Translations under genes and position numbers: made by a program
NCBI GenBank assembly: GCA_026461395.1
Contig: JAPJNA010000051.1
Location: 1-50,854 of the forward strand
DNA from: Chthoniobacterales bacterium
Lineage (GTDB): Bacteria; Verrucomicrobiota; Verrucomicrobiia; Chthoniobacterales; UBA6821
Length of the DNA stretch: 50,854 nucleotides
Direction of reading: 5' to 3'
Shown: positions 1 to 50,854 of the stretch, piece by piece
How the letters are laid out: each line of letters begins with the position of its first letter
Numbering within the stretch: position 1 is the first letter of the stretch
Notes under the pieces: generated by a model
The model's input: the letters and a program-made list of their open reading frames with translations, nothing else
Database searches by the model: none
Told to the model about the DNA's origin: nothing

Positions 1-76
1 CCCAAGGGGGATCCAAGTAAGACCGAGGGATCAAATGGAATGAGCTCCGAGGATCGGAGCTGGAATGCCTGGCGGA

Positions 77-301
77 TCATCCCTGCAAGCTGGCTTGCGA
101 GAGTGAGTCGCAAGGCCTTCCTCCCCGCAGTGCCTTCGGCACTGCATCCATGCCATTGTGATCGTGCATTTCGCTAACAGCCCTCACCTTCCAGCCTAAT
201 AGGCTGTCATCAGTCCTTTTCAGAAAACTTTGCAAGTCCTTGGCTGTTTTCTTAGTGGTGAAATAACCCTCTGCCTCCCGGAGTATGATCTTACCATCCA
301 C
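77..301 (-). CDS. possible small hypothetical protein
   Basis: A 74-codon frame on the minus strand. The first 45 residues (Lys/Asp-rich, with LQSFLKRTDDSLLGWKV) look protein-like. The last 25 are Gly/Ser/Arg-rich and look like read-through into non-coding DNA. I recognise no domain, and it could be a decayed gene end. The flanking stretches 1-76 and 302-358 hold only short C/T-rich phrases and no gene that I can see. Confidence 0.22.
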   Translation of the reverse strand: MDGKIILREAEGYFTTKKTAKDLQSFLKRTDDSLLGWKVRAVSEMHDHNGMDAVPKALRGGRPCDSLSQASLQG

Positions 302-358
302 CCACAGGAAATAGCGAAGAGCCTTACTTTTTCACTTTTTCACCTTCGCACCTTCCCA

Positions 359-396
359 CTCAGTCACCATTCGCTTCGCGGCGAATGGTGACTGAG
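359..396. repeat. 16-bp perfect inverted repeat at the folB stop
   Basis: CTCAGTCACCATTCGC at 359-374 pairs perfectly with GCGAATGGTGACTGAG at 381-396 around a TTCGCG loop. The folB stop codon (TGA on the minus strand) lies inside the left arm. No T-run follows on either strand, so a standard intrinsic terminator is not shown. The arm sequence GCGAATGGTGACT recurs at about 427-439, inside folB. Confidence 0.6.
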
Positions 397-725
397 ACCC
401 ACTCTGTGTTTGGAAGGATGAACTTGCGAATGGTGACTTCGACCCAGCGCAGGCTGAACTCACTGAACAATGACTCGGCCAACTCATCGGCAAGCGTCTC
501 GATCAGCTTGCGGGGACGTGCTACGGAAATCTCTGCAACTCTCAGGCTCAACGCATGGTAGTCGACCGTCCGGGTGATGTCGTCGTGGAGTGACTCGGGT
601 TGGGCTAGCGCCGCAAACCGCAAGTCGATCAAAAGGCGTTGGGGGGACTCTCGCTCCTCCTCCGGCACACCCACGCGAGCTAAGACCTCCAGTCCCTGGA
701 TAACAATGATGCGTTCCGTACTCAT
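360..725 (-). CDS. folB: dihydroneopterin aldolase
   Basis: Cytosolic folate-pathway enzyme that converts 7,8-dihydroneopterin to 6-hydroxymethyl-dihydropterin and glycolaldehyde. The 121-residue length and T-fold pattern fit the family: an N-terminal IVIQGLEVLARVGVPEEER segment with the substrate-binding Glu region, a central DYHALSLRV, a LIETLADELAESL helix and a C-terminal VEVTIRKF strand with the conserved Lys. I use the ATG at 725 (MSTERI...) rather than the ORF-track start at 755, because family members begin just before the first strand and the longer form would overlap the upstream DUF721 gene. The C-terminus repeats a VxVTIR phrase and its stop codon lies in a long hairpin. No other folate gene is adjacent. 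Confidence 0.85.
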   Translation of the reverse strand: MSTERIIVIQGLEVLARVGVPEEERESPQRLLIDLRFAALAQPESLHDDITRTVDYHALSLRVAEISVARPRKLIETLADELAESLFSEFSLRWVEVTIRKFILPNTEWVSVTIRREANGD

Positions 726-732
726 TGCTTTC

Positions 733-1134
733 TTAAAGAATGAATTTGATATCACGGATCACCTTCTCCCCGAACTGCTCCCGGAGCTTCGAGATGATCT
801 GGGGCTTCCAGGTGCGGTCGAGTTCGTAGCGAACACTCGGTTGAATAACACGGATCATGAGAGTACCCGCGACTAAACGCTCCGGCTGGGAGTGCTTGGC
901 AATGAACTCCCCCACGATGCCGACCCAAGCCGCCGTGATATCAGCCTCCCTGATGCGAACATCGAGTCCGAGCTTGGGGAGAAGCTTCCCGAGCACATCC
1001 CCGATAGAAGTCGCCCGGTCCGGGCGTGTATCTTCAGGGAGTCCTCTCCACTCGAATGTCACCTTCTTGGCTGGTGACCACTTCTGGGGATAGCGACTGC
1101 CCGTATCACCTGCACCATGTCGAGGTGCGGCCAT
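733..1134 (-). CDS. DUF721 / DciA-like protein
   Basis: A 133-residue protein whose residues 40-130 match the DUF721 pattern: IGDVLGKLLPKLGL, then AAWVGIVGEFIAKHSQPERLVAGTLMIRV, then a basic C-terminal helix ending in IRDIKFIL. DciA proteins of this family help load the replicative helicase in bacteria that lack DnaC or DnaI. The helicase-loading role here is inferred from the family. The first 25 residues are low-complexity and basic, so the true start may lie slightly downstream. It sits 7 bp upstream of folB and 12 bp downstream of the ferredoxin, probably in one transcript. Confidence 0.65.
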   Translation of the reverse strand: MAAPRHGAGDTGSRYPQKWSPAKKVTFEWRGLPEDTRPDRATSIGDVLGKLLPKLGLDVRIREADITAAWVGIVGEFIAKHSQPERLVAGTLMIRVIQPSVRYELDRTWKPQIISKLREQFGEKVIRDIKFIL

Positions 1135-1146
1135 CGGTTTTGCTGA

Positions 1147-1377
1147 TTAGGCGTCGTTGCCGATCGCCTCAACAGGACAGCCTTCCATCGCTTCCGTGCA
1201 GAGAGCCACCTCTTCGGGAGTCTCTGGCTGCTTGAAGACATAGGAGTGACCTCCATCTTCGTTGCGCTTGAAGTTGGCGGGAGCCGTCTCGCGGCAGAGG
1301 TCGCAATCGATGCACTGGTCGTCGCAGTAGTAAGCGCCTGCGACATTCTCGGGATACTTGTTGGATACGTCAGCCAT
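1147..1377 (-). CDS. small ferredoxin (single Fe-S cluster type)
   Basis: A 76-residue acidic protein with four clustered cysteines (CDDQCIDCDLC, residues 18-28) and a distal C-x6-CPVEAI. This is the layout of small ferredoxins carrying one 4Fe-4S or 3Fe-4S cluster, where three or four Cys near the N-terminus and the Cys-Pro near the C-terminus bind the cluster. It probably carries electrons in the cytosol; the partner is unknown. It is divergent from hemQ with 89 bp between them, so the two may share a control region. It may be co-transcribed with the DUF721 gene and folB. Confidence 0.82.
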   Translation of the reverse strand: MADVSNKYPENVAGAYYCDDQCIDCDLCRETAPANFKRNEDGGHSYVFKQPETPEEVALCTEAMEGCPVEAIGNDA

Positions 1378-1466
1378 AGTGAGAAAAGGTTAAAAGCGCC
1401 TGACCCGATTGCAACGGTTTTTTCGCGACGCGTTGCCAAAACCTGCGGATTTGTCAGAATCCTCCC

Positions 1467-2303
1467 ATGAGCGACTCCCTCACTTCCCTTGCCCCGATCC
1501 TTCCAACCGAAGGGCGTCATGTCCTCCATCTCTTCTACAGCATGGAGCAGGAGCCCTGGAGCTACCTTGAGGCCTCTGAGCGGCGCAAGAGGCGCGACGG
1601 ATTGGCAAAGATCGTCAGGGAGATCCAAGCCCTCCCCGAGACTCAACTTCTCCCTTACAGCGTCGTGGGCCCTAAGGCCGATCTCGGATTCATGCTGGTG
1701 ACTCCGGATCTCCAGGTAGCCGACCGCTGCTCCAAACTGCTCGGCGAGGGACTCGGTGCCGGAATGCTGACTCCTACCTTCTCCTACTTCTCAATGACCG
1801 AGAGGAGCGAGTACACGACCTCCGAAGCGGAATACAGCGCCGAACTCAAGGCTGAGGGAATCGACCCGGAGAGCCCTGAATTCGCGACGAAAATCGCCGA
1901 ATTCCATGACCGCATGGACAAGTACATGCGTCGCCGTGTGGTTCCTGAGCTTCCCGATGCACAGGAGTGGCCTGTCTTCAGCTTCTACCCGATGTCGAAG
2001 CGCCGTCTGCCTCAGCTGAATTGGTACGGCCTCCCCTTTGAGGACCGGAAGCGACTCATGGCAGGCCATGCCAAAATCGGGCGGACCTACTCGGGACGGG
2101 TTCTTCAGCTCATCACCGGCTCGACCGGTCTGGATGATATGGAATGGGGAGTCACCCTCTTTGCAAAGACCACCAGCGAGATCAAGGCGATCGTCTACGA
2201 GATGCGCTTTGACGTGGTGAGCTCTCACTACGCGGAGTTCGGCGAGTTCTTCATCGGGATCCGGATGGACATTCCCGATCTCTGCAACCGGCTGAATCTG
2301 TGA
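1467..2303 (+). CDS. hemQ: HemQ-type coproheme decarboxylase (chlorite dismutase family)
   Basis: A 278-residue member of the chlorite dismutase/HemQ superfamily. HemQ converts coproheme III to heme b with peroxide, the last step of the coproporphyrin-dependent heme route. The C-terminal half has the family marks: FYPMSKRR with the catalytic-type Tyr, GRTYSGRVLQLITGSTGLDDMEWGVTLF, and MAGHAKIGR carrying the candidate proximal heme His. The N-terminal HVLHLFYSM segment is also typical. A true chlorite dismutase is less likely because of the YPMSK loop. The start is ATG at 1467 without an evident Shine-Dalgarno site. The stop overlaps the GTG start of larE (GTGA), so the two are translationally coupled. 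Confidence 0.82.
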   Translation: MSDSLTSLAPILPTEGRHVLHLFYSMEQEPWSYLEASERRKRRDGLAKIVREIQALPETQLLPYSVVGPKADLGFMLVTPDLQVADRCSKLLGEGLGAGMLTPTFSYFSMTERSEYTTSEAEYSAELKAEGIDPESPEFATKIAEFHDRMDKYMRRRVVPELPDAQEWPVFSFYPMSKRRLPQLNWYGLPFEDRKRLMAGHAKIGRTYSGRVLQLITGSTGLDDMEWGVTLFAKTTSEIKAIVYEMRFDVVSSHYAEFGEFFIGIRMDIPDLCNRLNL

Positions 2304-3136
2304 CCTTATCTTCCCAGAACTCGACTCTGGATTCTGATCTGGCCGCGAAGGAAGTCCTCCTTGAGGGGATTCTCTCCCGGCATGCTCCCCTGCTGATCGC
2401 CTATTCGGGAGGCGTCGACAGCACACTGCTACTGGCAATCGCCCATCGAACGCTGGGCAATCAAGTCACCGCCATCATCGCCGACTCACCCAGCCTGCCC
2501 CGTGCCTCGTTGAATGAAGCCGTCCGTGTAGCGAAGGAAATAGGCGCTCAACTTGAGTTGGTAGCCACCACGGAGCTGGAGGATCCACGCTATGCCGAGA
2601 ATCCGATGAACCGTTGCTACTTCTGCAAAGCTGAGCTCTTCACCCGGATGGATCAGGTCGCCCGGGAGCGGGGATTCGTTGCGATCGCGTACGGGGAGAA
2701 TGCCGACGACCCTGCCCATCTAAGGCCGGGCTCGCAGGCGGCGGCCGAGTTCTCCGTGATCGCCCCACTAAAAGAGGCGGGTCTCACCAAGGCCGATGTC
2801 CGTGCACTCTCCCGGAAGCTAGATTTACCGACCGCTGATGCACCGGCCCAGCCGTGTCTTAGCTCGCGCATCCCTCATGGCACACGAGTGACCAGTGAGG
2901 CGCTCGATTATGTGGAACGGGGTGAGGCGATCGTCCGTCAGTTCGGATTCAAGGTCTTCCGCGTCCGCTACGTGCCGCCGGAAGGAATGGAGGGAATTGA
3001 TCGTCCAGGCGCCAAGGTGCAGGTATCTCAAGAGGAAATGCCTCTTCTCGAATCAACGCGCTTCACACTTATCGCCGCCCTCTCGGCGAGCGGCTTCAGT
3101 AGGGTCGAGATCGATTCAACTCCACTACAAAGATAG
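2300..3136 (+). CDS. larE: ATP-dependent sulfur transferase LarE
   Basis: A 278-residue PP-loop protein of the LarE family, which makes the nickel-pincer cofactor of lactate racemase by inserting sulfur into an adenylylated pyridine dicarboxylate. The PP-loop SGGVDST is at residues 36-42, YGENADD near 131-137 and PCLSSRIPHG at 185-194, where C186 aligns with the sulfur-donor Cys. There is also RCYFC, giving C106 and C109. That makes a CxxC plus one Cys, the arrangement of LarE proteins thought to bind a 4Fe-4S cluster. The start is GTG, overlapping hemQ by 4 nt. No larA, larB or larC is visible in the window, so the substrate role is inferred. Confidence 0.85.
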   Translation: MTLSSQNSTLDSDLAAKEVLLEGILSRHAPLLIAYSGGVDSTLLLAIAHRTLGNQVTAIIADSPSLPRASLNEAVRVAKEIGAQLELVATTELEDPRYAENPMNRCYFCKAELFTRMDQVARERGFVAIAYGENADDPAHLRPGSQAAAEFSVIAPLKEAGLTKADVRALSRKLDLPTADAPAQPCLSSRIPHGTRVTSEALDYVERGEAIVRQFGFKVFRVRYVPPEGMEGIDRPGAKVQVSQEEMPLLESTRFTLIAALSASGFSRVEIDSTPLQR

Positions 3137-3149
3137 CGGAGGAAGGGGT

Positions 3150-3178
3150 TTAGGCTGAAGGCTGTTAGACTTTTAGGT
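3150..3178. repeat. 29-bp dispersed intergenic repeat, copy 1
   Basis: This 29-bp element (TTAGGCTGAAGGCTGTTAG...) matches 17650-17678 at 27 of 29 positions. Shorter relatives lie at 10271-10290, 31927-31946 and, inverted, 32015-32049. The stretch 3137-3229 also has a C/T-rich phrase of ATTCCCC and ATTACCC words just before the ispE stop. No gene is seen in it. Confidence 0.6.
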
Positions 3179-3229
3179 CAGAAGTTCCCCTTGCGATCTC
3201 CTGAGCTGCACCCCATTTCCTATTCCCCA

Positions 3230-4099
3230 TTAACCATTACCCATTCCCCACCCAGTTTCCGTTATCCACATCGTCTCTCCGAATTCGGAAAGGATCCCTT
3301 GTTTTAGAACAGTAATTTCCTCGTCAGAGGTTCCGGGCGAGATCACCGCCACCATCGTGGAGCCGGATCCTGTCATGAAGGCGGACTCGACGCCTGGTTG
3401 CTGGCGTAGCCAGGCTTTCATGACCGGCAGGAGGAGATACTTGTGAAAGACCGGGGCCTCGAGATCGTTCACAATTTCCAGATCTCCTAGAAATTGTTTC
3501 TCGGGCTGATCTGGCAGTTTTCCTGATTCCTTCAGCTCGGCATAGCGTTTGTAGGCGCATGCGGTCGGCACTGGGAAGGGTGGCTTGATCAGCAGGAGTC
3601 TTCGCTGGGGAATAGCGGAAGCCGTTTCCAAAATCTCACCCCTCCCCCGGCACCAGGCTGGGCCACTACCCAAAAAGAACGGGATATCGGAGCCAAGAGT
3701 CGCGGCGATCTGATGGAGCTCTTCATCAACCAGCGGGTGATCGAAGAGTTCGTTCAGTCCTTTCAGCACAGCGGCGGCATCACTGCTACCCCCACCCAAT
3801 CCCGCCCCATGAGGTATCCTCTTAAGCAGTGTGATGGCGATCCCATGATCGAGTCCCGTAGCGGCGCGGAAGGCCTCGGCAGCTTTCACGCAAAGGTTCT
3901 CGGCTCCTGTGGGTAGTTCGGGATCATTGCAGGTCAGGGTAATTCCGTGTCCCGTTCCATGGGAGACCTCGATAGTATCGGCCAGACCAATCGGAACCAT
4001 GAGTGTCTCCAGTTCATGAAAGCCGTCAGCTCTCTTCCCAAGGATGCGGAGAGAAAGGTTGATCTTGGCCGGAGCCACGAGTGAGATGGTCTGAGTCAC
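3230..4099 (-). CDS. ispE: 4-(cytidine 5'-diphospho)-2-C-methyl-D-erythritol kinase
   Basis: GHMP-family kinase of the MEP isoprenoid pathway that phosphorylates CDP-ME at the 2-hydroxyl. It shows LVAPAKINLSLRILGKRADGFHELET at the N-terminus, the ATP-binding GAGLGGGSSDAA loop near residue 105 and a C-terminal SAFMTGSGSTMVAV motif. The ORF track starts at ATG 4132. I prefer the GTG at 4099, because AAAGGA lies 6 nt upstream of it and the family starts right before the AxAKINL segment. The protein is then 289 residues. It is divergent from pyrF. Confidence 0.88.
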   Translation of the reverse strand: MTQTISLVAPAKINLSLRILGKRADGFHELETLMVPIGLADTIEVSHGTGHGITLTCNDPELPTGAENLCVKAAEAFRAATGLDHGIAITLLKRIPHGAGLGGGSSDAAAVLKGLNELFDHPLVDEELHQIAATLGSDIPFFLGSGPAWCRGRGEILETASAIPQRRLLLIKPPFPVPTACAYKRYAELKESGKLPDQPEKQFLGDLEIVNDLEAPVFHKYLLLPVMKAWLRQQPGVESAFMTGSGSTMVAVISPGTSDEEITVLKQGILSEFGETMWITETGWGMGNG

Positions 4100-4135
4100 G
4101 TTACGTCCTTTAGAACTTTTGAACTCTCTCATCGT

Positions 4136-4846
4136 GTGAAACTACCGTCCCGACCCCAAGACAAAATCATCATCGCTCTCGATGTTCCCGATACGGATGG
4201 AGCCCTGAGACTCATCGATTCCATAGCCGATCACGGCGAACCGCCAGCACTCTGCAAGATCGGTCTGGAGCTCTTCACGGCTGAGGGCCCCTCCGTGGTC
4301 AAGGCGGTAAAGGCGCGTGGGTGCGAGATCTTTCTCGATCTGAAATTTCATGACATTCCGAACACCGTCGCCCATGCCATCCGCTCGGCGGCAGGCCTTG
4401 GTGTCGCGATGACGACAATCCATGCAGTGGGTGGACTCGTCATGATGGAGGCCGCCGCAAAGGCCGCCGAGAAAATGGAGTTACTGATCCTTGCCGTCAC
4501 TGTCCTCACTAGCATGGACTCTGACCAACTCTCGGCAACAGGCATCAATGTGGAACCAAAGGAGCAGGTTCTGCGTCTTGCAGGAATCGCTGCAAAGGCA
4601 GGCATTGGAGGCATTGTCTGCAGTCCCCTTGAGATCTCGGCAATTCGTGAATCCTTTGATGAAAAACTCCGGATCGTCACTCCAGGTGTCCGTCCCATCT
4701 GGGCCGCTGCAGGAGATCAGAAGCGGGTCATGACCCCTGCTGAAGCCGTCGCAGCAGGTTCCGACTGGCTCGTGATCGGCCGCCCGATTACTGCCGCTGA
4801 GAATCCCAAGGAAGCTTACGCCAAAGTGGTTGCGGAGCTGAGCTAA
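4136..4846 (+). CDS. pyrF: orotidine 5'-phosphate decarboxylase
   Basis: Cytosolic TIM-barrel enzyme that decarboxylates OMP to UMP, the last step of pyrimidine synthesis. At 236 residues it is full length. It has IIALDVPD near the N-terminus, the catalytic FLDLKFHDIPNTV motif near residues 64-76 and a phosphate-binding VTPGVRP loop with DWLVIGRPIT near the C-terminus. The start is GTG at 4136. It is divergent from ispE; with the ispE start at 4099 the spacer is 36 bp. No other pyr gene is adjacent. Confidence 0.9.
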   Translation: MKLPSRPQDKIIIALDVPDTDGALRLIDSIADHGEPPALCKIGLELFTAEGPSVVKAVKARGCEIFLDLKFHDIPNTVAHAIRSAAGLGVAMTTIHAVGGLVMMEAAAKAAEKMELLILAVTVLTSMDSDQLSATGINVEPKEQVLRLAGIAAKAGIGGIVCSPLEISAIRESFDEKLRIVTPGVRPIWAAAGDQKRVMTPAEAVAAGSDWLVIGRPITAAENPKEAYAKVVAELS

Positions 4847-4885
4847 CAACTTGGTCTATAAAAAATCCTCAACTCCTTTCCCTCC

Positions 4886-5410
4886 ATGAAACTTTCAGGT
4901 CTTGAGTCAGTTTTTCGCTCACTCAACGGAGCGAACATACAATATCTGATTGTTGGGGGGGTCGCAGTGAATGCCCATGGTTACGGCCGTAGCACCTACG
5001 ATGTAGACATCGTTCTCGCGATGGATCCCGTCAATATAATCAGGACTTTCACCGTGCTTGGTGAGGCGGGGTACGCCCCAGTGGTTCCCGTCATACCCGA
5101 AGAATTTGCTGACCGGGATTCCCGGGAACGCTGGCGCAGGGAAAAAGGAATGGTTGTTCTACCAATGACCTCCGACCTCCTCCCTGATGCGCCGCTGGAT
5201 CTTTTTGTGACGGAGCCATTCGTGTTTTCCGAAGAATACGACTCTGCATTGTGGCTGGAACTGGCACCAGGCCTCAGTATCCCCGTGATCCGTCTGGAAA
5301 CCCTCCTCACCATGAAGAGGTCCTCGGGGCGCCCCAAGGACCTTGCGGATCTTGACGAACTCAACCTACTGTATGGAAAACCCTCGAGCTATGACGAAGA
5401 GCAATCGTGA
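4886..5410 (+). CDS. MNT-like nucleotidyltransferase domain protein
   Basis: A 174-residue protein with YLIVGGVAVNAHGYGRSTYDVDIV (residues 20-43). This is the GG-x-A-x-x-x-HG-x-x-R-x-T-x-D-x-D pattern of stand-alone nucleotidyltransferases related to AbiEii and MNT. The C-terminus has the LLTMKRSSGRPKDLADLDEL signature of this subgroup. Such proteins usually sit next to a small partner gene in toxin-antitoxin-like pairs. Here the partner starts at ATG 5391, overlapping by 20 nt. The substrate is unknown. It is the first gene of a three-gene cassette with the chimeric antitoxin-like gene and parE. Confidence 0.72.
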   Translation: MKLSGLESVFRSLNGANIQYLIVGGVAVNAHGYGRSTYDVDIVLAMDPVNIIRTFTVLGEAGYAPVVPVIPEEFADRDSRERWRREKGMVVLPMTSDLLPDAPLDLFVTEPFVFSEEYDSALWLELAPGLSIPVIRLETLLTMKRSSGRPKDLADLDELNLLYGKPSSYDEEQS

Positions 5411-5672
5411 GGACGGGGTCGACTGGAGCCTGACTACTCGGAAGGGTAGCCGACTACGCCAGCACCGCGAGTTCTTGGCCCTACCATTCCGCAGGAAGAT
5501 GGAACTGCTCGAAGAGCTGTGTGACCGAGCTGGAAAACTCAGTAATCTCTCGGAAATGCGGAAAAAGATCTCTCTTTTAGAAGGCATCGCCCGAGGTGAG
5601 AAAGCCGTTCAAGAGGGAAGAACTCTCTCCAACACAGATGCTAGAAAGCGTATGAAACGATGGCTGGCTTAG
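5391..5672 (+). CDS. antitoxin-like protein, apparently chimeric
   Basis: A 93-residue protein from ATG 5391; the ORF-track start at 5343 would reach deep into the upstream gene. Residues 10-45 (TTRKGSRLRQHREFLALPFRRKMELLEELCD) look like the small partner usually found beside this type of nucleotidyltransferase. Residues 60-93 (LEGIARGEKAVQEGRTLSNTDARKRMKRWL) look like the C-terminal toxin-binding part of a ParD/RelB-type antitoxin. It overlaps the upstream gene by 20 nt and parE by 13 nt, so tight coupling is likely. My reading is a fusion serving both neighbours; this rests on motif appearance only. Alternatively it is simply a ParE antitoxin with an unusual N-terminus. Confidence 0.6.
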   Translation: MTKSNREDGVDWSLTTRKGSRLRQHREFLALPFRRKMELLEELCDRAGKLSNLSEMRKKISLLEGIARGEKAVQEGRTLSNTDARKRMKRWLA

Positions 5673-5989
5673 GGAATGCCTCCCTGAGCATTACCTGGAC
5701 TGAGCCCGCGCTGGCGGATCTGGATCAGATCGCCGATTACATAGACCTGGATAAGCTCGATGCTGTAAAACGACTGGTCCATAGAGTTTTTGAATCGGTG
5801 GAGAGACTCGCTGACTTTCCTGAGTCAGGCTCCTGTCCCAAGGAATTGCGCGGAACCACTTACAGACACCTGGTGATTCCTCCCCTCCGTATTTTTTACC
5901 GACTTCAGGGTAACCAAATCTTCATCATCTACGTCATGCGGGGAGAGAGACTCTTTCATCTGGACGAATTAACTGGACGGGCAAAATGA
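5660..5989 (+). CDS. RelE/ParE-family toxin
   Basis: A 109-residue protein with the ParE fold pattern: ITWTEPALADLDQIADYI at residues 11-28, RLVHRVFESVERLADFPESG in the middle, then RHLVIPPLRIFYRLQGNQIFIIYVMRGER. The LRIFYRLQ strand followed by the C-terminal IxxVMRG strand is typical. Family members poison DNA gyrase (ParE) or cut mRNA (RelE); which applies here is not shown. The ATG overlaps the stop of the antitoxin-like gene by 13 nt. The stop overlaps a further short frame by ATGA. Confidence 0.8.
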   Translation: MAGLGNASLSITWTEPALADLDQIADYIDLDKLDAVKRLVHRVFESVERLADFPESGSCPKELRGTTYRHLVIPPLRIFYRLQGNQIFIIYVMRGERLFHLDELTGRAK

Positions 5990-6087
5990 TCTTTTTCAGC
6001 TGGCTCGAAATCAATCGCCTGGTTACCGCCATAGGCGATGCGAAAGCGGCTTCTGGACACGTCGTCGCCGAGGTTCCGGAAGGTTGA
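5986..6087 (+). CDS. possible 33-codon ORF coupled to parE
   Basis: A short frame that starts with ATGA overlapping the parE stop, begins MIFFSWLEINRLV and ends EVPEG. It is too short for the ORF track. The antisense strand of the same DNA (5956-6108) is also open for 50 codons and reads like a plausible peptide (FRNLGDDVSRSRFRIAYGG). One reading may be real, or the stretch may be the end of a mobile or decayed element. No function can be assigned. Confidence 0.25.
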   Translation: MIFFSWLEINRLVTAIGDAKAASGHVVAEVPEG

Positions 6088-6122
6088 CAGCAAAACATCG
6101 GGTAATTTTCACTCAACTCTTG

Positions 6123-7976
6123 ATGCCTACTACGCCTCCCGATTCGCTTGCTAACTCTCTGAAGCAGATCTTCGGATTTGATACATTCCGCCCACTTCAG
6201 CGGGAGATCATGGAGGAGATTCTTGCAGGCAGGGATGCCTTTGCGCTTCTGCCGACAGGGGGAGGAAAATCTCTCTGCTTTCAGATTCCGGGACTCCTCC
6301 TGCCAAGACTTACCGTTGTCGTCTCTCCCCTCATTGCCCTGATGAAGGACCAGGTCGATTCCCTCCATGCGGCGGGCGTGGCGGCGACCTATCTGAACTC
6401 TTCGCTCACTGCGGCGGAGTCGAGCGCACGTCTCAGAGGTCTTCATGCCGGCCAATACAAGTTGCTCTACCTTGCCCCGGAGCGCCTGATGCTCTCCGGC
6501 GTCCTGGAGGATCTTCAGCGTTGGGGCGTCAGCCTGCTAGCCATCGATGAGGCCCACTGCATCAGTGAGTGGGGCCACGATTTCCGGCCCGAATACAGGC
6601 AGATCGCCGCACTACGTAATCTCTTCCCAAAAACACCCCTTCTTGCCCTAACCGCCACCGCGACACCCCGCGTCCGGGAAGATATCGTAACGCAACTCCG
6701 GCTTGAGAAGGCTCGCCGCTTTGTGGCCAGCTTCAACCGGCCAAATCTCACCTACCGGGTTGAGGCGAAGTCGAAGTCATACGAAAAAGTTAGATTCTTT
6801 ATCAAGTCCCGCCGCAGTGAAGCCGGTATTATATACTGCCAGAGCCGCAAAGGGGCCGAAGAACTGGCCAGCAAACTGGCCGACGACGGCATCCCTGCGC
6901 TCCCCTACCATGCCGGACTCACCACGAGTGAGCGGGCGAAGAATCAAGAGCTGTTCCTGCGAGATAAGACAAATGTAATTTGCGCCACCATCGCCTTTGG
7001 CATGGGGATAAACAAATCGAATGTCCGCTTCGTGATCCATTACGATCTACCTAAAAATATCGAGGGCTACTATCAGGAGACGGGGCGCGCGGGGCGCGAC
7101 GGTCTTCCCTCCGAGTGCCTCCTGCTTTACAGCTCCGGTGATGCTGTCAAACAGCGCCGCTTTATCGACGAAAAAACCGATCCCGAGGAACGAAGGATCG
7201 CGCTTGAGCAACTCCAGCAGATCCTCCACTACGCCGAGGCTGAGCAGTGTAGACGCTCCACTCTCTTGGATTATTTCGGTGAGACAGGTAGCGAGGGAAA
7301 CTGTGGCGGCTGCGATAACTGCATCCTGCCCCGTGAACCGTATCCCGGCGACGGAGGAACACTCCTCGCTCAGAAATTACTCTCCTGCGTTTTGCGCATC
7401 CGGCAGGCGGCTGGGTTCTCTGTCGGCATGGCCCACATCGCCGAAGTCCTGGTCGGAGCGAAAACTGAGAAGATCATCCGCTGGCACCATGATCAACTTT
7501 CTACCTACGGCATAGGCAGGGATATCGACCGTCGCCAGTGGCAAGAAATAGGACGCCAACTCCTTCGCATGGGGATCCTACAACAGCAATCAACCAGTAG
7601 TGGCTTTGCCACCATCGAATTGAGTTCCGAAGGAATGGCCATCCTGAGAGATCGCCGTCAGATCCGCCTTACCAAACCCATAACGCCAAGCACTGAAGCA
7701 ACACGGGCTCCCTCAAGGGCGGTAGACCGGGGTGATATCGTCTGCGACGAGCAACTCTTTAACGCGCTCCGAACCCTCCGACGTACACTCGCCGACGAGC
7801 GGAACGTGCCCGCCTACGTCATCTTCTCGGATGTGACTCTACGTCTCATGGCCCGAGAGCAGCCAAGCACTCTCGAACTGATGTCCTCGATCAGTGGCAT
7901 CGGTCAGAAAAAGCTCTCCGAATTCGGCGAGACCTTTATCTCAGCCATCAGGGATCATCTGGCCGAACGTAAATAA
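6123..7976 (+). CDS. recQ: ATP-dependent DNA helicase RecQ
   Basis: Superfamily 2 3'-5' DNA helicase of recombination and replication-fork repair. From ATG 6123 it has 617 residues. The ORF track's TTG at 6084 adds 13 residues with no family support. In order it shows LLPTGGGKS (Walker A), DEAHCISEWGHDFRPEY (motif II and aromatic loop), TATATPRV (motif III), YYQETGRAGRDG (motif VI), an RQC zinc site with QCRRSTLLDYFGE and CGGCDNC, a winged-helix region, and a C-terminal HRDC domain (DEQLFNALRTLRRTLADERN). It therefore has the full RecQ architecture. It lies downstream of the toxin cassette and is convergent with purL. Confidence 0.93.
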   Translation: MPTTPPDSLANSLKQIFGFDTFRPLQREIMEEILAGRDAFALLPTGGGKSLCFQIPGLLLPRLTVVVSPLIALMKDQVDSLHAAGVAATYLNSSLTAAESSARLRGLHAGQYKLLYLAPERLMLSGVLEDLQRWGVSLLAIDEAHCISEWGHDFRPEYRQIAALRNLFPKTPLLALTATATPRVREDIVTQLRLEKARRFVASFNRPNLTYRVEAKSKSYEKVRFFIKSRRSEAGIIYCQSRKGAEELASKLADDGIPALPYHAGLTTSERAKNQELFLRDKTNVICATIAFGMGINKSNVRFVIHYDLPKNIEGYYQETGRAGRDGLPSECLLLYSSGDAVKQRRFIDEKTDPEERRIALEQLQQILHYAEAEQCRRSTLLDYFGETGSEGNCGGCDNCILPREPYPGDGGTLLAQKLLSCVLRIRQAAGFSVGMAHIAEVLVGAKTEKIIRWHHDQLSTYGIGRDIDRRQWQEIGRQLLRMGILQQQSTSSGFATIELSSEGMAILRDRRQIRLTKPITPSTEATRAPSRAVDRGDIVCDEQLFNALRTLRRTLADERNVPAYVIFSDVTLRLMAREQPSTLELMSSISGIGQKKLSEFGETFISAIRDHLAERK

Positions 7977-7994
7977 CCCTCACCAAACGGTACG

Positions 7995-8010
7995 GGGTGT
8001 CGCCACACCC
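7995..8010. terminator. hairpin between convergent recQ and purL
   Basis: GGGTGT-CGCC-ACACCC forms a perfect 6-bp stem with a 4-nt loop in the 62-bp spacer between the two convergent gene ends. The only homopolymer nearby is AAAAAA 12 nt to the right, which would be a T-run upstream of the hairpin for purL transcripts. Classical intrinsic termination is therefore uncertain. Confidence 0.4.
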
Positions 8011-8038
8011 GAAGCATTCTCAAAAAACAGCCCTTTCG

Positions 8039-10264
8039 TTACCCTTCCATCAGCTTCGGAATAGCCACTTCAAAGGTCTCATTCAGCGAAGAAACCGACC
8101 AGCTGTAGGAATTTGCTCCCGTCTTGATGGAAAGGTCAGCCTTGGCCGTAACCTCACCGATCTTTCGGAACGGGACACCTGTGGTGGAGAGTTCTTTCTC
8201 CAGAGCAGAAGCATCAGAGGACTTCACCGAGATGACGATACGACCCTGGGTCTCGTTGAAGAGGACGACGTCGGGACGCTGGTCGGCAGAGCCAAGATCG
8301 ATGGAAGCACCCAGTGAATTGCCGAAACAGGACTCCGCGATCGCCACGCCAAGACCGCCCTCAGAGCAGTCGTGGGCGCTCTGGACAAGCCCCTTGCGGA
8401 TAACGCCTAGGAGGGCGTTGTGGATGGCGATTTCCTTAGCGAAGTCGAGCGCCGGAGGGGCACCCTCCTTGCGGCCATGAATAGCCAAGAGATAATGGGA
8501 AGCACCAAGCTCACTGCCGGTCTCGCCGATCAGGAAGATCTGGTCACCGGCCTCCTTGAAGGCTTGGGTGGTGATGTGGGCGGCATCGGCGATGGTTCCC
8601 ACCATGGAGATGGTTGGGGTTGGATCGATCGCCCCTGCGGGGCTCTCGTTGTAAAGGCTGACGTTGCCGCCCGTGACCGGTACACCAAATGCACGGCACC
8701 CTTCAGAGATTCCCTCCACGGCGGCGCGGAGTTGATAGAAGTTCTCGGGCTTGTGGGGATTACCGAAATTCAGGTTGTCGGTGACGCCGATCGGCACAGC
8801 ACCGGAGCAGGCAAGATTGCGAGCACACTCTGCGACAGCAATACGCGCTCCGACACCCGGATCGAGTTTGCAATAGATGGCATTGCAGTCGGTAGCGGCC
8901 GCCAAGATCTTGTTCGCCTCGCGGACAATGAAGACCGCTGCATCGGAACCCGGAAGAACTGCGGTACCGGTGCGAACCATGTGGTCGTACTGGCGCCAGA
9001 CCCAGCGCTTGCTGGCGATGCTGGGATGAGCGAGAAGCTTCGGCAGAGCAGTCTCGGGATCAGCTTGGGGCACCGTGGCCAAATCAAGCTGGGCAGGTGG
9101 CGTGAACGGAGCGGCCTCGCGGGAATAGAGCGGGCCGTCATCGGCCAGCGCCCGGGCAGGGACATTCACCACGACATCATTCCCGTTGCGGACGCGCATC
9201 ATGCCGTCGTCGGTGACCTTGCCGATCTCGGCATAGGGCAGATCCCACTTCTCGAAAATCTGTTTCACAATGGCCTCCTGGCCCTTTTTGACGATGACGA
9301 GCATGCGCTCCTGAGATTCGCTTAGGAGAACCTCATAGGGGGTCTGACCCTTGGCGCGCTGAGGCACCAGCTGAATATCGATCTCCACACCAGTACCTCC
9401 GCGGCTGGCGGTCTCGCAGGTGGAGCAGGTGAGTCCCGCCGCACCCATGTCCTGGATGCCGGCGACGCAATCGGTGGCAAGGAGCTCGAGGCAAGCCTCA
9501 AGCAAAAGCTTCTCACGGAAGGGATCGCCGACCTGGACGGCAGGACGATCAGCCTTTGATTCCTCAGTCAGTTCGCGGGAGGCGAAGGCGGCGCCAGCCA
9601 GACCGTCACGGCCGGTCTCAGCACCAACATAGAAGACAGGATTTCCCACGCCCTCGGCTGCTCCTCGAGCTATCTGGTCGTGACGCAGGATGCCGAGACA
9701 GAAGGCATTCACCAGCGGGTTACCGCTATAGCTCTCATCGAAATAAACCTCACCGGCGATGGTCGGCAGACCGATGCAGTTGCCATAGTGGGCGATGCCG
9801 GCGACCACTCCCGCAAAGAGGCGTCGATTGGTCTTGGCCTGCTCCGAGTCCCCCTCGATGGGGCCGAAGCGGAGTGAATCCATGAGGAAAACGGGACGCG
9901 CTCCCATGGTGAAGATATCGCGGATGATACCACCGACTCCGGTGGCCGCACCCTGGAATGGCTCGATGGCGCTTGGGTGGTTATGACTCTCGATCTTGAA
10001 GGCGACGGCCCATCCATCCCCGATATCGATGACCCCTGCATTTTCCTCGCCCGCCTTGACCAGGACGCTGGGTCCTGTGGTGGGAAACTTCCGGAGCTCG
10101 GGTCGGGAGTTCTTGTAGGAGCAGTGCTCGCTCCACATGACCGAGAAGACACCAAGCTCCTCGAAGCTGGGTTCGCGGCCGAGGATGGAAAGAACTTTCT
10201 CGTACTCTTCGGGAGAGAGTCCGTGCTTGGCGATAAGTTCTGGCGTGATAGCGGGATTGGACAT
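8039..10264 (-). CDS. purL: phosphoribosylformylglycinamidine synthase subunit PurL
   Basis: Catalytic subunit of the three-part FGAM synthase (PurS-PurQ-PurL) of purine synthesis, which turns FGAR, glutamine and ATP into FGAM. At 741 residues it is the small PurL type. Visible marks are [20 protein letters not shown] near residues 44-63, [24 protein letters not shown] near 92-115, [14 protein letters not shown] in the centre and [18 protein letters not shown] near 630. It is the last gene of purS-purQ-purL, 58 bp after purQ. That spacer holds a partial copy of the dispersed 29-bp repeat. Confidence 0.96.
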
Positions 10265-10322
10265 GAGTGGAAGGCTATTAGACTGAAGACTGAGGACTGT
10301 CGGGAAAGTGGACCGTTAGGGT

Positions 10323-11024
10323 TCAGGCCTTGGCCTTTGTCACGGCCTCGATCATCGACTGGAAGATACCGCGCCCATCAATGCCACCCAGTATCGGATC
10401 ACAGACGCGCTCCGGGTGGGGCATGAGGCCGAAGACATTCCGGCCGTGGCTACAGATACCGGCGATGTTGCCAAGGGAGCAATTGGGATTGGCTTCGGGA
10501 GTCACATTCCCCGAGGCATCGCAGTAGCGGACTAGGATCTGGTTATTGGCCTCGATCTGAGCCAGCGTCTCAGGGTCGGCAAAGTAGTTTCCCTCGCCAT
10601 GAGCGATCGGGATGTCGAGCACCTGTCCCTGATGAAGCACGGAGGTGAAGGGAGAGTCCGTATTCTCGACACGCAGTTGAAGGCGCTCGCAGCGGAAGAG
10701 CAGGCCGTTGTTGCGCATCAGCGTGCCGGGCAGAAGCCCTGCTTCGCAAAGAATCTGGAAGCCATTGCAGATGCCGAGCACCAGAACGCCGGAATCGGCC
10801 GCGACACGGACGGCACCCATGATCGGGGAGAATCGCGCGATCGATCCGCAGCGAAGATAATCGCCGTAGGAGAAGCCGCCGGGGAGAACCACGGCATCAT
10901 ATCCGGCAAGTGAAGTTTCCTTGTGCCAGACGATCTCTGCCCGGACGCCGGAGAAAGAAGCAAGCGCAGCCTGGCAGTCGGTGTCGCAGTTGGAACCAGG
11001 AAACTGAATGACGGCAACCTTCAT
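10323..11024 (-). CDS. purQ: phosphoribosylformylglycinamidine synthase subunit PurQ
   Basis: Class I glutamine amidotransferase subunit that supplies ammonia to PurL. It has [15 protein letters not shown] at the N-terminus, [14 protein letters not shown], the nucleophile motif [19 protein letters not shown] and a C-terminal GLMPHPER with the catalytic His-Glu. The ORF-track start at 11438 is wrong: the extra 138 residues read through purS and into the promoter region. The start is ATG 11024 (MKVAVIQ, 233 residues) or ATG 11036 (four residues longer). Neither has a convincing Shine-Dalgarno site. It starts 14 bp after the purS stop. Confidence 0.95.
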
Positions 11025-11038
11025 GATCGGCGCCATCG

Positions 11039-11269
11039 TCAGGAAAGAATCTCGAGCTTGTAATCCTCGACCACGGGATTGGAGAGGAGGTCGTGGCAGA
11101 TCTCGTGGAGTTGTTTCTCGTCGGCACCATCGACCTCGATCTCGATCGATTTCCCGATGCGGACGGAGCGAACTCCCTTGAGGCCAAGATGCTCCATGGC
11201 TTGACCGGTAGCGACTCCGGCTGGATCGAGGATGGCAGGTTTTGGCATGACGGTAACGACGGCTTTCAT
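11039..11269 (-). CDS. purS: phosphoribosylformylglycinamidine synthase subunit PurS
   Basis: Small dimeric subunit, 76 residues, that bridges PurQ and PurL and helps pass ammonia between them. It has the family layout: [25 protein letters not shown], then [13 protein letters not shown], and a C-terminal [12 protein letters not shown]. It is the first gene of the purSQL operon. It is divergent from the IscA-type gene across 167 bp, which hold a direct and an inverted repeat. Confidence 0.93.
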
Positions 11270-11354
11270 GAGCTAAGGAAAATCGGGCCAACCGGCTAAG
11301 CGGACAAGCCAAAATGGAAAAAAGCTCTATTTTTAGAACGTACTGACCGAAACG

Positions 11355-11389
11355 GCTCTCAAAAAACCCTTGGTTGCTCTCAAAAACCC
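11355..11389. repeat. direct repeat in the purS/iscA-type divergent spacer
   Basis: GCTCTCAAAAAACCC at 11355-11369 recurs as GCTCTCAAAAACCC at 11376-11389. The start-to-start distance is 21 bp, two helical turns, which would suit a protein binding twice on one face of the DNA. The regulator and the gene it serves are unknown. Confidence 0.4.
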
Positions 11390-11401
11390 AAAGGACTCCG
11401 G

Positions 11402-11426
11402 TTGACTTCAGGTGATGCATCCTGAA
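11402..11426 (+). promoter_or_regulatory. candidate control site before the IscA-type gene
   Basis: A TTGACT hexamer (11402-11407) is followed directly by the inverted repeat TTCAGG-TGATGCAT-CCTGAA (11407-11426). AAAGG lies 7 nt before the ATG at 11437. The arrangement could be a -35 element overlapped by an operator, but no clear -10 sequence fits before the start codon, so this is tentative. Confidence 0.3.
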
Positions 11427-11436
11427 AGGTAAGTTC

Positions 11437-11772
11437 ATGATTCATATCACGGAGTCGGCGGCGAAACAGCTCAAGGAGCTAGCCTCTGAAAAAGGCAACT
11501 CAGGGCTTCGGCTCGCTGTGGAAAAAGGGGGGTGTGCCGGCCTACAATACGCCATGAGTCTGGGTGGCCCCCTGCCGGGTGACGAAGTGACCGAACAGAA
11601 CGGCGCCGTGGTGGCCATCGATCCGGAGAGCAGCGAACAACTCGATGGCTGCACTATCGACTATGTCGACGAACTCACGGGCGCGGGTTTCCGGGTGATC
11701 AACCCGCATGCTTCACGGAGCTGCGGCTGCGGCACCTCGTTCGAGCCGGCACCTCAAGAAAAACCTCTGTAA
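11437..11772 (+). CDS. IscA/SufA-type Fe-S carrier (HesB family)
   Basis: A 111-residue A-type carrier that accepts Fe-S clusters from the SUF scaffold and passes them to apoproteins. It has [17 protein letters not shown] at the N-terminus and the three conserved cysteines: one in [10 protein letters not shown] (C33) and two in RSCGCGTSF near residues 95-97. The start ATG 11437 has AAAGG 7 nt upstream. It is not in the sufCBD operon 3 kb away but probably works with it. ErpA, IscA and SufA cannot be told apart from the sequence alone. Confidence 0.88.
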
Positions 11773-11838
11773 GCTCAGGAGGGATTTCCCTGTTTTCGGT
11801 TGCCACCCATCGAGAGCCTCGCTCTTCTTAAGTGATTC

Positions 11839-13392
11839 ATGTCAGGCAAGCGCTATTACGGATATCAAGGAGGGTCGGGGCACCGCAGAGGAGCCGGAGC
11901 GAAGGACGGACTCTTCGGATGGACCGTCTTCATCTTCCTCCTGCTCGGATTCGTCTTTCTCTGCTGGATGGGAAGCTACTACATCTTCGCCAATCCCGAA
12001 AAAGCGGCCAATTACCGGTTGCTTATCCGGATGCACAAGATCGAGCCTCCCGTCAGATTTGAGATCACGGGGGCGCCACGTGGTGAATTCCTAAAACCGG
12101 GCCAGCTCCTCGAGAGATTCGGATCGATGACCACCTCGGAAATCCGCAGGGCCAATTCGAACCTGCTCCGCCACTTCATCCGCAACTATCATCAGGTTCG
12201 CGAACTTGTTCCCTATGCCGTCGGTACCTATCGAGTGCTCGGGACCTTGCCGCTGACGGACGAGACATTCTGCAAACCGGGCTTAGTCGTCCTGCTCCAG
12301 GCAGTGGAACAGCCTGAGGTGCTTCTGGAACAACCCTTCACAGCTCAAGAGAAGGACCTACCCGGACTCAAGCGATCTCTGATAACGGGCCAGCAGATCA
12401 AACTCGAGAAGCCTCTCGATCTCTCGGCTGTCGTTCATATCGAGCGGCTTTCGGAAAATAAAATCCTGCTGACAACGATGCCTCTGCTCTACGGCACCTA
12501 TGGTGCGGCCAAGGGTGAGGCCAGCTTTTCACTGGAACCTCCGGAGGGACTGAATCTGGAAGCGGGATTGCCGATTATCTCCCCGGACAACATCGCTAAA
12601 CTCTCGGGCGGAAAGATCACCGGCGACAAAGGGCTGGAGGGCAAGAATGGAGAAAAACTATCAGGCCACCTAAGCAGAATCGCTGAGGAAATGGCGACGC
12701 CCACTCCCGAACCCAGGATTGCGAAGGCTATTCCAGTCAAGCAGTCCCGCTCTGTCGAAGAAGCCACCACCCCGATCGCACGTGCTATTCCCGTGAATGA
12801 ACCGGCCGTATTACCGGCTATCCCCGTGAGCACGCCGATAGGAGCTGACTCCTCCACAGTAGTACCTAGGGCCATCCCTGTGGGAACACCGCTACCGACA
12901 CCAACCCCGATCAGCACGCCAGTACCCAATGCATCACCGAAACCAAGCGCCATCCCGTTAGTACCGCTTCCGACAAACGCTGCTACGATGACAGCGACCA
13001 ACCCACCCGTTGCCACCACTCCTTCAGAAATATGGCCTGTATTTGAGCCTGGGAAAATGCCGCGTGGCCGCCTCGTGGAATCCTCGGATGCGCAAGATAT
13101 CGCCTCCCGAGGTGTCGGCGGAGAGCGTCATTACCTCAAGGGGCACTTTGCCGTCACAGCCTCGGGCAATGGACGCGCAGTGCTCCGTCCGCAGGGGGCC
13201 ATCGCCGGAGTTCCTCTTGGGCCTAATGCGAAGGTGCGTGTGATCGTGGATTTCCCTGCAGGTGCGACTCCTCCGGCTGAAGGGAATGTGATTTCCAGAG
13301 AAAGCCTTCGACCTTTCCAGATCACCTCTGTGAAACGCGGGGATGACGGCCAAATCAACATCTACGCCCGCGAAATCACGCGAGGGCAGTGA
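11839..13392 (+). CDS. membrane-anchored protein with AIPV repeats, function unknown
   Basis: A 517-residue protein that I do not recognise. Residues 1-25 are Gly/Arg/Tyr-rich and cytosolic in style, followed by one strong membrane helix at 27-48 (WTVFIFLLLGFVFLCWMG). Residues 60-250 form a probable globular extracytoplasmic domain. Residues 285-390 are Pro/Thr/Ala-rich and carry AIPV at 297, 316, 327 and 345 plus AIPL at 371. The C-terminal 120 residues (PRGRLVESSDAQDIA..., VRVIVDFPAGATPPAEGNVISRE) look folded again. The layout suggests an envelope protein with a flexible Pro-rich linker. It lies 66 bp after the Fe-S carrier gene, with no clear functional link. Confidence 0.75.
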   Translation: MSGKRYYGYQGGSGHRRGAGAKDGLFGWTVFIFLLLGFVFLCWMGSYYIFANPEKAANYRLLIRMHKIEPPVRFEITGAPRGEFLKPGQLLERFGSMTTSEIRRANSNLLRHFIRNYHQVRELVPYAVGTYRVLGTLPLTDETFCKPGLVVLLQAVEQPEVLLEQPFTAQEKDLPGLKRSLITGQQIKLEKPLDLSAVVHIERLSENKILLTTMPLLYGTYGAAKGEASFSLEPPEGLNLEAGLPIISPDNIAKLSGGKITGDKGLEGKNGEKLSGHLSRIAEEMATPTPEPRIAKAIPVKQSRSVEEATTPIARAIPVNEPAVLPAIPVSTPIGADSSTVVPRAIPVGTPLPTPTPISTPVPNASPKPSAIPLVPLPTNAATMTATNPPVATTPSEIWPVFEPGKMPRGRLVESSDAQDIASRGVGGERHYLKGHFAVTASGNGRAVLRPQGAIAGVPLGPNAKVRVIVDFPAGATPPAEGNVISRESLRPFQITSVKRGDDGQINIYAREITRGQ

Positions 13393-13422
13393 CCGAGCGG
13401 CCAAGGCCGCGAGGGATAAGTC

Positions 13423-13614
13423 ATGGCCACAGAATGCACAAGAGGCACAGAAAAAAACTCCAGAGAGAGATGGTTTCACCAATCAACGACTCCCCGTCCT
13501 TAATGGCTTTCTGAAGCTCTGCTCAAGCAACCAGTCCATCGCACTATTCCATTACTAGATAGGCGTTGATAACTTCGATTCCACCCTTTGAGCTTTTTGT
13601 GCTTTTTGTGGCTA
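13423..13614. repeat. imperfect inverted GCCACA/TGTGGC repeat region
   Basis: The 267-bp spacer 13393-13659 has no gene that I can see. It contains GGCCACAGAATGCACAAGAGGCACAGAAA near 13425-13453. Its approximate reverse complement, TTTTTGTGCTTTTTGTGGC, lies near 13594-13612. Both are made of repeating GCACA/GCCACA words, as in dispersed low-complexity intergenic elements. Confidence 0.45.
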
Positions 13615-13659
13615 AACCTTCTCTGAAACAGCTCTAATCTTGGAGCCTCGCTCCTCTTC

Positions 13660-14823
13660 ATGAACTCAGAACTTCAGGTTTCCCGAACGCCGCTCCTTCA
13701 AGTCATCCACCAGGAGATATCCGAGGCCGGCGGCGTTCTCCCGTTCCGCCGGTTCATGGAGCTGGCACTCTATCATCCAGAGTACGGCTACTATGGCTCA
13801 GGTCGGGCTAGGGTCGGAAAAGAAGGGGACTTCTTCACAAGCGTCAGCGTCGGTAGCATCTACGGCCGTCTTCTTGCCTCCGTCTGTTGTGATGTCTGGG
13901 AGCGCCTAGGTAAACCCTCTGTGTTCACGATTGTCGAGCAGGGAGCCAATGACGGATCGATGGCAGCCGATATTCTGGGTTCCCTCAAAAATGATGATGC
14001 GGCTTTCTACAAAGCGGTTCGGTTCATGATCGTGGAGCCCTTTCCCGTGAATCGGGATATTCAGAAACAAAAGTTGGCGGGATTCACAAACGTCACTTGG
14101 GAGCGATCCCTGGAAGAGTTGCCGACTTTCACCGGCATCCACCTCTCCAATGAGTTGCTGGATGCCTTCCCTGTGGATTCCGTGCGCTGGAACGGAAGCA
14201 CCTGGGAGGAGGAATGCGTGGCATGCCATGATGGTGCTCTGGTATGGACCACACGACCGATCCAGGATCCTGAACTTCAGACAGCGGCAACCAACCTGCC
14301 GGCTTATCTTACCAAGGGCTTCCGTGCGGAGATCAACCGGGCCATGAACCCTTGGCTCACAACTCTCCATAAGAGGCTAGAGCGCGGGGTCGTCCTCACC
14401 GTCGACTACGGTCAGGCGGGAGAGGATCGCTACGCACCCCATCGCGCCGATGGCACCCTGCTTGCATTCAAAAAACACGAACGGTTCAACGATCCTCTGG
14501 GCGAACCGGGACTTCGCGATATCACAGCCCAGGTCGATTTCACAGCACTTGCCCGATCGTCACGTGAGGTCGGCTTTGAAATTCTCGGCTACAGCGACCA
14601 GCACCACTTTCTTGTGGGTGCAGCCGAACCCTGGCTGCGTTCACTCGGCGATTTCACGGAACGAAGCGATGCGGCAAGACGGGATCTTGGGGCCCTCCAA
14701 GCACTCCTCAACCCCGGATCGATGGGTATGCAGTTCAAGGCAATTGCTCTTGGGAAAGATTTCCCTGCAGAGCCTCCCCTCGGCTGCTTCAAGTATCAGC
14801 GCCCGGGGATCGGCGTACTTTGA
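13660..14823 (+). CDS. MidA/NDUFAF7-type SAM-dependent methyltransferase
   Basis: A 387-residue protein of the DUF185 family, whose mitochondrial member NDUFAF7 dimethylates an arginine of a complex I subunit. Marks are FMELALYHPEYGYYGSG at residues 31-47, GDFFTSVSVGSIYGRLLA, the cofactor loop VEQGANDGSMAADIL near 92-106, HLSNELLDAFPVD near 160 and VLTVDYGQAG near 250. The bacterial substrate is not known. It stands alone on the plus strand and converges with the suf operon. The 115-bp spacer after it holds a GAGGCGCAGAGGCGCGGAG phrase. Confidence 0.83.
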   Translation: MNSELQVSRTPLLQVIHQEISEAGGVLPFRRFMELALYHPEYGYYGSGRARVGKEGDFFTSVSVGSIYGRLLASVCCDVWERLGKPSVFTIVEQGANDGSMAADILGSLKNDDAAFYKAVRFMIVEPFPVNRDIQKQKLAGFTNVTWERSLEELPTFTGIHLSNELLDAFPVDSVRWNGSTWEEECVACHDGALVWTTRPIQDPELQTAATNLPAYLTKGFRAEINRAMNPWLTTLHKRLERGVVLTVDYGQAGEDRYAPHRADGTLLAFKKHERFNDPLGEPGLRDITAQVDFTALARSSREVGFEILGYSDQHHFLVGAAEPWLRSLGDFTERSDAARRDLGALQALLNPGSMGMQFKAIALGKDFPAEPPLGCFKYQRPGIGVL

Positions 14824-14938
14824 ACTGAATGTATCGCGCGGAGGCGCAGAGGCGCGGAGTGGAATAAAAGAGGGCTATCCCGTTCATCCCCTTGGCTAGC
14901 CCGGCCATTGATTCGCAGCCGTTACGGTTGAGGGAGAT

Positions 14939-16228
14939 TTATTTAGAGGTTGATAATTTTTTATCCAGGATCTCGCCCAGATGTTCCTGTAGCATGGGAT
15001 TCTCCAGGCGCTCGAGAACTGTCCCGAAGAACCCCCTCACAATGAGCTGGGCCGCCTGCTTGGGGGCGATTCCGCGGGCCATCATGTAGAAGAGTTCGTC
15101 CTCATTCAGTTCGCCGGACGTCGCGCCGTGGGTGCAACGAACATTATCAGCTAGGATTTCGAGACCAGGCATGGAGTTGGCCTCGGCCTCGTCGCTGAGC
15201 ATCAAATTGCGAACTTTCTGGTAAGCATCCGTCTCGTGGGCGTGCTCCTCGACCTTGATCAGACCCGCAAAAATGGTGCGCGAGGAATCGGCCAGGGCAT
15301 TATGGTAGAGCAGATCGCTTGTGGCACGAGGAGCGAAATGATCCTGGAAGGTTCGCTGGTCGATCTCCCGGTTTTCGCTTGCGGGGTTGATCGAGAGCAT
15401 GACGCTACGCGATCCCTCACCCATCAGATGACTGTCGCTCTCTCCGCGGACGTATGCACCTCCGAGATTCATCTGAAGGGCTGTGGAAACACCCTCCTTC
15501 CCCACCTCGGTGGTATTGATGTGAAAGGCGGTCACCTTGTCACTCCACTCCTGGACGGCGACATAATGCAGCTTCGCATTTGTTTCGACTGTGAGGTCGT
15601 TGACCGCGATGGCAAGGGAACGTTCATCACGGGACGACACAAAGTGGTCAATAACCGTGGCAGAGGCTCCCTCCCCAAGTACGATAAGAGTGTGGGGAAA
15701 GATGGTGGCATTCTCCCCCTCGAGCCAGTGCCAGATCTCGATCGGGCGCTCGACAACGACTCCCTTGGGAACATAGACGAAAGCCCCAGAGCGTAGATGG
15801 GCTCGATGAAGGGCGGCGAATTTCTTCGAACCGAGACGCACATTGGAGGTCATGAAGCTCTTGCGGAAGAGTTCCTCGTGATTCTTGGCGGCTTCCTCAA
15901 GCGGCAGGAGAAGCACCCCGGCAGGTAATCCCACCTGATCGTTATGGATGAGAACTTCATTCGCGAAGATGAGCTTCGCGGCGAGGTTAGTGAGCGCCGA
16001 GGAACGGGTGATAAGTGACGCCACGTCCTGGACGGGTACGGCGACATGGAAATCGGAAAGATCGATCGCCTTCAGATTGGCAAAGCGCCACGGTTCGTCG
16101 GTTCGCTTTGGCTGGGGCAGCGATTGAAAAAGCTCCCAGGCCTCATTCTGATCCTTACTGAACCATTCGGGCCAATTGGTAGAGTTGCCGGTCTCGGAGG
16201 GAGAGGTTGTGGTGATGCTGATGCTCAT
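14939..16228 (-). CDS. sufD: Fe-S assembly protein SufD
   Basis: A 429-residue SufB/SufD-family protein, the partner of SufB in the SufBC2D scaffold. It shows the right-handed beta-helix region ([37 protein letters not shown]), then [22 protein letters not shown], and the C-terminal [28 protein letters not shown] that marks the SufD core. The start codon overlaps the sufB stop by 4 nt (ATGA). It is the last gene of fur-sufC-sufB-sufD. No sufS or sufU follows, so the cysteine desulfurase must be encoded elsewhere. Confidence 0.94.
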
Positions 16229-17637
16229 CCGACGGATCCTTCCATCTCGAGATCGATAAGACGCTTCAGCTCGACCGAGTATTCCATCGGGAACTGCTGG
16301 ACGAGATCGTTCACAAAACCATTCACTGCAAGACTCATAGCGGCCGCCTCGCTCAGACCGCGCTGCTGCATGTAGAAGATCTGCTCAGCGCTGATCTGGC
16401 TGACGCTAGCCTCGTGCTGAACGGCATTTCCCTGGCCGCGCACGCTGATAGCAGGATACGTATCTGTACGGCTGTGGCTATTGATAAGCAGGGCGTCGCA
16501 CTCGGTATTGTTCTTACACCCTTTCAGATGCTTCGGGACATGGACCATGCCACGGTAGGTAGAGCGGCCTGTTCCGAGACTGATCGACTTGGAGATGATA
16601 TTGCTGGTCGTGTTATCGGCCGCATGGATCATCTTGGCACCGGTGTCCTGGTGCTGACCATCACCGGCCAGAGCAATCGAGACGACCTCGCCACGTGCGC
16701 CCTTCCCCTTCATCACGACTCCGGGATACTTCATGGTGAGCCGGGAGCCGATGTTGCAATCAATCCACTTTACCTCGGCATCTTCATGGGCGATGCCTCG
16801 CTTGGTCACGAGGTTAAAGACATTCGAACTCCAGTTCTGGACGGTAATGTACTGGATCTTGGCTCCCTTCATGGCGACAAGCTCTACGACGGCACTGTGC
16901 AGCGTGGCCGTCTCGAACTTCGGCGCGGTGCAGCCCTCCATGTAGGTGAGCTCAGCCCCCTCGTCGACGATGATCAAGGTTCTCTCGAACTGGCCGAAGT
17001 TCTGTGCGTTGATTCGGAAGTAGGCCTGGAGCGGGTGCTTCACTTTCACTCCTGGCGGCACATAGATGAAGCTGCCACCGCTGAAGACTGCGGAGTTCAA
17101 CGCGGAGAACTTGTTGTCACCGCTCGGGATTACCTTACCGAACCACTTCTTGAAGATCTCGGGATGCTCTTTCAGCCCCTCGGAGGAACCGACAAAGATA
17201 ACGCCCTGTTCCCCGACCGCGGCCTTGATATTCGAGTAGGCTGCCTCGCTGTCGAACTGGGCCTCTACACCGGAGAGGAACTTGCGCTCCTGCTCGGGAA
17301 TACCAAGTCGCTCGAAGGTCCTCTTAATGTCATCAGGCACCTCGTCCCAGGTCCGCTTGGGAACCTGTCCCTGCGAGAGGTAATAGCGGATATTCTCAAA
17401 GACAATGCTCTCCAGGTCCTTGGTAGCCCAATGAGTCGGCATCGGCTTCTCGAGGAACTTGCGGTAACCCTCCTTGCGGAAAGCACGGACCCAGTCAGGG
17501 TCGCCCTTCACGTCGCTGATGTAGTCGATCGTCGCCTCGGTCAGTCCGACGCCCGCATCAAAGGCGTAGTCCATCTCGTAGCGGAAATCGCCGACGGAAC
17601 GGTCAATATCGATGTCTGGTTTGGTCTCGGTGCTCAT
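16225..17637 (-). CDS. sufB: Fe-S assembly protein SufB
   Basis: A 470-residue scaffold subunit of the SUF system on which Fe-S clusters are built. Marks are VFVGSSEGL-like text ([16 protein letters not shown]), [58 protein letters not shown] and the C-terminal [20 protein letters not shown] with [19 protein letters not shown]. The conserved cysteines in EGCTAP and NTECD are present. It lies 104 bp downstream of sufC. That spacer is filled with dispersed-repeat sequence, unlike the tight sufB-sufD junction. Confidence 0.96.
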
Positions 17638-17649
17638 AGAAAAGGTAGG

Positions 17650-17735
17650 TTAGGCTGAAGTCTGTTAGACTGTTAGGTTCTGAGTCTTGGGTCTGATAGG
17701 TTCTGGCTAATAGTCTGATAGGCTAAACTGCTAAT
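17650..17735. repeat. 29-bp dispersed repeat, copy 2, with degenerate extensions
   Basis: 17650-17678 matches 3150-3178 at 27 of 29 bases. The following 55 bp continue with degenerate CTGATAGG/CTAATAG words. The repeat fills most of the sufC-sufB spacer, so it is transcribed in the suf mRNA. Confidence 0.6.
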
Positions 17736-17741
17736 GCCCTT

Positions 17742-18527
17742 TTAGGCGGCCCTGGTGCCAGATTCCCCAAATTCTTTCTCGACCCAGTCGTAGCCTTGGG
17801 CTTCGAGCTTGAGGGCAAGATCCTTGTCACCGCTGTGGATGATGCGCCCCTCCGACATGACATGCACCTTGTCGGGAACGATGTAGTCGAGCAGACGCTG
17901 GTAATGGGTGATGACAAGCATGCCGATATTCGGACCACGGAGGGCGTTTACGCCTGCGGAGACGATCTTGAGTGCGTCGATGTCGAGCCCACTGTCGGTC
18001 TCGTCGAGCACGGCATACGAGGGTTCAAGCATCGCCATCTGGAGAATTTCGCAGCGCTTCTTCTCACCGCCGGAGAAGCCTTCGTTCACCGAGCGGGAAG
18101 TGAAGTTTCGGGGCACGCTCAGGGCATCCATCTTGGCATAGAGCTTGGCATAGTAGTCGGTCGCTTCCAGCTCCTCCCCCTCGGGAAGGCGGGCCTGAAG
18201 GGCCGCGCGGATGAAGTTGGCAATAGTGACCCCAGGAATCTCCATCGGATACTGAAAGGCGAGGAAGAGACCGAGACGGGCGCGGACATCAGGCTCGAGT
18301 CCTAGAATGCTCTCACCATCCAGCAGGACATCACCCGAGGTCACCGTGTAATCGGGATGTCCCGCCATGATTTTGGCAAGGGTGCTCTTGCCAGCGCCGT
18401 TCTTGCCCATGATGGCGTGGACTTCTCCCTTGGGGATATCGAGCGTGAGGCCCTTGAGGATCGGCTTATCGCCGATGGAGGCGTGCAAGTCTCGGATGGA
18501 AAGTGACGAAGAGGAATTGGCGGACAT
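17742..18527 (-). CDS. sufC: Fe-S assembly ATPase SufC
   Basis: A 261-residue ABC-type ATPase that drives the conformational change of the SufBC2D scaffold. It has Walker A (GKNGAGKST, residues 40-48), the signature [14 protein letters not shown], the Walker B region [16 protein letters not shown] and the switch His in [10 protein letters not shown]. The C-terminal [29 protein letters not shown] is typical of SufC. It starts 6 bp after the stop of the Fur-family regulator, so the two are clearly in one transcript. Confidence 0.96.
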
Positions 18528-18533
18528 TGGCGG

Positions 18534-19052
18534 TTACTGGGTTAATGGTTTGTCGTTGGAATTAGTGAGAGAATGGGATTTTGACTTAAAATGATTCGCG
18601 TTTTTGGAAGATGTTCCGCACTCGGCGCAGAGTCCCCGGAGCGTGACATCGTGCTGGGTGACCAAGAATCCGGAGGGGAGTTTCCATCCCTTCTCGCGGC
18701 TTTGGGAAAATCCGATGTCGGAGACATGACCGCATTTCGTGCAGTGGAAGTGACCATGCTCCTGGAGATTCGCACAAAATCGGGTTGGCTCACGGTCGAC
18801 ATGGACGGCCTTCACCAAACCGCTTCCAACCATCGTTTCAAGGCAGTTATAGACTGTGGCCAGAGAGATGGAGGGCATTTGCTTCTGAGCCCGGATAAAG
18901 ACCTCCGTGGCCGTCGGATGATCCCGCTTGTTCATGAGCACCTCATAGACCTGACGCCGCTGAGGCGTAAGGCGCAGACCTCCCAGTACCATGGCCGAAG
19001 CATAGTTCACCATCGCGCTTTCGTTGGCTGCAATGGCTGTCGGTTTCTTCAT
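18534..19052 (-). CDS. Fur-family transcriptional regulator heading the suf operon
   Basis: A 172-residue metalloregulator. The winged helix spans residues 20-85 (LRLTPQRRQVYEVLMNKRDHPTATEVF, ISLATVYNCLETMVGSGLV). The dimerisation domain follows with metal-site HGHFHC and two structural-zinc CxxC pairs (CTKC and CAEC). The last 30 residues are polar and disordered-looking. I use ATG 19052 (MKKPTA) instead of 19067. It is the first gene of fur-sufCBD and probably controls that operon in response to iron or peroxide. Whether it is Fur, PerR or Irr in type cannot be decided here. An inverted repeat overlaps its presumed -10 hexamer. Confidence 0.85.
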   Translation of the reverse strand: MKKPTAIAANESAMVNYASAMVLGGLRLTPQRRQVYEVLMNKRDHPTATEVFIRAQKQMPSISLATVYNCLETMVGSGLVKAVHVDREPTRFCANLQEHGHFHCTKCGHVSDIGFSQSREKGWKLPSGFLVTQHDVTLRGLCAECGTSSKNANHFKSKSHSLTNSNDKPLTQ

Positions 19053-19108
19053 GAGATGGAGTCTCAAGTTAACACCAAACAGAACTCATTCAAGATCAAT
19101 CAAGAACT

Positions 19109-19124
19109 ATTCTAAATAAAGAAT
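19109..19124 (-). promoter_or_regulatory. candidate Fur/PerR-type operator overlapping a -10 element
   Basis: The inverted repeat ATTCT-AAATAA-AGAAT lies 57 bp upstream of the regulator's ATG. On the minus strand it includes TAGAAT, which matches 5 of 6 bases of the -10 consensus. No good -35 hexamer sits 16-18 bp upstream of it. The AT-rich dyad and its position suggest autoregulation of fur-suf. Confidence 0.45.
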
Positions 19125-19152
19125 GTGTCTTGAGGATTATTGGAGGGGGATT

Positions 19153-20331
19153 CTACCGGATGAACCCGTGCGATTGACCTGACATCAGGATCAGGCAGAG
19201 CAGATTGATTGAGTCTTCGTAATACTCCTCCTTGCTACCCAGTGCATAGCGCTCAACCTTTGCTTTCCAAGACTCCATGCCCAAGGCCATCGCGGCCACT
19301 CCTGTCGGAGAAATGAAGCAAGCTGTGCTAAAGTCGCTCTTGTGAACGGGCTTCCCGTCCAGCCGGTAACCTGCCCTGAACTGCTCGGGATCTTTCACGC
19401 TCATCAGGGCCCACTGCATGAAGCGTCCCAGAACCTCCTTGGCACGATCATCTCCTTTGTCACGGCAGGCAAGAGCCGCCCAACCGATTCTCCAAGGCAC
19501 TCTGCAGGCATTGTAGTAGAAGTCGCCATCATGGCGCCCCTCCAGGAAGCCGGGCCGAGCAGGAACCCAACATCCGTTTTTTTGAACTGCAAAATCAGGA
19601 ATGAGGCCTGTCGTTTTGATCCCAGCTTGTAATTTCCCAAGCTGCAACTCCGTGAGAATTTCATAGGAACGATCCTCCACCTTCTTCCAGAGAGGATCGC
19701 CCGTTACTTTACCGAAGGCTCGGAAATGAGTCGGCATGAAGTCGGAAGGGCGCGTCTGACCGGGAGCATCGTTCCAATCGCCCAGGCGCAGTGAACAATC
19801 GGGTCGCACCAATGAGACTCCGATGGCCGCGATCAGACTCTTGGCTTCCGCCCGATAAACCTCATCCCCCCACCGTGCATGAGCCAACAACAGGGCATAG
19901 GCGATATCGAGTTCCCCATCGGTGGAGCAATCGTTTTTCCCAGGCCTTTCATGAGGCGGGATCTTCCAGCACATGAAGGCGGGATTGATCGACGAGGGGA
20001 AGCGCTTCCTAAATCTATTGAGCCCATCAAAGTATTTTTTTGATTCGGAATCGGTGTCGGCCAGGAGTGCGGTGATCAGCATTCCATAGCCGATCGCCTC
20101 CGAGACAGTCGTCCCCTTCCCGTCATAGTTGACCTTCCAATCTCCGGGGAACCGCACGGAGGGCTTCAGGTATTTTTGCTTCCAGTAGGAATAATAATCA
20201 GAAGGAGCCTTGAGAAGTGGGCCGCTTGCGGCGGAGACATCGCCCGCATTGAGTGGATGAACTGTGGAGACAGCCATCCCCGCCAGTACGAGTAACAAAA
20301 CAACCTTGAGGGTGTAGGAATGAAGGTTCAC
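19153..20331 (-). CDS. glycoside hydrolase family 8 endoglucanase, exported
   Basis: A 392-residue protein with an N-terminal signal peptide (residues 5-29, LKVVLLLVLAGMAVSTVHPLNAG). The family 8 (alpha/alpha)6-barrel marks are TVSEAIGYGMLITALLADT, with the candidate general acid E78, and STDGELDIAYALLLAHARWG around residues 137-156. Relatives include BcsZ of cellulose-export operons and secreted cellulases or chitosanases. No bcsA or bcsB is nearby, so the polysaccharide is not known. The ATG overlaps the recO stop by 4 nt, making this the last gene of a long minus-strand cluster. The final residues (SGQSHGFIR) show no anchor. Confidence 0.83.
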   Translation of the reverse strand: MNLHSYTLKVVLLLVLAGMAVSTVHPLNAGDVSAASGPLLKAPSDYYSYWKQKYLKPSVRFPGDWKVNYDGKGTTVSEAIGYGMLITALLADTDSESKKYFDGLNRFRKRFPSSINPAFMCWKIPPHERPGKNDCSTDGELDIAYALLLAHARWGDEVYRAEAKSLIAAIGVSLVRPDCSLRLGDWNDAPGQTRPSDFMPTHFRAFGKVTGDPLWKKVEDRSYEILTELQLGKLQAGIKTTGLIPDFAVQKNGCWVPARPGFLEGRHDGDFYYNACRVPWRIGWAALACRDKGDDRAKEVLGRFMQWALMSVKDPEQFRAGYRLDGKPVHKSDFSTACFISPTGVAAMALGMESWKAKVERYALGSKEEYYEDSINLLCLILMSGQSHGFIR

Positions 20332-20864
20332 GGGCTCTCGGCAAGTTGCTCCAGCAGGCGCGGGCGGCTATCGGGCAGCTTATGCGCGACGGATGCCAGG
20401 GATCGATGAGCGGGAACAGAGGGATCATGGATGCCGAGAGACTTTGCCAATTCGGTCTCGAAATGGGCAACAGCACGGCGAGTCGGTGCCTGCGCGCGCA
20501 GGAATCCCCAGGCGCGTTCCAACAAGGCAAAAACTTCGGGAACCGGATGCATCGGTTCGGTGAAAAGATCACAGAGTTCGGAGAAGTAGGACGCTGAAAG
20601 GATAGTGGAATAGGTCGCAGGAAGAAGAGCCTCCGTCTCGACCACTACCTCGCTGAGAGTGTGAAGATCGCCGTTCTTGGGAGATTTAAAGGTAATTCCA
20701 GCGACGGTGAAGAGCTCCAACCTCCCGGAAAATGGGCCTCCCGGCTTCGTGGCACTGCGGGCCGTTGTCTTCACCTTGCCATGCCGGTCGGTTAACCAGA
20801 TCACGACGAGACTATTCTCGGAGAATTTATACCGTCGCAGCAGAATGGCGCGCGCCTCTTCCAT
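20328..20864 (-). CDS. recO: short RecO-type DNA repair protein
   Basis: A 178-residue RecO-like protein of the RecFOR pathway, which loads RecA on gapped DNA. Residues 1-75 form the OB-fold start (EEARAILLRRYKFSENSLVVIWLTDRHGKVKTTARSA, GRLELFTVAGITF). The helical part follows (SYFSELCDLFTEPMHPVPEVFALLERAWGFL). Family members are usually about 230-250 residues with a four-Cys zinc site. This one has a single Cys and ends early, so the zinc module is missing. It lies between DUF2017 and the GH8 gene in a tight cluster. Confidence 0.75.
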   Translation of the reverse strand: MEEARAILLRRYKFSENSLVVIWLTDRHGKVKTTARSATKPGGPFSGRLELFTVAGITFKSPKNGDLHTLSEVVVETEALLPATYSTILSASYFSELCDLFTEPMHPVPEVFALLERAWGFLRAQAPTRRAVAHFETELAKSLGIHDPSVPAHRSLASVAHKLPDSRPRLLEQLAESP

Positions 20865-20892
20865 AGCTCAACTTCCCATTCCTAATTCCCAA

Positions 20893-21408
20893 CTACCCGC
20901 CCAACTCATCGTCCATCGCCTGGAGAAGACACTCCTGAATGAATGCGTAGAAGTTCACCTGCATCAAGGCCAGGCCGCGCTCGGTCTCGAGATCAGAGGG
21001 CGTTTTTTCAGAAAGATCCTCTTCGGTGAACCGATGCTCCTCGGCAAGGGCCAGGCGGAGGGCGTTCAGCGTCGTCAACCAGGCATCCGAGTGATCGGTA
21101 GGAATCTCCAAGGTCCACGAAGGAATCTTCCCTTTCCGCTGAGTCATGCAAGCAAGGTCCTCAGACACCACGGCCCGCTCCAGATCAAAGTGATGCCGCA
21201 GGCCCGGCTGCACATGATCCTGCCAATCAAGACGTAGATCCTCAAGATTCTCAAGATCCTCACTTCCGCAGGGCGAGGGCAATAGGCGTGAACTCCCCTC
21301 GGGGTAGCGCTCCCAGGGGTCCATCGCAACTGCCTGCAGTAATTCGCCCAGCAAAGGATGGATCCTGCTAAAGCGGAAATTTCCGTTTTTTGAGCGTTCG
21401 AAGATCAT
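20893..21408 (-). CDS. DUF2017-type protein next to clpS
   Basis: A 171-residue protein from ATG 21408 (MIFERSKNGNFRFSRIHPLLGELLQAV). The ORF track adds 58 residues that overlap clpS in another frame, and I reject them. The acidic C-terminal helical part (RGLALMQVNFYAFIQECLLQAM) and the position right after clpS fit the DUF2017 family, best known beside clpS in Actinobacteria. Its function is not established; the pairing suggests a role in Clp-dependent proteolysis. The DUF2017 call rests partly on context, since the sequence match is by eye. Confidence 0.5.
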   Translation of the reverse strand: MIFERSKNGNFRFSRIHPLLGELLQAVAMDPWERYPEGSSRLLPSPCGSEDLENLEDLRLDWQDHVQPGLRHHFDLERAVVSEDLACMTQRKGKIPSWTLEIPTDHSDAWLTTLNALRLALAEEHRFTEEDLSEKTPSDLETERGLALMQVNFYAFIQECLLQAMDDELGG

Positions 21409-21431
21409 CGGCTTTAGTCCCTCAAGGTGAC

Positions 21432-21719
21432 TCAGGAAGACTTCTCGAGAGTCGCCAGCAGGAGGAAGGAGTGGAGCTGCTGCACATAGTGCTCCGCCTG
21501 TTCCCTGCCGCCGCCCCAGACAACTGAGCGCCCCTTGGTATGGACTTCCATCATGTGCCTCTCGGAGCGCTCTCGCGTCCATCCGAAGATCCGGCGGAAG
21601 ACCATCGCGACATAGCTCATGAGATTCACGGGATCGTTGTGCACCACGACAAGCCAGGGGAGATCAAGATTCTCGGAGAGCTCGGCTTGGGGGGCCTCAA
21701 GAAGCCCCGGTTGGTTCAT
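21432..21719 (-). CDS. clpS: ATP-dependent Clp protease adaptor ClpS
   Basis: Adaptor that delivers N-degron substrates to ClpA or ClpC. The core LPWLVVVHNDPVNLMSYVAMVFRRIFG carries the substrate-pocket NDP-N motif, followed by MMEVHTKGRSVVWGGGREQAEHYVQQLHS. The VNLMSYV form resembles the actinobacterial ClpS type. I choose ATG 21719, which overlaps the upstream stop as ATGA; the ORF track uses ATG 21728, three residues longer. It is followed after 23 bp by the DUF2017-type gene. Confidence 0.87.
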   Translation of the reverse strand: MNQPGLLEAPQAELSENLDLPWLVVVHNDPVNLMSYVAMVFRRIFGWTRERSERHMMEVHTKGRSVVWGGGREQAEHYVQQLHSFLLLATLEKSS

Positions 21720-22321
21720 TCCCTGCATGGCTGAGTCACGGGCATGATATGCTCTGGACTAGGAAGGTCTCTTGACGCCCCTATCCCATCAATCAGGAAG
21801 CGGGAGATGTCCCGGCCATCCAGACCGGCGCCGATTCCCTCCTGCAAAAGGTACGAGGTGATCATTACCCTCGGCGGAAGATGAAACAGATTGGCCCGCA
21901 GAGCATGAGTAATCGCGAGATGCCCGGGTGAGTTCCCCGCCGAGACGGCTGTACGATAGCGCTCGATCAAACGGTCACCACGCGGAGCCAGTAACCCGAG
22001 CAAAAGCCTCTTTCCTTCGTCACGGCTCGTCAGTCGAACGGACGAGGGGAGCGCCTGATCCAATGTGCAATCCAGAGCCGTGAGCTCGAAACTCCCTCCT
22101 TCGGCAGCCAAGGCGATGACCTTTAGAAGTGTCGGATGGAGGATCGGGGTGAAGAGGGATGCATTCCAGTTCAGCACCGAGGAGGCTACCGGCCCCCGGA
22201 TTGAAAGGGTCACCTCACCCAAGGCATCGAGAAAGGGATTGCAGAGCTCGGCGGCACGGGCAACAACGGCGTAATCCCCCGTATCGGGAATTTCCTCGCG
22301 CTGAACGGCAGCCTCTCTCAT
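21716..22321 (-). CDS. hypothetical protein between ybeY and clpS
   Basis: A 201-residue protein that I do not recognise. It looks mostly helical and soluble, with no signal peptide or membrane segment. Noticeable parts are SIRGPVASSVLNWNASLFTPILHPTLLKVIALAAEGGSFELTALDCTLDQAL and the hydrophobic C-terminal LFHLPPRVMITSYLLQEGIGAGLDGRDISRFLI. It is coupled to clpS (ATGA overlap) and follows ybeY by 10 bp, so it is expressed with them. A link with protein or RNA turnover is possible from context only. Confidence 0.65.
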   Translation of the reverse strand: MREAAVQREEIPDTGDYAVVARAAELCNPFLDALGEVTLSIRGPVASSVLNWNASLFTPILHPTLLKVIALAAEGGSFELTALDCTLDQALPSSVRLTSRDEGKRLLLGLLAPRGDRLIERYRTAVSAGNSPGHLAITHALRANLFHLPPRVMITSYLLQEGIGAGLDGRDISRFLIDGIGASRDLPSPEHIMPVTQPCRE

Positions 22322-22331
22322 GAGCCGAACG

Positions 22332-22775
22332 CTAGCATACCTCCCGAACTGCAGCCTCTAAAATTTCCTCCTGTCGGGCATGCATGATTGTCCGCTCTTG
22401 CACGCTCAGATCATCGTAGCCCAGTAGGTGAAGAAGGCCATGGATGGCGCACAGGGCCACCTCGTGGTCTGCAGGGTGACTAAACTTGCGGGCATTGGCC
22501 GCCGCGATCGGCACGCCAATCAGGATCTCTCCGTGCTCGAAGGTGATGACATCAGTCGGTGTCGGGTCATCGAGGAACTCCCCGTGCACCTTGGCGATTG
22601 CACTCTCACCCAGGAGTGTGATCTCCACCTCGGGAGGAAGTTGTATCCCCTTGTGCCGAGGCTTGGCGACACAGAGAGGCAACGCTGCCTCCACGATTTT
22701 GCGGATTAAAGGGAGATCTACTCTTAAGGATGGGGAACGCTGGCGGTTGGCCCAAAGTAGAGCGATTGGTTTCAT
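22332..22775 (-). CDS. ybeY: endoribonuclease YbeY (16S rRNA maturation)
   Basis: A 147-residue metal-dependent RNase involved in 16S rRNA 3'-end maturation and ribosome quality control. Marks are the VEITLLGESAIAKVHGEFLDDPTPTDVITFEHGEILIG core and the metal site ALCAIHGLLHLLGYDD. The usual motif is HGxLHLxGYDH; here the third metal ligand position is Asp instead of His. The start is ATG 22775 (MKPIALLW); the track's start at 22811 overlaps thiS. It lies 19 bp downstream of thiS. Confidence 0.88.
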   Translation of the reverse strand: MKPIALLWANRQRSPSLRVDLPLIRKIVEAALPLCVAKPRHKGIQLPPEVEITLLGESAIAKVHGEFLDDPTPTDVITFEHGEILIGVPIAAANARKFSHPADHEVALCAIHGLLHLLGYDDLSVQERTIMHARQEEILEAAVREVC

Positions 22776-22794
22776 GGCGTTTTTAAAAGAACAC

Positions 22795-22995
22795 TCACCC
22801 CCCGGCGGCAACGGAAAGGAGTTCTAGTTTGTCACCCGTCACAATCCTGACCCTCTCCCACTCCGATCGAAGCAATGCGTGGCCATTGTATTCCACCAGG
22901 ATCAGCAACGGATTCAGGCCAAGTTCAACCAAGAGACCCTCCAAACTCTCGGCCCTAGTCTCCTTCTGTTCCCCATTGACAATGATCACGGTCAT
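22795..22995 (-). CDS. thiS: sulfur carrier protein ThiS
   Basis: A 66-residue ubiquitin-like sulfur carrier for the thiazole half of thiamine. It has the beta-grasp pattern TVIIVNGEQKETRAESLEGLLVELGL, then LVEYNGHALLRSEWERV, and ends in the required Gly-Gly (LLSVAAGG), which is thiocarboxylated. The ATG at 22995 overlaps the thiH stop by 4 nt; the longer track start lies inside thiH. thiG and thiF are not in the window. Confidence 0.9.
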   Translation of the reverse strand: MTVIIVNGEQKETRAESLEGLLVELGLNPLLILVEYNGHALLRSEWERVRIVTGDKLELLSVAAGG

Positions 22996-24116
22996 GCGGC
23001 GCTCGTCGTGAGGATCGCGGCATCCCAATCTTTCCAGACCGGCTCCAGGCCACGCGTCGTCAACATGGCGGCGACCTCGGCAGGGGTACGGTCATCGCTG
23101 ATGGAGAACTGCTCAGTGGCGGAGGTACTTCCACAAGTTGCCTCAACCATCTTCCCTTTTATTGTCTGATGGAGCTGATCAGCCCCCTGTCCGGTGTAGC
23201 CGCCCGGTTCAGTATGACTTCCCGCACTCATCATCGTGATACCAAGAGGTGCCAGAGCATCGCGCAAGAAAGCGGGTTCACGCGTGCTCAGAATGATGCC
23301 GATCTGCGGAAAGGTCAGACGGAGGGCGCAAATGAGCTGGGTGAGGTCGCGATCGTCGAAGGAAAATTTCGGCTCGAAGGATCCGGCCGCGGGACGGAGT
23401 CGCGGAAGACTCACCGTGATCTGGGAAGTCCAGCAGACACGCTGAAGATGGAGCAGATGAGCCGCCAGGGCCGTGGCCTCGCCGCGCCATTCCGAGAGAC
23501 CGAACAGCACTCCGATGCCAAGCCTGCGGAATCCTGCGGCATGGGCCCGCTCCGGAGCATCCAGACGCCAGTCGTAATCTTTCTTGGGCCCCGCGGTGTG
23601 GAGCTCCGGGTACACCGAGCGGTCATAGGTCTCCTGGTAGACAACAAGGCCTTCGGCTCCCGCCGCTACGAGTGGTAGATACTCCTCGGTCTCCATCGGA
23701 GCCACTTCGAGCGAAAGGCTTGGGATCTCTCCGGAAAGGCGTTCGAGGCATTTTTGAAGATAACCTCCCGAAACAAACTTGGGATGTTCGCCGGCAACAA
23801 GCAGTACGTTGCGGAATCCCTCAGCGGCAAGATGACGCGCCTCTGCGGCGACCTGCTCGATCTCGAGGGTCACGCGAAGGATGGCATTATCCCGGGAAAA
23901 ACCGCAATAGGCGCAGGAATTGATACACTCGTTGGAGAGATAGAGGGGGGCGAACATCCGCATCGTCCGTCCAAAATGCCGGCGCGTGACTGAAGCCGAG
24001 CGACGGGCAAGTTCCTCCAACTCCTTGTCGCTACAAGGTTCCAGCAAACGACGAAAGGCCCTCAGTTCCGTAGGCGGAGAGGCCAGAACCGAATCGATCT
24101 GTGTGGAGAATCCCAT
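22992..24116 (-). CDS. thiH: 2-iminoacetate synthase ThiH
   Basis: A 374-residue radical SAM enzyme that cleaves tyrosine to 2-iminoacetate (dehydroglycine) for thiazole synthesis. The cluster motif CINSCAYCGFSRDN (Cx3Cx2C) is near residues 64-77. It is followed by LVAGEHPKFVSGGYL, VAPMETEEYLPLVAAGAEGLVVYQETYD and the C-terminal SAGSHTEPGGYTG typical of ThiH. Use of ThiH rather than the oxidase ThiO suits low-oxygen growth. It is coupled to thiS. The 93-bp stretch upstream holds AT-rich repetitive words and I see no TPP riboswitch there. Confidence 0.93.
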   Translation of the reverse strand: MGFSTQIDSVLASPPTELRAFRRLLEPCSDKELEELARRSASVTRRHFGRTMRMFAPLYLSNECINSCAYCGFSRDNAILRVTLEIEQVAAEARHLAAEGFRNVLLVAGEHPKFVSGGYLQKCLERLSGEIPSLSLEVAPMETEEYLPLVAAGAEGLVVYQETYDRSVYPELHTAGPKKDYDWRLDAPERAHAAGFRRLGIGVLFGLSEWRGEATALAAHLLHLQRVCWTSQITVSLPRLRPAAGSFEPKFSFDDRDLTQLICALRLTFPQIGIILSTREPAFLRDALAPLGITMMSAGSHTEPGGYTGQGADQLHQTIKGKMVEATCGSTSATEQFSISDDRTPAEVAAMLTTRGLEPVWKDWDAAILTTSAA

Positions 24117-24209
24117 GAAATGAAAATTATGAAGGCTGAGGGATGAAGTATGAAGAATAACCCGATGACTACTTCAAACGGAAGTCACTGAAGACTTTTC
24201 TATTATTCA

Positions 24210-25202
24210 TCATTCAGACTTTATAGTTTTAGTCGCTGCCAAGCGGCCGAGTTGACCGAGTTCCTCCATCTCGATCGCGGTGGGTGCCCTCCCCTCGGCA
24301 CGCCAGGAATCATCGAGCTCTGCAACCCGGCAGATACGGCCGTTTTTCCAGACCAGTGATTCGGGAAAGCAGGGCCCAACTTTCAAGGGATCGCTCCAGA
24401 GATGGATAGCAAGTGTTCTTTCTGGATGTAGCGCCGCCGCAAGATGCATTGGCCCACTATCAGAACTGACGATGAAGGAGGCTCCGCGAAGAATGGCCGT
24501 GAGCTCCAGAAGGTCGGTACGATTGCTCCAGTCCTCGACGTTTTCAGGCCATGCACTGCCAGAATCTCCCCTCCCTACGATCACGAGACGCATAGGAGAA
24601 GTGCCTGTAGCAAAGGACCTGATCATTTCCGAGGTGAGACTCTTTCCCTTACCACGGGAATAAGGATGTATTACTACATACGGTTGCTCCGGGGAAAATC
24701 CCTCCGGCAGTCGTCCCTCCGGCAGTTCGAATTCGGGACGCGCGGGACGCGGTATCCCCAGAAGATCAAGCACGGAGAGATACCGCCTCACGGCATGATC
24801 AGCATGGTCGACGATTGCCCGTTCGCCATGGAGCAGACGCGCTCCCTCGCGAGCATCAGAGAGCCCCACGATGCGCGGGGCTCCAGAAAGTCGTGCAAAC
24901 AAGGCGCTCCGCAGCAATCCCTGGAGATCGATCGCCAGATCAGGCTTCCAATCGGACAAGGTCTTCAGCCAAGCCAACGAACGGAGCCATCCTCCCGGCC
25001 CACGGAATTTATCACGGGGAAAAAGCACTGTTCCGGAGACCCCCGGATGATGCTCCACCAGGGAGCGCCATGCCGGGTGAATGAGCCAACGCAACTCGGC
25101 TTCAGGCCAGTGACGATGGATAGCCGAGACAACAGGAAGAGATTGAATGACATCGCCAAGTGAGCTCGGCTTCACCAGTAGGATGCGCCCCGGGGCTTTC
25201 AT
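24210..25202 (-). CDS. glycosyltransferase family 9 (heptosyltransferase-like)
   Basis: A 330-residue GT-B protein of the ADP-heptose:LPS heptosyltransferase family. It shows RILLVKPSSLGDVIQSLPVVSAIHRHWP at the N-terminus, then LAIDLQGLLRSALFARLSGAPRIVG, PYVVIHPYSRGKGKSL and the donor-site SSDSGPMHLAAALHPERTLAIHLWSDP. It probably adds a sugar to the LPS core at the inner face of the cytoplasmic membrane, which implies an outer membrane. Three in-frame ATGs exist (25223, 25214, 25202). I choose 25202 (MKAPGRILL) because family members begin there and AAGGAG lies just before it, though close. Confidence 0.85.
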   Translation of the reverse strand: MKAPGRILLVKPSSLGDVIQSLPVVSAIHRHWPEAELRWLIHPAWRSLVEHHPGVSGTVLFPRDKFRGPGGWLRSLAWLKTLSDWKPDLAIDLQGLLRSALFARLSGAPRIVGLSDAREGARLLHGERAIVDHADHAVRRYLSVLDLLGIPRPARPEFELPEGRLPEGFSPEQPYVVIHPYSRGKGKSLTSEMIRSFATGTSPMRLVIVGRGDSGSAWPENVEDWSNRTDLLELTAILRGASFIVSSDSGPMHLAAALHPERTLAIHLWSDPLKVGPCFPESLVWKNGRICRVAELDDSWRAEGRAPTAIEMEELGQLGRLAATKTIKSE

Positions 25203-25222
25203 GATCTCCTTCATGTTGCGCA

Positions 25223-25951
25223 TTATGCTGCAGTATGGAGCCTCTCGGCCAGCAGGCTTGGAAGTCCCGCCTCTAGGACAGCCCTGCTTGCGGACTCGAC
25301 ATCATACTCCACGCGGCGGAGCCAGAGACCTCCGCTCTCTTCGTCGTGGATCATGTAGGCAGCCCTCCAGTCGCCGTCACGGGGCTGGCCCACAGACCCC
25401 GCATTAATCAGCAGCTTGGGTGACCTGGGAAGTTCCACGCCGTCACTATTTTCAAAGAGCAGCATCTCGCCAATCCCTTGTCCGAAAACCTGGGGAACAT
25501 GGGTGTGGCCGATGAAGCAGAGTGGGGTCCGTTGACAGACCATACTCATTTCAGCCTCAGAAACTGTCCGGACATATCCCCAAGACTCCGGCGAATCGAG
25601 TGTCGCATGGACAAGAGTCGATTTTCTGATCTGCCGTTGCAGACGAAGGGAGCCAAGCCAGGCCTTCTGATCGGCGTCCAAGACTCTTCTCGTCCATTCC
25701 AGGGAGATCGCTGCTGAGGGACTGAACCCCTCAAGGGAATCCTCTCCGGCAGCGGCCTTGTCATGATTCCCAAGCACACAGGCCCCGGTGAGATTCCTCA
25801 CGATCTCGAGGCACTCGCCGGGATTTGCGTTGTAACCCACGATATCCCCCAGGCAATGGAACTCGGTGCACCCGTACTCCCGCGCATCGGCAAGCACGGC
25901 CTCCAGCGCCTGCAGATTGGCATGGATGTCACCTAGGATCGCACAGCGCAT
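25223..25951 (-). CDS. metallophosphoesterase, calcineurin-like
   Basis: A 242-residue binuclear metallophosphoesterase. The motifs come in the usual order: GDIHAN (7-12), GDIVGYNANP (35-44), GNHD (near 61) and CFIGHTHVP with GSVGQPRDGD in the C-terminal half. This is the YfcE/MJ0936-like group, acting on phosphodiesters or nucleotides. The physiological substrate is unknown. It abuts the TPR gene upstream and the GT9 gene downstream without gaps. Confidence 0.83.
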   Translation of the reverse strand: MRCAILGDIHANLQALEAVLADAREYGCTEFHCLGDIVGYNANPGECLEIVRNLTGACVLGNHDKAAAGEDSLEGFSPSAAISLEWTRRVLDADQKAWLGSLRLQRQIRKSTLVHATLDSPESWGYVRTVSEAEMSMVCQRTPLCFIGHTHVPQVFGQGIGEMLLFENSDGVELPRSPKLLINAGSVGQPRDGDWRAAYMIHDEESGGLWLRRVEYDVESASRAVLEAGLPSLLAERLHTAA

Positions 25952-26764
25952 TCAGCGAGGAGGTGAAGAATCTGTTGCGCCCACCCCTTTTGCTCCTTCG
26001 TCGGGGATGCGCTGATCAGCGGGAATCTTCAGTTTGATCTCCAGCTTGCGGATCTTAGTAAGAAGAGAGGGCATCCATTGTTTTTTTCCCTGGTGATAAA
26101 GGGTCAGGAGTCTGTCGTATGCGTCGCGTTCCCTGCCGGGAACTTTTTCCAGCTCATAAGCTGCAAAACGCCCGATATAGGAAGGCGCATCCGAAAAGGA
26201 AGCCGCCTTGGCAAAGGCATCGGCCGCAGCACTATGATCCTCCGCCTTGTCGCGTAGCAGGATTCCGAGACGCTCATAGAGAAGATAGTTGTCGGGATTA
26301 TTGCGGATACCCCGCTCCAGGAAATCGCGGCCAAGATCGATGTATTGGCGACGCGCCCTCTCACGCAGCACCTCGCTCTGCTGCTTGGTATCGTTAAGGG
26401 CAGCGATGCTGGCATTCCAGGCCATGTGCCAGGCGGCGATATCCCAGTAGAGAAGCGTGTGGGGTTGGAGGGTGGTGACCGTATTGAACAGCCCCGCCAT
26501 ACGCCCCCACTCTGTCTTTTCCCAGGCGGAATGCGCATCGATCCAGAGAAAGGCGGCTAGTGGCGCCCGGAATCCGCTCAATGCGGCCAGGAATCCCGAC
26601 TGACCGATCTGTTCGCGGAGAGTAAGATTCATCGGGATCGTCCGGAAATGGGCTGCTTGGGACTCGCGTTGAAGTTTTCCTTGCCACGGCAGAAGAACGG
26701 CCCCCACGACAGCCAGCATCAGGATGGCGATGAGATTCCGGCGGAGCAATGACAGGCCTGACAT
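25952..26764 (-). CDS. membrane-anchored TPR-like protein, unknown function
   Basis: A 270-residue protein from ATG 26764 (MSGLSLLRRNLI). The track's 79 extra N-terminal residues overlap the permease gene in another frame and are rejected. It has one membrane helix (residues 9-26, LIAILMLAVVGAVLLPW), then a helical region with FLAALSGFRAPLAAFLWIDAH and WDIAAWHMAWNAS. TPR-like repeats follow near 150-230 (YIDLGRDFLERGIRNNPDNYLLYERLGILL, AADAFAKAASF), and the C-terminus is Lys-rich. It sits 25 bp after the ABC-2 permease gene and may form part of the same envelope complex. Confidence 0.68.
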   Translation of the reverse strand: MSGLSLLRRNLIAILMLAVVGAVLLPWQGKLQRESQAAHFRTIPMNLTLREQIGQSGFLAALSGFRAPLAAFLWIDAHSAWEKTEWGRMAGLFNTVTTLQPHTLLYWDIAAWHMAWNASIAALNDTKQQSEVLRERARRQYIDLGRDFLERGIRNNPDNYLLYERLGILLRDKAEDHSAAADAFAKAASFSDAPSYIGRFAAYELEKVPGRERDAYDRLLTLYHQGKKQWMPSLLTKIRKLEIKLKIPADQRIPDEGAKGVGATDSSPPR

Positions 26765-26789
26765 AGGGCGAGTTGATCTTAGAACTTGC

Positions 26790-27665
26790 TTAGAGCTCCC
26801 TGCTCTCAAAGACAAAACAGGCGACAGCATAATAAACGGACGTGTAGACCGCCCCGAGCGCGATTGTCTGCCAGAAGATGCCCATCGGCAGGGCCGTTCC
26901 TGCCACAATATCATCGCTAAGGTTGAAGGCCTGAAGGTCAGGAAAGAGAAGGGCCACGAAGGCGGTGAAGATCCGCGTCCACCAATGGATACCGATACCA
27001 CTCATCCAGTATTCCCGGGCCGTCACCTGGAGATGACCGATGAAATAAGCGGACGTCGAAACAAGGATCGCAAAGATCCCCGAGGTGGCAAACGTCGAGA
27101 TGAGAAGAGTCAGGGAAGAGAGTAGAATTCCCTTCATGAGCAGGATTGCCATAGCCGGGATGAGGTCCCAGCTGAAGGCGGCTTTTTTGATTTCGGCGAG
27201 AGCGGCAACTAGTTCCTGAGGCGATCCCGCAAGAGAAATGCGGGTCTCCGCAAGAGCCATGTTCTCACGCAGGAAGAGGACACTCAGGAAAAGCAGCCCC
27301 ATGATAAGCGTCGACACAGTCAGGAGGAGGATGACCCCTAGGAGCTTGCCCAGGAGGTACTCATAGCGTGGCACCGGCTTGGAGAGGATGGTGAAGATTG
27401 TACGGTCTTCCAAATCTCGAGGCAGCAGAGTGGCCGTTGCCAAGATGGAAAGTAAACTCAGGAAGACGGACATGGCTCCGAGCGAGACATCCTTGAGCAT
27501 CTGGAACTCCTCCTGAAAGGAGAACTTGGCCAGGAAGGCAGAATTGCCGATCACGATGAGGCCGAAGATCAGCAGGAAATAGAAGACCTTCTGGCGGACA
27601 AGTTCCGTAAAGGTATTCCTTCCAATCGCCTGGATCCGAGTAGGGGTAAGAAATACTCCGTTCAT
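26790..27665 (-). CDS. ABC-2 type membrane permease
   Basis: A 291-residue integral membrane protein with about six helices, including FYFLLIFGLIVIGNSAFLA, VFLSLLSILATATLLP, LLGVILLLTVSTLIMGLLFLSVLF and SSLTLLISTFATSGIFAILVSTSAYFIGH. The first cytosolic loop has EDRTIFTILSKPVPRYEYLLGK, typical of ABC-2 exporters of the NatB/GldF group. The ATPase partner is not adjacent. The start overlaps proB by 4 nt, and the TPR protein follows. The substrate is unknown. Confidence 0.75.
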   Translation of the reverse strand: MNGVFLTPTRIQAIGRNTFTELVRQKVFYFLLIFGLIVIGNSAFLAKFSFQEEFQMLKDVSLGAMSVFLSLLSILATATLLPRDLEDRTIFTILSKPVPRYEYLLGKLLGVILLLTVSTLIMGLLFLSVLFLRENMALAETRISLAGSPQELVAALAEIKKAAFSWDLIPAMAILLMKGILLSSLTLLISTFATSGIFAILVSTSAYFIGHLQVTAREYWMSGIGIHWWTRIFTAFVALLFPDLQAFNLSDDIVAGTALPMGIFWQTIALGAVYTSVYYAVACFVFESREL

Positions 27666-28519
27666 GACTTCGATTGTTTTCTTTTCTTGCAGACGGGAAA
27701 GCGGGATCCGACATCCTTGCCGGCGATCGCACCGGCAATCTGATCGCGCTTCCGACCATGAGCGATTATTGTCTCGATTCCGGCGTCCACGGCGGATTGC
27801 ACAGCCTGAAGTTTGGCCTGCATCCCGCCGGTGGAGTGCTTCCCCTTGTCGGGTGTCACATGGCGGAATGCATCGCGAATCTCCGTCACAACAGGAATGC
27901 GCTGCAGCTTAGAAGAGAGCTTTAAAGAGGTCTTCAAGGAAGTCTTCAAGGAAGTCTTCGAGGAAGTCATGGAGGCAGGCGATGAGCTGGCCATCAGACC
28001 ATCCGCGCTGGTGAGCAGGATCAGGAGGCGTGCCTTCACCAACTGGGCAACTTCCGAGGAGAGGCGGTCATTGTCACCGAAGCGGAGCTCTTCCACGGCG
28101 ACAGAGTCATTCTCGTTGATGATTGGAACCACTCCCGGAGACTGCAGTAGCTTGGAAAGTGTGATACTCGCATTGCGCCTGCGACCCGCGTCGAAAATAT
28201 CGTCGTGCGTCAGCAGAAGTTGGGCGGGGCGCAGTCCATGCCTGCCGAGATGGCGGGAATAGGCCGTCATCAGAACCGGTTGACCCACTGCCGCGCAGGC
28301 CTGCTTTCCGGCAAGATCCGAGGGGCGTTTTTTTAATCCAAGGGCATCGACCCCAGCCGCGACCGCGGCGCTGGAGACCACGATGACGGGGATTCCCTGC
28401 TTCACAAGTCGGGCGATTTCCCCGCAGAGGTTGCGGAACTGGATTGGATCCAAAGAGCATCCCCCCTCGCGGGCGAGGATTCCGGTACCGAACTTCAGGA
28501 CGACGGGACGCTTTTTCAT
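27662..28519 (-). CDS. proB: glutamate 5-kinase without PUA domain
   Basis: A 285-residue amino-acid kinase for the first step of proline synthesis, phosphorylating glutamate to gamma-glutamyl phosphate. Marks are RPVVLKFGTGIL, VIVVSSAAVAAGVDALGL, VGQPVLMTAYS, INENDSVAVEELRFGDNDRLSSEVAQ and TGGMQAKLQAVQSAVDAGI. It lacks the C-terminal PUA domain of the long E. coli type. In the loop after LLILLTSADGLM it has a low-complexity insert with KTSL repeated three times, encoded by a 12-bp tandem repeat. proA is not adjacent. It lies 10 bp after holB. Confidence 0.9.
   Translation of the reverse strand: MKKRPVVLKFGTGILAREGGCSLDPIQFRNLCGEIARLVKQGIPVIVVSSAAVAAGVDALGLKKRPSDLAGKQACAAVGQPVLMTAYSRHLGRHGLRPAQLLLTHDDIFDAGRRRNASITLSKLLQSPGVVPIINENDSVAVEELRFGDNDRLSSEVAQLVKARLLILLTSADGLMASSSPASMTSSKTSLKTSLKTSLKLSSKLQRIPVVTEIRDAFRHVTPDKGKHSTGGMQAKLQAVQSAVDAGIETIIAHGRKRDQIAGAIAGKDVGSRFPVCKKRKQSKS
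27927..27970. repeat. 12-bp tandem repeat inside proB
   Basis: GAGGTCTTCAAG, GAAGTCTTCAAG and GAAGTCTTCGAG stand head to tail at 27927-27962, followed by a partial fourth unit GAAGTCAT. On the minus strand they encode KTSL units. The unit is a multiple of three, so changes in copy number would keep the proB frame. Confidence 0.8.
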
Positions 28520-28529
28520 GGGATACGGG

Positions 28530-29477
28530 TTATTGTGGCTTAGAAGCCATCATCAGTTCCAGAAATCCCGCCTCCAGGGCGAGCCCCTCCTGAATGCCAC
28601 GCTCCAGACTGCTTCGGAGCTTTTCCACGGCATCAAGAGAGCGGATCAGTCTTCGGGATTCCTCCAAGGCCGCGGAGTCTCCCTCATGATGGGCATGGAT
28701 CTTACGGAGCATACTACCGAAATAATCGGCTACTACTCCGAGTAAGAGTGAACGCTCCTGCAGGACCTCAGCCTCGGAGCTTGCCTTGAGAACCTCCTCT
28801 CGATTCTCCCAGTCTCCCTCGGTGGTCTTTCCGAAGTGAGCCTTCTCCGCCGCCAGCTCCTCCTTGGTTCTCTCGGCGGCTTCTTCGCGCACCTCTTCGA
28901 TAAGGTCACGGAACACCCGTGTGAGGCCGAAGGCGGCCGTCGCATCGGTTTTCGATCCAGGCCCGAAGAACTCAGTTAATTTCCTCGCGAGACGTTCCTC
29001 CCTAGCTCCCACCGCACGGGGAGTGGATGAATGCAGGACCACGGAGATACAGCGGGAGCGAATCGTCTCCAGCAGAGCCTCTGGGAGTTCCGTCGTGAGG
29101 ATCAGGAGGGTCCCGTCGGGCGGTTCTTCTAGCGTCTTCAGGAATGCATTTGCGGCTTGGGGCATGAGTCGATCCGCATCGCGCACCACGGCCACCTTAC
29201 GGGAGCCCCGCTCTGGCTTGCGGTGGATCGCATGCTCTAGTTCCCTCACCTGCTCGGTGAGGAGTTTGCGGGATTTGGATTCCGGTTCGATAGCATGGAA
29301 GTCGGGATCCTTCTCCACCGCGATTTCGCCTGAACCCAGAAAAAGAGCGGCTAGCTCATTGCCAAACTCCTGAACCCCGGATCCGGAGGATCCCGAGATC
29401 AGATAGGCATGACCTAGGTGCCCCTCCGCAAGGGCCTTCTCCAGCAGACGGAAGGCTTCTGCTCTAGTGAATGCCAT
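28530..29477 (-). CDS. holB: DNA polymerase III delta' subunit
   Basis: A 315-residue clamp-loader subunit of the AAA+ fold. It has FRLLEKALAEGHLGHAYLISGSSGSGVQEFG, with a degenerate P-loop as is normal for delta', then VREL...HRKPERGSRKVAVVRDADRLMPQAANAFLKTLEEPPDGTLLILTT and ETIRSRC, the arginine-finger SRC. It belongs to the replisome clamp loader. It overlaps tmk by 14 nt; a tmk-holB pair is common in bacteria. The C-terminal 130 residues are poorly conserved and Glu-rich. Confidence 0.86.
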   Translation of the reverse strand: MAFTRAEAFRLLEKALAEGHLGHAYLISGSSGSGVQEFGNELAALFLGSGEIAVEKDPDFHAIEPESKSRKLLTEQVRELEHAIHRKPERGSRKVAVVRDADRLMPQAANAFLKTLEEPPDGTLLILTTELPEALLETIRSRCISVVLHSSTPRAVGAREERLARKLTEFFGPGSKTDATAAFGLTRVFRDLIEEVREEAAERTKEELAAEKAHFGKTTEGDWENREEVLKASSEAEVLQERSLLLGVVADYFGSMLRKIHAHHEGDSAALEESRRLIRSLDAVEKLRSSLERGIQEGLALEAGFLELMMASKPQ

Positions 29478-30123
29478 GAACCCCTCCCTGAATCTGAAAA
29501 CGCTCCATCAGAACATTCTTGATGGATAACTCCACACTCTCCTCATCCAATGAGGCATCGATCAGGGCAAAGCGTCCGGAATGCTCCGCAACCAGCTTGA
29601 GATAACCCTGTCGTACTGCTTCGTAGAATGATTCGTTCTCCTGCTCCATACGGTCGGAGGGTCCCTTCCGAGCGGAGGCGCGACGACGCCCCTCGGCGGC
29701 ATCCAGATCCAGCAGAAAGGTCAGATCGGGAAGCGTCTCTCCCACCGCAAATTCATTGATAACCCTTACCTCACTCGCATCGAGAGCCCGAGCCACCCCC
29801 TGATAGACCGTTGTGGAATCCAGGAACCGATCGCAGAGGACAACGGCTCCACGAGCAAGAGCCGGTCGAATGATTTCTCTCACTAACTGGGCGCGACTGG
29901 CGGCAAAGAGGAGTAACTCAGCCTCAGGCGTCATCGCTCCGGCAGACTCGTCATACTGCAGAAGATTTCGGATCGACTCGCCGATGGGAGTGCCGCCCGG
30001 CTCCCTCAGGACGACGACCTCTCGTTTCAGAGAGAGAAGAAAGTCCGCCAAACGGCGAATCTGGGTGGATTTGCCACACCCCTCCGAACCCTCGAATGTG
30101 ATGAAAAGCCCAGCTTGTGCCAT
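29464..30123 (-). CDS. tmk: thymidylate kinase
   Basis: A 219-residue P-loop kinase that phosphorylates dTMP to dTDP. It has FITFEGSEGCGKSTQI (Walker A), LREPGGTPIGESIRNLL, the substrate-site LCDRFLDSTTVYQGVAR, and a LID region EGRRRASARKGPSDRMEQE rich in Arg. I take ATG 30123 (MAQAGLF) because AAGGAG lies 5 nt upstream. The track's ATG at 30138 would put that site inside the gene. It is the first gene of a run tmk-holB-proB-permease-TPR-phosphoesterase-GT9. Confidence 0.94.
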   Translation of the reverse strand: MAQAGLFITFEGSEGCGKSTQIRRLADFLLSLKREVVVLREPGGTPIGESIRNLLQYDESAGAMTPEAELLLFAASRAQLVREIIRPALARGAVVLCDRFLDSTTVYQGVARALDASEVRVINEFAVGETLPDLTFLLDLDAAEGRRRASARKGPSDRMEQENESFYEAVRQGYLKLVAEHSGRFALIDASLDEESVELSIKNVLMERFQIQGGVHGIH

Positions 30124-30191
30124 GAATCTCCTTACCATAGCGCTTCAGCGAGTCCATTGAAGCGTTAAAAAGTCCTTAAATCCCCTAGCTT

Positions 30192-31904
30192 CTACATCCG
30201 CTCGGGGACACCGATACCCAGCAGCGAAAGGCCAGATTTCAGTAGTTCTGCCGTGATTCCAGCCAACGCCAGTCTGGAAGAGCGCACTGGATCCTCCGAT
30301 TTTAGGATTGGACACGCCTCATAGAAGCTGTGGAAGGCATTCGCTACTTCGTAGAGATAGAGGCAGAGAAGGTTCGGACGCTGGTCATCCAGAACGGCGT
30401 GCAGCACCTCTCCGAACTTGAGGATCTGGAGAGCGAGGGCACGCTCAGCCGAGTCGGCAATGACAATGGGAGCTGACTCCAAGGAGATCCCCTCGGCCTC
30501 TGCCTTCCTGAAGATAGAGCGGATGCGGACGTAGGCATTCTGAAGGTAGGGGGCGGTATTCCCCTGGAAGGAGAGCATCTTCTCCCAGGAGAAGACATAG
30601 TCGGTAAGCCGGTGCTGCATCAGGTCGGCATATTTCACGGCACCGAGGCCGATAAGGCGGGCGATCTCCTCCTGCTCGGCCTTCGGAAGATCGGGGTTCT
30701 TCTCTACAACGACCGCGAGGGCACGCTCCATCGCCTCGTGAAGCAGTCCCCCCAGTTCGACATTCTCGCCGGAGCGGGTCTTCATCATCTTGCGGTCCTG
30801 CCCTAGAATACTGCCAAAAGCGATGTGACGGAGGTCGGTGGTGATACCCATCCTGCGCCCTGCCGCAAAGACCTGCTCGAAATGAAGCTGCTGCGGTGCT
30901 CCCGTGACATACCATATGGCATCGGGCTTCCAGCGCTGCTCCCGGTACTCGAGGGTGGCCAGATCAGTAGTGCCGTAGAGGAAGCCTCCGTCACTCTTGC
31001 GTATCAGACACGGCTTCTCCTCCAGTGCGGGAATATCGGGGAAGAAAATACAGACGGCTCCTTCGCTGACTTGTGCGATGCCCCCTGCAAGCAAGCGGTC
31101 CACCAAGGGAGCGAGTGCATCGTTGTAGAAGCTCTCTCCGAGACGCTCGTCGAAGGTGATGTCGAGGAGTCCGTAGAGACGCTCAAATTCCTTCCATGAG
31201 AGGGCAACGGCTTGCTTCCAGATCTCGAGGTTCTCGACATCACCCTGCTGGAGCTTCACCAGCTCATGGCGGACAATTTCCTTCAGAGCAGGGTCATTCT
31301 CCTCCAACGCATTGACCTCGCGGTAAAGTCTGACGAGTTCATCAATCGGAGTCTGATCCAGCGCCTCGCGGTTGAGCAGGTGCTTCCAGCCGTAGATCAC
31401 CTTCCCGAACTGGGTGCCCCAGTCGCCGATGTGGTTGTCAGTAATGACGTGGTGACCGAGATGACTGGCGATCCGGGCGAGGGAGTCCCCCAGGATCGTG
31501 CTGCGGATGTGGCCTACATGCATCGGCTTGGCAACATTCGGCGAGCTGAAATCGATGATAATGGTCTTCGGCTTCTGCAGTGATTCGACACCAAGATGCT
31601 TGTCGTTCCGGACGAAATTCACGGCCTCGGAAAGGGCTCTGTCGAGCATCTTGAAATTGATGAATCCTGCACCGGCTACCGTCGGCGGTTCGCAGAGATC
31701 CTCAACTTTCAGTTGATCAAGGATGGAGGCCGCCACTTCACGTGGATTCTTCTTCAATGCCTTAGCGGCTACCATCGCCGCATTGGTCTGAAAATCCCCA
31801 AAGCGTGTGTCGGCAGCAGGAGTCACAACCGCCAGCGCATCGTCGATTCCTTCGGCACGCAGTGCGGCGGCAAGGCGATCGCTGAGTGTGGAGGGGAGAG
31901 ACAT
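30192..31904 (-). CDS. argS: arginyl-tRNA synthetase
   Basis: A 570-residue class I synthetase that charges tRNA-Arg. The HIGH-type motif is HVGHIRSTILGDSLARI, preceded by DFSSPNVAKPMHVG. The second signature has the ArgS form KMMKTRSGENVELGGLL instead of KMSKS. The C-terminal anticodon-binding helices include NAYVRIRSIFRKAE and FHSFYEACPIL, with the usual final Met (PERM). The N-terminal Add1-like domain covers the first 80 residues. It lies 164 bp after ptsN, across a repeat-rich spacer. Confidence 0.96.
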   Translation of the reverse strand: MSLPSTLSDRLAAALRAEGIDDALAVVTPAADTRFGDFQTNAAMVAAKALKKNPREVAASILDQLKVEDLCEPPTVAGAGFINFKMLDRALSEAVNFVRNDKHLGVESLQKPKTIIIDFSSPNVAKPMHVGHIRSTILGDSLARIASHLGHHVITDNHIGDWGTQFGKVIYGWKHLLNREALDQTPIDELVRLYREVNALEENDPALKEIVRHELVKLQQGDVENLEIWKQAVALSWKEFERLYGLLDITFDERLGESFYNDALAPLVDRLLAGGIAQVSEGAVCIFFPDIPALEEKPCLIRKSDGGFLYGTTDLATLEYREQRWKPDAIWYVTGAPQQLHFEQVFAAGRRMGITTDLRHIAFGSILGQDRKMMKTRSGENVELGGLLHEAMERALAVVVEKNPDLPKAEQEEIARLIGLGAVKYADLMQHRLTDYVFSWEKMLSFQGNTAPYLQNAYVRIRSIFRKAEAEGISLESAPIVIADSAERALALQILKFGEVLHAVLDDQRPNLLCLYLYEVANAFHSFYEACPILKSEDPVRSSRLALAGITAELLKSGLSLLGIGVPERM

Positions 31905-31927
31905 GAGGGCAAAAGACTAGAGCATTT

Positions 31928-32049
31928 TAGGCTGTTAGACTATTAGGTATGTGCAGAGAGGCTGGTTGTGCGATTCATGATTACCTTCACAAAGACTGCT
32001 TCTTTCTATCCCCACCTAACAGCCTTCAGTCTAAACAGCTAACAGCCTA
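31928..32049. repeat. inverted pair of dispersed-repeat fragments between ptsN and argS
   Basis: TAGGCTGTTAG at 31928-31938 and its perfect reverse complement CTAACAGCCTA at 32039-32049 flank 100 bp. A second CCTAACAGCC lies at 32015-32024. These are pieces of the family seen at 3150 and 17650. In RNA they could form a long-range hairpin. No gene is seen in 31905-32068. Confidence 0.55.
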
Positions 32050-32068
32050 CCTTCAGCGAAAGCTGAAG

Positions 32069-32530
32069 CTACTGCGTCTTTCGGTCGAAGACTGAAAGGA
32101 TGGCCTTGGCGTCGCTCGCTTCCGCAAGGTCCGAACGAACGGCTGGATCGTTCAAGAACTTGGCAATAGCTGCCAAGGTCCTGAGATTTGTCTGAAATTG
32201 ATCTTTCGGAACCAGGAAAAGAACAATGAAGTGTACGGGCTTGTTGTCCAAGGACTCAAAATCGATCCCGGCCTTAGAGCGCCCGAAACAGGCGGTCACC
32301 TCGGGGACGGCGTCGCAACTGGCATGGGGGATCGCGATCCCAAAACCAATACCGGTGCTCATCGTCTCCTCGCGGTGACGCAATGAGACGATCGCCTCAT
32401 CTCTGTGAGTAACATCCAATTGTCCCTCCTCGACAAGCCGGTTCACGATCTCCTCGATGGCATGCCACCGATCAGTGGCAACCATCTCGGGTATGATCAG
32501 TTCCTCGGAGAGAAGGCTTGCGAGTGTCAT
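32069..32530 (-). CDS. ptsN: PTS EIIA (nitrogen-type) protein
   Basis: A 153-residue EIIA of the fructose/mannitol/Ntr type. Marks are LASLLSEELIIPEMVATDRWHAIEEIV and MSTGIGFGIAIPHASCDAVPE, with the phospho-accepting His in AIPHA, then NKPVHFIVLFLVPKDQFQTNLRTLAAIAKFL. No sugar-specific EIIB or EIIC is adjacent, so a regulatory PtsN-like role is more likely than sugar uptake. The start is ATG 32530 (MTLASLL); the track adds nine residues. It follows tsf by 47 bp on the same strand. Confidence 0.82.
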   Translation of the reverse strand: MTLASLLSEELIIPEMVATDRWHAIEEIVNRLVEEGQLDVTHRDEAIVSLRHREETMSTGIGFGIAIPHASCDAVPEVTACFGRSKAGIDFESLDNKPVHFIVLFLVPKDQFQTNLRTLAAIAKFLNDPAVRSDLAEASDAKAILSVFDRKTQ

Positions 32531-32577
32531 AGAGGGTGATCCCGCAAAAGGGAACAAGCGGATCTACAAGGGCGTTT

Positions 32578-33486
32578 TTATGCCTGCTCTTCGATAGGGG
32601 CCTCACCCGACTCTTCGCCCAAACCGTAGCGGACAAAGCGACTGATCACGATCTTGTCGCTCAGTTCCTTCTCCTTGGTAGCCATGAGATCCTTAACGCT
32701 GATGTCAGGGTTCTTGATGCAAGCCTGCTCGAGGAGACACGTCGTGCTGTAGAATTTGTCCATCTTCCCATCCACGATCTTCTCAACGATATTCTCAGGC
32801 TTGCCGGCGACCTGTGCTTTGTAGATCTCACGCTCCGAAGCCACAAGAGATGCATCCACCTCATCGCGGGAGACGCAGGTAGGATGCGCAGCGGCGATCT
32901 GGAGTGTGATGTCCTTCACGAAATCACGGAATCCCTCGTGCTGAGCTGTAGCTTCCAAGCCACAGCTGATCTCGACGAGCACGCCCACCTTGCCCTGAAG
33001 ATGGATGTAGGAGGCCACAAGCCCGCCATTGCCCTGTCCGATCTGAAAGCGGGCAAAACGACGGATGACCATATTCTCACCCAGAGCAGCAATCTTGGAA
33101 GCAATCGCGTCCTTGAAAAGAACTCCGGAGGATGTGGGCACCTCCAGCAAGGTCTCGACGGTCTCAGCCTTTGCTGCGGCGATCTCCTCGCTGATTTCCT
33201 TGGTGAAACTTGTGAAAATCTCGTTCTTGGCAACAAAGTCGGTCTCGCAATTAATCTCTACAAGCACGCCCACCTTGCCAGTTGGCTGGATGAAAGCGAC
33301 GACTGCTCCCTCCTTGGCATGGCGAGAGGCCTTCTTGCCGGCGCTAGCTATGCCCTTCTGGCGGAGAAGAGACTCGGCCTTCTCGATGTCGCCGCCCGCC
33401 TCGGTAAGTGCGCGCTTGCAGTCCATCATGCCGGCGTTGGTCTTCTCGCGGAGAGCCTTGACGATTGCTGGTGTGATATCAGCCAT
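32578..33486 (-). CDS. tsf: elongation factor Ts
   Basis: A 302-residue guanine-nucleotide exchange factor for EF-Tu. It has the N-terminal UBA-like AIVKALREKTNAGMMDCKRALTEAGGDIEKAESLLRQKG, the core VGVLVEINCETDFVAKNEIF and a second core repeat VGVLVEISCGLEATAQHEGF. It ends with VSRFVRYGLGEESGEAP-type text. The track's start at 33615 reaches into rpsB; ATG 33486 (MADITPAIV) is the family start. It follows rpsB by 61 bp, the usual rpsB-tsf pair. Confidence 0.95.
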   Translation of the reverse strand: MADITPAIVKALREKTNAGMMDCKRALTEAGGDIEKAESLLRQKGIASAGKKASRHAKEGAVVAFIQPTGKVGVLVEINCETDFVAKNEIFTSFTKEISEEIAAAKAETVETLLEVPTSSGVLFKDAIASKIAALGENMVIRRFARFQIGQGNGGLVASYIHLQGKVGVLVEISCGLEATAQHEGFRDFVKDITLQIAAAHPTCVSRDEVDASLVASEREIYKAQVAGKPENIVEKIVDGKMDKFYSTTCLLEQACIKNPDISVKDLMATKEKELSDKIVISRFVRYGLGEESGEAPIEEQA

Positions 33487-33547
33487 GGTTATATGCGGTG
33501 AATCTATGAACGGTTGGTATAAGTAAACGAGTTGCTTCGGTCCCGGC

Positions 33548-34288
33548 TTATTCAGCCACGGCAGCAAGCTCTTCGGTCTCGGTAGGAGCGGCGATAGGAG
33601 CACGCGCACCAACACGGGACTTGGCGATCACATCGACCAGCTTCTGAAGAATGATGCGGATCGCGCGGATCGCGTCGTCGTTACCGGCGATGGGATAGTT
33701 TATCTCCTCGGGGTTGCTGTTGGAGTCGACAATCGCCACGATGGGGATACCAAGGCGGCGGGCCTCTGCGACCGCAATCGTCTCCTTGACGGTGTCGATA
33801 ATGACGATGACATCTGGCTGCTTATCCATGTCGAGGACACCCTCGAGATTGTGGCGAATGCGAGTGGCTTCGCGACGAAGAGCGGAAGCCTCGGCCTTGT
33901 TGATCTTGTTGAATCCAGCACTCTTTTCGAGGGCCTCAAAGTCACGGAGCTTGGAAACACTCTTACGGATGGTGACGAGGTTCGTGAGGGTGCCTCCGAG
34001 CCAACGCTGGTTGACATAGTACTGTCCACAGGCCTGTGCAGCCTCTTTCACAGCTTCCTGAGCCTGCTTTTTGCAGCCCACAAAGAGGATCTTGCCACCA
34101 CGGCCCGAGATGTCTGCGAGGAACTCTCCTGCCTTGGCGAGCTGCTCGACCGTCTTGGAAAGGTCGATGATGTGGATGGAGTTTTTCTCCTCAAGGATGA
34201 AATCCCGCATGCGGGGATTCCAGCGCTTGGTCTGGTGACCATAATGGACACCGGCTTCGAGGAGTTCGGTCATTGCTTCTACGGACAT
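33548..34288 (-). CDS. rpsB: 30S ribosomal protein S2
   Basis: A 246-residue S2. It shows the family start MTELLEAGVHYGHQTKRWNPRM, then FILEEKNSIHIIDLSKTVEQL, GGKILFVGCKKQAQEAVKEAA, YYVNQRWLGGTLTN, PDVIVIIDTVKETIAVAEARRLGIPIVAIVDSNSNPEEINYPIAGNDDAIRAI. ATG 34288 is used; a second ATG five codons on (MTELL) is possible. It lies only 41 bp after the rpoC stop with no hairpin-plus-T-run between, so read-through from rpoBC is likely. Confidence 0.97.
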   Translation of the reverse strand: MSVEAMTELLEAGVHYGHQTKRWNPRMRDFILEEKNSIHIIDLSKTVEQLAKAGEFLADISGRGGKILFVGCKKQAQEAVKEAAQACGQYYVNQRWLGGTLTNLVTIRKSVSKLRDFEALEKSAGFNKINKAEASALRREATRIRHNLEGVLDMDKQPDVIVIIDTVKETIAVAEARRLGIPIVAIVDSNSNPEEINYPIAGNDDAIRAIRIILQKLVDVIAKSRVGARAPIAAPTETEELAAVAE

Positions 34289-34329
34289 GGGAATGCGTGG
34301 TTTTTAGGGCTTCGTTGCTGATTAATAGA

Positions 34330-38463
<4,134 letters not shown>

Positions 38464-38529
38464 GGTAAGTGGAATGCTGCTGGCTTGGTGAGTGGTATGA
38501 TCTGCTTCGCGTGTGCCTAGTCGCTTCGA

Positions 38530-41500
38530 TTAAGCGGCGGTATCGATGAAGGAACGGGGTTCGTCCTTTTTGCCGACGCGGACATCGAGTCCGAGTCCCT
38601 GCATTTCCTTGATGAGCACATTGAAGGACTCGGGGATGCCGGCCTCCAAGGAGTTGTCACCCTTGACGATGCTCTCGTAGATACGCGTACGGCCCTGCAC
38701 ATCATCAGACTTGACGGTGAGCAGTTCCTGGAGCGTGTAAGCGGCGCCATAGGCCTCGAGTGCCCAGACTTCCATCTCTCCGAAACGCTGACCTCCGTAC
38801 TGAGCCTTACCACCGAGCGGTTGCTGGGTGACGAGGGAGTAGGGACCGACGGCACGGGCGTGGATCTTGTCGGCCACGAGGTGTCCGAGCTTGAGCATGT
38901 AGATGATGCCGACAACGACCTCCTGATCGAATGCCTCACCGGTACGACCGTCGAAGAGCTGCGACTTACCGTTCTCCTGAATCCAGGAGAATCCCTCTTT
39001 CTGACCGGCTTCCTTGAGGTACTCGCGGATGCGGCTCTCAGGAATTCCGTCGAAAACGGGGGTGGCCACCTTGAAACCGAGGGCCTTGGCGGCGACTCCC
39101 AGATGGGTTTCGAGAACCTGACCGACGTTCATGCGGCTAGGCACGCCGAGCGGATTGAGCACGATATCGACGGGGGTACCGTCGGAAAGGAAGGGCATGT
39201 CCTCCTCGGGAACAATCTTGGCGACGACGCCCTTGTTACCGTGGCGTCCTGCCATCTTGTCACCGACAGAGAGCTTGCGCTTGCTGGCGATGAAGACCTT
39301 GACCTGCTTGATGATGCCGGGATCGACGTCATCACCGCTCTCAACACGTCCGAGATTCTCTTCCTTCTCGTTATCGAGGTCGGCGAAGCGGTGCTCGAAC
39401 TGTCCGATGATCTCGCGGATCTTGTTGCGGATCGGGCTCGGGTCGATCTCGACCACATTGTAAACGCCGGCCAGCTTACGCAGGAGCATCTTGGTGATCT
39501 TTCGGTTGGCGGGAATGATGATCTCTCCTGACTCGCCGTTGACAACGTCGAGCGGGATCTTCTCGCCGAGGAGCACGTTGGCCAGGCCTTCCGTGAGCTG
39601 CTCGAAGAGTTCTTCCTTACGCTTCTTGTTATCGTCTTGGATCATCTTCTGCTGACGCTTCGACTCGGACGGGGTCATCTTGATCTTAGCGGCCTTCTCC
39701 TTGGAGGAGACGCGCACGTCCATAACAATGCCGTAGGTTCCAGAAGGAACGGTGAGGGAGGTGTCCTTCACGTCGGCTGCCTTCTCGCCGAAGATGGCGC
39801 GTAGGAGGCGCTCCTCGGGAGCCAGCTCTGTCTCACTCTTAGGAGTGATCTTGCCGACAAGAATATCTCCAGGCTTCACTTCAGCACCAATGCGGATAAC
39901 TCCATCGGGTCCAAGGTTCAGGAGAGCCTCCTCGCTGACATTCGGGATGTCACGAGTGATTTCCTCAGGCCCAAGCTTTGTATCACGGGCCCCAATCTCG
40001 AATTCGTCAATGTGGATGGAGGTGTAGACATCCTCCTTGACCACTCGCTCGGAAATCATGATCGCGTCCTCGAAGTTGTAACCATTCCAGGGCATGAAGG
40101 CGACGAGCACATTGCGGCCGAGCGCGAGCTCTCCGTTCTCCGTGTTCGGACCGTCTGCAAGCACGTCACCCTTCTTGATCACCTGGCCCTTCTTGATGAT
40201 AGGCTTCTGGTTGATGCAGGTGCTGCTGTTGGATCGCATGAACTTGCGAAGCTCATAGACGTGCACACCGTTCTCAGGATCATCCTTGATCTTCTTCTTC
40301 CCCTCGGGAAGCTCGCCATCCTTGGTGACGATGATGCGCAGTGAGTCCACGGAAGCGATCTTGCCGTTCGACTCGGAAACGATCACCGCACGGGAATCAC
40401 GGGCGACGCGGCCCTCCATTCCGGTCCCGATGATCGGGGCATCGGAGATAAGGAGTGGCACACCCTGGCGCTGCATGTTCGAGCCCATGAGCGCACGGTT
40501 GGCGTCATCGTGCTCAAGGAAGGGGATGAGACCGGCGGCAACGGAAACGAGCTGCTTCGGAGAGACATCCATGTACTGGATCTTCTCGGGCTCGATCTCG
40601 ACGAAGTCTCCACGGTAACGTGAAGAGACCGTCTCGCCGAGGAATTTGCCCTTGCTGTCTAGGGGTGAATTCGCCTGAGCAATATAGAAGTTTTCGTCAC
40701 GGTCACCGGTGAGGTACTCGATCTCATCGGTTACCTTGCCATTGATGATCTTGCGGTACGGGGTCTCGATGAACCCGAAGTCGTTCACACGGGCGTACGT
40801 GCTCAAGGAGCTGATCAGACCGATGTTCGGACCTTCAGGGGTCTCGATCGGGCAGATGCGGCCGTAGTGGGATGGATGGACGTCACGAACCTCGAATCCA
40901 GCGCGCTCACGGGAGAGACCTCCAGTCCCAAGGGCCGAGAGACGGCGCTTGTGGGTGAGCTCGGAGAGCGGGTTCGTCTGATCCATGAACTGGCTCAACT
41001 GGGATCGGCCGAAGAAATCACGCACAACGGCGCTCAGGGACTTCGGATTGATCAGCTTCTGAGGCGTGATGTGATCGACGGAAGGATCGTAGAGGGCCAT
41101 GCGCTCGCGAACAAGACGCTCCGTGCGGGAGAGTCCCACGCGGCACTGGTTGGCAAGCAGTTCTCCAACCGTACGGACACGGCGGCTACCGAGGTGATCG
41201 ATATCATCGAGCATCCCGTCGCCCTTACGGAGCTTGAGGAGATAACGCATCGACTCAACGATATCTTCCTTACGAAGGACGCGGTCATCGATCTTGGGAT
41301 CAAGGCCAAGCTTCTGCTGGATCTTGTGACGGCCAACGCGACCGAGGTCGTAGCGCTTGGAGTCAAAGAAGAGACGCTTGAGCATGCCACGGGCATTCTG
41401 GGCTGTTGGAGGATCGCCGGGACGGAGCTTGCGGTAGATGTCCTTGAGTGCCTCTTCCTCGCTGTGGGCAGGGTCGCGCTTGAGGGACTTGACGATCGTG

Positions 41501-42330
41501 TCGTCATCCTTGGTGTCGATGACCTTGACCGAGTTGTGTCCGGCACGGATCAGATCGCGAATGACGGCGGGAGTCAGGGGCTCGTAGGCACGGGCAATGA
41601 TTGCGTCGCCCTCGCGGACGTCGGCAAGCAGGACCTTGGTGCTGATTTCCTCCTCGTCGAGCTTGTCAGAGAGCTTCAAGTTTTCGATCTTGTAGAAGAG
41701 AGCTGCAATCTCCTCGTCCGTGGGGAACCCAAGGGCACGTAAGAAAGTGGTCGCAAGGAACTTGCGACGGCGCTTACGGCGGTCGAGGTAGACATAGAGA
41801 AGGTCATTCGTGTCAAACTGCACCTCGGTCCAGGAACCCCGGTCGGGAATAATCCGGAAACCAAAGAGCAACTTTCCGTTGAGGTGAATGTCGGACTCGA
41901 AGCAGATACCGGGAGAGCGGTGCAACTGGCTGACCACGACGCGCTCGGCACCATTGACCATAAAGGTGCCGGACTTAGTCATGAGAGGGATCTCGCCCAT
42001 GTAAACCTTCTCCTCCTTGGTGGACTTTTCGTCCTTGTACCGGAAGGTCACGTAGAGGGGAGCGCTGTAGGTCTCACCCTCGATCTGGCATTCAAAAGGA
42101 CCGATCTTCGGCTCATCCATGTGATAGCTCACAAAATCAAGTGAGGCTTTCTCCTCGAAACCATAGATTGGGAAGAACTCACGGAAGACGGCCTGAAGGC
42201 CTACGTTCTTTCGCTTGGAAGGCTCGACGCCTGTCTGGAAAAACTCCTCGTAGGACTTGATCTGCAGTTCGATGAGGTTAGGCGGTTGGATGGCCTCGTA
42301 GAGTTTTCCGAAGTTGATTCTTTCAGACAT
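38530..42330 (-). CDS. rpoB: RNA polymerase subunit beta
   Basis: Second catalytic RNA polymerase subunit, 1266 residues. It shows [26 protein letters not shown] at the start, the rifampicin region [64 protein letters not shown], the [21 protein letters not shown] segment, [17 protein letters not shown] and the C-terminal [42 protein letters not shown]. The rifampicin-pocket residues look wild-type. It is preceded by a 339-bp spacer holding its own promoter. Confidence 0.98.
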
Positions 42331-42383
42331 GGTGCAGGATCTTGGGTGGCGATACGGGTTGCCTTAATGGCGGTCCTTTCTTT

Positions 42384-42399
42384 GCCGGCTAGCGCCGGC
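42384..42399 (-). promoter_or_regulatory. GC-rich hairpin in the rpoB leader
   Basis: GCCGGC-TAGC-GCCGGC forms a 6-bp stem with a 4-nt loop, flanked by CTTT and AAAG arms that can extend it imperfectly. It lies about 55 nt before the rpoB ATG, inside the predicted leader RNA. It has no T-run, so it is more likely an RNA structure than a terminator. Confidence 0.4.
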
Positions 42400-42583
42400 G
42401 GAAAAGGGAGAGTGGTAAGAGTGTTGGAGACTCCGGGGAGGAACTGGAAAAACGGTAGGCAAAAGAGCCGCCAGCTGTGGGATCCCCAAAAGAAACAGGG
42501 AAATCCGCGCGGGCGGCAACGGGATGTGATTGACTAATCTTCGTATGACCGTGGTGCAGGGCTCGGGACAGGTGGAACTTTTC

Positions 42584-42612
42584 GTTGTACGCCCTTCCGG
42601 CCATCGTGTCAA
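42584..42612 (-). promoter_or_regulatory. candidate sigma-70 promoter for rpoBC
   Basis: On the minus strand TTGACA (42607-42612) is a perfect -35 hexamer. TACAAC (42584-42589), matching 4 of 6 -10 bases, follows after exactly 17 bp. Transcription would begin near 42577, giving a leader of about 245 nt before rpoB. The 339-bp spacer 42331-42669 holds no convincing gene, so it is probably regulatory. Confidence 0.6.
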
Positions 42613-42669
42613 CCGGGAAAACCCAAGCGACAACGATGGACGGAAATGAATGGCGTGTGTAGTCGTGGA

Positions 42670-43056
42670 CTACTTGATCTCGACCTTGGCTCCAGCGGCC
42701 TCGATCTTCTTCTTGATTTCCTCGGCCTCTTCCTTGGTGGCACCTTCCTTGATGGCCTTGGGAGCGCTCTCGACAAGGGCCTTGGCCTCTGCGAGGCCGA
42801 GTCCTGGGACTGCGGCGCGGACCTCCTTGATGACGCCGATCTTGTTGGATCCGACATCCTTAAGGATCACGTCGAAGGTGGTCTTCTCTTCGGCTGCTGC
42901 GGCGGGTGCACCTGCGGCACCACCACCAGCGGCGGCGACGGCGACGGGAGCGGCGGCACTCACGCCCCACTTCTCTTCGAGAGCCTTCACGAGGTCGGCG
43001 ATCTGGAGGACGGTGAGGTTACTGAGCTGTTCTACGATTGCGGTGTTGTCAGACAT
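42670..43056 (-). CDS. rplL: 50S ribosomal protein L7/L12
   Basis: A 128-residue stalk protein. The N-terminal dimerisation helices ([29 protein letters not shown]) are followed by an Ala-rich hinge ([21 protein letters not shown]). The C-terminal factor-binding domain is [72 protein letters not shown]. It is separated from rplJ by 193 bp, longer than usual, with a hairpin after rplJ. Confidence 0.97.
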
Positions 43057-43230
43057 GGTGTTGTTTGGATTTTGATGCTGTCGCGTCCCGAAGCCTCAGG
43101 ACATTTGAGTCCGGCAGCCGCCGGCCCGACAGGTCATCGTGTTGTGTTTCCTTCACCCGTCGTGGCTTCGTACGCCGGGAGAAATTATTTTGGTTAAAAG
43201 GTTGAGATTGTTGAGATTGTTAGGATTAAG

Positions 43231-43246
43231 GCAGTTCAGGAACTGC
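43231..43246. terminator. hairpin just after the rplJ stop
   Basis: GCAGTT-CAGG-AACTGC lies 3 bp past the rplJ stop on the minus strand, followed by ATTGTTGAG-type repeats (three GTTGAGATT-like units at 43201-43225). There is no clean T-run. It could act as an attenuator or RNA-processing site between rplJ and rplL. Confidence 0.4.
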
Positions 43247-43249
43247 TTT

Positions 43250-43909
43250 CTAGGCGGCTGGGGTCTCCGTTGGAGCAGCTTCCGCGACTTCTGGAGCAGC
43301 GGCAGCTTCCACGGCTGGGACTTCTGCAGAAACTTCTGCAACTGGAGCTGCGGGCTCTTCCACAGCAGCGACGGCTGGTGCTTCCACGACTGGAGCGGCC
43401 GGGGCCTTCTCGGCCATGGCTGCAAGAACGCGGGCCAGACTGGCGCCCGGTTCGTTGAGCGTACGCACCAGCTTGGTAGCTGGGCTGAGCAGAAGACCGA
43501 GGAGCTGGGCCTGAAGAACTTCCTTCGGAGGAAGGTCAGCTAGTGCAATCACCTGAGCGGTATCAAGGACAGAGTTATCGAGAACACCAACACGTATGGT
43601 TGGCTTCTCGAACTCTGCGGCAAAGGTCTTCAGGATCTTCGCGGAGGCACAGATGTCCTTCTCTCCAACCACAAAAGCTGTCTGCCCTACCAGGTGGGCA
43701 TCCAAATCAGGCAGGCCGGCGTCCTTAATGGAACGGCGAAGGAAGGTGTTCTTGATGACGGTCAGCGAGGCTCCAGCCCCACCAAGGCGACTGCGGAGTT
43801 CTGCAAAGTGATTCACGTTCATCCCGCCGTACTCGACGACGATGAGGAAAGGAGAGTTGTTGAGGCGCAGCTTGACGTCCTCTACGATCGTGGGTTTCTC
43901 GGGGCGCAT
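43250..43909 (-). CDS. rplJ: 50S ribosomal protein L10 with long acidic Ala/Pro tail
   Basis: Stalk-base protein that carries the L7/L12 dimers. Residues 1-168 match L10: RPEKPTIVEDVKLRLNNSPFLIVVEYGGMNVNHFAELRSRL, then VIKNTFLRRSIKDAGL, and the C-terminal helix PATKLVRTLNEPGASLARVLAAMAEK that binds L12. Residues 169-219 form an extra Ala/Pro/Glu/Val-rich tail (VVEAPAVAAVEEPAAPVAEV and similar), about 50 residues beyond the usual length. The spacing to rplA is 36 bp, too short for the classical L10-binding leader. Confidence 0.95.
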   Translation of the reverse strand: MRPEKPTIVEDVKLRLNNSPFLIVVEYGGMNVNHFAELRSRLGGAGASLTVIKNTFLRRSIKDAGLPDLDAHLVGQTAFVVGEKDICASAKILKTFAAEFEKPTIRVGVLDNSVLDTAQVIALADLPPKEVLQAQLLGLLLSPATKLVRTLNEPGASLARVLAAMAEKAPAAPVVEAPAVAAVEEPAAPVAEVSAEVPAVEAAAAPEVAEAAPTETPAA

Positions 43910-43945
43910 GGTAGTAGTCCTAGGTTCCTGGTTCCGTTGATGGGT

Positions 43946-44647
43946 TTAGTTTTTCAGGAAGGGTGTTGCATCCACGAGAATGCCGGGCAACATCGTGGCA
44001 GCGATTGTCAGAGACTCGACATAGGCACCCTTGGCGGTTGCCGGGCGAGACTTGATGACCGCCTCGATCACGGCGCGACCGTTGTCGAGAAGTTGTGACT
44101 CACTAAAGGAGAACTTGCCGACAGGAACGGCGATGTTGCCGTTCTTATCGAGCTTGAACTCGACGCGTCCAGCCTTCACCTCTTGGACGGCTTTGGCGGT
44201 GTCATCGCTGACCGTTCCGGTCTTGGGATTCGGCATCAAACCCCTGGGTCCGAGAACCTTACCGAGCTTACGAACTTCGGTCATGGCTGCCGGGGTTGCG
44301 ATGGCGACATCGAAATCGGAAAATCCGCCTTGGACTTTCTTGAGAAGATCATCAAAACCCACAAACTCGGCGCCTGCTTCCTGCGCTGCTGTAGCGGCTG
44401 CACCAGTTGCAAAGACGAGAACGCGAACATTCTTGCCGCTACCATGGGGCAGAGGGCAGGTTCCACGGACCATCTGGTCGCTCTGCTTGGGATCAACACC
44501 CAGTCTCATTGAGACGGTGACCGTCTGATCAAACTTAGTGGGAGGCATCTTCTTGAGGACGGTCAGAGCGTCACTCAAAGGATATTTGCGGCCCTGCTCA
44601 ACGAGCTCATTGGCGGCGCGGTAACGTTTGCTACGGGTGTTTTGCAT
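43946..44647 (-). CDS. rplA: 50S ribosomal protein L1
   Basis: A 233-residue L1 of the large-subunit L1 stalk, often an autogenous repressor of the L11 operon. Marks are SKRYRAANELVEQGRKYPLSDALTVLKKM, TVTVSMRLGVDPKQSDQMVRGTCPLPHGSGK, VLVFATG, the family signature KLGKVLGPRGLMPNPKTGTV and the C-terminal VIKSRPATAKGAYVESLTIAATMLPGILVD. It follows rplK by 72 bp. Confidence 0.97.
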   Translation of the reverse strand: MQNTRSKRYRAANELVEQGRKYPLSDALTVLKKMPPTKFDQTVTVSMRLGVDPKQSDQMVRGTCPLPHGSGKNVRVLVFATGAAATAAQEAGAEFVGFDDLLKKVQGGFSDFDVAIATPAAMTEVRKLGKVLGPRGLMPNPKTGTVSDDTAKAVQEVKAGRVEFKLDKNGNIAVPVGKFSFSESQLLDNGRAVIEAVIKSRPATAKGAYVESLTIAATMLPGILVDATPFLKN

Positions 44648-44719
44648 GGTGTGTTGCAGTTCAAGCGATCCGAAGACCTCCTGCGGTTGGTTTTTTGTTA
44701 AAAATTCTATCTCGCTTTC

Positions 44720-45145
44720 TTATGCCTCAATCTCGATACCCATCTGGCGGGCGGTACCACAGAGGGTACGGAAGGCCGCCTCCTCCGTGTTGGCATTCAT
44801 GTCCTTCATCTTGATCTTCACAAGATCCATAACCTGCTTCTTGGTGAGCTTTGCTACCTTGACCTTGTTCGGCTCTTTGGAACCTGAGGCGATCCCAGCG
44901 GCTTTCTTTAGGAGCACTCCAGAGGGAGGCTGTTTGGTGATGAAGGTAAAGGATTTGTCCTTATAGACTGTAATGACGACGGGGAGAATATCGCCTGCCT
45001 GCTTCTGTGTGGCGGCATTGAACTCCTTACAGAATGCCATGATGTTGACACCCTGCTGACCAAGCGCGGGACCTACCGGAGGTGCTGGATTGGCCTGTCC
45101 TGCTGGGATCTGAAGCTTGATCTGTCCTGTGATTTCTTTGGCCAT
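44720..45145 (-). CDS. rplK: 50S ribosomal protein L11
   Basis: A 141-residue L11 of the GTPase-associated centre. It shows [75 protein letters not shown] and the C-terminal [30 protein letters not shown]. It is the first gene of the long minus-strand ribosomal/RNA polymerase block. secE and nusG, which commonly precede it, are absent; a plus-strand yqgE gene lies upstream instead. Confidence 0.97.
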
Positions 45146-45210
45146 GGTACGAGTTTTGAGAAGGGATTCGAGAGAGTTCCTAGAGCCGATTCCGGCGAAA
45201 AAGGGTGGAA

Positions 45211-45239
45211 ATAAAAGCTGATCTGCTCCTTATGGGCAA
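45211..45239 (-). promoter_or_regulatory. candidate promoter for the rplK operon
   Basis: On the minus strand TTGCCC (45234-45239) and TTTTAT (45211-45216) are separated by 17 bp and each match 4 of 6 consensus bases. An A/T-rich tract (45240-45262) lies directly upstream and could act as an UP element. The leader would be about 60 nt. Confidence 0.4.
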
Positions 45240-45383
45240 GAGATTTTTTGATTTTTTTATTGAATTTACAATTAGGGCCCTCCAAGAAGAATTTTTTTCC
45301 AATTTCCAGCCCAACAATCCCCGCCCCACTCAAGCATCCAAGTTCGGGTTGATCTGACTCTCTACTAGGATCACCATACTTCC

Positions 45384-45974
45384 GTGCGACTCCACCAATC
45401 TTATCACGCCGAAATCCAGCATACAGGCTCACTGCTAGTCGCCCTTCCCTCACTGCTCGATCCCAATTTCCGGCGGACGATCCTCTTTCTGACCCACCAC
45501 GACCAGGAGGGCGCCATGGGTTTCATCCTGAACCGCCCTAGAAATAAGAGCCTGGGGGAACTAGCTGAGTCACCGATGGATCTAGCTACGGTGCCTGTCT
45601 TCGAGGGCGGTCCCGTAGAACAACAGCATCTGATCCTGACCCGCCTGCTCTGGCTGGAGAACGATGTCCGCTTCCAATCGCTCGGGGAGGAAGATCTTTT
45701 CCAACTGAATGCTCCAGAGGATCAGGTTGGCGACCCCGATCATGACCAGCACCGGAATCTCAGGGCTTTTACCGGCTATGCAGGATGGACAGCAGGACAA
45801 CTCGAGCAGGAGATCGCTGAAAAGTCATGGCATCTGCTGAAACCCACAGCCGAGATACTACACCCTGTGGGCACTCCTGAGGATGGTATCAAACGCTGGA
45901 AAGCGATCATGAAAAAACTTGGCCCAACCTATCATCTCCTCGCCCAGGCACCTGATGATCCGGGGCTGAATTAA
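45384..45974 (+). CDS. YqgE/AlgH family protein (DUF179)
   Basis: A 196-residue protein of the UPF0301 family. Marks are GSLLVALPSLLDPNFRRTILFLTHHDQEGAMGFILNRP near the N-terminus, VPVFEGGPVEQQHLILTRL, then RAFTGYAGWTAGQLEQEIAEKSWHLL. Its biochemical function is not settled; AlgH of Pseudomonas affects alginate expression. The start is GTG at 45384. It is divergent from rplK across 238 bp that hold the rplK promoter. Confidence 0.85.
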   Translation: MRLHQSYHAEIQHTGSLLVALPSLLDPNFRRTILFLTHHDQEGAMGFILNRPRNKSLGELAESPMDLATVPVFEGGPVEQQHLILTRLLWLENDVRFQSLGEEDLFQLNAPEDQVGDPDHDQHRNLRAFTGYAGWTAGQLEQEIAEKSWHLLKPTAEILHPVGTPEDGIKRWKAIMKKLGPTYHLLAQAPDDPGLN

Positions 45975-46007
45975 GCAGAGAAGGATGAAACTTGAGACCT
46001 GAAAGCT

Positions 46008-46100
46008 GAGATAAAGAAACGAGATCTCTTTTACCTACTCAGGTTTCAAGTTTCCGCTTTCAGGTTTCTTTAATCAGATCTCCCCCTGCCCCTTCAGCCA
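46008..46100. repeat. 93-bp direct repeat, left copy
   Basis: This matches 46854-46946 at 87 of 93 positions by eye. The right-hand 27 bp read on the minus strand as EWLKGQGEI-stop, nearly the same as the cerR C-terminus (AWLKGQGKI-stop) in the right copy. GAAACTTGAGACCTG (45987-46001) can pair with CAGGTTTCAAGTTTC (46040-46054), with one mismatch. Confidence 0.8.
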
Positions 46101-46115
46101 CTCCGCATACTTCCA

Positions 46116-46547
46116 CTACCGTTGTTTCGGCGACCAAGGGTTGAGCACGGGAATCCTGCAATGCTGAAAATCCTGAATTTTGCGCGTGGCAAGGGTCAAT
46201 CCATGGCAGAGTGCCGTGGCCGCGATCAAGCTGTCGACGACAGGGAGCCGGCGACCGGCTTTCTCAGCCTCGGCCTGCAGTTTGGCCCATGAGTTCATTT
46301 CCTCTTCTCCAAGGGGCAGGATGCGCCCAGCAAAAGCGGGAAGAAGCTCCTCGGCAAGCCAACCTTCCAGCATTTGCCTCTTCTTTCCACGGGGAAGCAT
46401 CAGAATCCCCTTTTGGATTTCCGCCGTGGAGACCACGCTGACGAAGCAGGATCCATGAGCTCTCCGGGAGAACCACTCCGCCACACGAGTGTCTGGAATG
46501 GCCCTCGTCGCCTCACTCAGGACATTCGTATCGAGCAGATAGTTCAC
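46116..46547 (-). CDS. VapC-type PIN-domain toxin
   Basis: A 143-residue PIN-domain ribonuclease. The acidic metal ligands are in NYLLDTNVLSEATR (N-terminal Asp), VSTAEIQKGILML (Glu) and LPVVDSLIAATALCHGLTLATRKIQDF (two Asp). The usual Asn of the TRN motif is replaced by Lys (TRK). I use the GTG start at 46547, overlapping the antitoxin stop as GTGA. The ORF-track start at 46631 lies inside the antitoxin. It is flanked by the left 93-bp repeat. Confidence 0.85.
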   Translation of the reverse strand: MNYLLDTNVLSEATRAIPDTRVAEWFSRRAHGSCFVSVVSTAEIQKGILMLPRGKKRQMLEGWLAEELLPAFAGRILPLGEEEMNSWAKLQAEAEKAGRRLPVVDSLIAATALCHGLTLATRKIQDFQHCRIPVLNPWSPKQR

Positions 46548-46792
46548 AGCTCGACCTTGCGAGGAAGATCCTTGCATCGACTGATCGGGAGTTCGCTCAA
46601 ATCGGAGGGGCATGACCTCAGGACCTCCCAAAGCGGTCTCTCGGCCCCGCTCCTGACCTGCCAGTCAGCGGCGCTCACGATGATGACGAAGGGCTTGCCG
46701 TGTTTCGTCACAAGCTGGGGATCTCCCTTGGCGGCCTTCTCGGCGACGGCAGAAAAACGCTGTTTGGCGGTTTGGAGTTGATGGGCGATCAC
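46544..46792 (-). CDS. Phd/YefM-type antitoxin
   Basis: An 82-residue antitoxin for the VapC-type toxin. The N-terminal HQLQTAKQRFSAVAEKAAKGDPQLVTKHGKPFVIIVSAADW is the Phd/YefM DNA-binding pattern. The C-terminal part should bind the toxin. I choose GTG 46792, because AGGGAGG lies 8 nt upstream. The track's ATG at 46810 would place this site inside the gene and has none of its own. Phd-type antitoxins normally repress their own operon. Confidence 0.82.
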   Translation of the reverse strand: MIAHQLQTAKQRFSAVAEKAAKGDPQLVTKHGKPFVIIVSAADWQVRSGAERPLWEVLRSCPSDLSELPISRCKDLPRKVEL

Positions 46793-46819
46793 GTAAGAAA
46801 CCTCCCTCATTTTGTCGAT

Positions 46820-46846
46820 TCTGTCCAGTCTGTCCAGTCTATCCAG
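46820..46846. repeat. 9-bp tandem repeat upstream of the antitoxin gene
   Basis: Three head-to-tail units TCTGTCCAG, TCTGTCCAG and TCTATCCAG lie 28-54 bp upstream of the antitoxin start. The position would suit operator repeats bound by the Phd-type protein, but binding is not shown. Confidence 0.5.
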
Positions 46847-46853
46847 AAACTTT

Positions 46854-46946
46854 GAAATAAAGAACCGGGATCTCTTTTACCCACTCAGGTTTCAAGTTTC
46901 AGCTTTCAGGTTTCTTTAATCAGATCTTCCCCTGCCCCTTCAGCCA
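46854..46946. repeat. 93-bp direct repeat, right copy
   Basis: The right copy of the repeat at 46008-46100 has six mismatches. It contains the last eight codons and stop of the cerR-like gene. The two copies bracket the toxin-antitoxin pair exactly, as attachment-site or recombination duplications would. Confidence 0.8.
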
Positions 46947-47918
46947 TGCGGCGGTTTCCGCGAGGGTCTCCGCAAGCGTGCGGCGGTGGCTCCAGGCGAA
47001 GTGCTCGGCAAAGGTCGTTCCTTCGGCGACCCATCGTGAGGGAAGGATCTCACGCACTCGGTCCCGCCCGAGACTCGGGGCGGCGGCACGCCAGGCAGGA
47101 ACCGCGTCGATCACCAGAGAGGCTAGTTGGATCGTAACCTGGGGAACCGAAAGCGTGATGCCGCGAGCATCGATCACTTCGGCAGCGGTCGCAATCAGTT
47201 CGGAATCCGTGATGAGTTGCTCCGAGCCAAGATAGAAGGGCCCGTGCTTCTCCCAGTCAGCAGGCGCAACCACTGCGACAGCCAGTATGGCGTCACAGAG
47301 ATCACCGACATCGATCCAGCTGTAATGCTTGGGAGCAAAGCCCGGTTTGATGCGAATCGGACCGGCTGCCATCTTGAAGAGCGGTAACGTGGCGGCATCG
47401 CGCGGCCCGAGCACCATCGGTGGCCTGAGAATGAGGAGCCGCCGACCAAGCCGATTGCGGAGTTCCCGCTCCATCGTGAGCTTGGAGGCACCGTAGAACG
47501 AAACAGGATTGTCCTGGTGATTCATGGTGCGTGAATGCTCTCCACGGGGCGTGGGACCACCGGCCGCCTGAGAGGAGAGAACGATGATGCGGGCAGTCCG
47601 GGGTAGCTGAGACATCAACCTCAGAGTTCCTTCCACATTCGTTTCAAAATACTCCTCGCGTCGCCGTGCAAAGAGGAGGCCTGCCGCATGAATCACCAGA
47701 TCGGGAGCCATGCCCGGCGGGAGCTCCCAGAAATCGCCGGTGACTCTACAGATCAGCAAGCGCCCGTCATCAGCAATCCCCTCACCCTGAAGCTGTGCGC
47801 GAAGCTTCTCCGGATCCCGAACCGGAAGAATGATGCGGCTCCAGCGGGAGTCACGATGAAGCTTAAGCAACAGATTCCGTCCGACGAATCCCGTGGAGCC
47901 GGTCAAGAGAAGTTCCAT
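46920..47918 (-). CDS. NAD(P)-dependent SDR reductase, candidate 3-ketoceramide reductase (CerR-type)
   Basis: A 332-residue extended short-chain dehydrogenase. The cofactor loop is LTGSTGFVGRNLL (residues 5-17). It has LVIHAAGLLFARRREEYFETNVEGTLRLM, VLSSQAAGG and the catalytic FYGASKLTMERELRNR (YxxxK). The C-terminal half is the variable substrate part of UDP-sugar epimerase relatives. By itself it could act on many substrates. Its place right after the GNAT gene and spt fits the ceramide reductase CerR of Caulobacter-type sphingolipid clusters, which is of this family. Its last codons lie in a 93-bp repeat duplicated beyond the toxin-antitoxin pair. Confidence 0.75.
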   Translation of the reverse strand: MELLLTGSTGFVGRNLLLKLHRDSRWSRIILPVRDPEKLRAQLQGEGIADDGRLLICRVTGDFWELPPGMAPDLVIHAAGLLFARRREEYFETNVEGTLRLMSQLPRTARIIVLSSQAAGGPTPRGEHSRTMNHQDNPVSFYGASKLTMERELRNRLGRRLLILRPPMVLGPRDAATLPLFKMAAGPIRIKPGFAPKHYSWIDVGDLCDAILAVAVVAPADWEKHGPFYLGSEQLITDSELIATAAEVIDARGITLSVPQVTIQLASLVIDAVPAWRAAAPSLGRDRVREILPSRWVAEGTTFAEHFAWSHRRTLAETLAETAAWLKGQGKI

Positions 47919-47962
47919 AAAAAAGTGATTCCCAATCTCGAGCAGGAGAATCTTTGCAGAGG

Positions 47963-49117
47963 CTAGAGAGCCTTCTCAAAAATCTCGTAGGTTCGGGAAC
48001 AATGGCCGCCCATGAGTTTCGCGGCCTCAAGAATCTCCACATTGTTAGCTTCTACCCAGGAGACTTCCACCACGCTGTGCTTCACTTTTGAAACCATAAA
48101 GCTCTCATAGAAAAGCAGGGCGCTCAGCCCCTTGTCGCGATAATCGGGCTCGACACCCAACACGCAAAGTCGGCTGGTCTTTGGCTTGCAGATCTGTAGT
48201 CGTAGCGCCATCTCCAGAAAGCGGAGGATCCCCTTGCGGCCTCGGGAGGCATGGAACACCTCGTTCACATTCGGGAGAGTGAGTGAGAATCCGACCTCCT
48301 TTCCATCCATGCAGACAAAGAAAATCATCTTGGGATCTGCGATCGCCTTAAGGTCATCAGCAGAGTGAAGCAAATCATCCAACGCAATCGGATAGAAGCC
48401 CCAGTTCCGATCCAGTGTGATGTTGTAGAGCCGATGAATGATCTCCATTTCCTTCGGCAGATTTTTCATATCGAGGGACCGCACCGTAACGCTGTTACGA
48501 TTTCTGATGCGACTCACGATCTTGCTCACTCGCTCAGGAGGATCGTTGTGCAGCGGCACATCATAGGCGGCAAGAGTGCGTACGACCTCCAAGCCCGCCT
48601 CCTTGTAGACCCCCTTATAATAGGGAGGATTCCACGGCATCGAAACAGAGGTCGGCCGCTCATTCCCCTCGGTCAGGACTCCGCAGTCGTCATTGATGGT
48701 GGGGTTGTAAGGGCCCCTCATGGAGGTGAGCCCCTTTTCTTTGAGAATGGCTCCGGCGGCATCAATAAGAACCTTGGCGACCGCTGGATCCTCAATGAAA
48801 TCAAAGAAGCCAAAAAAGCCGACGGTGTCCTTGTTAAAGTCGTTGTGGGAGCGATTGACGATGGCCGCGATGCGACCGACAGGCCTCCCTTCGCGATAAG
48901 CGATAAGAGGGGTGATTTCCCCGTGCTTTTTTAGAAAGATCGACTTCGGGCCGATCAGGTTGACAACACTACCCGGAAACGGCGGCGTGAAGCTCGGATC
49001 CGTTCCATGAAGAATTTCCGGAATCGACTCGAACTTCTTCAGGTCCGCCGCGCCGTGGCAGGGCAAAATCGAAAACATTCCGGCGGCGGCTAGGTTCTGT
49101 GTATGCTGGGTCATCAA
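47963..49117 (-). CDS. GNAT-fold acyltransferase, candidate bacterial ceramide synthase (bCerS)
   Basis: A 384-residue YghO-like GNAT protein. The N-terminal acetyltransferase-like part has FESIPEILHGTDPSFTPPFPGSV and REGRPVGRIAAIVNRSHND. The family-specific segment SMRGPYNPTINDDCGVLTEGNERPTSVSMPWNPPYYKGVY is near residues 132-171. A second GNAT-like region (KEVGFSLTLPNVNEV, CVLGVEPDYRDKGLSALLFYESF) is at the C-terminus. Bacterial ceramide synthase, which N-acylates 3-ketosphinganine, is of this type. The assignment rests on fold plus position next to spt. The start is ATG 49117, or ATG 49078 (MFSILP), giving a 149- or 110-nt overlap with spt. Confidence 0.7.
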   Translation of the reverse strand: MMTQHTQNLAAAGMFSILPCHGAADLKKFESIPEILHGTDPSFTPPFPGSVVNLIGPKSIFLKKHGEITPLIAYREGRPVGRIAAIVNRSHNDFNKDTVGFFGFFDFIEDPAVAKVLIDAAGAILKEKGLTSMRGPYNPTINDDCGVLTEGNERPTSVSMPWNPPYYKGVYKEAGLEVVRTLAAYDVPLHNDPPERVSKIVSRIRNRNSVTVRSLDMKNLPKEMEIIHRLYNITLDRNWGFYPIALDDLLHSADDLKAIADPKMIFFVCMDGKEVGFSLTLPNVNEVFHASRGRKGILRFLEMALRLQICKPKTSRLCVLGVEPDYRDKGLSALLFYESFMVSKVKHSVVEVSWVEANNVEILEAAKLMGGHCSRTYEIFEKAL

Positions 49118-50300
49118 AAGTCCCTAGTTCTCTCGCAATCTTGGCAAAAATGTCGAGCACCTTGTCGAGATCTTCCTCTGTGTGCGTCGACATGAAACTG
49201 GTGCGAACAATCGCTTCTCCATAACGAACGGCTGGGTAGATGGCGGGTATGGCAAAGACACCCTCCTCAAAGAGGCGCTGAGCGAAGGCAAAGGCCTTGG
49301 CCTCGCTACCGATGAGGATGGGCACAATCGGGCTCTGGGTGGAGCCGATTTTAAAACCGATCGACTTAAACCCTTCGTGCATCTTGCGGGTGTTGCGCCA
49401 GAGCATCTCGATGCGCTCGGGTTCCGCCTGCATGATTTCGAGGGCCTTGAGGACTCCACCGACCACGGCTGGAGCGAGCGAGGCAGTGAAGATAAAGCAG
49501 CGAGCCTTGTGCTTTACGAACTCGATCATCTCATGCGAACCGGAGATGAACCCCCCCATGGAACCGAAGGACTTGGAGAAGGTACCCATGACGATCTCGA
49601 CATCGTCATTGACCCCGAAATGATGGGTCACACCGCGCCCTTGGGGACCGACCACACCGAGTGAATGGGCCTCGTCAACATACATGATGGCACCATATTC
49701 CTTGGCTGCCTTCACCATCGGAGGCAGATCAGCCATATCGCCGGACATACTGAAAACACCATCCATGATGATGAGGCGTCCGGATTCCTCGGGGATACGC
49801 TTGAGACGATTGCGAAGGGCGTCCACCGAGTTGTGACGATAAGGAACCAGCTTTGCGGGAGCGACCTGGCAACCCTCAATGATGGAGGCATGGTTCTCAC
49901 GGTCACAGAGAATGAAATCATCGGCCTCGGTCAAAGCAGCAAGTGCACCCTGATTAGCAAAAAAACCGGTGGAAAAAAGAAGGGCACTTTCGCGACCAAG
50001 GAACGCTGCCAACGCCTCCTCCAGCTCATTGTGAAGAGAGATAGTACCATTCAGGAGGCGGGAACCGGTGCATCCGGCTCCGAACTTGCGTGTCGCCTCG
50101 CAGGCCGCCTCGACGATGCGGGGATCTTGAGCCAGGCCGAGGTAGTTATTAGACCCAATCATGATCTTCTCCTCGCCACCGCAGACAACATGGTTCCCGT
50201 AGCTCTGCTCAATGCAGCGGAAATACGGGTAGAATCCCTGGGCTCGGGCATCTGCCGAATCGCTATACTCTCGGCACTTCTGGAAGAGGTCTCTGGCCAT
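48969..50300 (-). CDS. spt: serine palmitoyltransferase
   Basis: A 443-residue PLP enzyme of the alpha-oxoamine synthase family that condenses serine with an acyl thioester to 3-ketosphinganine. It shows GFYPYFRCIEQSYGN at residues 22-36, MIGSNNYLGLAQDP, GAGCTGSRLLNGTISLHNELE, HASIIEGC with the ring-stacking His 137, YVDEAHSLGVVGPQGRG and TFSKSFGSMGGF with the Schiff-base Lys 243. The N-terminal YPYFRxIE and GCTGSR forms favour serine palmitoyltransferase over glycine C-acetyltransferase, BioF or HemA. About 45 residues past the AOS core form a tail that overlaps the next gene. No acyl-carrier gene is adjacent. Confidence 0.86.
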   Translation of the reverse strand: MARDLFQKCREYSDSADARAQGFYPYFRCIEQSYGNHVVCGGEEKIMIGSNNYLGLAQDPRIVEAACEATRKFGAGCTGSRLLNGTISLHNELEEALAAFLGRESALLFSTGFFANQGALAALTEADDFILCDRENHASIIEGCQVAPAKLVPYRHNSVDALRNRLKRIPEESGRLIIMDGVFSMSGDMADLPPMVKAAKEYGAIMYVDEAHSLGVVGPQGRGVTHHFGVNDDVEIVMGTFSKSFGSMGGFISGSHEMIEFVKHKARCFIFTASLAPAVVGGVLKALEIMQAEPERIEMLWRNTRKMHEGFKSIGFKIGSTQSPIVPILIGSEAKAFAFAQRLFEEGVFAIPAIYPAVRYGEAIVRTSFMSTHTEEDLDKVLDIFAKIARELGTFDDPAYTEPSRRRNVFDFALPRRGGPEEVRVDSGNSSWNGSELHAAVSG

Positions 50301-50457
50301 TGCTTACTGTTAGGAAAATTGCAGGAATCGGAGCACGTGTAAATGCTTTCATGCATCCACAAAGAGCGAAAACAAAGCAAGAAGCAGTAAAAAATCGGGG
50401 CGACAGGATTATCCTAGCAGGCCGGGCTCTGCAAAAAATGGCTTCGCTCAGGAATAA

Positions 50458-50754
50458 TGCGCACAGCGCAGGCAGTCGAACTCGGAATCCTTTGCTGAAA
50501 ATCAACCACTTGCGAAGGGAAACTCACAAAGAGACTCACAAGCGAAAATTCCAGCCATTGACCCCGACTTGCAGACGGTTGTCCGGGCTTGGGAGAATCT
50601 GCCTACAGCTCTCAAATCCGCTATCCTCGCCCGGCAGGCGATCCAATCTTCCATGGCACCAATCGGAATGATCGAGGTTGCCCCGAGCAATAACACCCTG
50701 GCCATCCTCCGGGAAGACACTCCGATTAGAGACGCAGAAAATGCCCGCTTCTGA
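50458..50754 (+). pseudogene. possible C-terminal remnant of an unknown or recombinase-like gene
   Basis: An open frame of 98 codons without a start until 50569. It has IDPDLQTVVRAWENLPTALKSAILA, a phrase like the tails of some integrase and phage proteins, and runs to a stop at 50752. The upstream part is polar (QSNSESFAENQPLAKGNSQ). It may be the 3' end of a decayed gene. The region 50301-50775 otherwise shows no gene that I can support, apart from the presumed upstream control region of spt. Confidence 0.3.
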
Positions 50755-50775
50755 TCGCCTGGAGGGATTTCAACG

Positions 50776-50854
50776 ATGGCTGAACTTTCGACTCCTACAC
50801 GCGGCAGTCCACGCGGCAGTCCACGCGGCAGTCCACGCGGCAGTCCACGCGGCA
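50776..50854 (+). CDS. partial gene with N-terminal (RGSP)n repeats, cut by the window edge
   Basis: ATG 50776 begins MAELSTPT and then repeats RGSP at least four times up to the last base. The frame is open at the edge. The basic, Ser/Pro-rich repeat looks disordered. The rest of the protein is outside the window, so no function can be assigned. The stretch could also be a short non-coding tandem array. Confidence 0.4.
   Translation, partial: MAELSTPTRGSPRGSPRGSPRGSPRG
50798..50854. repeat. perfect 12-bp tandem repeat at the window end
   Basis: CACGCGGCAGTC is repeated four times without a mismatch (50798-50845) plus nine bases of a fifth unit. It may continue past the edge. Confidence 0.9.

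Follow-up and report, generated by a model that had tools for sequence, protein, structure and literature searches.

A probable ceramide-backbone biosynthesis operon of freshwater Chthoniobacterales/Spartobacteria with a dual-coding spt/bCerS junction

Introduction

Bacterial ceramide synthesis proceeds from serine palmitoyltransferase (Spt) through the bacterial ceramide synthase (bCerS) to the reductase CerR, or with the last two steps exchanged (PMC11324152, PMC11087976). The Caulobacter-type system comprises spt, cerS (bCerS), cerR, acpR and aasR, and in proteobacteria cerS is said to be always located in an operon separate from spt and cerR (PMC11324152). In Rubrobacter radiotolerans (locus L130) and Streptomyces sp. 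NBC_01001 (L134), genes of the same three families stand in the order spt-bCerS-cerR on one strand, with spt and bCerS overlapping by 8 and 4 nt, respectively. A Spt-like enzyme of the same fold is also employed in sulfonolipid synthesis, where Lys281 of SulA is diagnostic (PMC9304779). An earlier study reported Spt-like genes in 22 Verrucomicrobiota MAGs from the Black Sea (PMC11334938), and our literature search found no paper on sphingolipids in Spartobacteria.

Gene overlaps form the second background to this locus. In 2008, the holD/rimI overlap of just under 60 bp, in which two conserved genes share a segment in different frames, was given as the longest real co-directional one (PMC2478687). 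Here we describe a verrucomicrobial locus with the three gene families of the Caulobacter-type system (Spt, acyltransferase, dehydrogenase/reductase), in which bCerS begins inside spt.

Results

The window, that is, the whole stretch of 50,854 nt that was analyzed (contig C26 of the genome), belongs to a genome of 2.03 Mb and 95% completeness, the nearest named relatives of which are freshwater Spartobacteria MAGs. The original prediction had placed three consecutive genes on the minus strand at 46920-50300, and all of the open reading frames are present there. The first, spt (48969..50300, minus strand), encodes a protein of 443 aa; bCerS (47963..49114, minus strand) encodes a tandem-GNAT N-acyltransferase of the bacterial ceramide synthase/YghO family, 383 aa long from the ATG at 49114 or 384 aa from a possible alternative TTG at 49117; and cerR (46920..47918, minus strand) encodes an extended SDR of the NAD-dependent epimerase/dehydratase family with 332 aa. 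The same gene order is kept, far beyond chance, in 15 Spartobacteria/Verrucomicrobiota loci (L008-L012 and L014-L023; L013 begins inside spt and lies outside this count). The description of the cluster as compact and unbroken was an understatement, as an overlap of 146 nt between spt and bCerS had been missed. Past cerR, the related loci usually carry a divergent AlgH-like gene and the gene of ribosomal protein L11. Unlike in the Caulobacter-type system, no acyl-carrier or acyl-ACP ligase gene adjoins the three genes, acpR and aasR being absent from the cluster as predicted; two ACP-type and two AMP-ligase genes are found elsewhere in the genome.

The PLP enzyme carries the motifs YPYFRCIE, GCTGSR and TFSKSF. 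Its best NCBIfam model is the Bacteroidota-type serine palmitoyltransferase NF047600, which at 494.7 bits outscores every other family, the BioF/Kbl models included; the score stays below the equivalog cut-off of 640, a threshold for naming and not a biochemical criterion. The best solved relatives are the Sphingobacterium Spt structures 8guh and 3a2b (405 bits), with BioF/Kbl structures at 315 bits or less. In a maximum-likelihood tree the enzyme groups with the Spts 3A2B and 2X8U and with verrucomicrobial enzymes adjoining bCerS. Grouping with BioF or glycine C-acetyltransferase had been named as the result that would speak against the prediction; E. coli BioF and Kbl, 7POA and the genome's own BioF/Kbl-like protein (L005) fall apart from the window Spt with a support of 99/92. 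As the tree contains flagged long branches, only this split between Spt and BioF/Kbl is used. The residues N51, H137 (ring-stacking), D209, H212, K243 (the PLP lysine) and A273 are invariant. These results support the assignment as a serine palmitoyltransferase, and condensation of serine is predicted by homology.

The acyltransferase was placed by its fold, since neither Pfam nor NCBIfam returned a family match and a PDB sequence search gave nothing significant. Its AlphaFold2 model (pLDDT 84.6) matched tandem GNATs in Foldseek, including 5kf1 and 7q3a, with E-values from 8e-15 (5kf1) to 2e-13. Invariant residues of the family include G81, R82, I83, A85, G135, P136, P161, N285 and N359. Members of the family lie directly 3' of spt in Rubrobacter and Streptomyces, where they are only 26-31% identical to the window bCerS, and a Roseomonas member is clustered with LptF/G-like permeases, a CDP-alcohol transferase and a nucleotidyltransferase, a setting likened to the Caulobacter phosphosphingolipid region (PMC11324152). 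In the bCerS tree, which like the CerR tree was built without any Caulobacter sequence, the window protein belongs, as had been expected of it, to a clade whose members adjoin Spt or lie in sphingolipid gene clusters. This clade is set apart from eight divergent verrucomicrobial homologues without a recognized spt beside them. The clade also includes YghO (E. coli KE47, locus L135), a homologous tandem-GNAT protein that groups with the Roseomonas protein; it is approximately 26-29% identical to the window bCerS and has a different genomic setting. The GNAT protein is thus supported as a bacterial ceramide synthase, predicted to N-acylate 3-ketosphinganine or sphinganine.

The third protein has the SDR signatures TGSTGFVG (GxxGxxG, residues 6-13) and YGASK (YxxxK), so that all the motifs quoted in the original prediction are present in the three proteins. 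SDR trees are weak evidence, and the window protein reaches the nearest CerR group by a long branch (2.2). The phylogenetic profile is much stronger. Sixteen order-mates were chosen, 14 with Spt and bCerS and two single-contig genomes of 0.9 Mb without them, and an orthologue with 38-54% identity occurs in 14/14 of the former. Among 14 order-mates without the Spt-bCerS pair the orthologue was found in none (0/2 reduced 0.9-Mb genomes, 0/12 genomes without bCerS), and no further close copy exists in the window genome. The orthologue is unlinked, on a contig other than that of spt-bCerS, in f62 and in two f4 genera. The orthologue was likewise found in 0/4 genomes of family f2, which possess bCerS and a distant Spt-like gene (34-37% identity, about 1 kb from bCerS in G013); therefore, f2 must rely on a different reductase or have a different product. 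The assignment of the SDR as CerR is thus supported by the phylogenetic profile and by position, rather than by close tree placement, and the reading of the three genes as Spt, GNAT-type bCerS and CerR-type SDR is upheld.

By homology, Spt would make 3-ketosphinganine, bCerS would add the second acyl chain by N-acylation of 3-ketosphinganine, and CerR would reduce the ketone to give dihydroceramide; the last two steps might be swapped. Such a swap would correspond to the eukaryotic order, from 3-ketosphinganine via sphinganine to dihydroceramide, as one group has proposed for Caulobacter (PMC11324152), and since the Rossmann motif of the window CerR lies at the extreme N-terminus and an export signal is not obvious, the protein could reside in the cytoplasm, as Spt and bCerS do. 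However, the Caulobacter CerR is periplasmic and a cerR mutant builds up oxidized ceramide (PMC11087976), and in the window it is bCerS rather than CerR that is tied to Spt by the overlap. We regard reduction before acylation as possible but doubtful. The acyl donor would likely be acyl-CoA, given the Bacteroidota-type Spt and the one long-chain ligase-like gene in the genome, or acyl-ACP, given the two ACP-type genes; all these candidate genes are located away from the cluster.

Membership of the Spt family does not reveal the choice of amino acid, and the sulfonolipid pathway's own enzyme is Spt-like (PMC9304779). The PLP enzyme could in principle take cysteate, leading to sulfonolipids, or alanine or glycine, leading to 1-deoxysphingolipids, and the product would then be a ceramide analogue. 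This is improbable, since the position of SulA Lys281, 30 residues beyond the PLP lysine, is occupied by the invariant Ala273, and the cysteate enzymes SulA (7u7h) and 28eh score only 231-237 bits against the 405 bits of the Spt structures. The sulfonolipid pathway was rejected on the Lys281 test, while alanine could still be a substrate. We retain serine as the predicted substrate of Spt.

The spt frame continues for 146 nt beyond the ATG of bCerS, so that spt codons 396-443 and the stop codon overlap the first codons of bCerS in the +1 frame (48969..49114, minus strand). In 20/20 distinct sequences, the ATG lies precisely at spt codon 396, and TAG ends spt at codon 444. This 146-nt form occurs in most of family f1 and in one f4 genus; the 20 sequences were chosen for it and share ancestry. 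Across the order, six families show overlaps of 74-146 nt: roughly 86-134 nt in f3, f62, f66, f69 and further members of f4, and as little as 74 nt within a single f1 sub-branch. A Shine-Dalgarno-like site lies 6 nt before the ATG, TAGGGA in the window (49121..49126, minus strand) and TAGGAA in most relatives. It includes a rare leucine codon: Leu392 is encoded by CTA in 16/20 sequences, compared with 15/624 Leu codons elsewhere in spt. With the start codon and the likely ribosome-binding site of bCerS both within spt, the last 48 spt codons and the first bCerS codons form a single dual-coding segment. Two other readings of the junction were rejected. Programmed frameshifting to a Spt-bCerS fusion is unsupported, as frame 0 has no stop to bypass there, and it is also disfavored by a TAG just upstream in the bCerS frame in nearly all f1 sequences. 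An internal ATG at spt codon 408 (MFSIL) was rejected as the bCerS start of f1 because most relatives have Thr at this position. In family f66, bCerS does start at an ATG of spt codon 408.

Substitution was measured as parsimony changes per site on an spt tree. Third positions of spt changed 5.58 times in the body of the gene (20-codon windows never below 3.80) but only 2.70 times in codons 396-415, where the first and second positions remained at body level (0.80 and 0.45). In bCerS codons 1-14 the second position is variable (3.00) and the third is not (0.79), a pattern which is the signature of spt coding. For bCerS codons 15-48, the three positions changed 1.47, 1.65 and 2.44 times, compared with 2.00, 1.29 and 6.46 past the overlap, and third-position windows outside the overlap never fell below 5.39. 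When synonymous codons were resampled with bCerS alone fixed, an uninterrupted spt frame resulted in 20% of trials, and one that also had its stop in place in approximately 0.8%, against 20/20 observed, although these 20 sequences, being selected and related, are not independent trials. On these substitution patterns, we conclude that the dual-coding segment is under selection in both frames.

The S. multivorum Spt matches the whole catalytic domain, and the window Spt has about 50 residues more at the C-terminus than known Spts, the extra codons being those that overlap bCerS. Past the end of typical Spts, a lineage-specific and conserved motif of roughly 22 residues, TFDDPAYxEPGRRRNVFDFALP, is encoded by codons 394-415 (49056..49121, minus strand), and it shares DNA with the N-terminus of bCerS. 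In the f4 genus g174 (L180, L181) and one genome of g171 (L183), bCerS begins 18-42 nt past the spt stop, while a genome of f62 (L179) has it elsewhere; all four retain FDDPAY..RRNVFDFRL and then diverge. Because the motif is retained without the overlap, the Spt tail (approximately residues 394-415) is a protein feature in its own right, and judged by this conservation it is a genuine protein element of the order. Conservation is weak over residues 416-443, whose sequence probably follows for the most part from the coding of bCerS.

An artefact, in which the Spt tail is read-through from a frameshift or a lost stop, or bCerS starts downstream, and no DNA is used twice, would fit the 2008 survey that deemed all 715 co-directional prokaryotic overlaps above 60 bp mispredictions (PMC2478687), the disorder of Spt residues 404-443 in AlphaFold2 (pLDDT <50) and the classic stop/start junction TGATGA that one T added to a TTTT run would create, but it is very improbable in view of identical frames, ATG and stop in 20 distinct sequences from independent MAGs, the recurrence in six families and the persistence of the tail motif in lineages without the overlap. 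That the long tail stems from a sequencing error shifting the frame at the TTTT run was ruled out by 20 distinct genomes in the same frame. Moreover, bCerS residues from about 15 onwards are homologous to distant relatives and folded, so at least approximately 100 nt must be shared.

With the overlap taken as real, translation of bCerS likely starts internally on the spt mRNA, and the amount of bCerS would be coupled to that of Spt. Simple termination-reinitiation would have to reach back about 145 nt from the spt stop to the bCerS start, in our judgement too great a distance; ribosomes translating spt therefore probably make the site accessible or compete with initiation there. It is a more speculative and rather unlikely extension that bCerS can be started only from inside spt, which would fix the enzyme ratio, and that the Spt tail docks bCerS or the membrane for direct handover of 3-ketosphinganine.

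Discussion

We consider it highly probable, on comparative sequence grounds, that spt-bCerS-cerR is a ceramide-backbone biosynthesis operon of freshwater Chthoniobacterales/Spartobacteria with a dual-coding spt/bCerS junction. Compared with the Caulobacter-type system, the window Spt is nearer to the Bacteroidota type, which is reported to use acyl-CoA. As the spt-bCerS-cerR order is also present in Rubrobacter and Streptomyces, the pathway itself is no novelty, and the three-gene set adds a member to a known kind, as the clustering of Spt, bCerS and CerR and the Spt-like genes of Verrucomicrobiota were already known. What is new, as far as the literature searched shows, is the dual-coding junction conserved across the families of the order. 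In contrast to holD/rimI, the overlap is 146 nt long in the window, is conserved across these families and has been lost in some lineages; since later papers report other long bacterial overlaps, it is unusual rather than unique.

The overlap offers a clean test case for dual coding, an arrangement rarely validated in bacteria. As related genera carry the same gene pair either with the overlap or lacking it, it can be asked how the sharing of DNA affects enzyme ratio and evolution. The locus also clearly contradicts the claim that bacterial cerS never shares an operon with the genes of de novo synthesis, a claim that underlies a salvage-pathway argument (PMC11324152); it does not hold for this order. 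In addition, the phylogenetic profile provides an argument for which SDR is CerR. The gene set is core in the genus, and uncultured freshwater Spartobacteria are thus likely producers of sphingolipids.

Surroundings of the cluster

Between cerR and the AlgH-like gene, the minus strand carries a gene pair for a Phd-type antitoxin and a PIN-domain (VapC-like) toxin (46116-46810). Because the two flanking genes are only about 105 nt apart in the related locus L008, the pair appears to be an insertion. The terminus of the contig consists of 4.8 copies of CACGCGGCAGTC, a perfect 12-bp tandem repeat (50798-50854), which is probably the reason why the assembly halted just upstream of spt.

Variation of the pathway genes in other genomes

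Within the same order, Spt, bCerS, and CerR are all absent from two single-contig genomes of family f3 (G036 and G057), whose size of 0.9 Mb resembles that of endosymbionts; G327, which belongs to the same genus but has a larger genome, has retained Spt and bCerS.

In Desulfovibrio and its relatives (L026-L069), the bCerS and CerR genes adjoin. No recognisable Spt was found in the retrieved stretches, and therefore the Spt of this group sits elsewhere or differs in kind. In E. coli KE47 (L135:1504-7089), about 3.4 kb separate a YghO-type GNAT gene from an Spt-like one, and a CerR-like SDR gene lies close to the GNAT gene on the opposite strand, an arrangement which suggests that some E. coli carry a sphingolipid cluster.

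In family f2 (L077 and L078), a gene in the vicinity of bCerS codes for a distant Spt-like enzyme that shares 34-37% identity with the Spt of the window, and CerR of the window type is missing, a gene content that may represent a different lipid pathway. Second and third bCerS copies occur among G390, where a tandem pair follows spt (L183), and G342, G347, and G368 (genus g174 of family f4), where the additional copies are unlinked. These copies are possibly acyltransferases differing in chain preference.
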